NCBI GenBank assembly: GCA_001600175.1
Contig: BCJC01000006.1
Coordinates: 511,968-575,967 of the forward strand
DNA length: 64,000 nucleotides
Reading direction: 5' to 3'
From: Erythrobasidium yunnanense
Lineage: Eukaryota; Basidiomycota; Cystobasidiomycetes; Erythrobasidiales; Erythrobasidiaceae
Below, in pieces: positions 1 through 64,000 of this stretch. Position 1 is the first letter of the stretch; every line of letters begins with the position of its first letter. The notes below the pieces were generated by a model. The model did not search any database, had not been told where the DNA came from, and was given only the letters and a program-made list of their open reading frames with translations. The position numbers and the translations under genes were made by a program.

Positions 1-3000
1 CAATCTGCCTTACCATCATTATGAGTGATCCTACTTTGTAGCTTCTTGTTGCCTGAGATCGCCGCCTCCTCCGAGTTGCTAACGATGTTCATGAGCGCGA
101 TGCCGTCTAAACCAAGCATCTTCTCAAAGTCGACGTAGCCTTTGGAGTTGCGATTGACGTGTTCCAGTGAGAGACTGTAGTACGTTCCATTCGAGTTTGA
201 CTTGAAGAGACTGCCCCATTCGCTGCCCGCTTGGCCATGTGTTGTGACATGCAAGAAGATAGCATCCGTATTGGACTCGAGGATAGTATAAGCTTGGTTT
301 TCGAGCTTCATTCCTGGAGGGAAACGGCCAGTAGCAAATTTTTGGCCATCTAGCGAGACTTGCAGGGTCAGGGCACCAGTAGCCTTATTGAGCTGGAATG
401 AGCGTAAGCGATCTATCTCGGGAGCTTGACAAAGAGACCTACCTCGGCAGCTATCATATACTCTTCGAAGGTTGCAAAGCCCACGATAGCTTCAAAGAGC
501 ACTTTCTTATCTGAATAGAAGTTCTTGCCAGCAACGAGTTGAAGCGAGCCAGCGTCGGCACTCGTCTGAGAGCCCGACTTCTGCTTGTATGACTCGCAGA
601 AGATCAATCGCTCGTCTATCTTTAGGCGACGATCTCTCGCCCACGAGCAGACTCGCACGTAAGAGTCGATCTCTCGCCAGTTCCTGCCATTATCCTTGGA
701 GTAATATGCCACTGCTCGACAGTTTGGAGACGTCGAGCTACCACAGTCTTTGCTTCCAGTCCAGATGAGCCAGTCTGGCTGAGTTGGGTGGAAGTCTAGG
801 AGAGGTATTCCGAGAGAGTTTGGCTCGAGAGGCGCGGTGAACTTGCTCCAGCTCATGCCCTTGTCGGTCGTGTAGTAGACAGTCCGGCCAGCTGTGAATA
901 GATATGCCCTATCCTTTGAATACATGTGCATAGCTGTCGCTACGAACTTCTCGACTCCCTCGATGTCCTTCCATGAGAAGCCTTCGTTCGAGCTTTGCCA
1001 AACACTACCATCCTTTGCGAATGCTAATACAGTCTTGGAGTCGGCGAAATATGCGTGCTCAGTGATCAGGGCTGGGAAGTCGTAGCGCTGGTGAGAGACT
1101 TTGCCAGGCGTAGCGATTCCTTCTGAGCAGTCTTTCATTTTAGGTGCGTCCTTCTTGATTCCTCGATCCCTGTCGCAGGTGTTGCCTGGAATGAGACGGT
1201 ATCCCGACGAACCTTCGAATTTATCGCCCTCTTTTTGACAAGCTCCTGAAGGTATAGGTTGTGGACCGGCAAGAACACACTCGTCTCCGTCCAGTACATA
1301 GTTAAAGTCACTGTGAGTCAGTGGCTCAGCTATACTAGCTGCCGGGCCGAGAGATTCAGCTTACCACTCGAAATCCTCATCGCTGCAGGGGCAGTCTTCC
1401 ATTCGGCCGACAGGCTCGTTGAAGAGATCTGTGACTACACAGTCGGCATCTTGCTTGCGGCGATTGAACCATTGCTGCAGAGTACACAAATTTCAGCAGG
1501 TGACGGAAAGCAGTTGATCAGGCTTTCGCCCACCTTATGTCCCATCAGGCAGTCAGGTTGGCCGTTGATTTCTCTTGCATACCACTTCTCGAAATCTCCC
1601 TTGGCGCACTGCCTCTTCTCGAGTGAGCTAAAGTCGATGTGGACGATAATATGGCGCTCATTTCCGCTTCCTTTCGATTTGCGCGTGAGAGTACCCAAGA
1701 GCAAGAATTTCTGACTCGTTGAATCAGGTATAGTCGTAAGGAGCTTGGCTCGCAAGGTGACGCCAAAGTCGAACTTCTCCCATGTCTTGCCAAAGTCGAA
1801 CGAGTATCGCATATCATCGGTGCTATCTTCGTCGTCGATAGCAACCAATATGCTGCCTTGGGCACCAAATTCGTATTTATGGGCGCCCTCAGCTACCATT
1901 GACCAGGTTTGGCCAGCATCAGTAGACACGAAAGTATCACATTCGTCGTACGGTTGAAGGTATTCCCCTATGCTACCGACTCCCATGACTAGACCGGGTG
2001 CCGAAGACGAGAAAACGCGCCCATAGTTGCGAATGTCGGTAACGGAGTGGAGATGTAGCGAGCAGCTCGATAGCTGGCTTACATCGCATTTTACTTTCTT
2101 CTCGTCGCTGTCCCTCTCTGGAGCTTTTAAGAACTGCCAATGACCTCCATCGTCCATGGTAAGCTTTGTCTTGAGCTTCTTATCCTCTGTTCTGGCATCT
2201 ACTTCATCTGGATTCGCGATGATATTGGCGATGGAGACTCCTTCGATACTTTCAAGCTTCTCGAAGTCCACGATGCCGGCAGCATTACGATTTGTATGCT
2301 CAAGCGATTTAACGTAGTTGGTGCCGCGAGAATCGCTCGTGAAGAGGGTGCCGCTTGCCGCTGCTACATCGGTGAGAACGTCGACAAGGATGGAATGCTG
2401 GGTAGATTCAACGATAGTGTATGCGTTCTCGCGAAGGCCATGTCCATGTGGGAATAGACCTTTGTGCCATGTTGTGCCATCGGTGGTCACGTAGAGTAGC
2501 ATCTCATCGCCGTTCTGGCCAGATGGACTTTTGCTTGCGCCGTCATCTCCTCCGTTGATGATACCCGGCTTGAGTGCTGCGACTAGGTAGCTTTTGACTG
2601 CTCCTATCCCTACGACACCTCTGGCGTTCTTGCCAATACCCATATCTACATAGTGTTTCTCGTTCTTGAAGAAGTCGGTACTCGAGTACAGCCTAGAATC
2701 AGAGATACTGCGCATGCCAGCTGAAGAGGCCAAACTCTCGATCTTGCCTATAATGTCATCGAAGGTCGAGGTCGAGGATGACTGGGTTGACTCGTAGGCT
2801 ACGCAATAAACAAGCTCTTTGGCAATGTCTTGAGGCACTTCCTTCGTAGCGTGAGCCCATATGCAGCGAGAAGTATCGGATAGCATTGGTCGAACTGGCG
2901 TCGCAAAGGCATCTTGTGTGACATAGGTCTGATAAGACGGGTTAATCAGCTCGTGCTACTGGCGAAGCTGAACCTTGCATACCTCATCGTAGCATGTCTT

Positions 3001-3692
3001 GCCTAGCCATCCTCCCAGGGACTCGCATTGCTGTCCAGCGTACATAATCCAGTCCCAGTTGCGACTGCAAAGCAGTAATGTAGGTCAGCATACCTTCCCA
3101 TGCCAATGCATTGCACTTACGAATGGAAACTCAGCACTTCCGCAGCTATTGCCGGCGATGCTGGAACTTCGAATGACTGCCATGATTCACCACGGTTCAT
3201 CGTCCGGTAGTGGGTCTTGCCTTTTGATAGAACAAATGCCTGAAGAAGTGTGCTCAGCCGTGCGAACGTCTTTGAGCATGACGCGGCGTACAATTCTACT
3301 ATCAAAGGGATGTTCGATGACCGCCCAAGCTTCGCCTTTTGGCACGGTATCGAGTAGGTGCCATTCCTTGCCTTCATCGCTAGATCTCCATACGTTTCTT
3401 GCGATGGCATCGTGGTAGAGGACGACCTATTTAATGCCGAAGCCCAGTCAGTTCCAGATTGTGATCTCGTTCGAAAGCATGGCGACTTGCGCTTGTATCC
3501 TCAAAGTAGATGAGTTTTGTAGGCAGATTATCGAAGAGCGTATGCTTTGTTTCTGGTTTATCCTTCTTTCCAGCAGCCAGCAGCGGACCTCAGGGCACAG
3601 CGTCAGCCTTAACTGCAATCTTGCGATTTACGGCTTTCGAGCATACTCAGCAGCAGCGCTGTGAGCAGCACTGTGCACTGTCGCCATCGCAT
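1..3692 (-). CDS. VPS10: VPS10 / sortilin-type sorting receptor (3' end off window)
   Basis: Type I membrane receptor that carries carboxypeptidase Y-like cargo from the late Golgi to the endosome/vacuole (family knowledge). The start at 3692 opens a signal peptide ([20 protein letters not shown]). An intron at 3631-3589 leads to the conserved [16 protein letters not shown] block. A GC-AG intron (donor GCAAGT, near 3490) is followed by [13 protein letters not shown]. Asp-box (BNR) repeats run through both Vps10 domains: [56 protein letters not shown]. The first domain closes with the Cys-rich region (CLMGHK, then [12 protein letters not shown] after an intron, then [10 protein letters not shown]). 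The second Vps10 domain starts near 1130 and is still open at base 1, so its Cys-rich end, the transmembrane helix and the tail are missing. At least seven introns of about 45-70 nt. Family assignment is secure; individual splice sites are inferred from frame. Confidence 0.95.
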
Positions 3693-4088
3693 CCTCTTGA
3701 AGAATCGGTGTTGAGCGAAGAAGGCGAAAGAGACACGTCGCATGAAGCGTGCAAATACATTGTGGCCAAAGTACTTTGGGTAGCAAACATGGAACAGTAA
3801 TGCATGTAGGGGAATGAATAGTCTCTCATTACTCTGCCAAACTACGGGTATTGCGAAAGAGAGAGATTTCTACATTATTGATACTTTTGGCGTGTAAGGA
3901 TCACTACGTGAATCGCAGCGTAATGACCCCAATAGAATAGCCTGATGACGACAAGAGCATGGTAGCTGTGCGACGAATGTCGCTTACTGTCGGCTTTTGA
4001 GGGGATATGGTGGAAGCACCTAATGTTACAAGGGCACGCTTGAAGCATGGCCCTGTCTATACGTACGTCGTCTAGTCGAATAGGAGGA
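3693..4088. other. Intergenic, VPS10 promoter side
   Basis: Gap between the RPB7 stop and the VPS10 start, both on the minus strand. It should hold the RPB7 3' end and the VPS10 promoter. Short open frames here have no family features. I see no RNA gene or repeat. Confidence 0.6.
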
Positions 4089-5004
4089 TTAAGCCTGGAT
4101 AAGGCCGAGATAATCTTCTCGTATCGTCCCTGCGCAGCAAAGTCAGCTTGATGGACATGACTGCTTCTCGCTAGTGGAGACATGCCTATTGCGAACTACG
4201 GATCGCAGTACACTTCATTAGCATACCTGATAGAGGACAAGAAATCTAACGCCTCACAATCTCGGTAGCATCCACTCGTGTTCCCACGATTTTCAGTCTG
4301 ATCTTGGCATTCCGCTCTATAGAGATTTGCTCCTCGGAGTTCACAAAACACGGCGGAGAAGCGTTAGGATCAAACTTCATATCCGGCGGTATCAGCTGGC
4401 AGACGATGTTTACCATCAGCCGTTCTCTGCGTAAGGGCGGCAAGCGAACGTACGTGACTCGAGACAAAGACTGTCAGCGGTCCGACCTCCGCAAAGAAGC
4501 CCATCTGGGGCGTACATAATGCATCGCATGGTCAGCATATTACGAGATGTCCGGGGTCGCATCCTGAAACTAACCTTATTGACGTTGCCGACGACACCGT
4601 CGACGGTTTCGCCTTTGAAGGGTCTATATACGATTGCTCGGTATTGCACGATGAACTCTGCCATTCCAGTGCCCGGTTGTATCGTTCCTTTGCCGATTTC
4701 GAGAATCTGCATGCAGGAAGAACCCGACAGATCAGTCCTTTTGTCGAGGACTGACTGAGTTGATCAAGTGCAAGCAACTAACACCCAGAACGGCGATGAT
4801 GTATCCCAGACGGCCAGAGCATGTTCCTTCGACATCAGAGTGAAGCTTGTTTCGCAAATACACATCGGTTTGAGGGCCGAAATAGGACGGATGAAGATTG
4901 ATTGTATGCTTTAACTCTTTCTGAGAAGCAGACGAGAAGCTTCAGTATCATCCATGCCATGGAAGATAGCCTGTAGCCTGGTCCAAACTGACAGCAAAAA
5001 ACAT
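4089..5004 (-). CDS. RPB7: RNA polymerase II subunit Rpb7
   Basis: Stalk subunit of RNA polymerase II; with Rpb4 it binds nascent RNA (family knowledge). The first exon is only 12 nt (MFFA), followed by an intron with donor GTCAGT. Next come [20 protein letters not shown], then [18 protein letters not shown], then [12 protein letters not shown], all typical of the N-terminal RNP-like half. The OB-fold half follows ([17 protein letters not shown], then [11 protein letters not shown]). The C-terminus is FAIG joined to [12 protein letters not shown] across an intron whose donor reads GCATGT, a GC-AG intron. The product is about 171 residues, normal for Rpb7. Six introns in 0.9 kb. It lies in a minus-strand row between the small gene at 5076 and VPS10. 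The start was chosen because MFF-KEL is the invariant N-terminus of the family. Confidence 0.96.
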
Positions 5005-5075
5005 TGCTTTACGGGCCTGCCGTCGTCACCTGTCTCGTTGTGAGCGTTTGAGCAGTACAGAGGTATCTTGAAGGT

Positions 5076-5514
5076 TCAGGATCTTCTGTAGGTTGCTGTT
5101 TCGTCCTTTCTGCGCGCGCAGCTGGTTGGGCACGCTGCCTTTCTCTTCTTCTTCTGCCTCAGACCTCCCTTCGTGCGTACGGGCTGACGGCTTTCCTGCG
5201 TTTTCAGGCAGCTATAGACTTGATGGCAATCGTTACTCGTTGATCCTGCAGCTCTGGCTCTATCTGTCGTCCTACTTCTGCTGGCCCTCCCCTAGACCTC
5301 GTCTTCTGTCCTTGCTGTAATGAGCGTAGTCTCGCTTCTTCCCTCGCAGAAACGTTCTCTTGGATGATTAAACGGCGTCCCAGTGCTTTCTTGACGGCGA
5401 CACTGGGAGTCTGGGTGGTGCAGAGGCAAAGGACTGAACGAGCGCGTCCAGCTGGATGGTGACCGCCCGCGACAGCGCTGCAGGATTCGGACGTCCTTTT
5501 ATCGATGCAAACAT
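5076..5514 (-). CDS. Hypothetical small protein (model tentative)
   Basis: I do not recognise this protein. The minus strand reads as a charged helix-rich chain: MFASIKGRPNPAALSRA, a phase-0 intron (about 5453-5401, weak donor GTCACC), then TPSVAVKKALGRRLIIQENV with an Arg/Glu/Gln-rich continuation to ELQDQR. A second phase-0 intron (donor GTAACG) leads to a Lys/Arg-rich tail ending at 5076. Another frame through the last exon is open to 5026 and also looks protein-like (KILNLQDTSVLLKRSQRD), so the C-terminus is uncertain. The first exon may lie further right, because the frame is open upstream of the chosen Met without a good start. The gene sits less than 100 bp from RPB7. Opposite-strand frames are Ser/Leu/Pro-rich and less convincing. 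Confidence 0.35.
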
Positions 5515-5889
5515 TCGCTCATGTCGGGACTCAGCTCGAAGCCGCTCGGTTCTCAAGGTCTACCTCGACCCTGAGACCAAGAGGGAGACGTCCCAATGAG
5601 TCTGATACTGCGTACGAAGGGGAGGCCTGACAGTGGGTTGGTGTTTGAAGGTGTCGGCTCACAAAGAGCTTGAGACACATACAGCCGCCACGGCATCCTC
5701 GCAATAATGGTCAGTCTCACGATCAATACCCTGCACCGTGCTCACAAGAATCTTGGATACAGCTTCTACTCAGGGCACAGTAGTCAGGCTATAGAAGATA
5801 GACATCTCGGGCCATATTTGACAACACTCTTTGATTCACAAGATTCGGCCAATTATGGTCCTTGATGGACATAAGCTTCAATTCGAGGA
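5515..5889. other. Intergenic or undetected 5' exon
   Basis: Between the NAT-1 stop (5890) and the tentative small gene. An open minus-strand stretch around 5560-5690 could be the first exon of that gene. Otherwise I see nothing recognisable. Confidence 0.4.
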
Positions 5890-7234
5890 TCATGCTAAAG
5901 CTATACCCCGTTTTCGTATGTTACTCTCCGCCTCGGCAGGCAGGTTGCACAGTCCAAACTTGTCCTGCAACACCTGTATCCTCTCCTTCTCCGATGTCAA
6001 CTTGATGACCTCTTCTTCCGCTCCGGCTGTAGTACGCAGCGTCATGGTGTCGTTGAAGAGCGTAATCCTTCCCAGCGCCTCTGTCTCTGGGTGCTCTACG
6101 TGACGGCATGCAATGACATTGTGGGTGAACAGCCATTGAAGTCGTGAGACCGCGTAATGGGAATACGAGATGCTACGTGGGTGATATTAAACCATTCAGT
6201 AGGTGCTATGGAAGCGAAAATCTGAAGAAACATACTCTTCTGCGTATGCCTCGGCTGAATCGAACATAAAGAGGACTCGCCAATCATGCATAGGGGTGCC
6301 ATCGGGCTGGCGGGCCTGTGATTGCAAGCAATAGTTCTGATGCAAAGGAGGAGGCGGTAGGAAGCCCTTCTCGTCGGGCAGTCCACTTTCCTCCAGGCTG
6401 GACTCTGGGTGATGCACCGTTGAGATCCGATGATACTCGTTCACAGCACCTTTGATCTGGGCATGCAACTCTGAGAGGCGCACCTCAGTTATATCATGTC
6501 GGACATCAACGCGATTACTTACGCAGCGGAATGGGTGCCACAAGGCCCAAGCCGCCAAAGCCTACGTCCGTCATATATAGATGGCGTTCGTCTGGCTCAG
6601 CAGGATCTTCGTTGAAGGTCACCAGAGTCGCGAGATGGCTCTCGGGAGTAAACTGTCGTTTCCTTTAGCCAATCCTGCTAGCACAGCGAATCATTCACTA
6701 CATACGCGGGGTGCTGCGTCATTCGTGTGATTCATATTTACTCTAGCAACCACGGAGTAACATCTGTTGAGTGTTATTTGGGTCAGCCTGATGCACATTG
6801 ATGAGATCGCAGAGTATGCGCGAGCAGTACCTGAAGCCAATAGCCCGCAGCATCTCGCGAAAGAGTGTATTCTGGCCAAAGCAAAAGAATCCGCCTTTCT
6901 TTACGACTATGATCTCGAACAGTTCTTGCCTAACAAGCGGAGGTTCAGGCAAAAGCCTTTTAAGATGGACAGCGGGAGCCTACGGGTCGACACCTGGCGG
7001 AACATCTTCATACACAACCAATGTGTTAGTGAATACTATTGAGCATATGTGTAGCTTTTGCAGGCGAGCTCTGTCATAGGCGCGTGAGTGACACGCTGGA
7101 AGAGGATGCTATTCCAGGTGAACCAACAGGCAGGAAAGAGTTGGTCCAGGACGATCGCCGTTCCAGCCGATACGCTCAAGATATTGGGACAGCTGATTTT
7201 GTGAGTAGACAGATGGAACCTTGCGGATTCTCAT
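5890..7234 (-). CDS. Arylamine N-acetyltransferase, copy 1
   Basis: Transfers acetyl (or related acyl) from CoA to arylamines and hydrazines; fungal members often detoxify plant or microbial aromatic amines (family knowledge, substrate unknown here). The start MRIRKVPSVYSQNQLSQYLE is followed by ERIGW and, after an intron, LQKLHICSIVFTNTLVVYED. The catalytic Cys lies in KKGGFFCFGQNTLFREMLRA. The catalytic His is in PESHLATLVTF and the catalytic Asp in LYMTDVGFGGLGLVAPIPL. The C-terminal domain has NEYHRIS, QNYCLQSQARQPDG and WLFTHNVIACRH, and ends IRKRGIALA. All three catalytic-triad residues are present and the frame is intact across six introns. It is a tandem paralogue of the gene at 7534-8928, in the same orientation, 299 bp away. 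Unlike copy 2, it has no intron between FCFGQ and NTLFR. Confidence 0.93.
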
Positions 7235-7533
7235 GCTTCAACCTCAAGCTTGGAGGTCAGCTTGGTATTGTGCAGATGTAGAGAAGAAGCAGGTTGCGCA
7301 TCAGTTGAAAAGCAAGCCGGAGCTGCAGCCCTGCGACCCTACCGCAATCTGTTTCAGGGCACTCCATGCCCCGCTGCGCCCCGCTTTTACGGGAACAGCA
7401 TTTCAGGAACATGTCATAGCGCAGGGAGTTAGCTTTCCATCCGTACGCGATATAATGGCATCTGATAGGCGTATTCAGACTCGCGAATGTATATCCACGT
7501 CAAATGCGATTGGTTCCAACCTCTATCACTACG
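7235..7533. other. Spacer between the tandem NAT genes
   Basis: 299 bp holding the copy 2 terminator region and the copy 1 promoter. No gene or clear motif seen. Confidence 0.6.
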
Positions 7534-8928
7534 TTATGTCAAAGCTATACCTCGCTTCCTGATTGTACTCTCAGCTTGCAATGGCAAGTTTCCTAGACCA
7601 AAGTCATGCTGCAGGACCTCTATCCTTTCCTTCTCCGAACTCAGCTTCCTGACTTCCTCGTCCTCCCCTGTCCTCTTCCTTATCTTCATCGAAGTGTTGA
7701 AGAGAGTGACTTTGCCTAATGGCTCTGTTTCAGAGTGCTCGATATGCCGGCTTAAAGTAACGTTGTCGGTGAAGAGCTTGGTAAGCCGACACACTCCGTA
7801 GTGCAGGTAGGAGATACTGTTATCCGTAGGTCAGGGGTCATCAAACCTGCTATCTCTAGCGCGGATATACATACTCATCCGCATAAGCCTCTTTTGTACT
7901 GAACACATAGGCAACTCTCCATTGATGGATAGGTAAACCACCCGGCTGGCGAGCTTGTATCTGTAAGCAGTAGTTCTGCTGTAAAGGCGGAGGTGGAGGG
8001 AAGACATCTTCGCTCGGCGATCCTTCTTCTTCTAAGCTAGAATCCGGGTGGTGAATCGAAGATATCCGATGGTACTCGTTCAAGGCTCCTTTGACCTCAG
8101 CGTGCATCTCTACCACACCATTCTTTCAGCTACGCCTTTATCGTATTACGAAGCGCTTACGAAGCGGGATAGGCGCGACAAGGCATCCAGCACCAAAGCC
8201 TACGTCCGTCAGGTATAGATGGCTCTCGTCTGGCTCTTTAGGATCATCATTAAAGCTGACAAGGGTAGCTAGATGGCTTGTTGGGCCAAACTATCAGAAG
8301 ATGCAGCTGTATCAGCCAATATATCCCTTATCCGGTCTATGCGAGCATACCTTGATTGCTTCATCGTTAGTATAGTTTGCGTTGACTCTTCCAACTACAG
8401 AGTAACATCTGTGCAGCAGTATCAGCCCATATCGACTGTGCAGACCGTGCAAGATGCTACCGATAGCCGATCGCCCGCAACGTTTCGCGGAACAGCGTGT
8501 TCTGCTCAGGTCAGAATCAGCATACGAAGTATGTCAGATAGAAGGCGACATACCTGACCGAAACAGAAATGCCCTCCTCTGTTTAGTACTAATCTTTCGA
8601 ATAATTCTTGCCTACATTGGAAGATCAGGTCAGCTGTATCGCAGGGATAGTGGCCATAGAGGGAGTAGAATTACGCGTCAATGTCCGGCGGAGTCTCTTC
8701 ATAGACGATAAATGTATTCGCGAAGGGTATCGAGCATAAATGACGTCTCTGCAAGCGTTGTCTGTCATCAAGGGCATGAGATGGGTTGGCAATTGGAGGA
8801 TAAGATCATGATTTGACGGACAAGCAGGCAAGGGTTGGTTCAGGACGGCTGCCTTTCCAGCCTATGCGCTCCAGATACGCGGACAGCTGATCTTCCGAGT
8901 AGACAGATGGGATCTTGCGGATTCTCAT
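7534..8928 (-). CDS. Arylamine N-acetyltransferase, copy 2
   Basis: Tandem paralogue of the gene at 5890-7234, with the same predicted activity. It starts MRIRKIPSVYSEDQLSAYLE, then ERIGW, and after an intron (weak donor GTCCGT) QRLQRRHLCSIPFANTFIVY. The catalytic Cys is in LVLNRGGHFCFGQ, the His in GPTSHLATLVSF, and the Asp in LYLTDVGFGAGCLVAPIPL. The C-terminal half repeats the copy 1 pattern (NEYHRISS, QNYCLQIQARQPGG, TLSRHIEHSETEPLGKVTLF, IRKRGIALT). It shares six intron positions with copy 1 and has one more (donor GTATGT) directly after FCFGQ, next to the active site. The frame is intact and the triad complete, so both copies look functional. Confidence 0.93.
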
Positions 8929-9204
8929 GATGGGTGGTCAGCTTGAGCTTAGGGAAAGAAGATAAGGATGAAAACGAAACGCGAGACTGTTACAACTCAG
9001 CCAAATTGCAGCAACGGGAAGCACGGCCGAACAGGTGTGCCTGAAAGCACGGCATATCAACCAGGCACGCTTTGGGCTATGGTCGAACTTGTCAAATTGT
9101 TTCGCAACTCTATGCATTGCTAAAATAACATGTCACGGTCGCCTTCGCTGCTGTTTACTGGCTAGCGGTACAAGAATTTTATTTCGCCCTCAGTCTCGGA
9201 CTCT

Positions 9205-9971
9205 CTAGTTGATCTTGAGCAGTTCGACCTCTGTTGATGGAGTGATCAGCTCGTTTTACCACTTTTCGAGATATTGCAACATACCGAACTTGAGGGTGGA
9301 GTTGGCTGGGATGACGGCTGGGTGGAGCAGGAGTTAGCTGCGAACGAGAAGCGAATGTGCTTCTCTGCCTACGAGGAAATCCTCGAGCACCGCTACAGAT
9401 GACCAGAATCAGCAAAGGGACTGCAATACCTGGCCAGTCCACTCACTAAGCGTAGTCAGGGGAGCAGGTCAGGATAGCCTTCTCGCCGAGGGAGAGCCTG
9501 GAGACTGCATCAGTTTTGACCATCACTTTCGGTGGATCGCAGCATACTGAGGTACACCCTCATCCCATCCTGAGGGCACAGATGTTAGCGAGAGAACGTG
9601 AAAGAAGCCAAAATTACGCACCCTTGATGACCTGGCCTACACCAATCTTGGTCTGGAAGGGAGTACCACGGTCTCGGGACTGCGTTGATTCTCAGTATAT
9701 GCTCAAAGCTTGCTTCGGCAGGCCTTACAGAGTCGAATTTGTTGCCGTTAAGCTGAAGAATGGCCTGGTCAGCAGTCGCATCAATACAGAGGCTATCTTG
9801 ACTCACCAGAGTTCCGACGTAGTGCATGGACACGGTGTCTCCCTTCTTGGGGAAGTTCTTGCCGTCACCAGCAGAAAGACGCTCGATTTCGACACCCTGA
9901 GAATTGGGCAGATTCCGGTTCAGCAGGCGGTTCCAGGGAATCATAGTAGGATTATTAGGTAGGCTGACCAT
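9205..9971 (-). CDS. FPR1: FKBP12 peptidyl-prolyl isomerase
   Basis: Small cytosolic prolyl isomerase and receptor for FK506 and rapamycin (family knowledge). The spliced product is exactly 108 residues, the classic FKBP12 size: MGVEIERLSAGDGKNFPKKG, then HYVGTLLNGNKFDSSRDRG, FQTKIGVGQVIKGWDEGVPQ, LSLGEKAILTCSPDYAYG, ARGFPPVIPANSTLKF and EVELLKIN. The aromatic pocket residues (Tyr in MHYVG, Phe-Asp in KFDS, Trp in KGWDEG, Tyr in YAYG, Phe in LKFEV) are all present. Eight introns split it. The first interrupts the gene directly after the ATG (ATG|GTCAGC), so the initiator codon ends exon 1. In-frame upstream ATGs at 10034 and 10097 would add an Arg/Thr-rich leader resembling a mitochondrial presequence (see findings). 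The start at 9971 is chosen from family length. Confidence 0.96.
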
Positions 9972-10336
9972 TGTTCTAGCTGTTGTTGTGAATGTTCTAC
10001 GAAGTGTTGGAAGCTGGCGAAGGACAGTTCTCATCAACCGAATTGGAAGAGAACAAACCCTCAACCGCGAACGACGAGCAAAGCTAACTATCTTCAAACG
10101 TTAACAGGGTCAAGCTACAAGGCAAAGGCTCTGAGATCCCAACTGAAACCTTTACGATCCCTTCGCATGGCCGCCTTCTCGTGCAAGGTCCCCCTGTCCG
10201 CCGTCATCGATACAAAGCAAAGTCTGCCAATCTGGCTGTGACTCCTTCCAATCTCTCCCCATTACCCTGCCTGTGACCTCATCTGTCCTGGCCGCTCGCT
10301 GCTCCGGCTCTGTGCTTTGTTTACTGCGGTCCTGAA
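9972..10336. promoter_or_regulatory. Divergent promoter region, FKBP12 / PHD gene
   Basis: 365 bp between two oppositely oriented starts. It contains the in-frame N-terminal extension of FKBP12 on the minus strand. No TATA box is obvious. Confidence 0.45.
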
Positions 10337-12531
10337 ATGGAGGGCTCACCTGTCGCGTCTACGTCCAGATTGCCCGAAGAACCTGCTGTAGAAGAGGTTC
10401 GCCTCATGTTCATTCAGATGCGTGGATAAATGCTGACTGCGAATGGTTTCAGACACGTCGAGAGACGTCCGAGCTTTCAACAGTTGACGACCAAACCGCA
10501 ACTACAGAAGACCCCGTAGTCCGCGGTAGAGGTCGTGGACGTCCAAGAGGGAGCAAGGCGCGTGTTCGCGGACGGCCTCGAGGCAAAGGTCTGCCAAAAC
10601 TCGGCTGGCATAAAAGACCACGTCCAGGAGATAGCTCGGACGACGAAGTGCAATTCTTGGCACAACATACAGTGCATCCTGACAAGGGTAATAGAGCGTC
10701 ACAACCTCCGGCTGGCGGCTCTGATGGCGCACAGCCCAATAGCGATGCGGTTCCAGATGTTGCTGCTGTCTCTGGCAAAAGAAGCAGATCGGGAAGACAG
10801 ATCGTCAAGCCTGTCAAGATAGTTCCGAGTACAGAGCCTTCCTGTAGGTGTACTTTACGCATCTTTAGATTTCTTCCTGACCTAGCTTGCCCCTACAGTC
10901 TATCGCGTCGGCCCACGCAGGACTCAGTCTGGCCGCGAGACAACCGAAAACGGCGATGCTACTACATGTCAGATATGTTCACGAGATCAACTTCTTCCAG
11001 CGAACCTCCTCGTTACGTGTGATATTTGCGAAACATCCTATCATCAGCTCTGTCACATTCCAGCAATATCTGACGACACAGCCAAAGACAATGATTCCGC
11101 ATGGTACTGCCTTCAATGCGAATCCAAGAGAAGCATCGCTGCGCCACTAGCGAACTGGGAAGAGAGGGTCAGCGGGCAAGGCCTACCGGAGCGGGACAAA
11201 CTGGATTACCTGCAAAAGCTTCCGCATAGCTTGCTAGTGGAACTATTACTGGACATCGAGTCACACGTACAAGACGCGCACATCTATCCGCCAAACCTCA
11301 TGGCGATTTTATCAGACTATAGGCGCGCTTTGGCTGCCGAAAGAGAGCAGATACAAGCAAGGCAAATAGCCCTCGACTCTCTTCTAGATGAAGAGGCTAG
11401 AAAATTGGATGACAACTCTGGTAAACGGACACGACAAGCTGGAGATGCCAGTGCCGATGCGGAAGATCGTACTAAGCGTATCCGTTCCAACCCTCCCAAT
11501 CAAGATATGCTATCTGGCCTCGCTAATCTGCCTGACGTATCGGCATCTGCGAACCCACATTCGGACCCTGCCCGACAAGCAGGTAAAGCGGCAGCAGCAG
11601 CTTCTGAAGATTTGCTGGATCCAGAGCTAAGAGCCCTATCGTCAAACGACATGCAATCCACTAAAGCACCTAATGGTGCTGTGCCAACAACTTCTGCTGG
11701 ATCGGATGGCCCCAGGCAAGCTACAGGCTATGAAGAGATGGCTATAGAAGCGCTCGAGTACATCAATGACCCTCTTGGAAGCTACCCCAGGACATTGTTC
11801 CAGTGGATGTATGAGTAAGTCAATGTCATCGGAATCTACCCTTCTTGTGCCTTAAAGTACGGGTCTTTTCAGCACCTACCCGGTCATTGAGAGTTTCCGG
11901 GCATCTGCTGGACAAGCAATAAACAGAGCGGTCAAGCGAGGCCGTCTGCTGAAAGAAGGCCGTCTATACAAGATTAATCCGGACTTCGATGACTCGGTGT
12001 TAAGCAATGTCAGTTCCATGCTCCTGCCTTTTCCTGATCAGGAGCTGATGTATGAATGCGATGTGATAGCTCCAAAAGTATCCGTCGCGTACGCTGAAGC
12101 TTGCAGCAACGAGTACACGGAAGCCTCCCGGTCCCAAGCCCCGCGAAGAGTATTTGACTCCACCAGCTGCTCCAGGCAGGTCTGCAGATGGTGCAAACCC
12201 CAAAGATCAGGACATCGCTGTTGGCGGCTCTGCAGACCAATTCGATATGCTCGAGGAAGAAGATGACTATCTCAACGCGGATCAGCTAGAAGATGAATCG
12301 TTCGACGAAGATCACGACGACGTAGGAGTCATCGTGCCAGATTTCGTCATACCGCAGGAACCTGAGACTCAGGACGCCGACATGGATTCCTTCTTGGCGG
12401 AATTTATGTCGGCTTCGAACGGAGACGAGGCATCTTTGACGGCTCCCAGCCATGGCATAGACCATCTTCTGGATCCCAGTCTGTTTGGACCAGACAGTTT
12501 CCAATCCTCGTTCTACCTCCCAGGTCAGTAG
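10337..12531 (+). CDS. AT-hook / PHD finger / winged-helix chromatin protein
   Basis: Probable nuclear chromatin reader; exact role unknown. Exon 1 (10337-10396) is followed by a basic Gly-Arg stretch with AT-hook-like cores (RGRGRPRGSKARVRGRPRGK). After an intron ending near 10900 comes a PHD finger: CQIC, LVTCDICETSYHQLCHIP and WYCLQCE, matching the C4HC3 pattern. Then LDYLQKLPHSLLVELLLDIE and a coiled, charged region. Near 11760-11990, across an intron, the chain DPLGSYPRTLFQWMYDTYPV then INRAVKRGRLLKEGRLYKIN resembles a linker-histone-like (H15) winged helix. The C-terminal 120 residues are very acidic. The last intron has donor GTCAGT and ends GTGATAG. PHD and AT-hook motifs are clear; the winged helix is inferred from the K/R pattern and spacing. 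Confidence 0.82.
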
Positions 12532-12907
12532 CTGTACGTAAAGCTATCGTACGACAGAGCGGGAGGCTTCGCAAGGGTGCATGTTGGTCTTATCGTAAGC
12601 GCAGTGTATCTATGTTGAGGCACTATCACACCTTATGACTGGCTTATTTAAAACCTACTACATATATTGCGGGTCACTAGGAGAAGGGTCACCGGGTCAA
12701 ATTGCTATCTAGATTAGCTTGCATGAATATGTGCTGCCGATGTCACGTATGCTTCTCTTCTTCGCTTTGCAATGTAGCTCTGCTTGCAACTTCTTCACCA
12801 CTGTGCGACATACCGTCTCTGTCGGGGAGCGCTATCAGACCCGACATCCCGGGATGCATCAGGCCACCAAGGCGAGATTGAAGATCAGCTGAAGACTCTC
12901 GGCAACA
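12532..12907. other. Intergenic
   Basis: Spacer between two plus-strand genes, AT-rich around 12645-12670 (TTATTTAAAA). No gene seen. Confidence 0.6.
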
Positions 12908-14655
12908 ATGAATGCTCCTCCTGATGACTGGGTTTCGACTTCGCCCATCGCAGCGCCAGCACCAAGTCGTATTGCACAATCAGTGACACCGGGTCGTGCC
13001 CTCACGAGAGAAGAGATCCGCCAACAGCGCAGACGAGGTAACCCAGCGTAAGCTTACTTGTGTGTTTAGGGCTTCAATGGACGTATCTCATGTGGATTAT
13101 TGCCTGCAGCTTGAACTCGAAAGCAGAGCAGCGCGTCGATCCAAATGACCCGACAAGAAAAACGCGAGAGCAGCCTACCTTTTCTGGCAGAAGCAATGCA
13201 AGCATAGACCCCGATGGCGATGGCGAGAAGCAGCCATCGACGTCACGCAGTCTTCCCAAAACATCACCGCGAAATAGCTTTGTCAGCAAGACCGGTTCTC
13301 AAGTTTTCGAGCAGCGCGAGCATCTCGATGCAGAATCTGTCACAAGAGGCACCAGTACTGTGGTACCAGTTCTACACGCGACGAAGAAGGCGAAACGCAC
13401 ACCCGCCAAGGAAGCTAGTAGTCCTGCTAGACCTATTGATCCTCGCAGAGAGGTCTCTTTACACTTGGCAAATCCTACAGAGCCTGTGTCAGCCCGACAT
13501 AACCCTTTCGATAATCCCTCCCCAGAACAAGCAGACGCAAGCTCGAGCGAGGGCGAACGTGACGCGATTGTTCGGGAAGAGGCGGATCTTCCGCTGTTCA
13601 GGCCAGCATCATCACCTCAAGTATCACCTCCACCTGCTTCTTCGCCCACGAGCGAGCCAACGTACCTTAGCAAAAGTGTGACGCAGGAAGAGCAGCTGGA
13701 CGAAGTTGCCGGAAAGAGTACTACTGAAGATATACTTGCAGTATCTCCAGCGAGTAAGTCTGGGGGGAAGTCGTTTGAGAATACGAAGAAGGCGAAAGAA
13801 AGTCGCGCAATTGAGGAAGGGGACAATCCAAGCAAGACGGACGGAGTGCAGCAGATCAAACCGAGCAATTCATCCAAAGTCAATGGCGCCAAGCGTAAGA
13901 GAGAAAAGACCGTGAATGAGGGTCCAGAAGTCGATGAGGAATCGGCTAAATCGAAGAAGCCAAAGCATGTCAGTGCAAGGACGCCCAGCGACCTTATCTC
14001 CCAGTCGGCGCTACACATCAAGAGCGTTCTGAATCGCATTCGGTAATGCACTCATAACAGATTGTAGGCCGATCTTACTGACTTCAACTCAACTATTCGT
14101 CAAGATCCAATCATAAGGATCAGCTCGACACGCGGAAGATGCTAGGGCGCATCAAGACCGAAGTAGAGAGTCGTGCAACAGAGCTGGTAGGGTTGGCTTC
14201 CTGGGACCGGAGATTGTGTTGATATCGGATGAGACAGTTTCAAGGTCCGCAACAGCGGCAAGGAACGATCGCTGGGGCAGATCGCTTACACGCTCGTAAG
14301 GCCGAGCTCGAAGTAGAAGTATCGAATCTGAACAGCCAGCGCACCGATATTGCGCGGAATTTGCAACGTGAGGAAGTCCTCTGGAGGCAGAGTCGTAGGC
14401 GGCTCAAGGTATTTCTCAATATGGCTCTGCAAGAGCTTGATCACTAATTTGTGTGGTCTAATGTGGATGTAGATTGTATTAGCTTTGCACGAGAAAAGCA
14501 TACTTCTCGAGGATGATACGGCAGAGCCGGAAGCTGTCACTGATACGCTGGAAAGCAAGGTAAGTTCCAGTTCCTCCACGTAAGGATATGACTAAGGTGT
14601 TAAAATGTCTTCTGGGTGCACTTAGCTCGTCTCCATTATAGACAACCTTCGTTAA
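12908..14655 (+). CDS. Disordered nuclear protein with C-terminal coiled coil; CENP-Q-like candidate
   Basis: Starts MNAPPDDWVSTSPIAAPAPS; after an intron a long Ser/Pro/Lys-rich region holds several basic patches (KKAKRTPAK, AKRKREK, KSKKPKH). The ordered C-terminus begins SQSALHIKSVLNRIR, joins SNHKDQLDTRKMLGRIKTEV across an intron, and continues as a coiled coil (HARKAELEVEVSNLNSQRTD, then EVLWRQSRRRLK, IVLALHEKSILLEDD), ending LVSIIDNLR. All introns after 14040 keep frame. A disordered basic N-terminus plus a C-terminal coiled coil with an LALHEKS-like turn recalls fungal CENP-Q/Fta7 kinetochore subunits, but the resemblance is weak. It could be another coiled-coil chromatin protein. Confidence 0.6.
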
Positions 14656-15483
14656 CTTCTGCCCCAATGGCAGATGACCAACACCTTCCTAACCTCGGAG
14701 GATAGATGAATGTATCTCGACACTTCAGGCATCGTCCGCTGAGGGGACACAGCGCCTATAGCTGGCAGATAGGTGTGTCAGATCCACCTATCTGTCACCT
14801 ATCTGTGCCTCGATGTGACAGGCCTGTCATTGATCGAGCCAATCACGGAGAGTCTGCTCGATCATCCGCCGCGCGCATAATCTGATACCAGGAACCGCTG
14901 CCTGTCCCGCAAAATCGCGTCTCGACGCTATGTAGAACCTTCGATATTTAGGCACGAAGCGCATCAACAGGTACAAGCATGTACTAGGAAGGGTAATGAA
15001 ACAGAGACAAGCGTACTGCGCAACGCTTCCAGATACTCGCACGCTGTCAAGCGTCGTCCTTCGACACTTCAACTTACTACTGATTGTACAGAACGACGTT
15101 ACGCTGCTCCGCGCGCGCTTATTATTTTTCATATCATCCATGATAGCATCATCAGGGGTTACTTCCCCACTTTCCAACAACTGGCAGACGTGCAACCGAC
15201 AATTACCGTACCGCTTTCCCTAGCGATCGGGCGGCCTGAGAGCGGCCGAGTGGGTCATCTCGAAAATGTACCGGTGCCGCATCTGCCTTCCTCCCTCCAG
15301 CCACAACCTTTGAGCAGATACTGCGTTCGCAAACAACCATACATGCCTCAACACATGCCCAAGATGAAGGCCTAAACCCGCTCTGGGTGTCGAGAAAAGT
15401 TTGGGATCTCGAACGTTGCAAGGCAGACACGACGCTACCTGTACACCTTCGATCGACAGCCTACTCGAAGCATCATATACTGC
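14656..15483. other. Intergenic, upstream of the bZIP gene
   Basis: 828 bp without a convincing gene. A 122-codon minus-strand open frame (14827-15195) lacks family features and its codon use looks random. The region holds a GATA-type inverted repeat (separate entry). Confidence 0.55.
14766..14805. repeat. Inverted repeat with GATA-type motif plus third copy
   Basis: CAGATAGGTG (14766-14775) is followed after 9 nt by its perfect reverse complement CACCTATCTG (14785-14794). One base later there is a further direct copy of CACCTATCTG (14796-14805). AGATAG matches the core of fungal GATA-factor sites. It may be an operator for the bZIP gene about 680 bp downstream, or a hairpin near the end of the upstream transcript. 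Confidence 0.7.
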
Positions 15484-17002
15484 ATGGATTCTGGGACCGG
15501 TAGCCAAGCAAAGGGCGACTCGTATGTGCCACAGTCGTTGACGTTACAAGGATCGGGGCAGAGAATCCCAGAAGAAGCAGAAGAAGAAGAGTACGATGGT
15601 ACATCTCAATATGCTGCTAGTTCGGCAGGTGTAGAAATGGGCAGTATGGTACGTAGCTGCGATACGCGACCTCCCGATGCAAGCGCCTCAACAAGTTACC
15701 AAACTATGACTCGCAGGCATACTTTCCAGATCAGCCAACGCATTTGTCAGCGCTGCAGCAGGAACAGCCTATACCCAGCACTTCAGCTCTTCCCGAAGCT
15801 TCCTCCCATGACCTACCGGAGGCGGCAGCCATCAGCGTAAGGTCAAGAAGGTAGTCCTCAAACTGAAATAAAGCTGATATGTATGTGAATAGAAACGTAC
15901 TCTACAAAATCGCAGAGCGCAGCGCGAGTTCAGACAGCGCCGAGCTTCGTACATCAAGGATCTTGAAAAGCGCGTGCGTCAACACGAGAGCGGAGGCAGT
16001 GGCGATGCAATACAGGAGCTACGGTCCACGGTATCCCGTTTGTCAGAAGAGAACGACTATCTTCGCGCCACGATCAGTCGGCTTGAAGGTGAACTGGCCG
16101 ATGCCAAGCGGCAATTCCACCCTACAAGGCGCGCCTCCGCGGTCTCTGGCACTATAGCATCACCATTACAGCAAGGGGTCAGCATACCGGACTCCGCTGC
16201 ACCTGTACAGCAACGTCCGCATTCAGCACAATCAGGACTGAGTGCACCATCGCACCTATATCACGCTTCGTCTTCACCATATCCTCGCACTGCGACTCCC
16301 TCGATATACGACCCGGCATACGACAATCAGACCGCTTGGCACCATGGCATGCAGCAGGTTTCGAGCCCCTCACATATAGGTTTCAGGCGTACCTCGCATA
16401 GCACGCCAGTTTCGCCAATCGATGCCAACCCTAGGCTCCCTCCGCGATCTATAATGGCCCCTCGTTCCTCCGTTTCCAGTCTGCCCGATACATCAGCGGC
16501 GAGCACAGGCTATCTGCAAGCACCTCCGGACCTTCGCTACCCTCCCGCTTATGGCCAGCTGCCTGCATCACCAATTACCCACGGGCTTGCTCCTGAGCCT
16601 CGCATTGAGTCTACAAGACTTGGTGGTCTCCAGGTCGCATCTGAAGTTCAATACACGCGCGAGTACCCTTCGGTGCTTGAGCAAGGAACTTCCTCGCATC
16701 AGCAATACAGCTATCAACTGCCTCAGATACAGTTTCCACAGCCTCAATATCATCCAGACCACTCGCAGCAGGGACCACCGTACCTACAGTCTACATACGC
16801 GCCGGCAGGACCCTCCGACTTCCCAACTTCTGGTGAAGTCTATCCACCGCCTCCCGCTCTTGAGATCCATACGACCCACCTTGATCCGAGTGCTGGTTCG
16901 CATTCGGATCCTCCAGCACCTCAGGTAGTCAGCCCGACTACCTTCGCGATGCAAATGTCCCTGTCTCCAGACGTACGTCAGTCAGACAGGGCAGGATACT
17001 GA
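15484..17002 (+). CDS. bZIP transcription factor, Yap/AP-1 type basic region
   Basis: DNA-binding regulator. The acidic N-terminus (MDSGTGSQAKGDSYVPQSLT) runs to MGSM, then an intron (15649-15719) to AYFPDQPTHLSALQQ. A second phase-0 intron (15839-15891) leads into the basic region KRTLQNRRAQREFRQRRASY. The zipper follows with Leu/Ile/Val heptads (IQELRSTVSRLSEENDYLRA, then ISRLEGELADAKRQF). The NRRAQREFRQRR core matches the Yap/Pap1 class (NxxAQxxFR). The remaining 290 residues are Pro/Ser/Tyr/Gln-rich and disordered. I see no Cys in the last 340 residues, so the redox-sensing Cys-rich domains of Yap1/Pap1 are absent; a role other than peroxide sensing is likely. Confidence 0.9.
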
Positions 17003-17312
17003 GGAAATTGCCCGGATGTAAGGATAGCTAGGACTGTTCGTTGTCCCCCTTTCAGTCGATGATCCGCATGCAGCATACACCACTCGTTCAATATCTGCAT
17101 CCACAGGCCTCAGCGCAATATCACTTGTCAGGATGGATACTCCTGATCGTTATACGAAAGCCTTCTGTAAAAGTCTAGCATACGCAGTGAAAGCATTGTG
17201 TAGAAGTTTAGCGTACGCAGTCGAGCTCGGCAGCCCACGTTAGTATTTTTGCGCATGTGGAAGCTCTTCAATCTGTGTGTAGCTGAGGAAATAGCACATG
17301 AGTATCTTACAA
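17003..17312. other. Convergent 3' region with short direct repeat
   Basis: Lies between the convergent bZIP and Pex-like genes. It holds a 22-nt near-repeat at 17167-17188 and 17200-17221 (period 33, three mismatches). No gene seen. Confidence 0.6.
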
Positions 17313-18729
17313 CTAGTACGTAGGCACGCTGACTATCCGTCTGACCCATCTTCTCCGTCTCCTTGCAGCTCCAGCTCTCTCACCCGGTTTCTGTTCCGGA
17401 TCAACATAAAGCGGGCGTTCATCCGCGTCCCAGAACGCCCAGCCTTGTGCATCCACACCATAAGGTGCATTATACAAGCCCAACACATCTATCAACCATT
17501 CTTCATTTACGCTTGCTGCTGACCCGTTCAAATACGCGAAGCCTTTTGGCGGAGTTATGGAATGGAGAGAAGGAGCAGCGGACGCTATGCTTGGGTCGTC
17601 GTACGAGGAAGAACTCGTCACCGACGCCGAGAGTGACGAGCGTAGATTCCGCGCAGCTGAAGAGGGTGTGCCAACCATAGCTGCCGATGCTGCAGATCCA
17701 GTAGAAGCAGCGTGCTTCGCAGACTTTGATAAAAGAGGCTGTTCCTCCTCATCTATGAGGACTACCCATGGCTTCTCCGCTTTGCTTTCCCTCAAAGTAT
17801 CCGTCGACCAGCTGCCGTCCAGCCCTCGTCTTTCGTTCTCCAGCACTACAATCTCTTTGATGATTGTCTTTTCGCCTTTACGATTTGGGTAAACGACTTG
17901 GTCCGGCAGAGCATCGTCCGCTAGGAATTGTACGCCGATGGCTCTCAGACGTTGTACGTAGAGTTTTGTGGATGAAGAGGCGGAGATTGCGTTCATGAAC
18001 GATATAGAGAACGGATGAGTGGCCAGAAGGCCAGCTTCGCCAAGCACAAGGAAGACATAGCGTATATCTAGAAAGGGAGTGCTAAAATATAAGGCTACTC
18101 CGAGGACGAGGGTGATTGAGCAGGATAGCTGAAGGAGAACTGTGGATGTATAGGGAGAGGACCAGTTGAACAAGGGGACTAGATTGCGACCGGCATCTGT
18201 AAGATCGGCTACTCTGCCCATAAGTTCTTGGATGTTTTGCATGTTCTGCAGGTAGCTAAATGTCTCAAGTTAGTATAGGACGCGTCCTCCTTAAATTGAC
18301 TCACTCCACTGATCCAGGTGCAGGCGGGTTCTCCGAAACCGGTGGTCTGACTGTATGGTGCGATGACGGCGGGAAGCGGGTATTATGGTTGACCAGTAAT
18401 ATGACAGTGATAATGATGGATGGCAGTAAGAGGATAGTGGCAGGGAACAAGCAAATGATAGCCCATCCGGCTCCGGCACATAGGGTCTGGAATGGATCTT
18501 GCCATCGAAGTATCGCTTCTATCCTATCTGAGACAGCGAATACAGGTCCAGCTTTCTGTACGAAGCGAGTGAACTGGAGGGTAGTGGTTCGCAAGGACAG
18601 CGCATTCTTTGCCCCGTCAACGCTTGCAGCAGGCAATGAGGAAGCCAGCAGTTCGGATATCAGGTTTGCAGCAGAGTTGGATGTGGACTGATCTCGCTGC
18701 CCAGCGTCTGCATAATGATTGTTCGACAT
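17313..18729 (-). CDS. Pex23/Pex30-family (Pex24p/dysferlin-domain) membrane protein
   Basis: Family members sit in the ER and peroxisome membrane, shape ER subdomains and control peroxisome number (family knowledge). Exon 1 has a hydrophilic start (MSNNHYADAGQRDQSTSNSA), then RIEAILRWQDPFQTL and hydrophobic spans (WAIICLFPATILLLPSIIIT). An intron near 18290 joins GSVD to YLQNMQNIQELMGRVADLTD. Further membrane segments follow (TSTVLLQLSCSITLVLGVAL, YVFLVLGEAGLLAT). The C-terminus has a dysferlin-like pattern: NEEWLIDVLGLYNAPY, GWAFWDADERPLYVD and ARRRRRWVRRIVS. The start lies only 103 bp from the divergent RPN13 start. The subfamily (Pex28, Pex30 or Pex32 type) cannot be fixed by eye. Confidence 0.85.
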
Positions 18730-18832
18730 TTCTTGCTTCTTGACGTCGCTTGGACTTCTGCCTTTGACCCTTCAAAGGCTTATTTCAAGACTCTTCAAGC
18801 ATCCATTACCACCAGTCTTAAGCTGCGTTAAA
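18730..18832. promoter_or_regulatory. Short bidirectional promoter, PEX-like / RPN13
   Basis: 103 bp serve both genes. It contains TTGACGTCG, a CRE/ATF-like palindrome core. No PACE (GGTGGCAAA) proteasome element is visible. Confidence 0.5.
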
Positions 18833-20052
18833 ATGCCCGCCTTGATCTCGTTCAGAGCTGGACGCGCAGAGCGAAGAGGGACAACGAGCTGGGTGGACCC
18901 GCAGCCTGGACGAGGGTGAGCCGGGCGTCGACAGCGAGAAGTCACAGCAAATATCTGACGATACTTCGGTTCACCGGCAATCTGCAGCCTCGTCTCTGTC
19001 GAGCAAAGTAACGATGACGGCCTGCTGCACTGTGAGCGCGCGAACTGACCAGCGGAAGACGGTTCTTTGGGCGCTGATAGCTATCTGGACAGTCATCTAC
19101 AAGGATCTAGAATCCAACAACACCATCGACGTACGCTCGCCGGGCAAAGACAGCCTTCTAGGCGAAAAGCTGACGACGATGGACCGCGCAGGACCTGATA
19201 CTCTTCCCTGGCGACGCAACCTTCGCGCCAGTCTCGAATGCACGAAGAGTCTATGTTCTACGCTTCACAAGCTCGAGCGCAAGGCATTTCTACTGGATGC
19301 AAGATGTAGCAGACGACCAGGACAGCCGACGAGCAAGCAGGGTGAACGCACTCATTGATGACCCAAGTGCTAGTGAAGATGCTCCAGCAGATCAATCACA
19401 AGATACAGACATGTCTTCGGCGTCGGCACCAGCTGCAAGCTCGTAAGTTTGGCCAGATCTAGACCGACTAGGTGTATGTTGTCTACTACAACAGCAGGAT
19501 GTACAAGATACGGAATAGAAGCTCATGTATCTGCCCTTCCTCAGATCCCAGCCTGCTCCTTCCTCGTCCTCATCACCCACCGATAGCAATCCTCCTCCAT
19601 CCTACTCCTCTTCTTCCAATATCACCCAAGAGCAGATGGCCCAACTCCAAGCCTTGATCCAACGAAGTGAACAGTCATCTGGCTCAACTTACGGTGGTCC
19701 AAGCGTTTCCCTAGCCGACATCCTCTCCCCATCCCGTCTTCTATCTCTGCTCAACTCCAATCCATCAATCGCCGAATCTCTATACGCCTACTTGCCTCCC
19801 GCAAGCGAGACGGTACCGCATAATCTGGAAACGCTTAAAGCGGTCTTCACCTCCCCTGAAGTCCGAAAATCAGCTAGAGGTCTGGATCAGGCGCTTAGTA
19901 CAGGCGCTCTCGGTCCGCTTGCCTATGGGCTGGGATTGAAGGAAGATGAGACATTTGGCGTGGATAATTACCTGAAAGGCGTACAGAGGCTGGGCGATGA
20001 AGAGAAGAACAAATCTGCAGGAGAGTCTGGAAATGCTATGCAGACGGATTAG
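18833..20052 (+). CDS. RPN13: Proteasome ubiquitin receptor Rpn13
   Basis: Ubiquitin receptor of the 19S regulatory particle that also recruits the deubiquitinase UCH37 (family knowledge). The Pru domain is split over small exons: MPALISFRAGRAERRG and TSWVDPQPGRG, then LVSVEQSNDDGLLHC, then FIYKDLESNNTID, then DLILFPGDATFAPVSNARRV and YVLRFTSSSARHFYWMQD. This matches the Rpn13 order of ubiquitin- and Rpn2-binding segments. A Ser/Pro-rich linker follows. The C-terminal DEUBAD reads SLADILSPSRLLSLLNSNPS, then SIAESLYAYLPP, FTSPEVRKSARGLDQALSTG and LGPLAYGLGL. Each exon joins in frame with GT-AG sites. The intron before SQPAPSSSSSP was placed by the SS/SQ junction. Confidence 0.94.
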
Positions 20053-20193
20053 CGAGTTTGTCCTTTCGTGTCGTAGCATTGAAAACGATTTGCTTAGCAT
20101 GCATCAGGCAAGGGCGGCATAGCGTACAACAACTCTAGAAACTGCGATCTGCACTGAATTTTGCTTCTTTCTCGGACCGGAGGCATAAATAAA

Positions 20194-23100
20194 CTAGTGC
20201 TGATCCAGTCTTTGACGTTCGATAGTGCTGTAAAGAATAAGGCGCCCTCAGTCTCAGCGCAGCTATCGAGAGTAGAGGGACGACAACTCACGACTTCTGT
20301 TTATGGTTCCTCGATACTCTCCAGTATTTCTCGAGGGTACCGTTCGCGCCCAGTGCAGTCAAGAAATCTTCATCGTGCGTAATGACAACCAATTGGAAGT
20401 TGCTCTGCGCCTTTCTTTCCTGGATGATGTCAGCTAGCGCGCTAGCTAAAGCTGAGATGTTGTCTTTGTCCAAGTTTGTAGTTGGCTCGTCTAACGCGAG
20501 AATACCACAGTTCGTCCCAAAGGACTCGGCTAGAGCTAGGCGGATGATGATGCTTGCAAGGACTTTTTGACCAGCACTGCAGCGCCCTCGCATGTCCATC
20601 TCGACCTGATCTTTGACCATGACGACCTGAAACCAAATGTAAGTCAGCATTTCGTTATCCCCAGCTCCAAGCCATGCTGTCCAAACGCACTCGGTAGTTG
20701 TATGATCTGTTTCCGACTTTTACGGCACCATCGCTATCAGACTTGATCATGATAGTATCGATATCTGTTCCTTGATAGCACTTGTTCCAGAGTCCTTGAG
20801 CTGTATCGTTGATCTCCATCATTTTGTGACTGTGATAGGCCATAATGGCTTTATCAAGTGCTTTGCCGTATTTATCGAGATCTTGAATGGCAAACTCGGT
20901 GGTCTAGAATAGCATCTAGATTAGAATGCGTCGCTTGCGAGGTCGTGAGTAAACAAGCGCTCGCCTTGACTTTGATGAGCTGCTCGGTGTACAGCCTTCG
21001 GATGTCGTTGTACTCCGACTCCAGCTCAGCAACACGCTCCGCCAGATTCGATTCGCACATTGCCAACTCGCCGCTTACTTTGGCGTGCTAGGACGACAAT
21101 AAACGCTCAGCTTCGCAACGTTTCACCAGTATTGCGCCCAGACATACTTTCGCTTGCAGCTCGGTCAGCTTCTTCCGGCTTGCCTCGTACTCTGTATCGA
21201 ATTGTCTTTTCGCCTTGTTCGCTCCTTCTAGATCTTCTTCCGCGATCAATCTGTCATACTCCTTCACTTCTTCCTTCATCTTCCTGTATCTAATGTTATC
21301 GTCGACGTTTCTTTCCAGCGCTTTGCTGTTGTTCTCCTCTCTCTCGATCTGAGCAATCGAGGCATTCAATTCTCGTTGGCGATCCTCAATACCTCTGTAC
21401 TCAGCATCCAGCTGCTTAATCTGTGCCTCGCAGTTCTTGAGTTTGCCCTTTGCATCGGATTTCTTGGCTCGATTGACAGCTTCGACTACCGTCGAAAGGT
21501 CACTATAGCCTTGTTTGAGAGCATCATAGCTGCTTCGTGCCTCTATCTCCTTTTCTTTGTTCTTCTCCGATAGCTCTCGCAGCTCTTTTCGTAAACGAAG
21601 TAATGCAGGTTCGCTCTCTTTGATCTGTTTGTCGGCCGCTTCGAGCTTGTTCTGAAGGTTGGTCTTTTCTGTCTCGTTCTCTGCCTTCTGACGCTGAGCT
21701 ACAGCTCGCGCATCGACTTTGGCCTGAGCATCGGCAAGTCGAAGTTGTGCGCGAGATATGTCTTGTTCGGTCACACGAAGGCTTCGCTCGAGATTTCGTT
21801 GCTCTTGCTGAGCTGATTCCACGTTTTGTTTGAGCTCCGTGCTGGAAGATAGATAGATGCAGATCAGCTCTTGTACCTCGCGAGGCTTTCGCAGATTCAA
21901 TAGCTTACAGCTGACCCGAGATCTGACGGATCTCTGCTTGAACATCATCTGCAGTTCTGGCAGAGCCAGTGCTTTCAAGCTGTCTCTCCAGGTTCTTCGC
22001 CTCTCTAGCACTGTCCGCAGCATCCGACAACAATCGGTTGATATCTGTCGCGACTAGCTTTAAGGACTCGAGTTCTCGCAGAGATGACTTGAGTATGTTG
22101 ACCTTAGTAGAAGCTTCCTCGGCGTTGTTGATGGCGTTCTTGTGTCGAGCTGTGGCTCTCTCAAGATCCGCCTCGTATCTAGGGATGTCGATCTCTCGTA
22201 GCTTCTTGGCGCTACCAGCAAGTGGTTCAACTGCTTTGAGACTGTTCAGGATGTTCTGCCACTCTTTTAGCTCAACTTTCGCTTCCTCGATCGCTTTGGG
22301 GCTTGAGGCCATCTGCTTCTTGATCTATAGACAAGCGCGCGTATTAGCCGCAGCATGCGACATGAAAAAGGAACCGCCTACGTAGGTTTCGAAGCTTGGC
22401 ATCTCTTCCTGAGAGAGTCCACGGGAACAGGCGATGCACAGATCCTTCTTGTGGGCGATATCAAGCACTCTCTGATAAAAGGTACGCGCTGCTCCTAGTT
22501 GCTCGATAGTTCTGAGAAACAAAGAGATCAATCAGATGTTTGCCTTCGTCTGTCTTGAGGGTGCGCTCACGAATGACGCGCTTGGATCTCGCTCTCGGCT
22601 TCTTCCAAAGCTTTCTCGAGGTCTTGACCTTCCGTCTCCTCCAGAATTTTTGCCTCGGATTCTACAGCCGGCACGTCAGGACTAAGTATGATGCGAAGCA
22701 ACGAAGGATCTTACCTTTGACTTCTTTCTCAGCAGCGGCCTTCTGCTGCTTCAATAGCGAAACGCTGCTTTCAATCTGTGTAAGATCCTTTTGAGCGGAA
22801 AGAGAGGCTTTCTCGGCTCTAGCAACTTCGCCAGATAGCTGCCTATACATCAACATGTCAACCCGGCGTATTGCATGATGCTGAAGTGACTGCTCACTGA
22901 TACTGAAGCTTCACATTCTCGAGCATCTTCTCTTTGTCAAGGTCCTGCCCGATGCGCTGCTTGTACAGCTCAGCGTGCGAGTCGGTCCTGTAAGACGGTA
23001 CAGTCAGCGCCGAAGCTCAGACGGACGTCATCAACAGCATACAAGCTCTTTATCTGCTCTTCCTTCTTAGTGACTTCGGACCTCTTGATTGCAAGTTTGG

Positions 23101-25146
23101 CTCTGGTGTCTGCTTGCCTGTTGAGGCTGCCCAGCTCGCCGTGTAGACCATCTCGCTTGTTCTCGAGCTCTCGAACCTCCTTGTTCATGTTTCGGATTTT
23201 GTTGTCTGCATCAAGCTTGCGCTTCTCCTCATTGATAGACTGCTGCTTAGCTTCGCCTTCCTGGATAGTCTGCTTGCAGGATAAAACGTCGCTTTCTGCG
23301 CTACGTGCATTGTCGATCTGAAGAGTGAGCTCGTCGATCTGCATATTTATGCGCTCTTGCTGGCTCCTGATGCCTTTCCTGACTGTTTGGTGAGACAGCT
23401 GTTCTGCCTCGACAGAGCCGATCGCAGCTCGTTTGTCGTCTTCTGCTTTTCTTGCTGTCTCCTGCTCCAACATGTTAGCTTCACAGCACTCTCTATTCAG
23501 CAAGCAAGGCGACCTACTCTTTGTTCGATGAGGACAGCCCTCTTTTTCTCGACTTCTTCGTGTAAACGCATTCCGAAATCTTGGATCTGATCCTCTTCTA
23601 GAGGGTTGATGTCGAAGCCGCGAATGTCGTGTATAGATGCTAGCGAGGTGACTTTGCTCTGTCTGTCATCTAAAGCACGCTCGTATTGCTGAGGAAGGAG
23701 ACGCGCGTCAGCCAGTCTAACTTAAACAAGGCTCACAGTACTTACAGTCATTTGCGCATGCAAAGTACCCTTCTCAGTCTGAGCTTTTCCTAGCTTCTTG
23801 CCGACAGCGTACTTCTCTTCTTCTACGGCGTCCACATCGACCCTGAAAGCTTGCTTTCTGGCGGCCTTCGCTTGAGCCTCTCTTGCGAAGTTATCGCGTT
23901 GGTGAACAAGCTGTTCCAATGTGCCGGTCAACTCATTGATGACTTTACGCATCTCAGAAATGTTGCTGATAGTATTTTCCTTCTTGTTCTGCAGATCTTG
24001 TACTTTGCTTAGAATTCGGTTGTGTTCGACAGCTAGCTCATAGAACCTCTTGTTGTGAGCAGTGACGCCCTTGATCTGCTCATCCAGAGTCTCGGTATCC
24101 GCTGTCTTGGAAGCGATGTCTCGTTCGAGCTTCGAGATCAGACCCTCGACCTTGACAGCTCTGTCACGGTCAGTCTTCAGGGACGTCAATTTCTCCTTGT
24201 CTACTTTCACTTCTACGCCCTTGTCTTTCTTGATCGCTTTGATCTGGTCCAGAGCTTTGGTATACTTCGTAGCCTCAAATATATCGTCAAACTTCTTCTT
24301 GAGCACAGAAGGCTCGGATAGAGGCCAATTGGATTCTTCCTGATGGCAGAAGATAACGTTCTCCAGGATGGACTTGCTGACTCCCAGCTGGCGTGGTACC
24401 TCCTCATCGAGATCCGAGCAGCGCGTTGACAAGGAGCGTCTCTGAGTACGAAAGCCAAGTTAACAAAGGACACACTGATCATGTATAGCATACTGTTGGC
24501 CTAACCTTCGTATTGTCGTCCTCCTTGTCAGTATAGGAGATGGTCCCCTCGAGCGTCTTCATAGAAAGGTTTGTCTTCTTCTTGGTCACTTGTAGCCTTC
24601 GATTCACCGTCATTCTGCTGTTGTTTGTATTCGTGAAGCGGAGCTTGACTTCGGCTTTGACTTCTGTCTCGCCGGCCATCTGAATATACGCGTTAAAAGG
24701 CGGCCTTTCTACGCAGACTAGCTTGCAGACTAACATTGGGATCGTGTATGAAGGCTCCACCCTTAGTGTTGGGCGGCATATCGCCTGTGGTGATGTACTT
24801 GAGGCACTCGATGATGGTCTGGCATAGCATTCGCGGCTTGAGCATGGCTCTCACGGCTCAGAGACGCAGTATAGATGGACGAACCGTCTTGCCAGAGCCA
24901 TTGTGCCCGACTATGACGGTCAAAGGATGAAAGAACTGGATGACATTGATCTCGTTATTGTCGAAGGCGCTGGAAATCGCCGCGCAAACCGCATCAGCAG
25001 CTGTTCGTTAGCAGTATCATCAGTAAGCATTGCTATCAGCGCACCGGATCCCTCGAATTCCTGAATCAAGTTATCATGCGCGTCAGTTTTTGGCGATGTT
25101 TCCCAGCGCGATGCTGCAGCCTACCGAGCTTGTCGAGCGAGCTCAT
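20194..25146 (-). CDS. RAD50: DNA double-strand break repair ATPase Rad50
   Basis: SMC-like ATPase of the Mre11-Rad50-Nbs1 complex, which tethers DNA ends and activates checkpoint signalling (family knowledge). The N-terminus is built from small exons: [13 protein letters not shown], then [20 protein letters not shown] and Walker A GHNGSGKT (about 24885-24907). Further on come the Q-loop-like [17 protein letters not shown] and very long coiled coils. The zinc hook CxxC is CIAC at 22427-22438 ([12 protein letters not shown]). The C-terminal lobe has the ABC signature [20 protein letters not shown] and Walker B/D-loop [12 protein letters not shown], then [14 protein letters not shown]. The last short exon ends at 20194 ([10 protein letters not shown]). 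Many introns; all key catalytic motifs are intact. Confidence 0.97.
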
Positions 25147-25382
25147 CGCGTCTGAACGCCTTGTTGGCTCTGTTCAGAGATATCGATGCTGTTGGGGTTG
25201 TGGGATATCGATGCAAAGGAAAGCGGTACTTTGAGGTCACGAGTAAATTACAAGCTGTAGGTCTACGAGTAGTGTGTACAGCGACATAACGAAAGTACTC
25301 ACTAAGGATGCAATAGTTTAGAAACAACAACGAAAGAAACGATGAAGAAGGAACTGAAAAGCGAACGAAAGAGATTGCACAA

Positions 25383-28300
25383 CTATTTTGCAAAGCGGGT
25401 GTGTGTTCCGGTTTTGGGGCTTGAAGGGACTCCGTTCGTAGCGGATCTTGAAGAATTCGACCGCTGATGAAACGTGTCGAGTATTTCATAGCCTTTGTCG
25501 GAAGTGTGTTTGAGGTCGCCGGCGAGGCCAGTCTTCGCAACGCTAGCTAGAAGAGATGCGGACGTTTCTCTATTCAACTTGCTGGCCTTTGAAGTACTGG
25601 CGGTTCTGCTAGATGCTGGTTTGGCGGTTTCTTCGTCCGAGTCGCCTATGTCGATCGGCTGGTCTTTGTTGCCGCCATTGGGCGTATGGAATGTTTGAGG
25701 GGAAGACGAGGACGCCGATGCGACAGGCGGAGCAGGAGAGGTTGAATGCTTGCGAACTTTTGTAGGTGGGTCCGCGAAGGTATAAAGATTAGGAGGGGGA
25801 GGTGGAGGAGATTCTTGACGAGAGCGCTTTCTGAATGGTGCTTGGATTAGGGTATCTATGTCATCATGTGGATCTACAGATGCAGGTCTGGGCCTCTTCT
25901 GCTCCTTCCTGTTGTTGGGTGACTTGCCGGACCTTGTTTCCATATCATGCTCGGCCACAACCGCTCGCAACTTGGAAGCGGAATTGTCAGGTTGCGAGGC
26001 GCTGTTTGCGCGTAATAAGCACAATATGCCGGCTCCCGCTTCCGATGAAGATGAGGATTGCGTGCGAGACCGAGATTGTCCTTCTGGCGATATGACTTTG
26101 TAGGGAAATGCGCTCGAATTCGCATCAGTCATTGCCGAGACCTCGTTCTCGTCCTCGCTCGTGGAGCTTGAAGAGTCGCCTGAGGTACTTGTCGATGTAG
26201 AGTGAGTAGTCGCGGAGGTTTCGGCAGGAGGTGACGTTTCGCGCTTGCCATTGACAGCACGGTGCTGCGATGGCTTTCTGTCTATAGATTGACTCGGTCG
26301 CACACCCTCTGCCTTCGTTTCCTCCTCCTCTTCCTCCTCCTCCTCCTCGTCAACGCCCTCGCTTCCGCTAGGCTCGGTGTCTAGGCTCATACGTTCGGTC
26401 TCATGATTCAGAGGACCCATTATCGATTCATTAGCTGGATCAATATCCATGGCCGTCTCGGATGCTGGGATTGGGGCTGGCGAGGATTCCAGCTCATCTG
26501 CCTCATCATCGAGATCTATGCTCGGAGCTGCAGGGGCAGCCTTGACAGGCGAAACCGATCTTCGTGGTTTGGTTTTCGCTGTCTGCTGGGAGAGGGAAGG
26601 CTTTGAGGCATCCGGCCACTTCGGGACCTCAACGACTATGTTAGAGGTATCGATTTTGGGCAGGGGTGCCGTTGGTGTGCGTTGCCGACTCTGCGCCAGA
26701 CTAGGAAGTCTGATATCAGGTCCGTGATCGCTCTCACTGCCTGAGCTTGCCGACTGTTCTATCACTTTCGGCTTCGTCTTCCTTTTATTCTTGACCGGAC
26801 TCGGAGTTTTGGCCTTTTCGACGATCTCTACATCTGAGTCACCTCCTTCCTCTTCCGAGGTTGACGGCATACCATCTGCAGCTGTGCTACCTTCACCCTC
26901 CGTCCCTGCTTGCCCTTGCGCAGCCTGGAGTCTGGCTTGCCGCCTGGCTTTCTTCTCTTCCATGTGTGCTTCTCGCCTCGCTAGCCACAGTTGATGCAAC
27001 TGTCGGATGTTATTGGCCAAAGTTTTGCGCCTGACCATAGCTTCTTCGCGTGCCCATAGTTCATTGATCGTCTCCTCTGTTTGCAATGCGCCCTTGGGCT
27101 TTGGATACCTTGCAGAGGCGGGGACAATCTTCTTGGTAAGATAGGGAACGATTTCTTCGCGACTCTCAAGCAATTTCTCGGTGAAGTGCATCACGTAGAG
27201 ACCACAATCGGAGAAGTTGTGTTGCTCTGAGCAACTCCCATTGATAGCTTCAACGTTGGAGTTGCCCACGTAGACATGGTCTTCGTCTGCAGCCTTGCCC
27301 TTGTCAACAGCTTCTCGTTTAAGGTATGCCCTGAGCTTGTCGTGAACGGCTTTGTGCTTGCCTCCGAGAGAGTCCAAGGTGATAATGTAGCACCTGCATA
27401 TGGCAATATTAGAAGTATTCTTAGGCAGAACAGCGACCTTACATGTCATTTTCGTCGGCCGCAGCCTGAGTAATTGTGCCGACAGACGCTGCAGTGTCGG
27501 CAACGGTGCTTTTGGCGACATTGACTTCGGGAGCCTCGCGTTCCTTCTGTGGGTTTGCGTCTTGGTCCGTAGTCATGACTTCGTCTGGCGAGGGCCCAGC
27601 CTTCGTTGAGTGTTCTTCGGCTGTATCTGATTTCGCCTCAATAGCTGAGTCTGGCTCATCGAGATCCATTTTTGCGTTGTCGAGACCTTTGGGTGCGTCG
27701 CTCTCGCCGTCCCCGTCCGTGCGGCCCTTGGCAAAATAAGGAGAGGTTACGCGCGTAGATTGCTTGTCAGAAGTCAGACCTGCTTTGAGACTTGCTGACG
27801 GCTCGACGGTGAGGTCCGTGTCCTGATCTAATGATTGAGGAGGCTGCCGTAACACAGCTCCAGGGTTGATAATGACGGCAAGATACCAATGAAAGCTATG
27901 CACGACTTCAGCAGAACGCTCCGATGCACAGTCTTGGACTTACTTTTCATTGATTGGCATGAATATGTACTTCTTGGAAAAGAGGTCAAACTTGGCAGTC
28001 CATTTGCGAACAGTACTGTAAGCGTCTACAGGCGTTTTGTTCCTGGCACAATACTGTCAATCAGCATTCCAGACTAGCGTCATCCGATACTCACTTGTCT
28101 TTCGAAACCGACTTCGCAGACAGTTTCTTGTAGAAGAACGAGCTGAATATGTGAATCTGATTCGCAAGCTCTTTTTCGGCCGCGTTGTCGTTATCAGCCA
28201 GTTTCTCCCACACTTGCCTTTACATGCGACAATCAGCATAAGCGTGATCCGGGCTGACGATATACGCACTTCATGCCAAACTCTACAAGAGTGTCATTGA

Positions 28301-31080
28301 GGTATTCGTCCGGCTGAAGTCGATCGAAATCGCCCCTGGTGATGGATATGGAACCTGAGCCTTCAGGCGGATAAACAAGAATGCTGATAGACTCGACAGC
28401 GTCAGTGACATAAAATACTCGATGTCACAACAAGTACTTACACCTCATCATCAGGGCCTTCTCCGATGGAATGCCACTTTTCTCTGGGTTTGACTATCGG
28501 CGCTGAGGTGCTACGCCTGTCATTCCCATCGCCTTGCTGTCGTGTGGTCCGCGATGTGCCGTCGCTCGTTGCTTTAGCGGTGGACCTGAATGTAGCATCG
28601 TCCTTCGATTTGGGACCGCGGGCAGGTTTGCTTTCGTAGAAATCGTTATCATCAATCGCTGTATCGCCCTGTTGCTGCCTTCTCTTGCCGGTTCGTGATG
28701 CTGCCACAGTGACAGACTCCAGATCGTCCCCATTCCGCTCGCTATGGGGAACTTTCAGTTGGTCGATTCGACCGGCTTGAAATTCGGACTCACCTATCGT
28801 GCCGTAGAGCACCTATGCTAGGTCGCGCCCGTGGTCGAGTAGAAGTGGGCCGAGTCGGTGGGTCTCCGCTTGCCTCGCGACTTGCGTCTTTTTTGCCTGC
28901 TCTGGTCTGTCTCACCGGCACGGGCCTAACATCATCGTCACTGCTGACGGCCTCAAGCGTCTTGTCTTCCTCGTCCGAAAGTTCGACATATGTGTCGGCT
29001 TTCTTCTTGACGGGCTTGTCAGGCTGTTTCGGCTTCGGAGCAGCTCGTTCGGCCATGGGATTGCTTTTGTTCGCGATAGCAGCGGCTCGGCGAGCCTCTG
29101 CTGCTCTACCTGCTGCCGTCAGATCCTGAGTACTGATCTGGGAAGCGAAGCTCGATTTGGCTGGTCCACTCAAATTCAAGCGCTGTAGAAGTGCATCCTG
29201 TTGCGATTTAAAGGCTTCCCATCTGGCAGACGCTTTTGTCAATGGCACGAACAGACTCTGAGCGGTAGGTCTTACGTGATGAACTGGTTGTGAGGTCTGT
29301 CACCTTTGGCCCGGGGTTTCATTGCTTCAAAGAGCTGGCTGTATCCCTTATCATCCCAATCTCCGGCAGCCTTGTCGAACTCCAGGTAAAAACGTGTCTC
29401 TATGATACAAGCATAGTCAGCGCGGGCTACGGGAGTCGAAGTACCCGAATCGCCATCTCACCTTCATCCGTGCCCAGAAGCTTCAGAATTTTAGCATCGT
29501 CTATCGATAAGACAGCAAATGCAACCTTGTCGTGCTTGAGCACAGCAGAACTACTTCTACTAAGTTGGACGCTGTAGACCTCTTCTCGACCAAAGTGTAC
29601 GACTCTGGCTTTGTTGTGTGTCTCTAGACATAACCGGTCGCCATTGATAACAAGTCGCGCATTTTTTTCTGAGCCCAGCTCAGACGCTAATAGCTTGATT
29701 GGCAGATGACGAATGAGCTGATTGTTCTTATTGGCCTTAGGTAGAGCTCCCATCTGACTCGATTCGGCAGGTTTGGCTTGCATTTTCGAAACGATACCTT
29801 GTTTGCCGCGATTCCCCGCGGGTATACCTATTTCGTCTTCCTCCTCCGTCGCGCCATGAGCTGGACTTGAATGCGTCTGATTCCTATTGGCTTGCGACCG
29901 TTCCAGCTGACTTTTGGCGTTTTTGACGGCGCCCTGCTTGATGACCTTCGAAGCTGAGTTGTGTAGCTTGGTCTTGGACGTAGAGGCCTGAACAAAATCA
30001 TCGTCTGCATTCTCGATGTCGTCTTCATCATCGGAGTCGCCGATCTCGATTGTTGAGGCCTTCCCTTTGCCCTTATCCACGCCATTTGATACTCCTTTGA
30101 TCTTTCTGGGCTCTTTCCCTATCCCATAGCTGGCACTCGACACCCGAATATTAGCATTGCCCGACGGAGGCTTTCGTGTAGAGGACGAGTGAACCATGGC
30201 TGGTTGGTCATTGTCACGCTGCTGAGGAGGGGCTCTTCGACCAGGTACCGTATTAACAACGCCCAACGCCGCGCTTGCAGCTGCAACGGAGCCCGAATCA
30301 GCTTCGTATAGCGCATTCTAGATGCAGTACTCACCTTGGCGGGCGAAAGATGGCATGGCGCTCGAGTGCCTTGTACCGTTGGAATCAATCTGTGGATGCT
30401 GCCGCCGTGTAGACTGCTGCAGATTATTGCTCGTAGAGGATGTGCCGGATAGGCTATCGTGTCCTGCAAAGCTACCGTACGGATCGGTGGGCTTCTTTCT
30501 CGGCGGATCTGCTTTAGGCTGTCCATAAGTTTCAGGATCCTGTTCCGAGTGTGTGAGCAATGCAGTTCAAGCGATGGTCTGAGTCGACATCTACGCGTAC
30601 CACAGGATGCAACGGCCTGCAGGGCATCAGAGGAAGGATCAAATTAGCCGCCTGTACAGGAGATGACCATCAAAGCCTGCACATAATGGAATGCTCACAG
30701 GCCATGTTGGGGCTTTCGAGCGCCATCTTTGATAGTCGGCTTGTGTACTCTTGATCCTGGAAAGCTCATGCTGGCCTTCTTTCGCAGGCTAACCCTACGC
30801 CCTTCTTGTTGTGCAGGGGACGATCCAGTGAACTTGACTTCCTCTTCGCTGTCTTCAGTATTCTCCTTCGCGTCCTTGATAATGATCCCAGCAAAGCCAG
30901 CAATAGTTAGCTAAGCCGGCCAGCTCCAGATGATTCAGCTGTGCGCACAGAGTCCAATTCCACAGTCTGTAAACTGTCGCGCTTGGTCGGTTTATGCTTC
31001 ACTTTCGGCTTGACGGTAGTCCGCTTGTCCACGACAAAGGTCGATTGTCGAAGTGGTGATGGTGATGCGCCTGCTGCCAT
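25383..31080 (-). CDS. ULP2: Ulp2/SENP6-7-type SUMO protease
   Basis: Cysteine protease that trims poly-SUMO chains (family knowledge). The N-terminal half is disordered and basic, with a folded segment near 29430-29720 (HLPIKLLASELGSEKNARLV) and SUMO-interacting-motif-like runs (STIEIGDSDDEDD, YVELSDEED). The protease region starts ISITRGDFDRLQPDEYLNDT and continues IFSSFFYKKLS and KYIFMPINEK. The catalytic His is in SFHWYLAVIINP (codon 27889-27891), the Asp in YIITLDSLGGKH (27372-27374) and the Cys in EQHNFSDCGLYVMHF (27204-27206). An acidic, disordered insert of about 130 residues separates the His and Asp strands, as known for SENP6/7. The long C-terminal tail has more SIM-like motifs (SDVEIVEK, PIDIGDSDEE). 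All catalytic residues are present. It is transcribed in the same direction as RAD50, 236 bp upstream of it. Confidence 0.93.
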
Positions 31081-31298
31081 CTACTCAAGCAAAGCAGAAC
31101 AGACAGCAAAACAGAGCACCGTCTTGCGCGGTGTCAAGTGCCGCGAGCAGTCTTGAGCCTTTCAAGCATCGCTTGTAGAGGAAGCAAGAGCAGGCAAAGC
31201 GATGTAAAGACTAGAATATTGCACAAGTAAAGTGTGCTTATGATTGTCATGTATGTCATCTACTGTGTCTATACAAAAGAAGGCGGATCTAGCTGTGT

Positions 31299-32728
31299 CT
31301 ATAACTGAGTCGACTTGAAACGCGCTTCTGCTTGCGATATCGCTCTGCGCAAGTCGACCTGAGCACGATAGTTCTGACATCAGCATCCGCACATCCTTAG
31401 AAAGAAGTCTGACTCACGCCCGCCTGATCCGCCAGCTGGAAATCCTTGATGATATCGTCAACCATCTCCGGCGTCAGCTGTATCTGCGGCGAGCTTGCCG
31501 ACTTATCGGTACTTTGCGTAAGGCTACTCTGTCCTCTTTCTGAGGCTTTCTTGTAAAGCTCGTCTAGTAGAGGCGAAGGCTCGGGCTTCAGCTGGCCATG
31601 CGAGATCAGGCCTTTGAGGTACTGTGACGATTTCAAAGCACGCCAATGAGACCATGTCCGCCAGAGTACGTAGAAGAGAGGCTATACAGGGAAGGTAAGC
31701 GATGTACGGGAGGGTGACTCCGATACTTACGAAATTCGGGACGACCGGCAGAATGGCAAAGGGAAAAGTGAAGGCTAAGTCATGATAGATCAGCGATGTA
31801 CGAAGCACACGAAAGACATCACTTACGTATCAGGATCATGGACCGCTTCAGTAGGCTTTGATGATGTGGTTCCCGATGTTCAAGGAGGGAGGTTATAGTC
31901 GATAATGCCTTCTCTTCCGTCAGTATACTCGGCGGGAAGTACAGAGGTACCTGCGCATGACAAAGATCAGATACGGTTCCCTGTTATTCACTCGAGAAGC
32001 GCACTTTATCGCCTTCGGTGTTGTTTTCTGCTACTTTCGGCTTGCTCGAACGTGATAAAAGCTTCGGCGCCATGCTTGCGTCAAGCGCCTTCAGCAGCCA
32101 TTCCTCATACTCTATGCGGTCCCTGTAGAAGCTATCAGTCCATATGTACTGCGGAAATCCACTTGCGAGCATACATCAATCTCTCTCCCGTCATCTGCAA
32201 CAGACGTTTAAGCAGGGTCTCCCGCTCAACACAGATAAGACACGCACATATGTCTTGTACCGCCAGTTCTCCTTCTTGGCTTTCCCGAACTGTTCCCACT
32301 TCTCAGCAGCATAATCTGCGAGCAATGACCGGGACAGTCAGACGTGGTCAGAGGGTCAGGATGAAGGTGTATCATTCACTCGTTGCTCTTGATATGTATT
32401 GCGGAACCTTCTGACTGAACGTAGCGCCGTCTTCGATCCTATTGTCTGCTATTTCCTGTGTCTTCTTTGCAGCTTCGCCTGCTTCTCCAGCAATCCCCGA
32501 TTTCGAGTCGTCAAAGTCGTTTGTCCGTGCATCTGTAGTGGTGGTAGCAGTATTCTCTGGCTGTTTGCCCTTGCTTTCTCGCTGTTTCTTGTCGAGATGG
32601 GCGTAGAAATAGACGAGTTCGGGCTGTTTCGAGAGCGGGAGAGCCAGCAGTTTCAAGGGAACGTTACTGCCTCGTGTAGCCATTGTTTTCGACATTGTAG
32701 CTGCCGCTTTGCTCGCTGTTGAAGCCAT
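31299..32728 (-). CDS. Mitochondrial K+/H+ exchange-related protein (Mit_KHE1 family)
   Basis: Family members are linked to mitochondrial potassium/proton exchange in yeast; the molecular role is unclear. Start MASTASKAAATMSKTMATRG, then LLALPLSKQPELVYFYAHLD, EKWEQFGKAKKENWRYKTY, DRIEYEEWLLKALDASMAPK, VPLYFPPSILTEEKALSTIT and LLEHREPHHQSLLKRSMILI. A membrane-type segment follows (AFTFPFAILPVVPNF), then SHWRALKSSQYLKGLISHGQ and a C-terminal helix VDLRRAISQAEARFKSTQL. Six or so short introns. The in-frame ATG at 32770 would add 14 residues; 32728 is preferred because the extension reads poorly. It is divergent from RAD4 over 205 bp. Confidence 0.85.
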
Positions 32729-32933
32729 GATTTTGGGTACACAAGAAACAAGAGGAGTAGCCGACGTCAACTGGCGATTTCCACAGGTTTACTCTTGACT
32801 TTTCACTACTTTTCTCGACGTTATACCTCATTTCAAGACTCTGCGATCCATCTGAACCCTTTCCTGCTCCCGCGACTGCCCAGCAAGACCCTTTGCGAAC
32901 GCTGTATTCCCTGAGGTGTCTGCCTGAATCATT
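32729..32933. promoter_or_regulatory. Divergent promoter, KHE1-like / RAD4
   Basis: 205 bp between the two starts. It contains the same TTGACGTCG element (minus strand, about 32762-32770) seen in the PEX-like/RPN13 promoter. Confidence 0.4.
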
Positions 32934-35900
32934 ATGAACTTTTCCTACAATCGCGATGGCAGCCCTAGCGGCTCAGAGTCTGAAGATGACGGTATGGAAT
33001 GGGAGGAAGTCGTCAACAAGCAGCCTGTATCCGATGGACCAGCTGCTGCTCCCTCGATGACCGGTCCGACGTCAGATCAGGCATCGACTTCGAAAGCAGC
33101 ATCTTCAGCTGTAGCTGTAGCTGGCTCAGCTGGGAATGACGAGATACAAGTGACCTTGAAAGCGGGAAGCACTCTCCCTACGAGCGTTACAAACTCCCGC
33201 AAAAAGGGTAAAGGCAGACCATCTGGCTTCTCGGCTCAAGCAGCTCTGGAACGCGCACAGAGGCAAGAACTACATAAAGTACATGCTGCGTGTCTTCTCG
33301 TATCTGGACACGTACGCAATGGATGGCTCAATGATCAGAGCTTGCAAGGGAGACTTATGTCGAAAGTACCCTTAAGCTTGCAAAACAAGTTTCACGAATA
33401 TAGCAAGACAACTCACCCTAAAGCGACGGATAGGAGCAGACTCTTCGAGGCGGCAATGAAGTCTCTCTTGACCTGGTGGAGCGAGAAGTTCCACCTGGAA
33501 GACGAATCGTTAGATAAGGAAAAGCGATTAGAAGGGGATCTTTTCGATCTCCTTACTTCACCGCACTCCATTGAGACATTCCCATATCCTGGCATGGCGG
33601 CTATGCTTTCGAAGCTCTCCCTCAAAGACAGGACACGGCTGCTTATGCCGTTCGCAAGCGAAGAAGAGCTACAAAAACTCCTAGATGCGCATCCTCCTGC
33701 ATCGGCAGCCTCTTCGTCAGCTAAGAAGAAAGCAAAATCGCCGAAGCTACCCAAGCTCGTTTCATCAGAATATGGCGAGTTGATCCGCAATCCGCAATCA
33801 TTAGCAAAAAGAGCAGTCAAAATGTCTGGGACGAGAGATATGTCTGCTCAGCTCTTCACGGCCCTATGTAGAGCACTCGACATCCCCGCCAGATTGGTCT
33901 GCAACCTGCCTGTGGTAGACTATAGGAGTGCAACGAAAGTAGCGAAAGATGAAAAGACCATTGAACAGAGAACTGGAAGCGGGAAGAAGCGGAAACGAGC
34001 ATCAGGGACAGCAAGCGCAAGCGCAAGTGTCGAAAACAGCTTTGAAGATGATAATACCCAAGACGACGACGATGACGATGCGGACTTTGAGGAGGTACAG
34101 ATACCAGCTAGCCTCCCGTCTAAAGCCTTCAATAAGGCAGCGAAGAGAGCGGGCAACCCGGCTGATTCGGGAGCTGCAACACAAAAAGCGCCGGCTAGAG
34201 CTGCCAGTCGAGCAAAGGCGAAGAACGCTGCTCAAACTATCATGTCGGCTAGGAAGGGCAAGGGCCGAGCTGCGTCACTCGATATAGGTACGTAATCGAA
34301 TTATACTCTTCACAAGGACTTGCTGAGGTAGACTATGTAAGCAGACGACGACGACTCGTATGGCTTGCCTATATTCTGGACAGAAGTGTACAACCGTTCT
34401 CTGCAAGAATGGATCCCACTGGATGCAGTTCGCAACAAGCTACGCTTCAAGAAAGGAGAAATGGACGGCGGGAACCTCTTCTATGTCGTCGCGTACGAAG
34501 TAGATCAATATGTGAAAGACGTGACTCCACGCTATGCGAAGAGTTATGCAGGACGCACACTGAAGATGCGTATCTCATCTCGAAAGAAAGATGATCCGGA
34601 TTGGTGGGAAGAGACAGTTAGGCCATGGCAGAGGCCTTTTATGCTTGGTCGCGAGAGGAAAGAAGATGAAGATCTGCAAAGAAATCAAGAGACGGAACCT
34701 ATGCCTACTGTTCTCGAAGGATTCAAGAACCATCCGAGATATGCCTTGGAACGACATCTGAAGCGCGAAGAAGTTTTCGCACCGAGAACGAAACAGCTTG
34801 GTCTGTTCAGAGGCGAACCGGTCTTTCCTAGATCGGCGGTCATACCCGTCAAGAGCTCGGAAACTTGGATGAGGGAAGGTAGACGCATCAGAGAGTCGGA
34901 ACAGCCGCTTAAGCTCGTCAAGCAAAGAGCCGTCACTATCAACAAGAGAAGAGCACAAGAAATGGCAGAACAGGAAGGAATGGATCCAATCATGCAGGGC
35001 CTATACTCTGCAAGCCAAACAGAGCTTGTCATCCCACCTCCCATTGTGGATGTACGTGTCTGCATGCTGAGTGCTCGGACGTACCGAGCTGATATTATGA
35101 CGCATCGCAGGGCAAGATACCCAAGAACTCGTATGGCAACCTCGACCTTTTCGCACCTCACATGCTTCCCCGAGGAGCAGTCCATCTACCATGTGAGTCC
35201 TAATCAGTTCATATGAGACAACCATGCTGACTTTTGCCCTTTGCAGTCAAAACGATTAAGAAAGTCGCCAAAGATCTCGGTATCGAATTCGCCGAGGCAG
35301 TCGTGAGTGAAGCGTTCGCAGCAGCTTTATAGTTCAAAGCTGATGCTAGGTTTACAGACTGGCTTCGAGTTTCACAAGCGTCGTGCTGTACCTACAGTGG
35401 TCGGTATCGTCATCGCTGCCGAGCATGAGACGATGGTCCTGGACGTAAGCATCTGCCAACTTTTCTAGCCTCGTCGATATATGCTGATTGGTACGCTCTA
35501 CAGGCATATTGGGCATCAGAGTCTGTTGCTGCAGAGAAGGAGCTGCAGAAGCGTAAGGAACGATGTTTGAAGCGCTGGAAGAAGCTTATAGTCGGATTAC
35601 GGGTTCGCAACCGCATTCAAGGAGAGTACAAGAAGGACAAGGGCAAGTCCAGCTCAGCAAGCAAGACATTGGGCTCGGCCAATGTCAAAGCAGAAGAGCA
35701 GGAACGCTCGCAGTTTCAGCCTCTCACGGAAGACGTAAATGTGCCGACAGCCAGACCCAATACGGACAACATTAGCCAGCCTCCAGATGCATCTGCTACC
35801 TCGAACGGCTTCATACATACCAGCTCGCTGCATGCTTCAGAGCCTGGCGGTGCTGCGTTCCCTCCTCCTCCCGATCTTAATGGTGTCAAGCTTCCTCCGA

Positions 35901-36595
35901 TGCCAGCACCGGAGCCTCGTACAATCTTCAATGATGTTGACATGGATCTGAAAGTAGGCTACCCTGCCACCCTCAATGGACATGAGGAGAAGACCGATCT
36001 CAGTGACTTTACTCTGTTACCGCCGGAAGAGCTGGCAGAAGGTGCACCTGAGATAGGCGAGAGCGAGTCAGAAGGAGGAGGATTCATCCGTGAGGACGAA
36101 GAAGAGGATGAGCCGGAGACGAAAGGTATTGTCAAGCGGGACTTCGCGAAGAAGAATGGCAAGCAAGCCAAAAATTCAGCAAAAGCCGAGACATCCGAAT
36201 CCGAGGTAGATATGGAGGAAGTGCAAGTATCGAAGGACGGATCAGCGACAACAAGCAATGCAAGCGAAGATGAGGAGGAAAGTGTCGATGAAGAGGCTGC
36301 CTACGAAGGAAGTCCCTCTCCTAGCCCACGGCCCGCTAAGAAGAATAGGACAACGAGAGCTAGCGCACGCTCTTCTGCGAAGAGTGCCTCCGAGAAAGCC
36401 CCAGTTGTGAATGGGCAGTCTTCCAGGCGAAGCACTCGAGCCGCGACTACTTCATCGCCGGCCAAAATAGCTAGCAATGGCAGGAAGCCTACTCGCCCGA
36501 CCAGAGCTGCTGCAACTAGAGCCCGCCAAGCTGCTGTAATAGATGTCGTTAGCAGCGAAGAAGAAGAGGAGGACGAAGAAGAAGTAGATGATTGA
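32934..36595 (+). CDS. RAD4: Nucleotide excision repair factor Rad4/XPC
   Basis: Recognises helix-distorting DNA damage with Rad23 (family knowledge). The N-terminus is acidic ([18 protein letters not shown]). The transglutaminase-like domain has [20 protein letters not shown] then [13 protein letters not shown], an acidic insert, and, after an intron near 34290, [20 protein letters not shown] with [18 protein letters not shown] and WWEETVRPW. The beta-hairpin domains follow: [19 protein letters not shown] (BHD1), [20 protein letters not shown] across an intron (BHD2/3), and [20 protein letters not shown]. An acidic and then Lys/Arg/Ala-rich tail extends about 340 codons beyond the last intron, longer than in yeast Rad4. 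Introns at about 34291, 35053, 35193, 35302 and 35443 keep frame. Confidence 0.95.
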
Positions 36596-36665
36596 GCTGG
36601 ACGCGGGAACCGATGTTGTTGTATGATGCTCTAAATGCACAACAGAGCTGCTATCAATGGCTTTG

Positions 36666-38120
36666 CTACTTGCATTGCACTGTGAAAGCCTGGTATCGAT
36701 CATCGTTTACCAGCCAAGCAGCGAATGGAGCGTCGGCACCTCCGCGCAGCTGAGTCTTGACTGTCTGATAGCCCTTAGAGGCTTCCTTGAGCTTAAGATA
36801 TGTATCATCAATCGTGGCATTCGTAAGTTGCAGGTGGATCTTCAGCAAAGAAGCTTTACACAGACGGGACCTGGCTGAATTTCAGCAATGGACATCAGAG
36901 AACGGTGGAGACCACCATTTACCTCGTTGAAGGTCGCTGCGCACCACTTTTGGTAATAGCTGCGCCGTGCTTGATGCCGTTGCACAGCACTTCGGTACCT
37001 CGATTGGCGATCCACGATATAGCTTTGAAAGCACGTCAACAGTGCATGTATGGATAGCACACGCGTACTCACAGACGTGAGCGGATATACATTGCCCTCT
37101 GCTCGCAACTATTGCCTTCGAGTCGCGAAACTTGAGCGAGGTGAAATGGAAAAGTGGCTTCGTGGGCACATATGGCGGCGGAAGATCTGCCATAGAAGTC
37201 TGAGTGAGTGCCGTGTGTAAGTTATGGCGGCAGGCTTTCGCACCTGTGCACGCTTCGACTCTCGTAAAGAGGGCTCGCTCGCACTCGACTCGCACAGTAG
37301 GCTGGAGTGCGACGTCCACCTCGCCAAAGACATAGGAGGCAGGGTAGATGGGTCCAAGAAGCTTCGCAAGAAGAGCGCCCTGTACGCCTAGGACAGACCA
37401 GCTTGCTAGCTTATCTGAGCAAGACATCGAGCGTGTTGTGGCAGCATCTGGCCGAGCAGGCTTAGTTCGCAGAGCTCCCTTATGCAAGAACCCATTTCTA
37501 CCACGTATAAGACCATTCGAGACTGATGTCACATCGCTGGCGAACCATTCTGCCATATCAGGATCCTGTCTTGTCGACAGAAGCCACATTGATGCGTCCC
37601 CGCCTGTGGTGAACCAGAAATGAGTGACCAATACATTTTATTGTATGATTGTGCATACATGGCAGTGTGCTGACATAGATGTGCAGCTTGACATTGGCTT
37701 TGAAGCGGTAGGAAGAGACATCTCTTTCGAAGTACACCGATTGGCAGTCCGTTTCTTTCAGCTTGATAAGCTCATCATAGCACCAGAGCATGAAGCCTCT
37801 TCTTGCGATAATCTCGGCATGCGAATCGTTCAAGACATCGCCATATATCGACAGTCGGGTTTCAGGGAGACACTTCACGCCAGTCCTACAGAGCTACTTC
37901 AGCCCGATGGCTCGTAACTTGCAGAGGAAACGGCTCGCTACCCAAGGGAGATTACTGTCAGGCTGGCATCATGCTGATCTTCGAGAACGAATCCTGAGAG
38001 AACAGTCCACTCGAAAAGGCCATCTGATCTCTTCAAGGGTTTCCCGCGTGGAGGTAGCTTTGCATAGGCGTCTAAGCAAGCCTGTGCAACGCTGTCTGCG
38101 GATGCAGCATCATTTGTCAT
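36666..38120 (-). CDS. TAD1: tRNA-specific adenosine deaminase Tad1/ADAT1
   Basis: Deaminates A37 to inosine in eukaryotic tRNA-Ala (family knowledge). Starts MTNDAASADSVAQACLDAYA. After an intron, TGVKCLPETRLS and GDVLNDSHAEIIARRGF carry the zinc-binding His and proton-shuttling Glu. The second zinc motif is split by an intron: STLPC joined to GDASMWLLSTRQDP. Then CSDKLASWSVLGVQGALLAK, YPASYVFGEVDVALQ, and in the last exons SISWIANRGTEVLCNGIKHG and RSRLCKASLLKIHLQL, all typical of the ADAR/Tad1 deaminase fold. The stop is at 36666. The exon around 37140-37270 may hide one more intron; the open frame was kept because it joins downstream without a shift. Confidence 0.93.
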
Positions 38121-38253
38121 GCATGAATGCGTGCGGAGGAAAGCTACACGCGCATCAATTTCAAATGTTAGCTGGTTGAAGGAATACGAACAATGATAAT
38201 CCTCGAATTGCTCGCTGTACTGCGGAAATGCTGGCCGTACAAGCGGAAAGCCT

Positions 38254-39836
38254 CTATGCGATCTCTTCGATACCTACTTTCGGCGCCTGGCCATAACTCC
38301 ACCTTAGCATCCTTTCCAGATGCTCCATCTCCAGATTGTATACGGGATGGTTCAAGCAGGTCTCGTTCTCTTCCAGTCCGACAAGGATCTTCCGGTTCTC
38401 GACCTCCTTCCAGGCCAGAGCAGCAATGAAGACATCCTTCATCCTCTCATTCGCCACGTCTAAGCTCTCCTCTGTTCCCTTTACAGCCTCAAAGCCTTCG
38501 AGACTTGTGATATCTGACCAGTCCCTGTCCAGGTCCGCTCGTTGCGTCGCATCCCCATAGATTTGCACATGCTGAGCTGCAGCAAGACCAGACAGGTTGT
38601 AGCATGAATGATAAGCATCCACACCCTTTCCGGGCTTATCGCGCAGCCCTCCTGTCTGTGCTTGTGCAGCGATCAATACGTATTCTTGCAGAGCGACTCG
38701 ATTGAAGAGGTCCTGATCTTGATAAGACAGTAGTGCACCTAGCATACTGAATAGTCCACCGCACCACCAGGAATAGCACCCGTCTACAAGCTTGTTCGAA
38801 CGCCCTCGGAAACCGCCAGCCTCGATGGGACTGGCTTGCATCGTACTAGCCCAGCGTAGCAAAGATGCAGGGTTCAAGTATTTTGAAGAATTTGCGCTGT
38901 TATGTAAGCTGGGCGAGCCTTGCAGGGCGAAGTGCGAAGCTAGTGCACAGAAAGTATATCCTCCATGCGCTTCGCCAAGAGGTGGAGGAATCGATGGATG
39001 CGGTTGCGAAGCTGAAGCCAGTCCTCCTTCGTATGTTTGACAGCTGTGTCAACACGCAAGCAAGGCGAGCAGAGTGTAGACCGATTTAGCGTGATTCAGA
39101 GTGACGCCTGTTTTTTGCGCTTACCTGGCTACAAAGGCAGATGTCCCCCTTGCTAGGTCTGGAGTAAGTATGTTGAGGACGACAGCTGTCGTAAGAGCGC
39201 AATAGCAGCCTCGGACATCGACTTCGCCGCCTTTATGCATAACGAAGCTACCATCAGGCTGCTTGAGGGTGAGCATCCAGTCATGAATCGCTTTCCTAGT
39301 ATCAGCACAACATTAGCATTGGTTGAAGTATAGGAGAGAGCTCTTTAAGCGCACCTGTCGATCCAGCTCCATGCGTCTTCAGGTCCGCCAAGATAGCACA
39401 ACGCGCTGATGCTGGCGTAGGTAGGCGCAAGATGACCCATCTGTCCTGGTCCACCTCCAAATGCGCCATCAATGGGATTCCAGAATGACTTTATTGTTTC
39501 GACTGCTCTGCTCTTGAGCTCTGCATCCAACTGCGCATTCATGAGGGCGAGCGAGTGGGTGACCCAGTAGAGCAGCCATGGTCTACTTGCATCAAGGGAG
39601 GTGTAGGGAGCAGGGAGAGGATTGAAGAGATAGGTCAACCAGCGAATATGGGCAGCTCGGTCCAGCTTCAAGTCTTCAACGCGCAAGGGAGCAGAGTCTG
39701 CAGATTTCCCAGGTTGCGCAAGATAGAGCGACAGCAGCTCGCGGATCACAGCTTCCGTCTTCTCCTGCTCTTCAGAGGTGTCCGTCACGAGGCCATCCGT
39801 AGGCAGAGGGACCAGCGGCTCGAGAAGTGAAGACAT
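38254..39836 (-). CDS. RAM1: Protein farnesyltransferase beta subunit
   Basis: Catalytic subunit that attaches farnesyl to CaaX cysteines such as Ras and mating pheromone (family knowledge). The N-terminal exon runs MSSLLEPLVPLPTDGLVTDT to ALCYLGGPEDAWSWIDR. QW/prenyltransferase repeats follow: HDWMLTLKQPDGSF, GEVDVRGCYCALTTAVV, YEGGLASASQPHPS. The zinc site is complete: NKLVDGCYSWW supplies Asp and Cys (D-G-C) and DAYHSCYNLSGL supplies His. FRGRSNKLVDGCYSWWCGG is diagnostic for FTase rather than GGTase beta. Introns are near 39350 and 39125. It sits 133 bp upstream of TAD1 on the same strand. Confidence 0.94.
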
Positions 39837-40682
39837 CGCTTGGGAATACGAAGAAGCTTACTTAAAGCACGTTTGATGGCGATAGATCAAGCTGCAGTCG
39901 ACTAAAGAAGACACGCTTCAATTGATGCTCCCTTTGTCGGCCATCAAAGACCTCTTTTGTTGGGACCTACTCCGACTGCCAAATCTACACAGGCAGCTCA
40001 ATGGGTGTAGCATTCCATACAAGACGTCCTGATTGCGGAATCACCTATGCTTGAAGCTCGGACCACTCCCTGGTTTTCGAAAATGCTCCTTCGAAACTGC
40101 CTACATACTTTCCCCCAATCTTCCACGCTGTCGCTTGTACACGGTATTAGATGGTGCACTAGGAAGAGACCACAAGACCCTTCGACAGCAAGGCGAACAT
40201 CGATGACTCTGCATTTACTGAAAGTCGTTATCATTCTATCGATGCCATGTCGGGCCAGCGAAAGAAGGAGTGACCGTCAATCCCTGTTCTAGCCACTGAT
40301 ACCTTACTCTTCAGCTTTGACAAGCTGTAATTCTTTCGGTAATCGATCTACTCTGCGAGTCGGTCAATCACCCTAACACTTTCCGTAGCTCGACTCGACC
40401 GATGGCCATACAGTCGCATCGCATCTGCGTTATTATACACCAAGGCTATATTTTGATAAACAGCACTGAACTTCCCAGAAACCGATGCCGTAGGTTTCGT
40501 AAGTCAACGCTGTTCCATAACTACTCAAAACGGCGTCACCGTAGAGATCGCTGCTTTGGTACGAATTCTGTAACGTACTTAGTGTTCTAGGAGCGAGATA
40601 GAATAGCAAAGCACATATAGCCACTTGACCGATTTCAAGATCTTGTCCGCTTGCTTTGACTCCCATCAAATGACTATCCTGA
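39837..40682. other. Divergent intergenic region
   Basis: 846 bp between the FTase beta start and the J-protein start. Short open frames on both strands lack family features. No tRNA, repeat or strong promoter motif seen. A non-coding first exon of the J-protein gene could lie here. Confidence 0.5.
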
Positions 40683-41729
40683 ATGCGAGCGACAGTTCTA
40701 CTGCGAGGAGCTGCCTTGGACCCTTTCCAGATACTTGCTATACCGCGCACAGCGACCAGTAAAGAGATCCGAAGCGCCTTTCTTGCGCTCGCCAAAACGC
40801 ATCATCCAGATCTTCCCTCGAGCAGCAAGGCCAAAGATGTCGATTTCAAGGATATCGTATCGGCTCATGAATTGCTGCGAGATCCAAAGAAGCGCGATGC
40901 ATACTTGAAGTACGGTTTTGGATGGGCCAGCACTGCCGGGGGTGGAGCTACGAACAGCGCAAGGCCAGACGTCGGCTTCAACTATGAGAACATGCACAAT
41001 CCATGGGGAAACCCAAAGACAAGGAGACACAAGCATGCGCACGAAAGAGGGAGATATCCATCTAGCTCTTGGGATTTCGGCCATTCTGAAACGACCGACT
41101 TCTACTCGAGCAATTCTAATCCTGAAGCGAAAGGCACAGATAGAAGCGGAGTATATACATCCAATGCTTCCTTCATGTCGATCCTGGCTGGCATGAGCCT
41201 TCTCCTCTATTCTGTCCAGTTCTGGAGACTGGCTCCTCCCGTTCCTTCTTCATCTTCTTCAGACGGGCTCGCATCAAGTGGTATCAACAGTCTAGTAGCG
41301 GGAGACCCGAAGGATGCTCCGATATACCGGCAAAGCAGTATGATGCGAGGGCGAGACAAGCATCATGACGATGCCAGTAGAGCGCTAGGTGCTGCTAGGG
41401 AGGGCGCGCAGAGGTACGGTTCAGCTAGGAGAGATAATATACGGTAAGAACTTCTGCGGCTTCCTCTGCGGTTCTCCGCTGATTGCTGGCTGTCTTATAG
41501 ACGACGAGTCCGCGAAACGACTCTGGATGCTGTAGAATCCGGTCGCATAGGCACTGGACACGGCTTTTCATCCTTTGACGACTTAATAGAGTCACAAGAA
41601 AATTCATTACTGTATAGAAGAGAAAGATCAGCTCATCAACATCCGGCTACTATACAAGCTCCGCATGGGAAAGCAAGAAGGACGGTCGCAGATGCGGGTG
41701 ATATAACGACAGCAGAAAGCAATATGTAG
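40683..41729 (+). CDS. J-domain (DnaJ-like) membrane protein
   Basis: Hsp70 co-chaperone candidate, possibly mitochondrial. The J domain occupies about residues 13-77: DPFQILAIPRTATSKEIRSA, then ALAKTHHPDLP with the HPD triad at residues 41-43, and HELLRDPKKRDAYLKYGFGW. A hydrophilic, His/Arg-rich middle is followed by one hydrophobic segment (FMSILAGMSLLLYSVQFW). An intron near 41443 (donor GGTAAG) joins DNIR to RRVRETTLDAVESGRIG, ending at 41729. No Gly/Phe region and no CxxCxGxG zinc repeats are seen, so it is a type III J protein. The N-terminus before the J domain is very short, so an upstream exon is possible. Confidence 0.85.
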
Positions 41730-41906
41730 CATTAATAGCACCCTGACGTTGTAATATACTTCAAAGCTGTACTCTAGCTCATTATCATTCCTGGCAACAC
41801 GGCTTGTCTTCCCATCGACCATTCGCACATTTGCACCTCAAACATCCTCTTGACTCACTTCTATACATCGTCTACGCCTTACAGCCCATATCCTGCCTGG
41901 TAGTGA

Positions 41907-44900
41907 ATGGCCGCAACGCCCATATCAGCTGCTCAAATCCAAAGAAATGTATCAGCTGGCAGACCAGCTCTAAGCACCACAATGTACAGCGACGAAGACA
42001 ACGACGAACGACGACGGCCGCGAGCGAGTACTTCGACTTCAGCTCCTCGCGTGCAGTCGAGCCAGACGCCGGACATACCTCAGAAGCGCGCTACTGGTCG
42101 CATACACGCAGACAGATCTCGCTCCTCAACTCCTTTGGTAGTCAATAGACTCTATTCAGCGCCTCCGGACCCTCTATCCCTCTTCACTGTCGATGGTCAC
42201 GACATAACAATACACGCGAGCGATGCGCATCCCAGCACTTGGCCTGCCGTGACTACTGCTCAGACAGGTCATGAAACATGGCACCAACCTGTATATGGGT
42301 CTACGAAAGTCTACAATACATGGAAGCGCAAGCTAGGTGAATCCCTAGCTGTCCAGCTTGGCTTTACGCAAGGTAATTGAGAACGTTCTCACCGTGATAG
42401 TTGACTGAGAAGCATGTCTGCAGAAGCTTCAACTGCTAGCGGAGAGCCTTGGCAGCTCGTTGACTGGCCTAAAGGCTATAAGATGTTCATCCAGCACAAC
42501 AAGCAAGACGGCAGCACCGGTTCTGCATACAGTGAGTCGAGATGGTCCTGTGACATAACACAATCACTGAAAATATACCTAGTGGCCGGATCAACATTTC
42601 TGGGCGACCGAGTCTTCAAGACCTCGAAGGAGTTTAGCAAGCATTTAGCTTGGCTGTGCCAGCTTCGTGACAAGCCTAACATGCGGTGTGCGTGCAAGCA
42701 CTGCAGCAGCAGGTTCGAACGGGACGGACTGGACAGAAGCTATATCACCCGAATTATCTCTCCTCAACCTGCTCGTCTCGGTTCAAGCCAACTGCAAGTC
42801 CCTTCAACACCTATCAGACCTGCAGACTCTCCTCTCATACCTGTTCCTCATCACCCTGCAAATGGAACCCCTATCACCGCCCAAGACAACCTGGCCGGTG
42901 TGATGACTACTGGTGCCGAGTCTCGTGCTAGAGCAAAGGGTAAAGCCAGAGAACAGTCTCTAAGCAATCTCGTAGTGTCTGCGGAGCCGATAGCGACTCC
43001 GGCGCACGTAGAGGAAAGCCTGTTCCCCAGTGCGATGGCCAACCCAACTGGACCTTCAACAACTATCGCGGGAGGTGCTATCCGAGCAAGAGGGGCTAGC
43101 ACAATGAGCGATGCGTCGGCCAAAGGTCTCCATCCTCCGAATAGTGCGAAGGCGAATACAGAAAAGAAGCTACCGTCTGCTCGAAAGACACCGCACAAAG
43201 TGCTAGGAAAACGCAAGCTCGATGAGGTAGAAGACGAATACATCAACGAGGCCCACGGCGTAGAGGAAGGAGAGTTCGAAGTAAGTATCGATCTACATCT
43301 TAACGTTGATGCAGAAGGTCCAGCAAGAGGGAGACCTAGACGAAAGGCAGCTCCGACGAATATGAATTGGAATAAGCTCATAGAAGAGAAGGATCCGCAG
43401 GAAGAGGAGCAGAAGCGTGAACGCAAGAGAGCTGACAAGGAGAGTATTAAGGAGTATATGGGAGCATACGTCAAGAAGGACAGGTGAGTTCTGAACTTAT
43501 TTGTCACCAACGCAAATCCTGACACCGAAGTGTGTCGTTGCGCAGGATCGAGGAGCTTTCAGACCTGAAGTATCTGTTCCGCGAAGACGAACTTGTCTGG
43601 TATCTTCTACCTACGCCGCTAATTGACCCTCAAGACGATAATGTGGTCATCACTCATTGGCCTGCGATTGTCGACCATCGTATCTTTTCCACCCGACATC
43701 TTCGACCTCCTAAGCTGCCTGCACCGGGGCAGGCACCCGAACTACACATCGAGAAGTACAAGAGATTCGTGGTAGATCTTCTAGAACTGGATGGCGAATC
43801 GAACGAAATCCTGTGCGAACGAACTTCTTTGGCTCCATGGCTGCTGGACCCGACTCATCCACGCCTATTTGACGACGAACGTATAGAGATGCTCAAGCCC
43901 TTCAAGGATCGACCCGCTTTGCCAGACATGGACGCGTTCGACAAAGCGCTTTCAGTCTGGACATTCGCTGTCCTGCAAGGCAAGCGTATCGCCGAGACCT
44001 TCTCACTCGCTGGTCGATATCATACAGACAAGAAGTGTATCATGCCTAGCAAGGAGGACCTATCTGAGCAAGTATATAGGAGGAAGAAGGCGGCAGTGCG
44101 TGCCGCGAGAGCCAAAGCTCCTATGCTGTATCAGTGTCTCTGGCTCGGTGCTGAACGTATCTGGGCTGGAGAAATTGTCAGGCTGTCAGGTCAATGGAAC
44201 GTCAATGATGATGGAAAAGCGATCCTCCAAGTGCTTTTCAGCGATGAAGATCGGGTGGAGATGGGTAGAAATGCAGCAAGAGTCATCACATTCGACAAGA
44301 TGCGGGTTTCACTCGACAGTAGAGGGAAGCCTGCTTTCCTCAGAGTGCATAGGCTAGAGCGAAATCGAGAGACTTCGGAGGCGCAAGTCACCGGAGAGCT
44401 CATTGAGCTGGTGGAGACGAAGGGTAAATCAACAGCCGCTGCTCCTGCGGTCGATGTCGGAAGGGCAGACCCAGAGACACTGCCTCTATCGACATACTAT
44501 GAGCACAAGTTCACACCAGCTGGTCCGGCTGGCAAGATCTTCCGACGACTGCAACAGGAAGACGGCAAAAGCGATGCTTCATTCGTTGTTCCGATGGTGC
44601 TGGTAGCTGGGTAGGTCTAGACAACTTCTGCAGACTCCATTACGCTAATTCAGGTTCGCAGTCGCATCTATCCCCGCGGTACATGCTGGTCGAGCAACGA
44701 GGGCGAGCTGCTCAAGAAGAACTCGGCTGCCCTTACAGGCAAGCGCTACAGGACTGACATGGTTGCCAAGCCGGTCGAGTGGAAGCTTAATCGCACCACG
44801 ATTCTAGCTGAAGCGGAGGAAGATGCGGAGGATGACATGATTGAGCTTCTCGTCCGGCAGAATCGGTATAGACTGCCGACGCCCTTTCCGCAGTCAGAGG

Positions 44901-45043
44901 CGGACGATGCTAGTCGAGAAGACTCTGGACACGAGGATGTTAGTGATGAGTCGGACGCAACGGAAGACATGGACGAGGAGGAGCTGGCTGGTCATTCGAG
45001 GAAGAATGCACCCCGAAGGCGCATGGCCGAGCTGCTGCAGTAG
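41907..45043 (+). CDS. Clr2-like transcription-silencing protein
   Basis: In fission yeast Clr2 is a subunit of the SHREC histone-deacetylase complex needed for heterochromatic silencing (family knowledge). Exon 1 (from 41907) ends QLGFTQ. After an intron, WQLVDWPKGYKMFIQHNKQD, and across another intron VFKTSKEFSKHLAWLCQLRD and CACKHCSSRFERDG form the Clr2 N-terminal PKGY...CxCxxC pattern. A disordered basic linker contains KTPHKVLGKRKLDEVEDEY. The C-terminal domain runs DLKYLFREDELVWYLLPTPL, ITHWPAIVDHRI, YQCLWLGAERIWAGEIVRLS and IYPRGTCWSSNEGELL. The tail is acidic (EDSGHEDVSDESDATEDMDE). Introns near 42375, 42532, 43485 and 44612. Family assignment rests on the PKGYKMF and CxCKxC blocks. 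Confidence 0.8.
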
Positions 45044-45175
45044 ACGAGGAAGCAATGCAACGATGCTACCGTGGAGTATGTCTGTTTGAGTGTCATTGCG
45101 CGTCGTTGGCTGTAGTAGGTTGCAGACAGGGCAAGCAAAAAAAGGAAGCGCTGTAGGCAGCAACGACAGAGACGC

Positions 45176-45182
45176 AAAAAAA
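45176..45182 (-). terminator. Pol III T-run terminator
   Basis: Seven T on the minus strand, 13 nt after the tRNA discriminator base. A second seven-T run lies further on at about 45137-45143. Confidence 0.8.
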
Positions 45183-45255
45183 GGTGTTGAAGCAGAGCCC
45201 AATGGGGGGCTCGAACCCCCGACAATCAGATGTTTCTTTGGTATAAGAGTCTGAT

Positions 45256-45315
45256 CTGAAGCAGGAGACCGGATCAGGGGACAGTCTTGAGGGTGAGGGT
45301 TATGAAGTCGCTTAC
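45256..45315 (-). other. GT-AG type intron in tRNA-Lys (between positions 25 and 26)
   Basis: 60 nt, donor GTAAGC, acceptor CTTCAG, with CTGATCC as a possible branch site 23 nt before the 3' end. These features match the mRNA introns of neighbouring genes and not a bulge-helix-bulge tRNA intron. It sits between the A and B boxes. Confidence 0.85.
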
Positions 45316-45335
45316 GCTCTACCGACTGAGCTAAC

Positions 45336-45390
45336 CTAAATTTCAAGGTGTAAGTCTAAGGCATACCACAGCGCAAGGGACGAAATTTAC
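45336..45390 (-). other. GT-AG type intron in tRNA-Lys acceptor stem (between positions 5 and 6)
   Basis: 55 nt, donor GTAAAT, acceptor ATTTAG, candidate branch sites CTTAGAC and ACTTAC 13-25 nt before the 3' end. Without removing it the acceptor stem cannot form: the seven bases just upstream of the D arm do not pair with ATTGGGC. Confidence 0.85.
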
Positions 45391-45494
45391 CGGGCCGTTT
45401 TCCACCACTGTACCAGCTTGTGAGCTTAGTAAGCGGATAGAGCGGAAGTGTTTACAATACATTTATATACCACACGAGAGCTCTTTTCTTTCTT

Positions 45495-45589
45495 CACACT
45501 CGTCGCACGCACACTCGTCGCACGCACACTCGTCGCACGCACACTCGTCGCACGCACACTCGTCGCACGCACACTCGTCGCACGCACAC
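45495..45589 (+). repeat. 15-bp tandem repeat running into the assembly gap
   Basis: Six exact copies of CACACTCGTCGCACG, then a partial copy that ends at the first N. Open in frame on both strands (ARTLV / ACDEC repeats), so the open frames across it are artefacts of the repeat. Confidence 0.95.
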
Positions 45590-46424
45590 NNNNNNNNNNN
45601 NNNNNNNNNNNNNNNNNNNNNNNNNNNNNNNNNNNNNNNNNNNNNNNNNNNNNNNNNNNNNNNNNNNNNNNNNNNNNNNNNNNNNNNNNNNNNNNNNNNN
45701 NNNNNNNNNNNNNNNNNNNNNNNNNNNNNNNNNNNNNNNNNNNNNNNNNNNNNNNNNNNNNNNNNNNNNNNNNNNNNNNNNNNNNNNNNNNNNNNNNNNN
45801 NNNNNNNNNNNNNNNNNNNNNNNNNNNNNNNNNNNNNNNNNNNNNNNNNNNNNNNNNNNNNNNNNNNNNNNNNNNNNNNNNNNNNNNNNNNNNNNNNNNN
45901 NNNNNNNNNNNNNNNNNNNNNNNNNNNNNNNNNNNNNNNNNNNNNNNNNNNNNNNNNNNNNNNNNNNNNNNNNNNNNNNNNNNNNNNNNNNNNNNNNNNN
46001 NNNNNNNNNNNNNNNNNNNNNNNNNNNNNNNNNNNNNNNNNNNNNNNNNNNNNNNNNNNNNNNNNNNNNNNNNNNNNNNNNNNNNNNNNNNNNNNNNNNN
46101 NNNNNNNNNNNNNNNNNNNNNNNNNNNNNNNNNNNNNNNNNNNNNNNNNNNNNNNNNNNNNNNNNNNNNNNNNNNNNNNNNNNNNNNNNNNNNNNNNNNN
46201 NNNNNNNNNNNNNNNNNNNNNNNNNNNNNNNNNNNNNNNNNNNNNNNNNNNNNNNNNNNNNNNNNNNNNNNNNNNNNNNNNNNNNNNNNNNNNNNNNNNN
46301 NNNNNNNNNNNNNNNNNNNNNNNNNNNNNNNNNNNNNNNNNNNNNNNNNNNNNNNNNNNNNNNNNNNNNNNNNNNNNNNNNNNNNNNNNNNNNNNNNNNN
46401 NNNNNNNNNNNNNNNNNNNNNNNN
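45590..46424. other. Assembly gap (835 N)
   Basis: Unknown sequence. It probably contains the rest of the 15-bp minisatellite and the body of the gene whose tail appears at 46425. Confidence 0.98.
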
Positions 46425-46613
46425 TTGCCCACACCGGGTCAGACAAACTCAATTCCTCTACGCTCAAGCAGATCGCTTAAAAGGATTAGATCCGAAGATC
46501 CCACATCTACTGCATCTACATCCTCTTCCACACCAATTTCCGAAGCTACATCACTCTCCCCCGTCCCGTCATCTGTTGTTTCTACCGCTCAACAAGCGAT
46601 GGATGTCGGTTAG
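46425..46613 (+). CDS. C-terminal tail of a gene lost in the gap
   Basis: An open frame emerges from the gap and ends at 46613: PTPGQTNSIPLRSSRSLKRI, then a Ser/Thr/Pro-rich tail ending AQQAMDVG. The composition is that of a disordered C-terminus. Product unknown. The plus strand is favoured because the minus strand has no comparable frame outside the N run. Confidence 0.45.
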   Translation: MPTPGQTNSIPLRSSRSLKRIRSEDPTSTASTSSSTPISEATSLSPVPSSVVSTAQQAMDVG

Positions 46614-47080
46614 CTACACAACTTCTGTTAGGGCTTTTTCTTTGTATATATCATGCACAGCGTTGTCGTTCTAGGACGGGATGTTGTACACAATATAGAA
46701 ACGTATACACAAAAACCGGCATATGCACCCTCGCTATCCGGCTGCGACAGCCTATTCCGCTGGTCAGGTGTGTCTGACAGCCAGCACTGAGTGCGTCCCT
46801 GCTAGTACTCTTGAGTCATCCCAGGCCCGCGCGCGTGAGAAGATCTGGCATCGGCGAATCGTGCCCGCCCGTGCCTGTCCGTGCAAATCGACGAGACAAA
46901 CGTCATTTTTGGGCTGAGAAGAGGCCGATCTAGGGCAAAAGAATTTTATGTTGCTCAAAGCACACCGAGGCTTGGTCATATCCCTCAACGACAGCTCCCA
47001 AACATACCTCTTGACTCTGCACCTCTCTCTCCGTTCCTTTCCTCTAATCTCAAAATCTTGAGCTGGACTGACCTCCCATC
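46614..47080. other. Intergenic, MFS promoter
   Basis: 467 bp without a gene. CT-rich tracts before 47081 (CACCTCTCTCTCCGTTCC) are typical of leaders of well-expressed fungal genes. Confidence 0.55.
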
Positions 47081-49438
47081 ATGCCTAACCAGCGAAATGC
47101 GAAGAGCGATCACCACACGAGGACCAAGGACTGGTTCTTAGAGAGCTTTGGTATGCTAATCATTCTCAGTTTCGAAAAAGAGCGAAAGCTGATCGTCTTG
47201 CCTGTACAGCTGGGCAACTTCTGTATCGTGCAGTAAGCTTTTGACAGCCATAATTCTAGCTAGAATAAGCTAATCGACAGTGCACAACAGACTAAGAATC
47301 GTACACATTGGTACCCTGAGGAGAAACCAGGCTTCGAAGCACCCGAGAAGTATTATCGCACAAAAGGCAAATCGCCCGAGCAGGTAGAGAAGGAGAAGAA
47401 GCAGCGACAGAACCCTCAGAGAACATCGTCGGACACGAGTTCAGCTACCGTCGTGGGGGACAGTGACCGGCCAACCGATGAAGAGAACGGCGGTCAGCCC
47501 AAGAACCAGAACGACAAGGAGAAGAACAAGAAGAACAAGGAACAGCAAGGTAAATCTGGTCAAGATAATGAAGAGGAGTCTGGCGAACAGGACATGCCCA
47601 GCGAAGACGATCCCGATATTGTGATTTGGTATGGACCCAACGATCCTGCCAACCCCTTGAAGTACGTTTGCACTCGATACGTGATTTCTGGATGCGTAGT
47701 AACAAATCGTCCACAGCTGGAGTCTCTTCAAGAAATGCTTTGTCACTTTCGAGCTATGCCTGCTCACCTTCTCCATCTACGTGAGCTACTCAATCTGCCG
47801 ATACACACCACAGAGTTCTCACAATTCTGCCCTTTCAGATCGGTTCTGCTATCTATTCTCCTGGTTATCAATCGCTCAATATGGAATTCGGCATCAACTC
47901 AACCGTTGCGACCCTAGGATTGACCCTCTTCGTTGTTGGTTACGGTCAATCGCTCTATTTATTTCGTTCAAGGTGACCCAGGCTTACTCCAATGCGACGA
48001 CAGGTACCGGGCCACTCTTCCTTGCGCCATTGTCTGAGATCCCTATGATTGGGCGTACTCCACCTTACGTGATCACACTCTTCATCTTTGTGGTCCTCCA
48101 GCCTATCACCGCTACCGTCCAGAACGTCGCTGGTCTTATGATCCTCCGTTTCTTGGCTGGTTTTATCGGAAGTCCCGTTCTGGCTACTGGAGGAGCATCC
48201 TTGGGAGACATGTTCTCACCCAAGACCCGACCTTATGCTATTGGTGTTTGGGGTCTTGCAGCTGTCCAGGGACCCGTACTGGGACCGTGAGTTCTCGACT
48301 ACTTGCACAACAGTTAGCATCAGCGCTAATGTGTTTTTATGTAGACTTCTCGGAGGTTTCGCTATCCAAGCCGAGGACTGGAGATGGGCATTCTGGATCC
48401 TGCTTTGGCTCGATGGATTCTGTCTCATCGTCCTCGTCTTCTTCTTCCCCGAGACATCGAGCGCAAACATCCTGCTTCGCCGTGCCAAGCGACTCAGAAA
48501 AGTTACTGGCAACGAGAACTTAAAATCACAAAGCGAGATTATGGCTTCTCAGATGACCGGCAAACAGATCGTCAACCAGACTCTTGTTATGCCCATCTGG
48601 CTCTCCATCTCCGAGCCTATCTGTCTCGCGCTCAACCTCTACATCGGTCTTGTTTATGCTATTCTCTACGTCTGGATCGAATCTTTCCAGCTTGTCTTCG
48701 TCGAGATCTACGGCTTCAACCTCGGAGAAAACGGTCTGGCCTTCCTAGGTCTTTTCGTCGGTTCCTTGATCTCGTACTTTGGGTTCTGCATCTACAATGC
48801 AAAGTACCAGATCCCGATGATCCGCGAGTACAAGGGCAACCTTCCTCCCGAGAAGCGTCTACCACCTGCGTGGGTCGGAGCTTTCTGCTTGCCCATCTGT
48901 CTCTTCTGGTTCGGAGCGACGTCTGTGCCTAGCATCCACTGGGTGAGTCGACCCTTCAGTGTTTGTGTAATGCATCGGGGTCCTGACAAATGCGGTCGCA
49001 GATCGTACCTATCATCGGATCATCCTTCTTCGGCATTGGTACTTTCTTGCTCTTCCAGGCTGTACTCAACTACCTGCAAGATGCCTATCCCGAACGTGCA
49101 GCATCCGTACTAGCAGGAAACGATTTCTTCAGGTTCGTGCCCAGCTAACGCATCATGATCAGGCGAGCTGACTTCATCTGCCTTTGTGATAGATCTATGA
49201 TGGGAGCTGCATTCCCGCTCTTTGCACCTGCACTGTTCAACAATCTTGGACATCACGTCCTCTGGGGATCTGTTCTGCTCGGCTGCTTGACCATCCTCTT
49301 CATTCCCATTCCATTCGTGCTCTACAAGGTAAGCCGTACACGTTACATGCAATGCCAATACGTATCCTGACATGCTTCTCTCTGCAGTACGGCAAGAAGA
49401 TGCGTCTCCGCTCCAAGAATGCTCGTCACGATCTCTAA
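47081..49438 (+). CDS. MFS transporter, DHA1 drug:H+ antiporter type
   Basis: Plasma-membrane proton antiporter of the Flu1/Tpo-like group, probably for drugs or polyamines (inference from family). A long hydrophilic N-terminus (MPNQRNAKSDHHTRTKDW, then a Lys/Gln/Glu-rich stretch) ends DIVIWYGPNDPANPLK, the usual lead into TM1. Two or three introns then follow within the first membrane spans. Clear motifs: ATGTGPLFLAPLSEIPMIGR, GFIGSPVLATGGASLGDMFS, RPYAIGVWGLAAVQGPVLGP, GGFAIQAEDWRWAFWILLWL and FFFPETSSANILLRRAKRLR, all typical of DHA1. The second half has VYAILYVWIESFQLVFVEIY, WVGAFCLPICLFWFGAT and a last exon YGKKMRLRSKNARHDL. About twelve membrane spans. The small second exon near 47210 can be spliced two ways. 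Confidence 0.9.
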
Positions 49439-49750
49439 GCGGCGTTCGGCTCCCTGGCGCCGATAATGCACAATCCCCTCGCCTGCTTGACATTTCAAGC
49501 ATCGAACAGAAACATAAATCAATCTCAATACCCTATTGTTTCTGCTTTATTGCAATGCTCTCATTGCAATCATGTCCGCAAAGTACTGCGCAGAGAACAG
49601 TAAGACTGCAACTTAATTTGTAGCGTACCATTCTGTAGAATAGTCTCCAGCATTCTAGAAAGTTCAAAGCATCTAATACATCTGTTCCTAATCGAATTAT
49701 TCATCGCTGTTTCTCTCTTCACCGTAAACCGACTCTGGGCAATTTCAAGC
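49439..49750. other. Intergenic, thioredoxin promoter
   Basis: 312 bp. Nothing recognised beyond AT-rich sequence before the start. Confidence 0.5.
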
Positions 49751-50305
49751 ATGTCTAACGGGCAAGTTATCACGATAGGAAGCACAGAAGCTTTCGACAC
49801 GCTACTTGGGCGTGCCGCCTCGCTGCCCGTGGTCATCGATTTCACCGCAACATGGTGTAAGTCCGCCTGAGTAAGCACGCGTAAACAGCCTGCTGAACGG
49901 TTGCAATACACAGGCGGGCCATGCAAGGTTATTGGACCAGTTTATGAGAAGGAAGCCAAGAACGTACGCGCTCTTAAATCACCTTAGAGTCTGCCCTGTT
50001 TTGACGCTGTTTCTGCCATTCTTTATCATGCCCTCGTCGACGCAGTATCCCAAGGCTGTCTTCCTCAAGATCGATGTCGATGAGCAATCTGAACTCGCAC
50101 AGCGCTATAGCATCTCAGCGATGCCGACGTTCATCCTGCTCAAGGGCAAAGAGCAAGTCGGGACTTTGAAGTAAGCCGCGAACAGGAAAGACAACAGTCA
50201 GAATACGCAGCTGATGATATACGTTGCTATACATCTAGAGGCCCGACTCCTGCTGCGTTGGGAGAAGCCATCAAGAAGCACGTTGAAGAGACCGCCAGCG
50301 CTTGA
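49751..50305 (+). CDS. Thioredoxin
   Basis: Cytosolic disulfide reductase. Start MSNGQVITIGSTEAFDTLLG, then LPVVIDFTATWC with the active site WCGPCK split by an intron just after the W codon (donor GTAAGT). After two more introns: YPKAVFLKIDVDEQSELAQR, YSISAMPTFILLKGKEQVG with the conserved cis-Pro, and KGPTPAALGEAIKKHVEETA. The product is about 110 residues, standard for thioredoxin, with no targeting sequence. Confidence 0.94.
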
Positions 50306-50499
50306 GGGCAGTTCGTTCACCTTATGTAGAGTGTGTGCTTGCTTGTTTTGTCTATGTTCTCGTTGTAACGTAACAGCACTGCAACCTTTCCTTTCAGCGC
50401 TGCCTTATTCTCCTGATTCTGGCGTAAATTGCACGACGCGCGCTGTTCGTTTGTTGTTGACCTACCGATTTACAGACAGAAGCTTCGAGATAGAGCACG

Positions 50500-52250
50500 A
50501 TGGGCAAGCTGATGACCTTCCAACATTAACAAGATGGCAGCAGAAGCTGATGCCTTGCCTGCGTGTTCACTTTAGGAATCAAGGGTCTCACGTCTGTCAT
50601 AGCTGACCATGCTCCCAAAGCCATCACGCACACCGAGATGAAGGTGAATCGCAAGAACGAGCATAACTATCTATCCATGCTGTCCTCTATGCTCAAGCTT
50701 GTCCATCTTTCCCTCCTCGTCCAGCATCTCTTCGGTCGCAAAGTAGCCATCGACGCAAGTATGAGCATGTATCAGTTCCTCATCGCTGTACGATCACAAG
50801 ATGGACAAAGTCTACAGAACGAGTCGGGGGAGACTACAAGGTGATGCGATCAGTCTCCCTACCACCGTCTAAGAAGTCTGTCTAACATCGTTTTCTTGGT
50901 GTCCCAAAGTCATCTCATGGGATTCTTCTAGTATGCGATCTATCATAAACCATCGTATTGCGAAATCACTGACTTCCGATGTCTATGAAAGCCGAACTAT
51001 CCGAATGGTCGAGAACGGCATCAAGCCAATCTATGTATTTGATGGAAAGCCTCCTCAGCTGAAGAGCGGTGTGGTAAGTACCCATCTTCACCATGTTTGT
51101 GCTTTGCTGAAGTTGAAGTGGATAGCTCGCCAAACGATACGAGAAGCGAGACGAAGCCAAAGAAGAGGAGGAGGAGGCTAAAGAGACTGGTGCGTTATAG
51201 CTTGCACTTCACTGCATAGTATGCGGCTAATGTTCACCTTCGGCAGGTACCGCTGAGGATATGGAAAGACAAGTCAGGAGACAAGTACGAGTGACAAAGG
51301 AGCACAAGGAGGACGTGCAGCGACTACTTAAGCTTATGGGCATTCCTTACCACGATGTGAGTCTCCTTTCCATCCTAATCTTCTATGGCTTTGCTGACGA
51401 ACCACACACAGGCTCCCTCTGAAGCCGAAGCCCAGTGTGCCGAGTTTTGCAGAGGCGGCATCGTCTACGGTACCGGCTCAGAAGATATGGATACCCTCAC
51501 TTTCAACTCTCCTATCATTCTCCGTCATCTTACCTTTTCTGAGGCAAGGAAAATGCCTATTGATGTCATCAAGCTCGATGCTGCCCTGGAAGGCTTAGAG
51601 CTCGATATGGACCAAGTGAATTCTCCTCTCACAGTTTTTATATGTAGCAGCGGCTGAAAGAGATACATTCCAGTTCATCGACTTTTGTATCCTTTGCGGA
51701 TGTGACTACCTCGAACCACTCAAAGGTATCGGCGCAAAGACCGCTTACAAGCTCGTGAAAGATAATGGAGACCTTGCTGGTGCTCTCGAAGCTATCAAAG
51801 AGAAAGACTCGAAGAGCAAGAAGGAGAAGCAGACTATTCCAGATGAATGGCCTTGGCAAGAAGCGAGAGAGCTGTTCAAGCATCCTGATGTCACGCCTTC
51901 GAGTGAAGTTGATGTGAGTACAACGCAGTACTTACAAGGGCAACGATACTGACGGTATTGTGAATCAGTTCAAATGGGAAGCACCGGATGTCGATGGGCT
52001 TGTCGAGTTCCTCGTTACAGAGAAAGGGTTCAACGAAGACAGAGTCCGCAAACAAGCTGACAAGCTCCGCATTGCTCTACATGCAAAACAACAAGGAAGA
52101 CTGGATGGGTTCTTCACTGTGCAGCCTAAAGCGGACGGAGGTAGTAGCAGTCCGGCTAAGAAGAGAAAAGCGGAAGATGATAAGAAGAAAGGAGCTGCTA
52201 GTAAGAAAGCGAAAGGAAAGGAGAAGAGCAAGCCTAGAGCTGCGAAATAG
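50500..52250 (+). CDS. FEN1: Flap endonuclease FEN1/Rad27
   Basis: Structure-specific 5' nuclease that removes Okazaki-fragment flaps and acts in base excision repair (family knowledge). Exon 1 is only ATGG. A GC-AG intron (donor GCAAGC) ends TTTAG and rebuilds [18 protein letters not shown]. Then [83 protein letters not shown] and [20 protein letters not shown], giving the N, I and helix-hairpin-helix regions with their metal-binding acids. The PIP box is QGRLDGFF, followed by a Lys-rich tail that ends at 52250. About six more introns. Confidence 0.96.
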
Positions 52251-52603
52251 GCCGACGTTCCTCCAATTTGGGACTAGCCTTCAATGACATCCTAAATGCT
52301 GTCTTTTCTTTCATCCTGCATCCTTCTGCTGTTGTTTCCACTGCTAAATACCTAACGATGCTATTATCCTTTCTGAAATTCTGAGTCCATGGGAGGGAGC
52401 GTTTCCACCTGACTCGAGGCTTGGGTTGCGCTAATTTGTAGCATACAAGCGCTATCTGGACCCTCAGCATGATTACATGTAGGATCGTAAGGTTTTGAAA
52501 CCCGTCAATCGAGGTGAAGTCGTGAGCTCATTGCTCTTGCTCGTTGCACCTTGCAGCCTGTAGCCAGGCTTGATGTAGTATGCAGAGCGGTATAGTGGCT
52601 CCA

Positions 52604-53077
52604 TTATCGCTTGCCGTCTCGTCCCCCAGCAAACATTGCGCTGCGTGCACAAGCAAATCAGCTTTATGAACAGGACCAGCAGAAGCAGAGGGAAGCCCAC
52701 GTATTGCGCGTCATGTTATCAAGGTAGGTCTGGAGCATTGCATTGTCCTCAGAGAGTTTCTTGATGTCCTCAGTGACCTCGTCGACCCGTCCAAGCAGGG
52801 CTATCCTCATGATCCAAATCTCAGCTAGGGCTCTCCGGCTCGCAGGAACTAGTCAGACACACCTTTCAACCCTTCTTGTGTGCTGGTAATGTCTCTGTAC
52901 GAAAGTACGACGATTCAGCCCAACTTCTGGCTGTCTTTCTTGACCGCTTTCCTACTTGATGATGGCCTCCTTCTCGAGCGCAACTTTGAGGTCGTCCTGC
53001 TCCTTAGGCGGCGCAGTATCCCATGCATTACGGTCATCTGAACCACTGAAGCCAATGTCGAGCTCCTGGTCGCTCAT
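52604..53077 (-). CDS. Small coiled-coil protein, SCOC/Slo1-like (short exons)
   Basis: About 100 residues spread over four short exons, so it escapes simple ORF calling. Start MSDQELDIGFSGSDDRNAW, then DDLKVALEKEAIIK. An intron (donor GTAGGA) leads to DITSTQEGLK, another (donor GTGTGT) to ALLGRVDEVTEDIKKLSEDN and AMLQTYLDNMTRNT, and a third (donor GTGGGC, acceptor CACGCAG) to AMFAGGRDGKR and the stop. The heptad coiled coil ending in LQTYLDNM resembles the SCOC/Slo1 family (usually LGQYIENL), which binds Arl-type GTPases at the Golgi. Frame is kept across all three introns, which supports a real gene. Family identity is tentative. Confidence 0.65.
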
Positions 53078-53559
53078 GCTGACAGTTCAAGTCGAGAAGA
53101 ATCGAGAAAGAAACCGGTCTCGTTGTTTTCAGAAACGATTACCGCTCTGTCGCAGGCTCCTATACATTGACATACACAGATGATGTTAAGCATCGCAAAA
53201 GCTTCAATGCTGAGAAGCGCAAGCAACCCACAACGGGCCCGGAAACACCATTCTGGCGGATCCGGTTAACCTTTTCAAACAGCAGCCTATCTGAATAGTG
53301 AATTCGCTTACGATCGCCCTGTTCCTGGAGAGCCAGACCACAATGTCTTGGCACAGGCCGGGTACTCAAGCATTGTGTCTGCCTGAACCATTGAGCGTCC
53401 TTAAGCGAGACTCCAACTTGATACAGACGGGGACACCTTCGCGACATCTGTTTCTCCAGGCTGTGCTGTATCTACTCCAATCCTATCCCTCACATCCTGT
53501 CTCTTCTCCTCCGCAATCTATTCTCTTTCTCTCCAGGATCAGTCCAAGCTTAGTCCACA
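53078..53559. promoter_or_regulatory. Divergent promoter, small coiled-coil gene / MFS permease
   Basis: 482 bp between opposite starts. CT-rich before 53560 (CTCTTCTCC, TTCTCTTTCTCTCC). No gene seen. Confidence 0.45.
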
Positions 53560-55830
53560 ATGGATCCCCCTACCACCCTCAAGAACGATAATGTAGATGA
53601 CAAAGCCACAGCAGAGATGCTTGAAATGGGTGTCGCGCCCGTCAGCTTCAGACCATCTGGAAAGGGCAGACCAGCACACTATGTCGAAATCGATCCCGCT
53701 GCCGAAAAGAAGCTTCTGCTCAAGCTCGACCTGATCCTACTCCCAATTGTGACCCTCTGTAATTCGTTCAGCTTCGACCTTCCGCCCTGTTGCACGTGCT
53801 GATGCTATCTCCTCATTTCAGGTAATTTGTTCAGTTTCATCGACAGAGCCAATATCGGAAATGCAAGGGTTGCTGGTAAGTCTGCAGTTTCTTCAGACCA
53901 GCCAGGTTAATGCTGATGCAGGTGCAACAGGACTCGATGCCGAGGTTGGACTTCGTGGATTCGACTTCCAATATGTCCAGATGCTCTTCTATGTCATGTA
54001 TCTGGTCGTCGAGGTCCCTTCGAATCTGATCTTTAAGCGCGTGGGCTCCATCTGGCTTGCGCTCCTGGTTATCGGATTTGGAGTCACCAGCATCGGAACA
54101 GCGTTCATCACAACCAAGGGACAGCTATATGCCACTCGAGTAAGCTACTTGGCTTCCAGTATGTCTGCGGAAACAGCTGAACGAGTTTCACGCAGTTCTT
54201 GCTCGGCACTTTCGAGGGAGGCCTACTACCTGGATTTTCCTACCTACTTTCACGCTACTACAGACGTCAAGAGTTTGTATTCCGAATCGGTGTCTTCTTG
54301 GCCTTGTCTCCTTCTCTCAGCGGTTCGCCGATCCTCTATGAAGGTCTAGCATTATGATTGACTCTTACGTATCACGAACAGGCGCGTTCGGCGGGCTGTT
54401 GGCCTACGGCTTCTTACGATCTGGGAACGTTGGCCAAGTCATCGCTTGGAGGAAAATCTGTGAGAAAATTCCGGCAGGCGCTCAGGCCAGCTCTGATTGG
54501 CCATACTGATGCACGCACGATCATGATACAGTCCTGTGGGAAGGTGTTATCACGACAACCCTAGGCTTTGCTGCCCTATACCTTATCCCCAATTGGCCTG
54601 AAAAGACCAAGTTCTTAAGCGAGGAAGAACGATACATCGCGATCCATCGAGTCCAAAATGAAGATGAACAGACGAACGAGGCGGATCAAGCTGAGAAGTG
54701 GACAGACTCTGTCCGTGGCGCTCTCAATACTCCAGTCATCCTCTGCACTGTCGGATTTGCTGGTCTTAATAGCGTAATCCAGGTACGCAACGACTTTTCA
54801 CACACAGGGTTTGCGCACGAGCCTGATAACGTGTGCTTAACAGGGAATGGCCGTCTTTATGGTAAGATCGTCGATTATTCCTCTCGTACAGCCATTAACC
54901 AGTATTCAGCCCACAATCATCAGAACTCTCGGCAGATACACCCCCTTGCAAATTCAGCTCCGTACGTCCAGCTCGTTTTGCTAACTATGTATTGGCTGAT
55001 CTAGAAGAACGTTACAGGCACCGTCCCGCCTTTCGTTGTCGCTTCAGTCTGGGCTGTAGGACTCACCTACTTTGGCTGGAAGGCTCAGAAACGCTCGCAG
55101 CTTATCATGATCTCGATGCCAATCGCTATCATCGGTTTCATCCTTTTCCTGGCTGCTAATCAGCCTACTGCAAGATATGCCGCCTGCTTCCTTACCTTCA
55201 CGGGTGCCGTGCCGCTTGGTCCTGGTGAGTCGCACTTCTGGCATCCATAAAGCCAACACTGACGAGTCTGCATGTCAAGTCTTCATTGCTATCGTAAGTC
55301 TCACCTCCCAGTATATACAGTCATTCGATTGACCGTCTATGCAGGGCGTAAACAATACTTCTGGCGCAACTTCTCGAGGTATCGTATCTGGAATTATTCC
55401 TGGCATCGCAACTGTCGGATCTGTAGTTGGGTGAGTTGATGCAGTTCTGCACTTAGTCTCTATGTCCGCGCTGACGCTAGAACTTGCAGCATGTGGGTGA
55501 GTCAGGGGGTCGGTCTCAAGTTTAGGCCAACGCTAATAGACAAGCGCAGTGTTTTACAAATTCTCAGGTCCTCTTTCTCACATCTCACAACAATACGCTG
55601 TACTGACTTGGGCTCGATTCGATTAGGCCCCTCGATTCAAGGTTGGAAACGCCCTCAATCTGTGCTTCTGCGTCATGGGACTCTGTATTGCATTTTTCCT
55701 CATGTTCTACGCCAGGAAACAGAACGCAGCCAAGGAGAGAGGCGATCACGACCATCTCTTGGAAGGCAAGAATGAGCACGAGATCAAACAGCTCCGGCAC
55801 AGGCATCCAGACTTTAGGTATATCGAATAG
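53560..55830 (+). CDS. MFS permease, Dal5/TNA1-like anion:cation symporter family
   Basis: Likely plasma-membrane uptake carrier for a small organic anion (allantoate, nicotinate, pantothenate or similar; substrate unknown). The hydrophilic N-terminus ends AAEKKLLLKLDLILLPIVTL. After an intron NLFSFIDRANIGNARVAG gives the family signature (LxxxDRxNIGNAR). Then GFDFQYVQMLFYVMYLVVEV, PSNLIFKRVGSIWLALLVIG, TFEGGLLPGFSYLLSRYYRR, RIGVFLALSPSLSGAFGGLL and ITTTLGFAALYLIPNWPEK. The second half has PPFVVASVWAVGLTYFGWKA, ARYAACFLTFTGAVPLGP, GVNNTSGATSRGIVSGIIPG and ALNLCFCVMGLCIAFFLMFY, ending RHPDFRYIE. Ten or more short introns, some exons under 40 nt. The GUGxxR-type loop exon near 54440 was not fully resolved. 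Confidence 0.92.
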
Positions 55831-56220
55831 GGGCAGCGAAGGGTACTGGGGCAGGACAACTAGATTTCAATTGTGCTTTCGGAAACGCGGCTTGGAAGCT
55901 AAGATAGGTTCTCCACGTTACATGGGAATAGCTTGTCATTCGGGAAATACATCTTTGTCAAGATTGGCAACATCCGTTGCTATCTGCTGGCTGTTGGACA
56001 GTTCCAGATTATTGCGAGACTGAAGTAAGGCCTCGAGACTCGCCATCATCAACTAATGTACCGTACAGGTACTCATGTTACTATGATTTGGAATTTTGTT
56101 ATGTCAGAATTCGAATCGTCTTCACTCCCGCGTTACAGAGCACATAGAAAGTAAACAGCTGGTTATGATAGGCTGACAATTAAAGGAGCGTCTGTAGAGA
56201 TGGGATGATCGTGTCGGGGC
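55831..56220. other. Convergent intergenic region
   Basis: 390 bp between convergent genes. Nothing recognised. Confidence 0.6.
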
Positions 56221-57108
56221 TTAGGCAGAGATGCGCTGTACACAATGAAGGTCGCTCGTAAGGGATTGTGCGAGACAAATAGCACCCAAGCTTGAACTTA
56301 CGCATTGAGCCGTTCCAGGAACATAGTTATCTTCATCTTTGCCGGTACCGACAGATGGGCATGGCTCGGCGCAGCGGTCACCGAACAACTGTACGCGACC
56401 TTGGAAGCATTTACCATCTCTGAGAGGTAGGGTACGGCTTGGTATCTGGGACGAAACATCAGCTTCGTGCCTGCCAACAGTAGCAATAACCGCCAAGACT
56501 CACGCATCGGGTCACATCAGCGCCATCGAACTCGAAGTATTTGGGGCAGGGAGTTGCACAAGCATCGCCGAAGACTAGTACTTTGCCTTCAGGGCAATTG
56601 CCGCCATTGGCCCGAGGGACTCGCTACATCAAATAGCGTCAGTATATGCTTGTACCCGGGCAGGGACGGAATATTGAGCCTACGCATTGAGCAGAGTTGG
56701 GAATGCGCTCCTGATTGGCAGGGCAGGGGAACGCGCAAAGGTCACCGAAGACTTCAACTCTGGGAGCTTGGCATTGGCCGTTAACCATTGGTACGGTACC
56801 GGTGACCCGCTGCAGATGGAAATACGGTCAGAGAAAGAAAGAATGAATGAGCAACACAAGCAGCTACGCACGCATCTGACAGTTCCGGGGATGAACTCGC
56901 GGCTGCCAGCTGGCGCACCGGGATCGCAAGGCTTCGCGCAGCGATCACCGAAGACTTCGACGGTGAAGCCGTCAGACCTGGCTGAGCAAAGTCCCGTCTT
57001 GGATTTAGTCAGGTTAATGTTCTCTTGCTGTTGAGTATTGCCTGCGGGAGCGGCTTGGACAGCAGAGAAGCCGAACGCCAGGGCACCGAGGAAGATTGAA
57101 GCACGCAT
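56221..57108 (-). CDS. Secreted four-module cysteine-repeat protein (effector-like)
   Basis: 213 residues with signal peptide MRASIFLGALAFGFSAVQA. Four tandem modules share the pattern C-x(3-8)-hydrophobic run-VFGDxCAxPCx(n)-C: TVEVFGDRCAKPC, RVEVFGDLCAFPC, VLVFGDACATPC and VQLFGDRCAEPC. Each module contributes four Cys, sixteen in all, and ends in Cys (VRC, AQC, TRC, AQC). Every module is encoded by its own exon, all four internal introns are phase 0 and follow the last Cys codon, and the fifth exon adds only RISA. I do not recognise the family. Secretion, small size and even Cys number suggest a disulfide-stabilised wall protein or effector. A TATA box (57203-57209) and CT-rich leader lie upstream. 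Exons: about 57108-56872, 56811-56686, 56624-56505, 56450-56307 and 56235-56221. Confidence 0.88.
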
Positions 57109-57202
57109 GGTAAAGAGTGTTGAGAGTAGGGAGTGTTGAGAGTGTTGCGGAGAAACTGGTATGGAAAGAGAGGAAAGAGAGAGGTGCCAGGATTTAATAG
57201 AG

Positions 57203-57209
57203 ATTTATA
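57203..57209 (-). promoter_or_regulatory. TATA box of the secreted cysteine-repeat gene
   Basis: TATAAAT on the minus strand about 95 nt before the ATG, followed by a CT-rich leader with repeated CTCTCAACACTC-like runs. Clear TATA boxes are rare in this window, so the gene may be strongly or conditionally expressed. Confidence 0.6.
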
Positions 57210-58435
57210 GCGAGGAGATATGCTCTTGCTTCAGTAAGCCAACAAAGAGATCTGCAAGCCAAGGAGGAACGGGAAAGGTTGAAGGGACCTGAGACAGCGC
57301 ACAACCATGCGGGACAAGTGTTCATCAGTGGAGGCACACGGTGCACGGTCACCATCGATGCAGACGAGAAATTAGCACCCGCGACCGGCAAGACTGGGGT
57401 AGTGAAGAGGCACTTCTTGATGGTGCCTTTCCTCAGGCATCCTTGCAGAATCTTTGCAGCCGCAGAATCGAAGATCCCTATCGGTGCAGGTCAGGGAATG
57501 ACAGCAAGGGCGACACGATTGTTGCCAAGCGATCTGTACCTGCGTGGACACTGGTACCTGAGCCGTTACTATTCGACAATTGTATATTTGAGGTGGAGAA
57601 GGGCTCGAGAGGAAACAGGCGGAAAGGAAGCAGACAATCAGGCTTGGCTGTGTGTACGCCGTGCCGTAGGCGTCACAAGGGCAGACTGCGCAGAGTGGAC
57701 CGGCAGATATAGATCCTTCAGCTGGGAAACGCAGATTTGGCTCCATCAATTTTGAAGCGGTCTTACGGGCAGATTGCGATTAATGAGTGAAAGTCTTGCT
57801 CGAGTTCATATCAGCGTCATGAGTTGGAGCTCAAGACACCTTTGTAAGCCCAAGCAACCTCAATAAGGCGATCTACCAGCGCGATAAAAAAGCTCCCGCG
57901 ATCGGCAAATTATAGGGCGCGAACAAAGAGGAAGGCAAAGAGAGTGGAGCGACAAACATTTTACCGAATATAACACCGAGAGCAGAGCCGTTTTCGAATC
58001 GAACACGGTGCAGACCGCACCGCCGGCCGTGTCCAGCCAAGCTCCTGTTCAAGGTGGATTTACTGTGATATCTACGGCGATCTCATTGGCAGGGGGATCA
58101 TCGATACCAGAACTGTGGCTGACGTTGCCTCCCGGAGCCGGGTACCTGTCCAAGCCCAAGATGATGTCGAGCGAAGCATACAGAGCTCAACACGGTATTC
58201 GTGATGTGCGGCCAGAGCCAGTGGCTAGCGGCCGGCGCCAGGAAGCTGGCTGCAACAGCCGATAACTCTGGACAGCTCGGTGGACCTATTGGTGTGCTGG
58301 GAACAAAGGGGACCTCTTGGACGCGTCAACTTCCCCTCGGTCTCTTGCGGTCTCTTGCGTCGCACCCTTGGTGACTCTCGCAGACTGTGAATTCTTCGCA
58401 GTGAATGTCCATCATACTTCGTTGTCGGTACATTA
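57210..58435. other. Gene-poor stretch
   Basis: About 1.2 kb with no convincing gene. A plus-strand open frame at 57279-57755 (158 codons, Trp/Arg-rich) and another up to 58265 lack family features and good starts. Fragments of a diverged secreted gene cannot be excluded. Confidence 0.5.
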
Positions 58436-59453
58436 TGCTCAGTTATCGTCATCGTAGTACCCCTCCTGGTGCCAGTCGTAGTCGTCTTGCTCGTCTTCAG
58501 GGTATCCGTTGTCGTCGTACATTGTAGCATTCATGCGCCTAGACATACCATTAGCTCGACTTCGAGAAAGGAGCGATAAAATCCGACCTATTCGCTTCCA
58601 ACCTCTGATTGCTGTCGCGCACTCGCTCGTCCCGGCGTAGCTCGTCTCTATATTGTGCGGCTGCTCGCTGTGCAGCGTGCTTTTCGCTTTCTTTGGCTTG
58701 CAGTGCGAGCGATTCTGAGAGGGAAAGCTGTCCCATCTTGCCGTGCATGTACGATACTTCAGGCTGATCGGCTACGATTAGCGAGACGTACGATGCATGA
58801 ACAATTATACTTACAATCGCTTTCGTCCATCTTGGCTGCATGCCATTCAGAGGAGATGAAGGAGGGCTGCCTGCAGGCCCACGCATCGAGGACGCGAGAG
58901 CTTCCTGCTTCGCAACGGCAGCAGAAAAGCTATCGTCCATGTCTTCTTCTTTCTTGGCTGGGATCTCCATATCCTCTTCCTTCTTCACTTGCTGTATCGG
59001 TGAGATCGGCTCGCTTTCCTCCAGCTTGGCATCCCTCATCTGCCTGTTGATGCCTTGCATGTTGTAAAGGTAGTCTAGACGTCCTTGTAATGCATCATGT
59101 CTGCTCGCTATCTGCTTGCGACCTCCGGGTAAGGTATCGCAGAGAGCCCTGTAAAGATATTATCAGCGAGCCGGGCCGCCATCGTCCAGAGGGAGTGCTT
59201 ACGCATTGGAGAGTAAGGCCTGGCTATGTTGCAGCCTATTCTCGATTTCGCGAACATCGGTCAAAGTATGCACGTCCTCGAGCCGGTTTGGGCTGCCAGC
59301 GTTCATGAACAGGGAGGATGGGGTATGATTTCTAGTTGTAGGACTTCTCTTTGCGACTTTGATCTTGCGACGAGCGCTCGTAGGTTCCGCGACACCACTT
59401 TGATAGTCATAGTTGCTCGGCGGCGCACCGCGCACAGGAAGTTGGAGGGACAT
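58436..59453 (-). CDS. Hypothetical acidic nuclear-type protein (3' splicing unresolved)
   Basis: Unrecognised. Start MSLQLPVRGAPPSNYDYQSG at 59453, basic patch RRKIKVAKRSPTTRNHTP, then LTDVREIENRLQHSQALLSN. An intron (59203-59149) joins in frame to ALCDTLPGGRKQIASRHDAL and LQGRLDYLYN. Two EEDM-rich repeats (VKKEEDMEIPAKKEEDMDDS) follow, then a helix ALQAKESEKHAAQRAAAQYR. One frame stops at 58551. A different frame on the same strand continues into a strongly coding-like tail (MYDDNGYPEDEQDDYDWHQE) ending at about 58436, so a last intron probably joins them, but I could not place its donor. It is divergent from guanylate kinase over about 150-200 bp. Confidence 0.6.
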
Positions 59454-59651
59454 GGGACGTTCGCAGAGCAGATTTGCGAACGTACAAGCAAGTAGCAGAT
59501 AGATCAAAGGCTCTGGCTCTAAAGTGCGAGATTCTGGCTTGAAGATCGTGTTTCGGTGACTGTCAGTCGCTTGACCTCTGCGCGAATCCAGCATATTTGC
59601 ATGCGACTTGCGTTTGCTGCTAGCAAAACCCTACATTCACGTCTCTACACC

Positions 59652-60514
59652 ATGGCCTCGACGTCCACTAACAACGTATCCCCTTCGCTGCGTCCTATCG
59701 TGATCTCTGGCCCGTCTGGAACTGGCAAATCCACCTTGCTCAAGAAGCTCTTCGATGAGTTCCCAGACTCGTTTGGCTTCAGCGTCTCTCGTACGTCGTC
59801 CTGCGCTGGCTGCTTGCGAACGTAGCCGGTCTGAGCCTTCTATCCTGTCCGTTTCTAGACACAACGCGTTCTCCGCGACCAGGCGAGGAAAACGGTAAAG
59901 CCTACCACTTCGTGACGAGAGAACAGTTTCTGGATCTCGTAAAGCAGGTGCGGATGCATGCATAGCATCGCTCATTGCGAAATCAATTGAGCGGAGTTAC
60001 TTGCAGAACGCTTTCATCGAACACGCGGAGTTCAGCAAAAACATGTACGGCACAAGCATACAGGCTGTAAAGGATGTTGCGACACAAGGCAAAAGATGCA
60101 TTCTCGACATCGATAGCCAGGTACGGTCTCTTGCTTTTCAGAGCCCATTTTTAGGCTGATGAGACGTTGTTCGCACAGGGCGTCAAGCTCATCAAGGCCA
60201 ACCATCCATCTCTCAACCCTATCTTCATCTTCCTCTCTCCTCCATCACTTTCCTCTCTTCGTTCTCGCTTGACGGGCAGAGGTACCGAAAGTGTCGAATC
60301 CCTGGCTAGGCGCTTGGAAGCTAGTACTACCGAAATCGAATACGCAAGATCCACAGGAGCATACGATGCAGTGGTCGTGAACGACGAGCTGGAGGAGGCC
60401 TACAAGAAACTCAAAATGTGCATCGTTGAAGACAGGCTGCAGAAAGTCGGAGCGCAGGTGCCAGAAATGAAGGAGGATCCGGTAGAGGTTGCAGAGAAGG
60501 CTGCTTCAGCATGA
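59652..60514 (+). CDS. GUK1: Guanylate kinase
   Basis: Phosphorylates GMP to GDP (family knowledge). Start [15 protein letters not shown], then P-loop [18 protein letters not shown]. After introns: [20 protein letters not shown] (GMP-binding), [39 protein letters not shown], and [20 protein letters not shown] then [20 protein letters not shown]. Complete with about 200 residues. An in-frame ATG at 59601 would add 17 residues ([17 protein letters not shown]) resembling a mitochondrial presequence. Confidence 0.95.
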
Positions 60515-60986
60515 ACTGTCAGCACCTGAGTATATTCTGCTCCTCTGCATTCATGCAATTAGACAAGTCCAAACTCGGGAGACACCGACGCTGATAGTCT
60601 TCTTTCCAGCTCAGGCAAGAAGCTCTATGGTGAACTATACAGGCTGTTCTAGATCAGCAGTCCTCTCCCTCCTGCTTCCCGTGAACATCCAAACTTTCCT
60701 CAAAGACATGGAACTCATCGAGAGCAGTAGAGTTCGACAAGGCCACCGCACATCTTCTCCCCACTCTTTCTTATTGTCCTATGCACCATCCCACTACCCT
60801 TCGGGTCCAGCAAATACTTCGTTGCACGTGACTAACGGATCCTGACCAGTAGGGTAGCCTCACCCAATGCGAAGGCTGTAAAATCATGTTTGAGGAATCT
60901 TCTCTACTAAAACATCCTGATCCTTCTCAACTTACGCGGCATCTAGCTCCTTATCCCCTTCTTAAGTACCTCTTCACGCACCATTC
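60515..60986. other. Intergenic, upstream of ZNG1-like gene
   Basis: 472 bp. Contains one CACGTG E-box near 60826-60831. No gene seen. Confidence 0.55.
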
Positions 60987-62786
60987 ATGACCTCAGACAG
61001 CATGACGCCCTCTGATCTAGCTGCTCAGCCCAATGAACAGCGACTGCCTGTAACTCTCTTGAGTGGCTTTCTGGGTGCCGGCAAGACGACTCTGCTCGAA
61101 AGGATCCTTACCTCCCCATCACACGGTTTCAAGATCGGAGTCATAGTCAACGACGTAGGCGCTCTTAACATCGATGCAGCCCTTTTACGCAATCACGAAG
61201 TCACTAGACGGAACGAGGAAGTCGTCGAGCTGCAGAATGGGTGTATATGCTGCACCCTCCGAGGCGACTTGCTCGAAGAAGTCGCTAGACTTGCCAAAGA
61301 TGGGAAGGTAGACTACTTGGTGATAGAGAGCTCGGGTGTTAGCGAACCTATGCAGGTAGCAGAGGCTTTTTCAGACGAGTAAGCTCTTCTTCGAAATGTC
61401 TTCAAATGATATATACTGACCGAGGCTGTCTGTTCGTCCTGTAGATTCGCACATATGCATGTGGCAGCTGCAGAGGAGCTGGAAAGCAGCACAGGCGGCG
61501 ATACTGAAAAGACCCAAAAGCTGGTCGAACTGCTAGCGAACGGCGGTCTTTCGACTATAGCTCGCCTGGATACTTGCGTAACTCTGGTGGATGCTATCAA
61601 CTTTATGGCCGACTTCAATACCGCAGACTTTCTAGTCGATCGACATGCAAGAGAAAACGTCCCAGAAGAGGATGACCGCAACATCTCCGACTTACAGACG
61701 GATCAGATCGAGTTTGCAGACGTGATAATTATCAACAAGTGTGACCTCGTCTCGCAGAACGAAATCAACAAGATCAAAGCCGTCGTTTCGTCCCTCAACC
61801 CCTCTGCCTCCATCTTGACGAGTACGAAAGCAAGGATCGACATCGGGAAGATCATCGATACAAAGCTCTTCTCGTACGAGAAGGCAGCTACTGGTGCAGG
61901 GTGGCTGCGCAGTCTCAAGGAAGAAGTGCTGCCCGAAACGGAAGAGTATGGTATCGGGACTTTCGTCTACCGAGCTAGAAGGCCATTCCATCCCTCCAGA
62001 CTGTGGAACACCATCAAGAAGGTGCTTGTCGTCATTCAGACGGAATTCATCGACGATGGCGACAGTGAAGGTGACGGCGAAGAAGGGGCGACTCTGGATA
62101 CGGATGAGGACAGCAAGGACAACGGACAGCCAGCTGCTGAAAGCAGTGATGACAGCGATATCGACGAGGGCAGTGAAAGTCAGACTGGCGACGGTAGTAG
62201 CGACGCAAGCGACATCTCCATGGATCTGGACGAAAGGCAGCCGCAGCTTAACCCTGCAAAGCGACTTGCAAGCAAGCAGGCTGACGACACTTTCGGTCCT
62301 CTCCTGCGAAGTAAAGGCTTCTTCTGGCTAGCGACCCGCCCTACTTATGTGAGTTGTACAGCTTATACACGAGATCTCAAGCTGATGTCGAATTTCTAGT
62401 ATGGCGAATGGTCACAAGCGGGAGTGATGTTAACGCTCTCAGCTGGTGGGTTCTGGTACAATGAAGTGCCTGAAGAACAGTGGGACCAGGATGCAGAGGT
62501 GCGCAAGGCTATTCGTAAAGACTTTGAAGGGCCATGGGGAGACAGACGACAGGAGATCGTCTTCATCGGGCAGCAAATGCGCAGCGGCGGTGGTCAGGAG
62601 CGCATTACGAAGGCTATGGATGCGTGTCTGCTAACAGATAAGGAGATGAAGGCCTTCAAGAAAGCCATGTCTGCAGAAGAGCGTGAGGAGCGCGAAGCCA
62701 GATTGAACGAGATCTTCGAGGATGGCTTCGAAGACTGGCCTGATATGTCGCTCGATAGTCATGACCATGACGGACACACCCATTAG
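60987..62786 (+). CDS. CobW/COG0523 (ZNG1-like) metal-chaperone GTPase
   Basis: G3E-family GTPase thought to deliver zinc or another metal to target proteins. Walker A is [18 protein letters not shown], the metal-binding site is [16 protein letters not shown] (CxCC), switch region [17 protein letters not shown], and the base-specificity motif is INKCD. An intron (61381-61444) joins FSDE to [11 protein letters not shown] highly acidic insert (about 62050-62240) precedes the CobW C-terminal domain, [13 protein letters not shown] joined across an intron to [20 protein letters not shown]. The tail is SHDHDGHTH, a likely metal-binding stretch. The N-terminal CPELVP-like METAP1-docking motif described for ZNG1 is absent, so the client may differ. 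Confidence 0.93.
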
Positions 62787-62974
62787 AATACTTAGTCGAA
62801 GCAGCTGTTACGTAAGGTCGTCTAAACCGGGAAACCTTCAGCAACTCTGTCAAGCTGTTGCGACAAGGTACAATTCGTGTTATTCTATGCTTTCACACCA
62901 AGCTTCTGCCTCTGCGTGGGAACAGACGCGACCAGTTAAGACTACATGTACAAGCTACTTTCTACCATGTGATT

Positions 62975-64000
62975 TCAGTATTGCCGATAAGGATATCCCG
63001 TCTGCTGTCCATACATCATCGGAGGAGGTTGCTGTTGCATATATCCGCCGAACGGCGCGAATCCAGTTGGCTGAGCCTGGATAGGCTGCATTCCTCCCAT
63101 CTGGCCTCCAGCTGCGAAGCCAGTAGGCTGAGGTCTGAGTGAATCGTACTTCTGCTCTTGCTGAGGCTGCTGATCTGCTGGTTTCGCGAATTGCCCTGCT
63201 TTCATTGCAGCAAAGATGTTGGAAGGCTGGTATTCCGTCGAGGACGTAGATGATGCCGGGCCTTGCATTTGCTGAGGCGCTTGCTGCTGCGGCTGGTTGA
63301 ACATGCTAGGTGAGCCTGTTGGCTGTATTGACATTTGTGCCATTTGGTCTGCTCGAGCAAGAGTTAGTACTGAATACCGCTTTTAGCAGAACACACATAC
63401 TTGTGGGGTAGCCAGTCTGTTGAGGCATCATACCACCGCCAAATTGCTGCTGAGGTGCAAGCATAGAAGGCGCTGCCTGGAACCCTGTCTGCTGAGGCTG
63501 GAAACCAGTCTGCTGAGGTTGAAAGCCTGTAGGTTGTGGCTGGAAGCCAATTTGCTGTGGTTGGAACCCAGTAGGCTGAGGCTGGAACATCGAAGCTTGA
63601 GGCTGAGGTTGATACATGGCTGCTTGCGGCTGGAAGCCCGTTGGCTGAGGCACAAACCCAGTTTGTTGAGGCATCATGCCTTGCATGGGACTTGCTTGGT
63701 TGCGAGTAGGGATGTATCCCGTAAGTCCCGTCTGTGTTGGCACGAGTGGATTGAGCAATTGCTGATTGATAGGAATTGGGATAGGCGGTGCTCGAGGTAC
63801 AGATGGTTGGGCGTAATAGCCAGTCTGTTGAGGAGCCAGCTGATTGTCTTGTGCATATTGCTGCTGCTGCTGCTGCTGTTGAGGCAGTTGCGGAGCAGGC
63901 GCAGGAGACGCTGCGGCTTGTCTTGCTGGAGCAGCAGTGACGGGTGGACGACTATTCTTGCCAAGACCCATCGACTCTAGGTAGGCGTCTGTGAGGGCCT
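62975..64000 (-). CDS. C-terminus of a Sla1-like endocytic adaptor (5' end off window)
   Basis: Open from the right edge ([19 protein letters not shown]) to the stop at 62975, with one intron (about 63402-63353, donor GTATGT). The chain is Gln/Pro-rich with many [11 protein letters not shown] and PQQTGY repeats, a poly-Gln run, and near the end [20 protein letters not shown] then [24 protein letters not shown] repeats and the NIF...[12 protein letters not shown] block are typical of the actin-patch adaptor Sla1, where the repeats are kinase targets and binding sites (family knowledge). SH3 domains would lie beyond the window, so Pan1 or a relative remains possible. Confidence 0.75.

Follow-up and report, generated by a model that had tools for sequence, protein, structure and literature searches.

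Introns of the mRNA type in small structured RNAs are known from the U6 snRNA and U3 snoRNA of fungi, and the available text of a 2017 report names U3 and U6 as the sole small structured RNAs that introns are known to interrupt often (PMC5832005). Off-site tRNA introns are found in Cyanidioschyzon merolae, nucleomorphs and archaea, where they occupy the D, anticodon and T arms with up to three per gene (PMC9602550 and PMC4090602, in their available sections). In archaea and C. merolae such introns are tied to BHB motifs, and many of the insertions of Guillardia theta, which are 3-24 nt long, form no defined BHB (available sections of PMC3978253 and PMC4090602). Spliceosomal tRNA introns are not reported in the open literature covered here, which includes the available text of PMC13149111, PMC4605306, PMC4035089 and PMC11782384 and leaves preprints and most subscription papers outside its scope. 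The string "spliceosom" does not occur in the available text of the tRNA-intron review PMC4090602.

The tRNA-Lys(CUU) gene described here lies in a 64,000-nt stretch of DNA (the window, meaning the whole stretch that was analysed) belonging to an assembly of 20.9 Mb in 10 contigs. Protein matches, among which no close named relative turned up, and a CobW tree place this genome on the basidiomycete side; in the tree, which contains the query and 23 of 120 listed proteins, environmental proteins are the nearest group to the query (support 0.52-0.67), and basidiomycetes stand next to them (0.995). The tRNA genes resemble the fungal U6 and U3 genes in that putative spliceosomal introns interrupt a small structured RNA, and the introns of the local U6 gene are similar in size and signals. 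They differ in that the substrates are tRNAs of many isoacceptors, with as many as three introns within 75 nt, exon pieces of 5 and 12 nt, and introns in the anticodon and both internal promoter boxes. As in C. merolae, nucleomorphs and archaea, introns occur in the D, anticodon and T arms with at most three per gene, but unlike the BHB/TSEN class they have GT-AG ends, branch sites and a length of 51-69 nt, with no BHB excess. They also differ in position, length and signals from the canonical eukaryotic introns at 37/38, which are present here too (30 of 42 genes) and are presumably removed by TSEN.

The gene occupies positions 45196..45395 of the window on the minus strand, as do all of its parts given below, with G1 at 45395 and the discriminator T73 at 45196 (from the sequence, the parse score and ARAGORN on the spliced form). 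Exon boundaries were read from the sequence and the scorer parse. Exon 1 (45391..45395) consists of tRNA positions 1-5, GCCCG. It is followed by a 55-nt GT-AG intron at 5/6 (45336..45390; GTAAAT..CTTAC..TTTAG, with CTTAC 19 nt from the end) and by the 20-nt exon 2 (45316..45335; positions 6-25), which contains the acceptor end and the D arm. A second GT-AG intron, at 25/26, is 60 nt long (45256..45315; GTAAGC..CTGAT..TTCAG, with CTGAT 22 nt from the end); both of these introns are given by the sequence, the parse and a deletion scan. Exon 3 (45244..45255; ATCAGACTCTTA) covers positions 26-37 with the anticodon CTT. An ordinary 12-nt tRNA intron at 37/38 (45232..45243; scorer and ARAGORN i(38,12)) precedes the 36-nt exon 4 (45196..45231; positions 38-73), which BLAST with the mature tRNA recovers as piece 38-73 at 100%. 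A run of seven T residues 13 nt past the tRNA end (45176..45182) is a likely Pol III terminator.

Removal of all three introns gives a complete cloverleaf with the anticodon CTT and with the terminator present. The earlier note on this DNA had claimed that three insertions must be removed to form the cloverleaf, two of them 55 and 60 nt long at 5/6 and 25/26 with GT-AG ends and branch-like motifs; its parse proved exact to the base (scorer 39.2, ARAGORN after removal), and the sequence bears out the features of both insertions. The score of the gene is 18.1 unspliced, 31.0 with one GT-AG intron removed and 39.2 with two removed. ARAGORN finds nothing in the unspliced gene and a tRNA-Lys(ctt) with a 12-nt intron once both GT-AG introns are gone. 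Neither ARAGORN nor Rfam at the gathering threshold detects a tRNA in the whole window, in keeping with a gene that stands in four pieces. When 300 random 560-nt pieces cut from the window were scored with as many as two GT-AG introns allowed, none reached 33 (maximum 26.2), and the window parse therefore exceeds chance. When all deletions of 30-120 nt are tried with GT-AG ignored, the 5/6 and 25/26 introns both fall in the top-scoring set, with two tied top products per intron out of about 22,000. Energy-based folding is by itself enough to bring the spliced Lys(CUU) RNA into the cloverleaf (-30 kcal/mol, z -2.33). It is the only one of three spliced tRNAs folded to do so cleanly; the minimum-energy structure of the spliced Ile and Phe tRNAs is not a clean cloverleaf (z -1.01 and -1.43), which is common for tRNAs, and these two folds were not taken as support.

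The tRNA genes of the genome were collected by several routes. At least 17 places reach the cut-off of the Rfam tRNA family (63 of 397 candidates scored, 23 listed). Further candidates came from T-arm and A-box patterns; 100 of the 107 matches to GGTTCRANNCC were taken in, then three more regions. The patterns recovered four uninterrupted genes missed by the Rfam search (L026, L110, L113 and L144). Matches to GTTCRANNC..TTTT patterns arose mostly by chance, six of ten A-box regions are not tRNAs, and none of the seven places matched by a Met-i pattern is a tRNA by eye. Candidates were assessed with our own tRNA scorer, in which a 37/38 intron is permitted, and 24 candidate regions were searched for up to three GT-AG introns (a GC start was allowed for L018 only). 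Three of these 24 regions, L138 and the truncated copies L146 and L148, yield no tRNA. The resulting census comprises 42 recognised tRNA genes and three degraded copies (L098, L146 and L148), and is incomplete, with Met-i, Cys and several Leu, Val and Arg genes not found in it.

Once off-site GT-AG introns were allowed in this genome-wide scan, as the earlier note had proposed, 21 of the 42 genes proved to carry one to three of them. These are the window gene, L007, L017-L023, L074, L075, L103, L104, L111, L112, L123, L126, L127, L130, L131 and L143; the 21 genes without them are L001-L006, L008-L016, L026, L099, L110, L113, L125 and L144. Of the 42 genes, 30 contain a 37/38 intron, and 16 of these 30 have GT-AG introns as well. 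Scores after intron removal are 33.6-41.0 (34.2 for L111), and 24 reversed regions score at most 27.7. In a tile scan of 330 kb of the genome (both strands, up to two GT-AG introns, so that the GC-AG intron of L018 and the three introns of L123 are beyond its reach), 81 of 2,497 tiles score 30 or more. These collapse to 34 distinct sequences, every one a recognisable listed tRNA; one tile scores 27-30 and all others are lower. A standard tRNA finder overlooks or misreads such genes: ARAGORN makes six calls on the 20 unspliced regions, most with the wrong anticodon, and 19 calls on the 20 spliced genes. The one miss is L111, a probable Met gene with C4:A69 and T31:T39 mismatches. A 90-nt second intron first assigned to L111 was replaced by a 56-nt one (GTACGT..TTCCAG), which the tile scan picked independently. 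Several ARAGORN anticodons were also replaced on the basis of a strict 37/38 intron: Trp by Arg(CCG) for L011 and L104, Ile by Val(UAC) for L012, Gly by Trp(CCA) for L008, Ala by Phe for L112, and Arg by Leu(CAG) for L013. These re-read genes presumably resemble the known isotypes.

The intron set examined contains 27 introns from 20 genes; the 21st gene, L020, was omitted as an identical copy. The termini are GT-AG in 26 introns and GC-AG in one (GCAAGC). The 5' splice sites are mostly GTRAG or GTNNG, with G at +5 in 24 of the 27, and lengths range from 51 to 69 nt (mean 55.9, n=27). A branch motif CT[AGT]AY is present at -30..-11 in 23 introns and missing, in this strict form, from four (shuffled mean 3.4, maximum 11 in 2000 shuffles); motifs of the CTGAC, CTAAC and CTTAC type start 16-28 nt before the intron end. 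The 27 introns occupy 19 different sites, none of which is 37/38 (positions in the D loop are plain counts rather than standard tRNA numbering). Two introns lie at 35/36, within the anticodon, in Thr(AGU) L075 and Lys(UUU) L007, two are in the T loop (L022 and L143) and two at 53/54 (L021 and L123). ARAGORN, which is blind to splice sites, places a 58-nt intron in L075 and arrives at the same product. In a scan of all 30-120 nt deletions with no splice rule, run with the other introns of each gene already removed by the GT-AG rule, a GT/GC-AG product is in the top set for 19 of the 27 (P ~1e-21), with 1.6 expected from the share of GT/GC-AG deletions. For the remaining eight, one of which is the 90-nt L111 call since replaced, the GT-AG product stands behind 1-18 others of about 16,000-27,000.

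In both L021 and L123, TTCGA follows directly on the terminal AG of the 53/54 intron, and G53 of the B box is in this way restored in the DNA by the intron end. Exons of 12 nt lie between two GT-AG introns in L123 and L103, and the first exon of the window gene has 5 nt. L130 and L131, both Gly(GCC), have a G1:G72 mismatch that would be cured by removal of a 53-nt segment at 71/72 (GAAAGT..CTAAAC..ATGCAG|CA). This segment, common to both genes, is possibly a GA-AG intron and is outside the 27 counted.

Could BHB-like motifs direct the tRNA splicing endonuclease to the off-site introns, as they do in C. merolae and archaea? Multiple off-site tRNA introns of the BHB class are known (available sections of PMC9602550, PMC3978253 and PMC4090602), and 37/38 introns are plentiful in this genome (30 of 42 genes). 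However, in a simple pairing count, BHB-like pairing is found at three of 27 GT-AG introns versus 112 of 1080 random positions (two arrangements allowed in both), and at seven of 15 canonical 37/38 introns of the same genes with only one arrangement allowed. Cleavage at BHB motifs would also leave the GT/GC-AG ends, the G at +5, the branch motifs and the uniform length of 51-69 nt unexplained, and is quite improbable. The off-site position, and nothing else, would fit self-splicing group I/II introns or small mobile-element insertions that mimic GT-AG introns. Group I/II introns occur in tRNAs of bacteria and organelles, but their catalytic core requires hundreds of nt, and we know of no such ribozyme as short as 51-69 nt. 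The 27 introns show no mutual similarity by BLAST at an E-value of 0.01, and in the part of the genome that was searched no copies were found elsewhere at 0.001 except in duplicated genes, which argues against mobile insertions. An origin of either kind is extremely improbable. Assignment to the U2-type class, in turn, is supported by the 5' splice site, branch site, length, precise removal, presence and absence in paralogues, and lack of BHB enrichment.

Paralogous genes with and without introns serve as natural controls. For Ile(AAU), L113 has no off-site intron and L123 has three; their mature RNAs are identical at 73 of 75 positions, and the two differences form one compensated acceptor pair (T3-A70 to C3-G70). 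For Arg(CCG), L011 has none and L104 two (69/72 identical). The window Lys(CUU) gene has two and L017 one, with the 5/6 intron in common and the 25/26 intron absent from L017 (72/73 identical). The intron of Gly(GCC) is at 9/10 in L130 and at 14/15 in L131 (71/71 identical). Paralogue exons are thus 96-100% identical, and the 100-nt flanks differ from shuffled identity by -0.07 to +0.12. This pattern suggests that the exons are held by selection and that introns have been gained and lost over time.

The same comparison bears on the idea that these genes are pseudogenes broken by insertions, with functional intact copies elsewhere. Three degraded copies (L098, L146 and L148) do exist, the census has gaps, and both interrupted and uninterrupted genes represent Arg(CCG) and Ile(AAU). 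The earlier note had called for a search for an uninterrupted second tRNA-Lys(CUU); the mature Lys(CUU) query matches only the window gene and L017, which also has a 5/6 GT-AG intron, so this escape goes unsupported and no intact tRNA-Lys(CUU) was found. Sixteen isoacceptors are found solely in interrupted form: Lys CUU and UUU; Gly GCC; Arg CCU and UCU; Asn GUU; Leu AAG; Gln UUG and CUG; Thr AGU and CGU; Pro UGG; Phe GAA; Ser UGA; Tyr GUA; and Met CAU (L111, probable). As the census is incomplete, intact genes may exist for some of the 16. Against the pseudogene explanation stand the exons of 96-100% identity within flanks near the shuffled level, the compensated acceptor pair in Ile and the T4 runs downstream of 17 of 20 genes, and it is very improbable. 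Among the degraded copies, L148 (G000:C5:1945.1 kb), which lies 4.4 kb away from L017, preserves the 5' part of a third tRNA-Lys(CUU) and lacks the rest; it has one GT-AG-like intron, at 10/11, and possibly another at 25/26. L146 (C2:633 kb) is a truncated Lys(UUU) copy, 98% identical, in which the intron is kept.

A T4 run lies at most 45 nt downstream in 17 of the 20 genes, including the window gene (offset 13). A TATA-like motif lies within 60 nt upstream in eight of the 20, and is absent from that interval in the window gene. Since the splice signals are of the mRNA type, the tRNA-like exons might be parts of a Pol II mRNA or lncRNA in which they are spliced, with no free tRNA produced. 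The T runs shortly past the tRNA end, the complete cloverleaf parses and the lack of any other Lys(CUU) copy among the genes found speak against such a host transcript, whose probability is close to nil.

Several introns occur in the U6 genes of some yeasts. In this genome, the U6 snRNA gene (L132:685-962; G000:C3:381984-382261) has four GT-AG introns of 52, 59, 56 and 55 nt, read by eye, one of which sits between the ACAGAGA box and the AGC triad. The highest-ranking match to the U6 family is incomplete and stays below the cut-off; cmscan splits the gene into two adjacent weak matches (E-values 0.005 and 4.3), one good to position 47 and the other covering 48 to 70. With four introns in U6, spliceosomal introns are thus also present in an accepted Pol III gene of this genome.

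Four introns of protein genes in the window, recognised by protein homology with ends set by eye at GT/AG near breaks in the protein match, provide a small mRNA sample. Two are in a CobW-domain gene on the plus strand: one of 66 nt (61379..61444; GTAAGC..CTGAC..TGTAG) and one of 51 nt (62349..62399; GTGAGT..CTGAT..TCTAG). The others are in a Vps10/sortilin gene on the minus strand: one of 50 nt (393..442; GTAGGT..CTTAC..TCCAG) and one of 59 nt (1475..1533; GTGGGC..TGCAG) with no branch motif where expected. The protein-gene introns (n=4) are thus 50-66 nt long and GT-AG, three of the four with a branch motif. The 55- and 60-nt introns had already been likened in size to the mRNA introns of the window, and the tRNA introns as a whole (51-69 nt) are indeed of the size class of these four (50, 51, 59 and 66 nt). 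Protein-gene introns reside in Pol II transcripts, whereas the tRNA introns are in presumed Pol III transcripts.

From the signals, exact boundaries and paralogues observed, we infer transcription, spliceosomal splicing, an order of steps and a dependence of translation on them. The nuclear tRNA-Lys(CUU) gene would be transcribed by Pol III. Its introns at 5/6 and 25/26 would be ordinary U2-type introns removed by the spliceosome, and the 12-nt intron at 37/38 would go to TSEN as an ordinary substrate. Most likely the spliceosome comes first, since the acceptor stem that RNase P/Z need is broken by the 5/6 intron, and the fold measured by TSEN by the off-site introns; TSEN and tRNA ligase would take out the 37/38 intron afterwards. 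The same would hold for half of the recognised tRNA genes (21/42), one of which has three GT-AG introns and two of which have the anticodon split by a GT-AG intron. We put the probability at roughly 0.9 that this is a working Pol III tRNA-Lys(CUU) gene with two U2-type introns and one TSEN intron, and that half the recognised tRNA genes are built likewise. The suggestion of the earlier note that spliceosomal introns interrupt a Pol III gene gains support from the genome-wide signals, the deletion scan, the paralogues and the BHB test, and its view that the tRNA may need both splicing systems is likewise favoured by the sequence evidence.

Both splicing systems of the cell appear to be required for building the translation machinery, and if the model is true, the two eukaryotic systems act on one RNA. 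It is reasonably likely that the spliceosome is an obligatory tRNA-maturation machine in this lineage, with at least 16 isoacceptors made only after its splicing, and that this class of tRNA intron has not been described before. The dependence would then extend to all genes found for Phe, Tyr, Asn, Gln, Lys and Pro, and in two tRNAs to the anticodon itself, which an intron crosses. As U6 has four introns too, splicing, tRNA supply and translation would form one closed dependency. The machinery is known and the substrate class apparently new. Testable questions are how a Pol III transcript with neither a cap nor a polymerase II tail meets the spliceosome, how exon pieces of 5 and 12 nt are defined, how TFIIIC recognises A and B boxes that are split, and by which route introns enter structured RNAs.

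Some features of the surroundings and arrangement of the tRNA genes can be added. A tandem repeat (CACTCGTCGCACGCA-like; window 45497-45589) lies upstream of tRNA-Lys(CUU), and the same repeat also precedes Lys(UUU) as well as one Gly(GCC) gene (L047, L049). L014/L015 (C6:207.8/217.2 kb) and L020/L021 (C8:146.4/149.3 kb) are inverted tRNA pairs with spacings of about 9 and 3 kb and the same gene sequence within each pair, which in L020/L021 is Leu(AAG). Copies of tRNA-Glu(UUC) lie near contig ends (L098 and L099 at the end of C6, L125 at the start of C9); two have an identical mature sequence and one is degraded at the acceptor.
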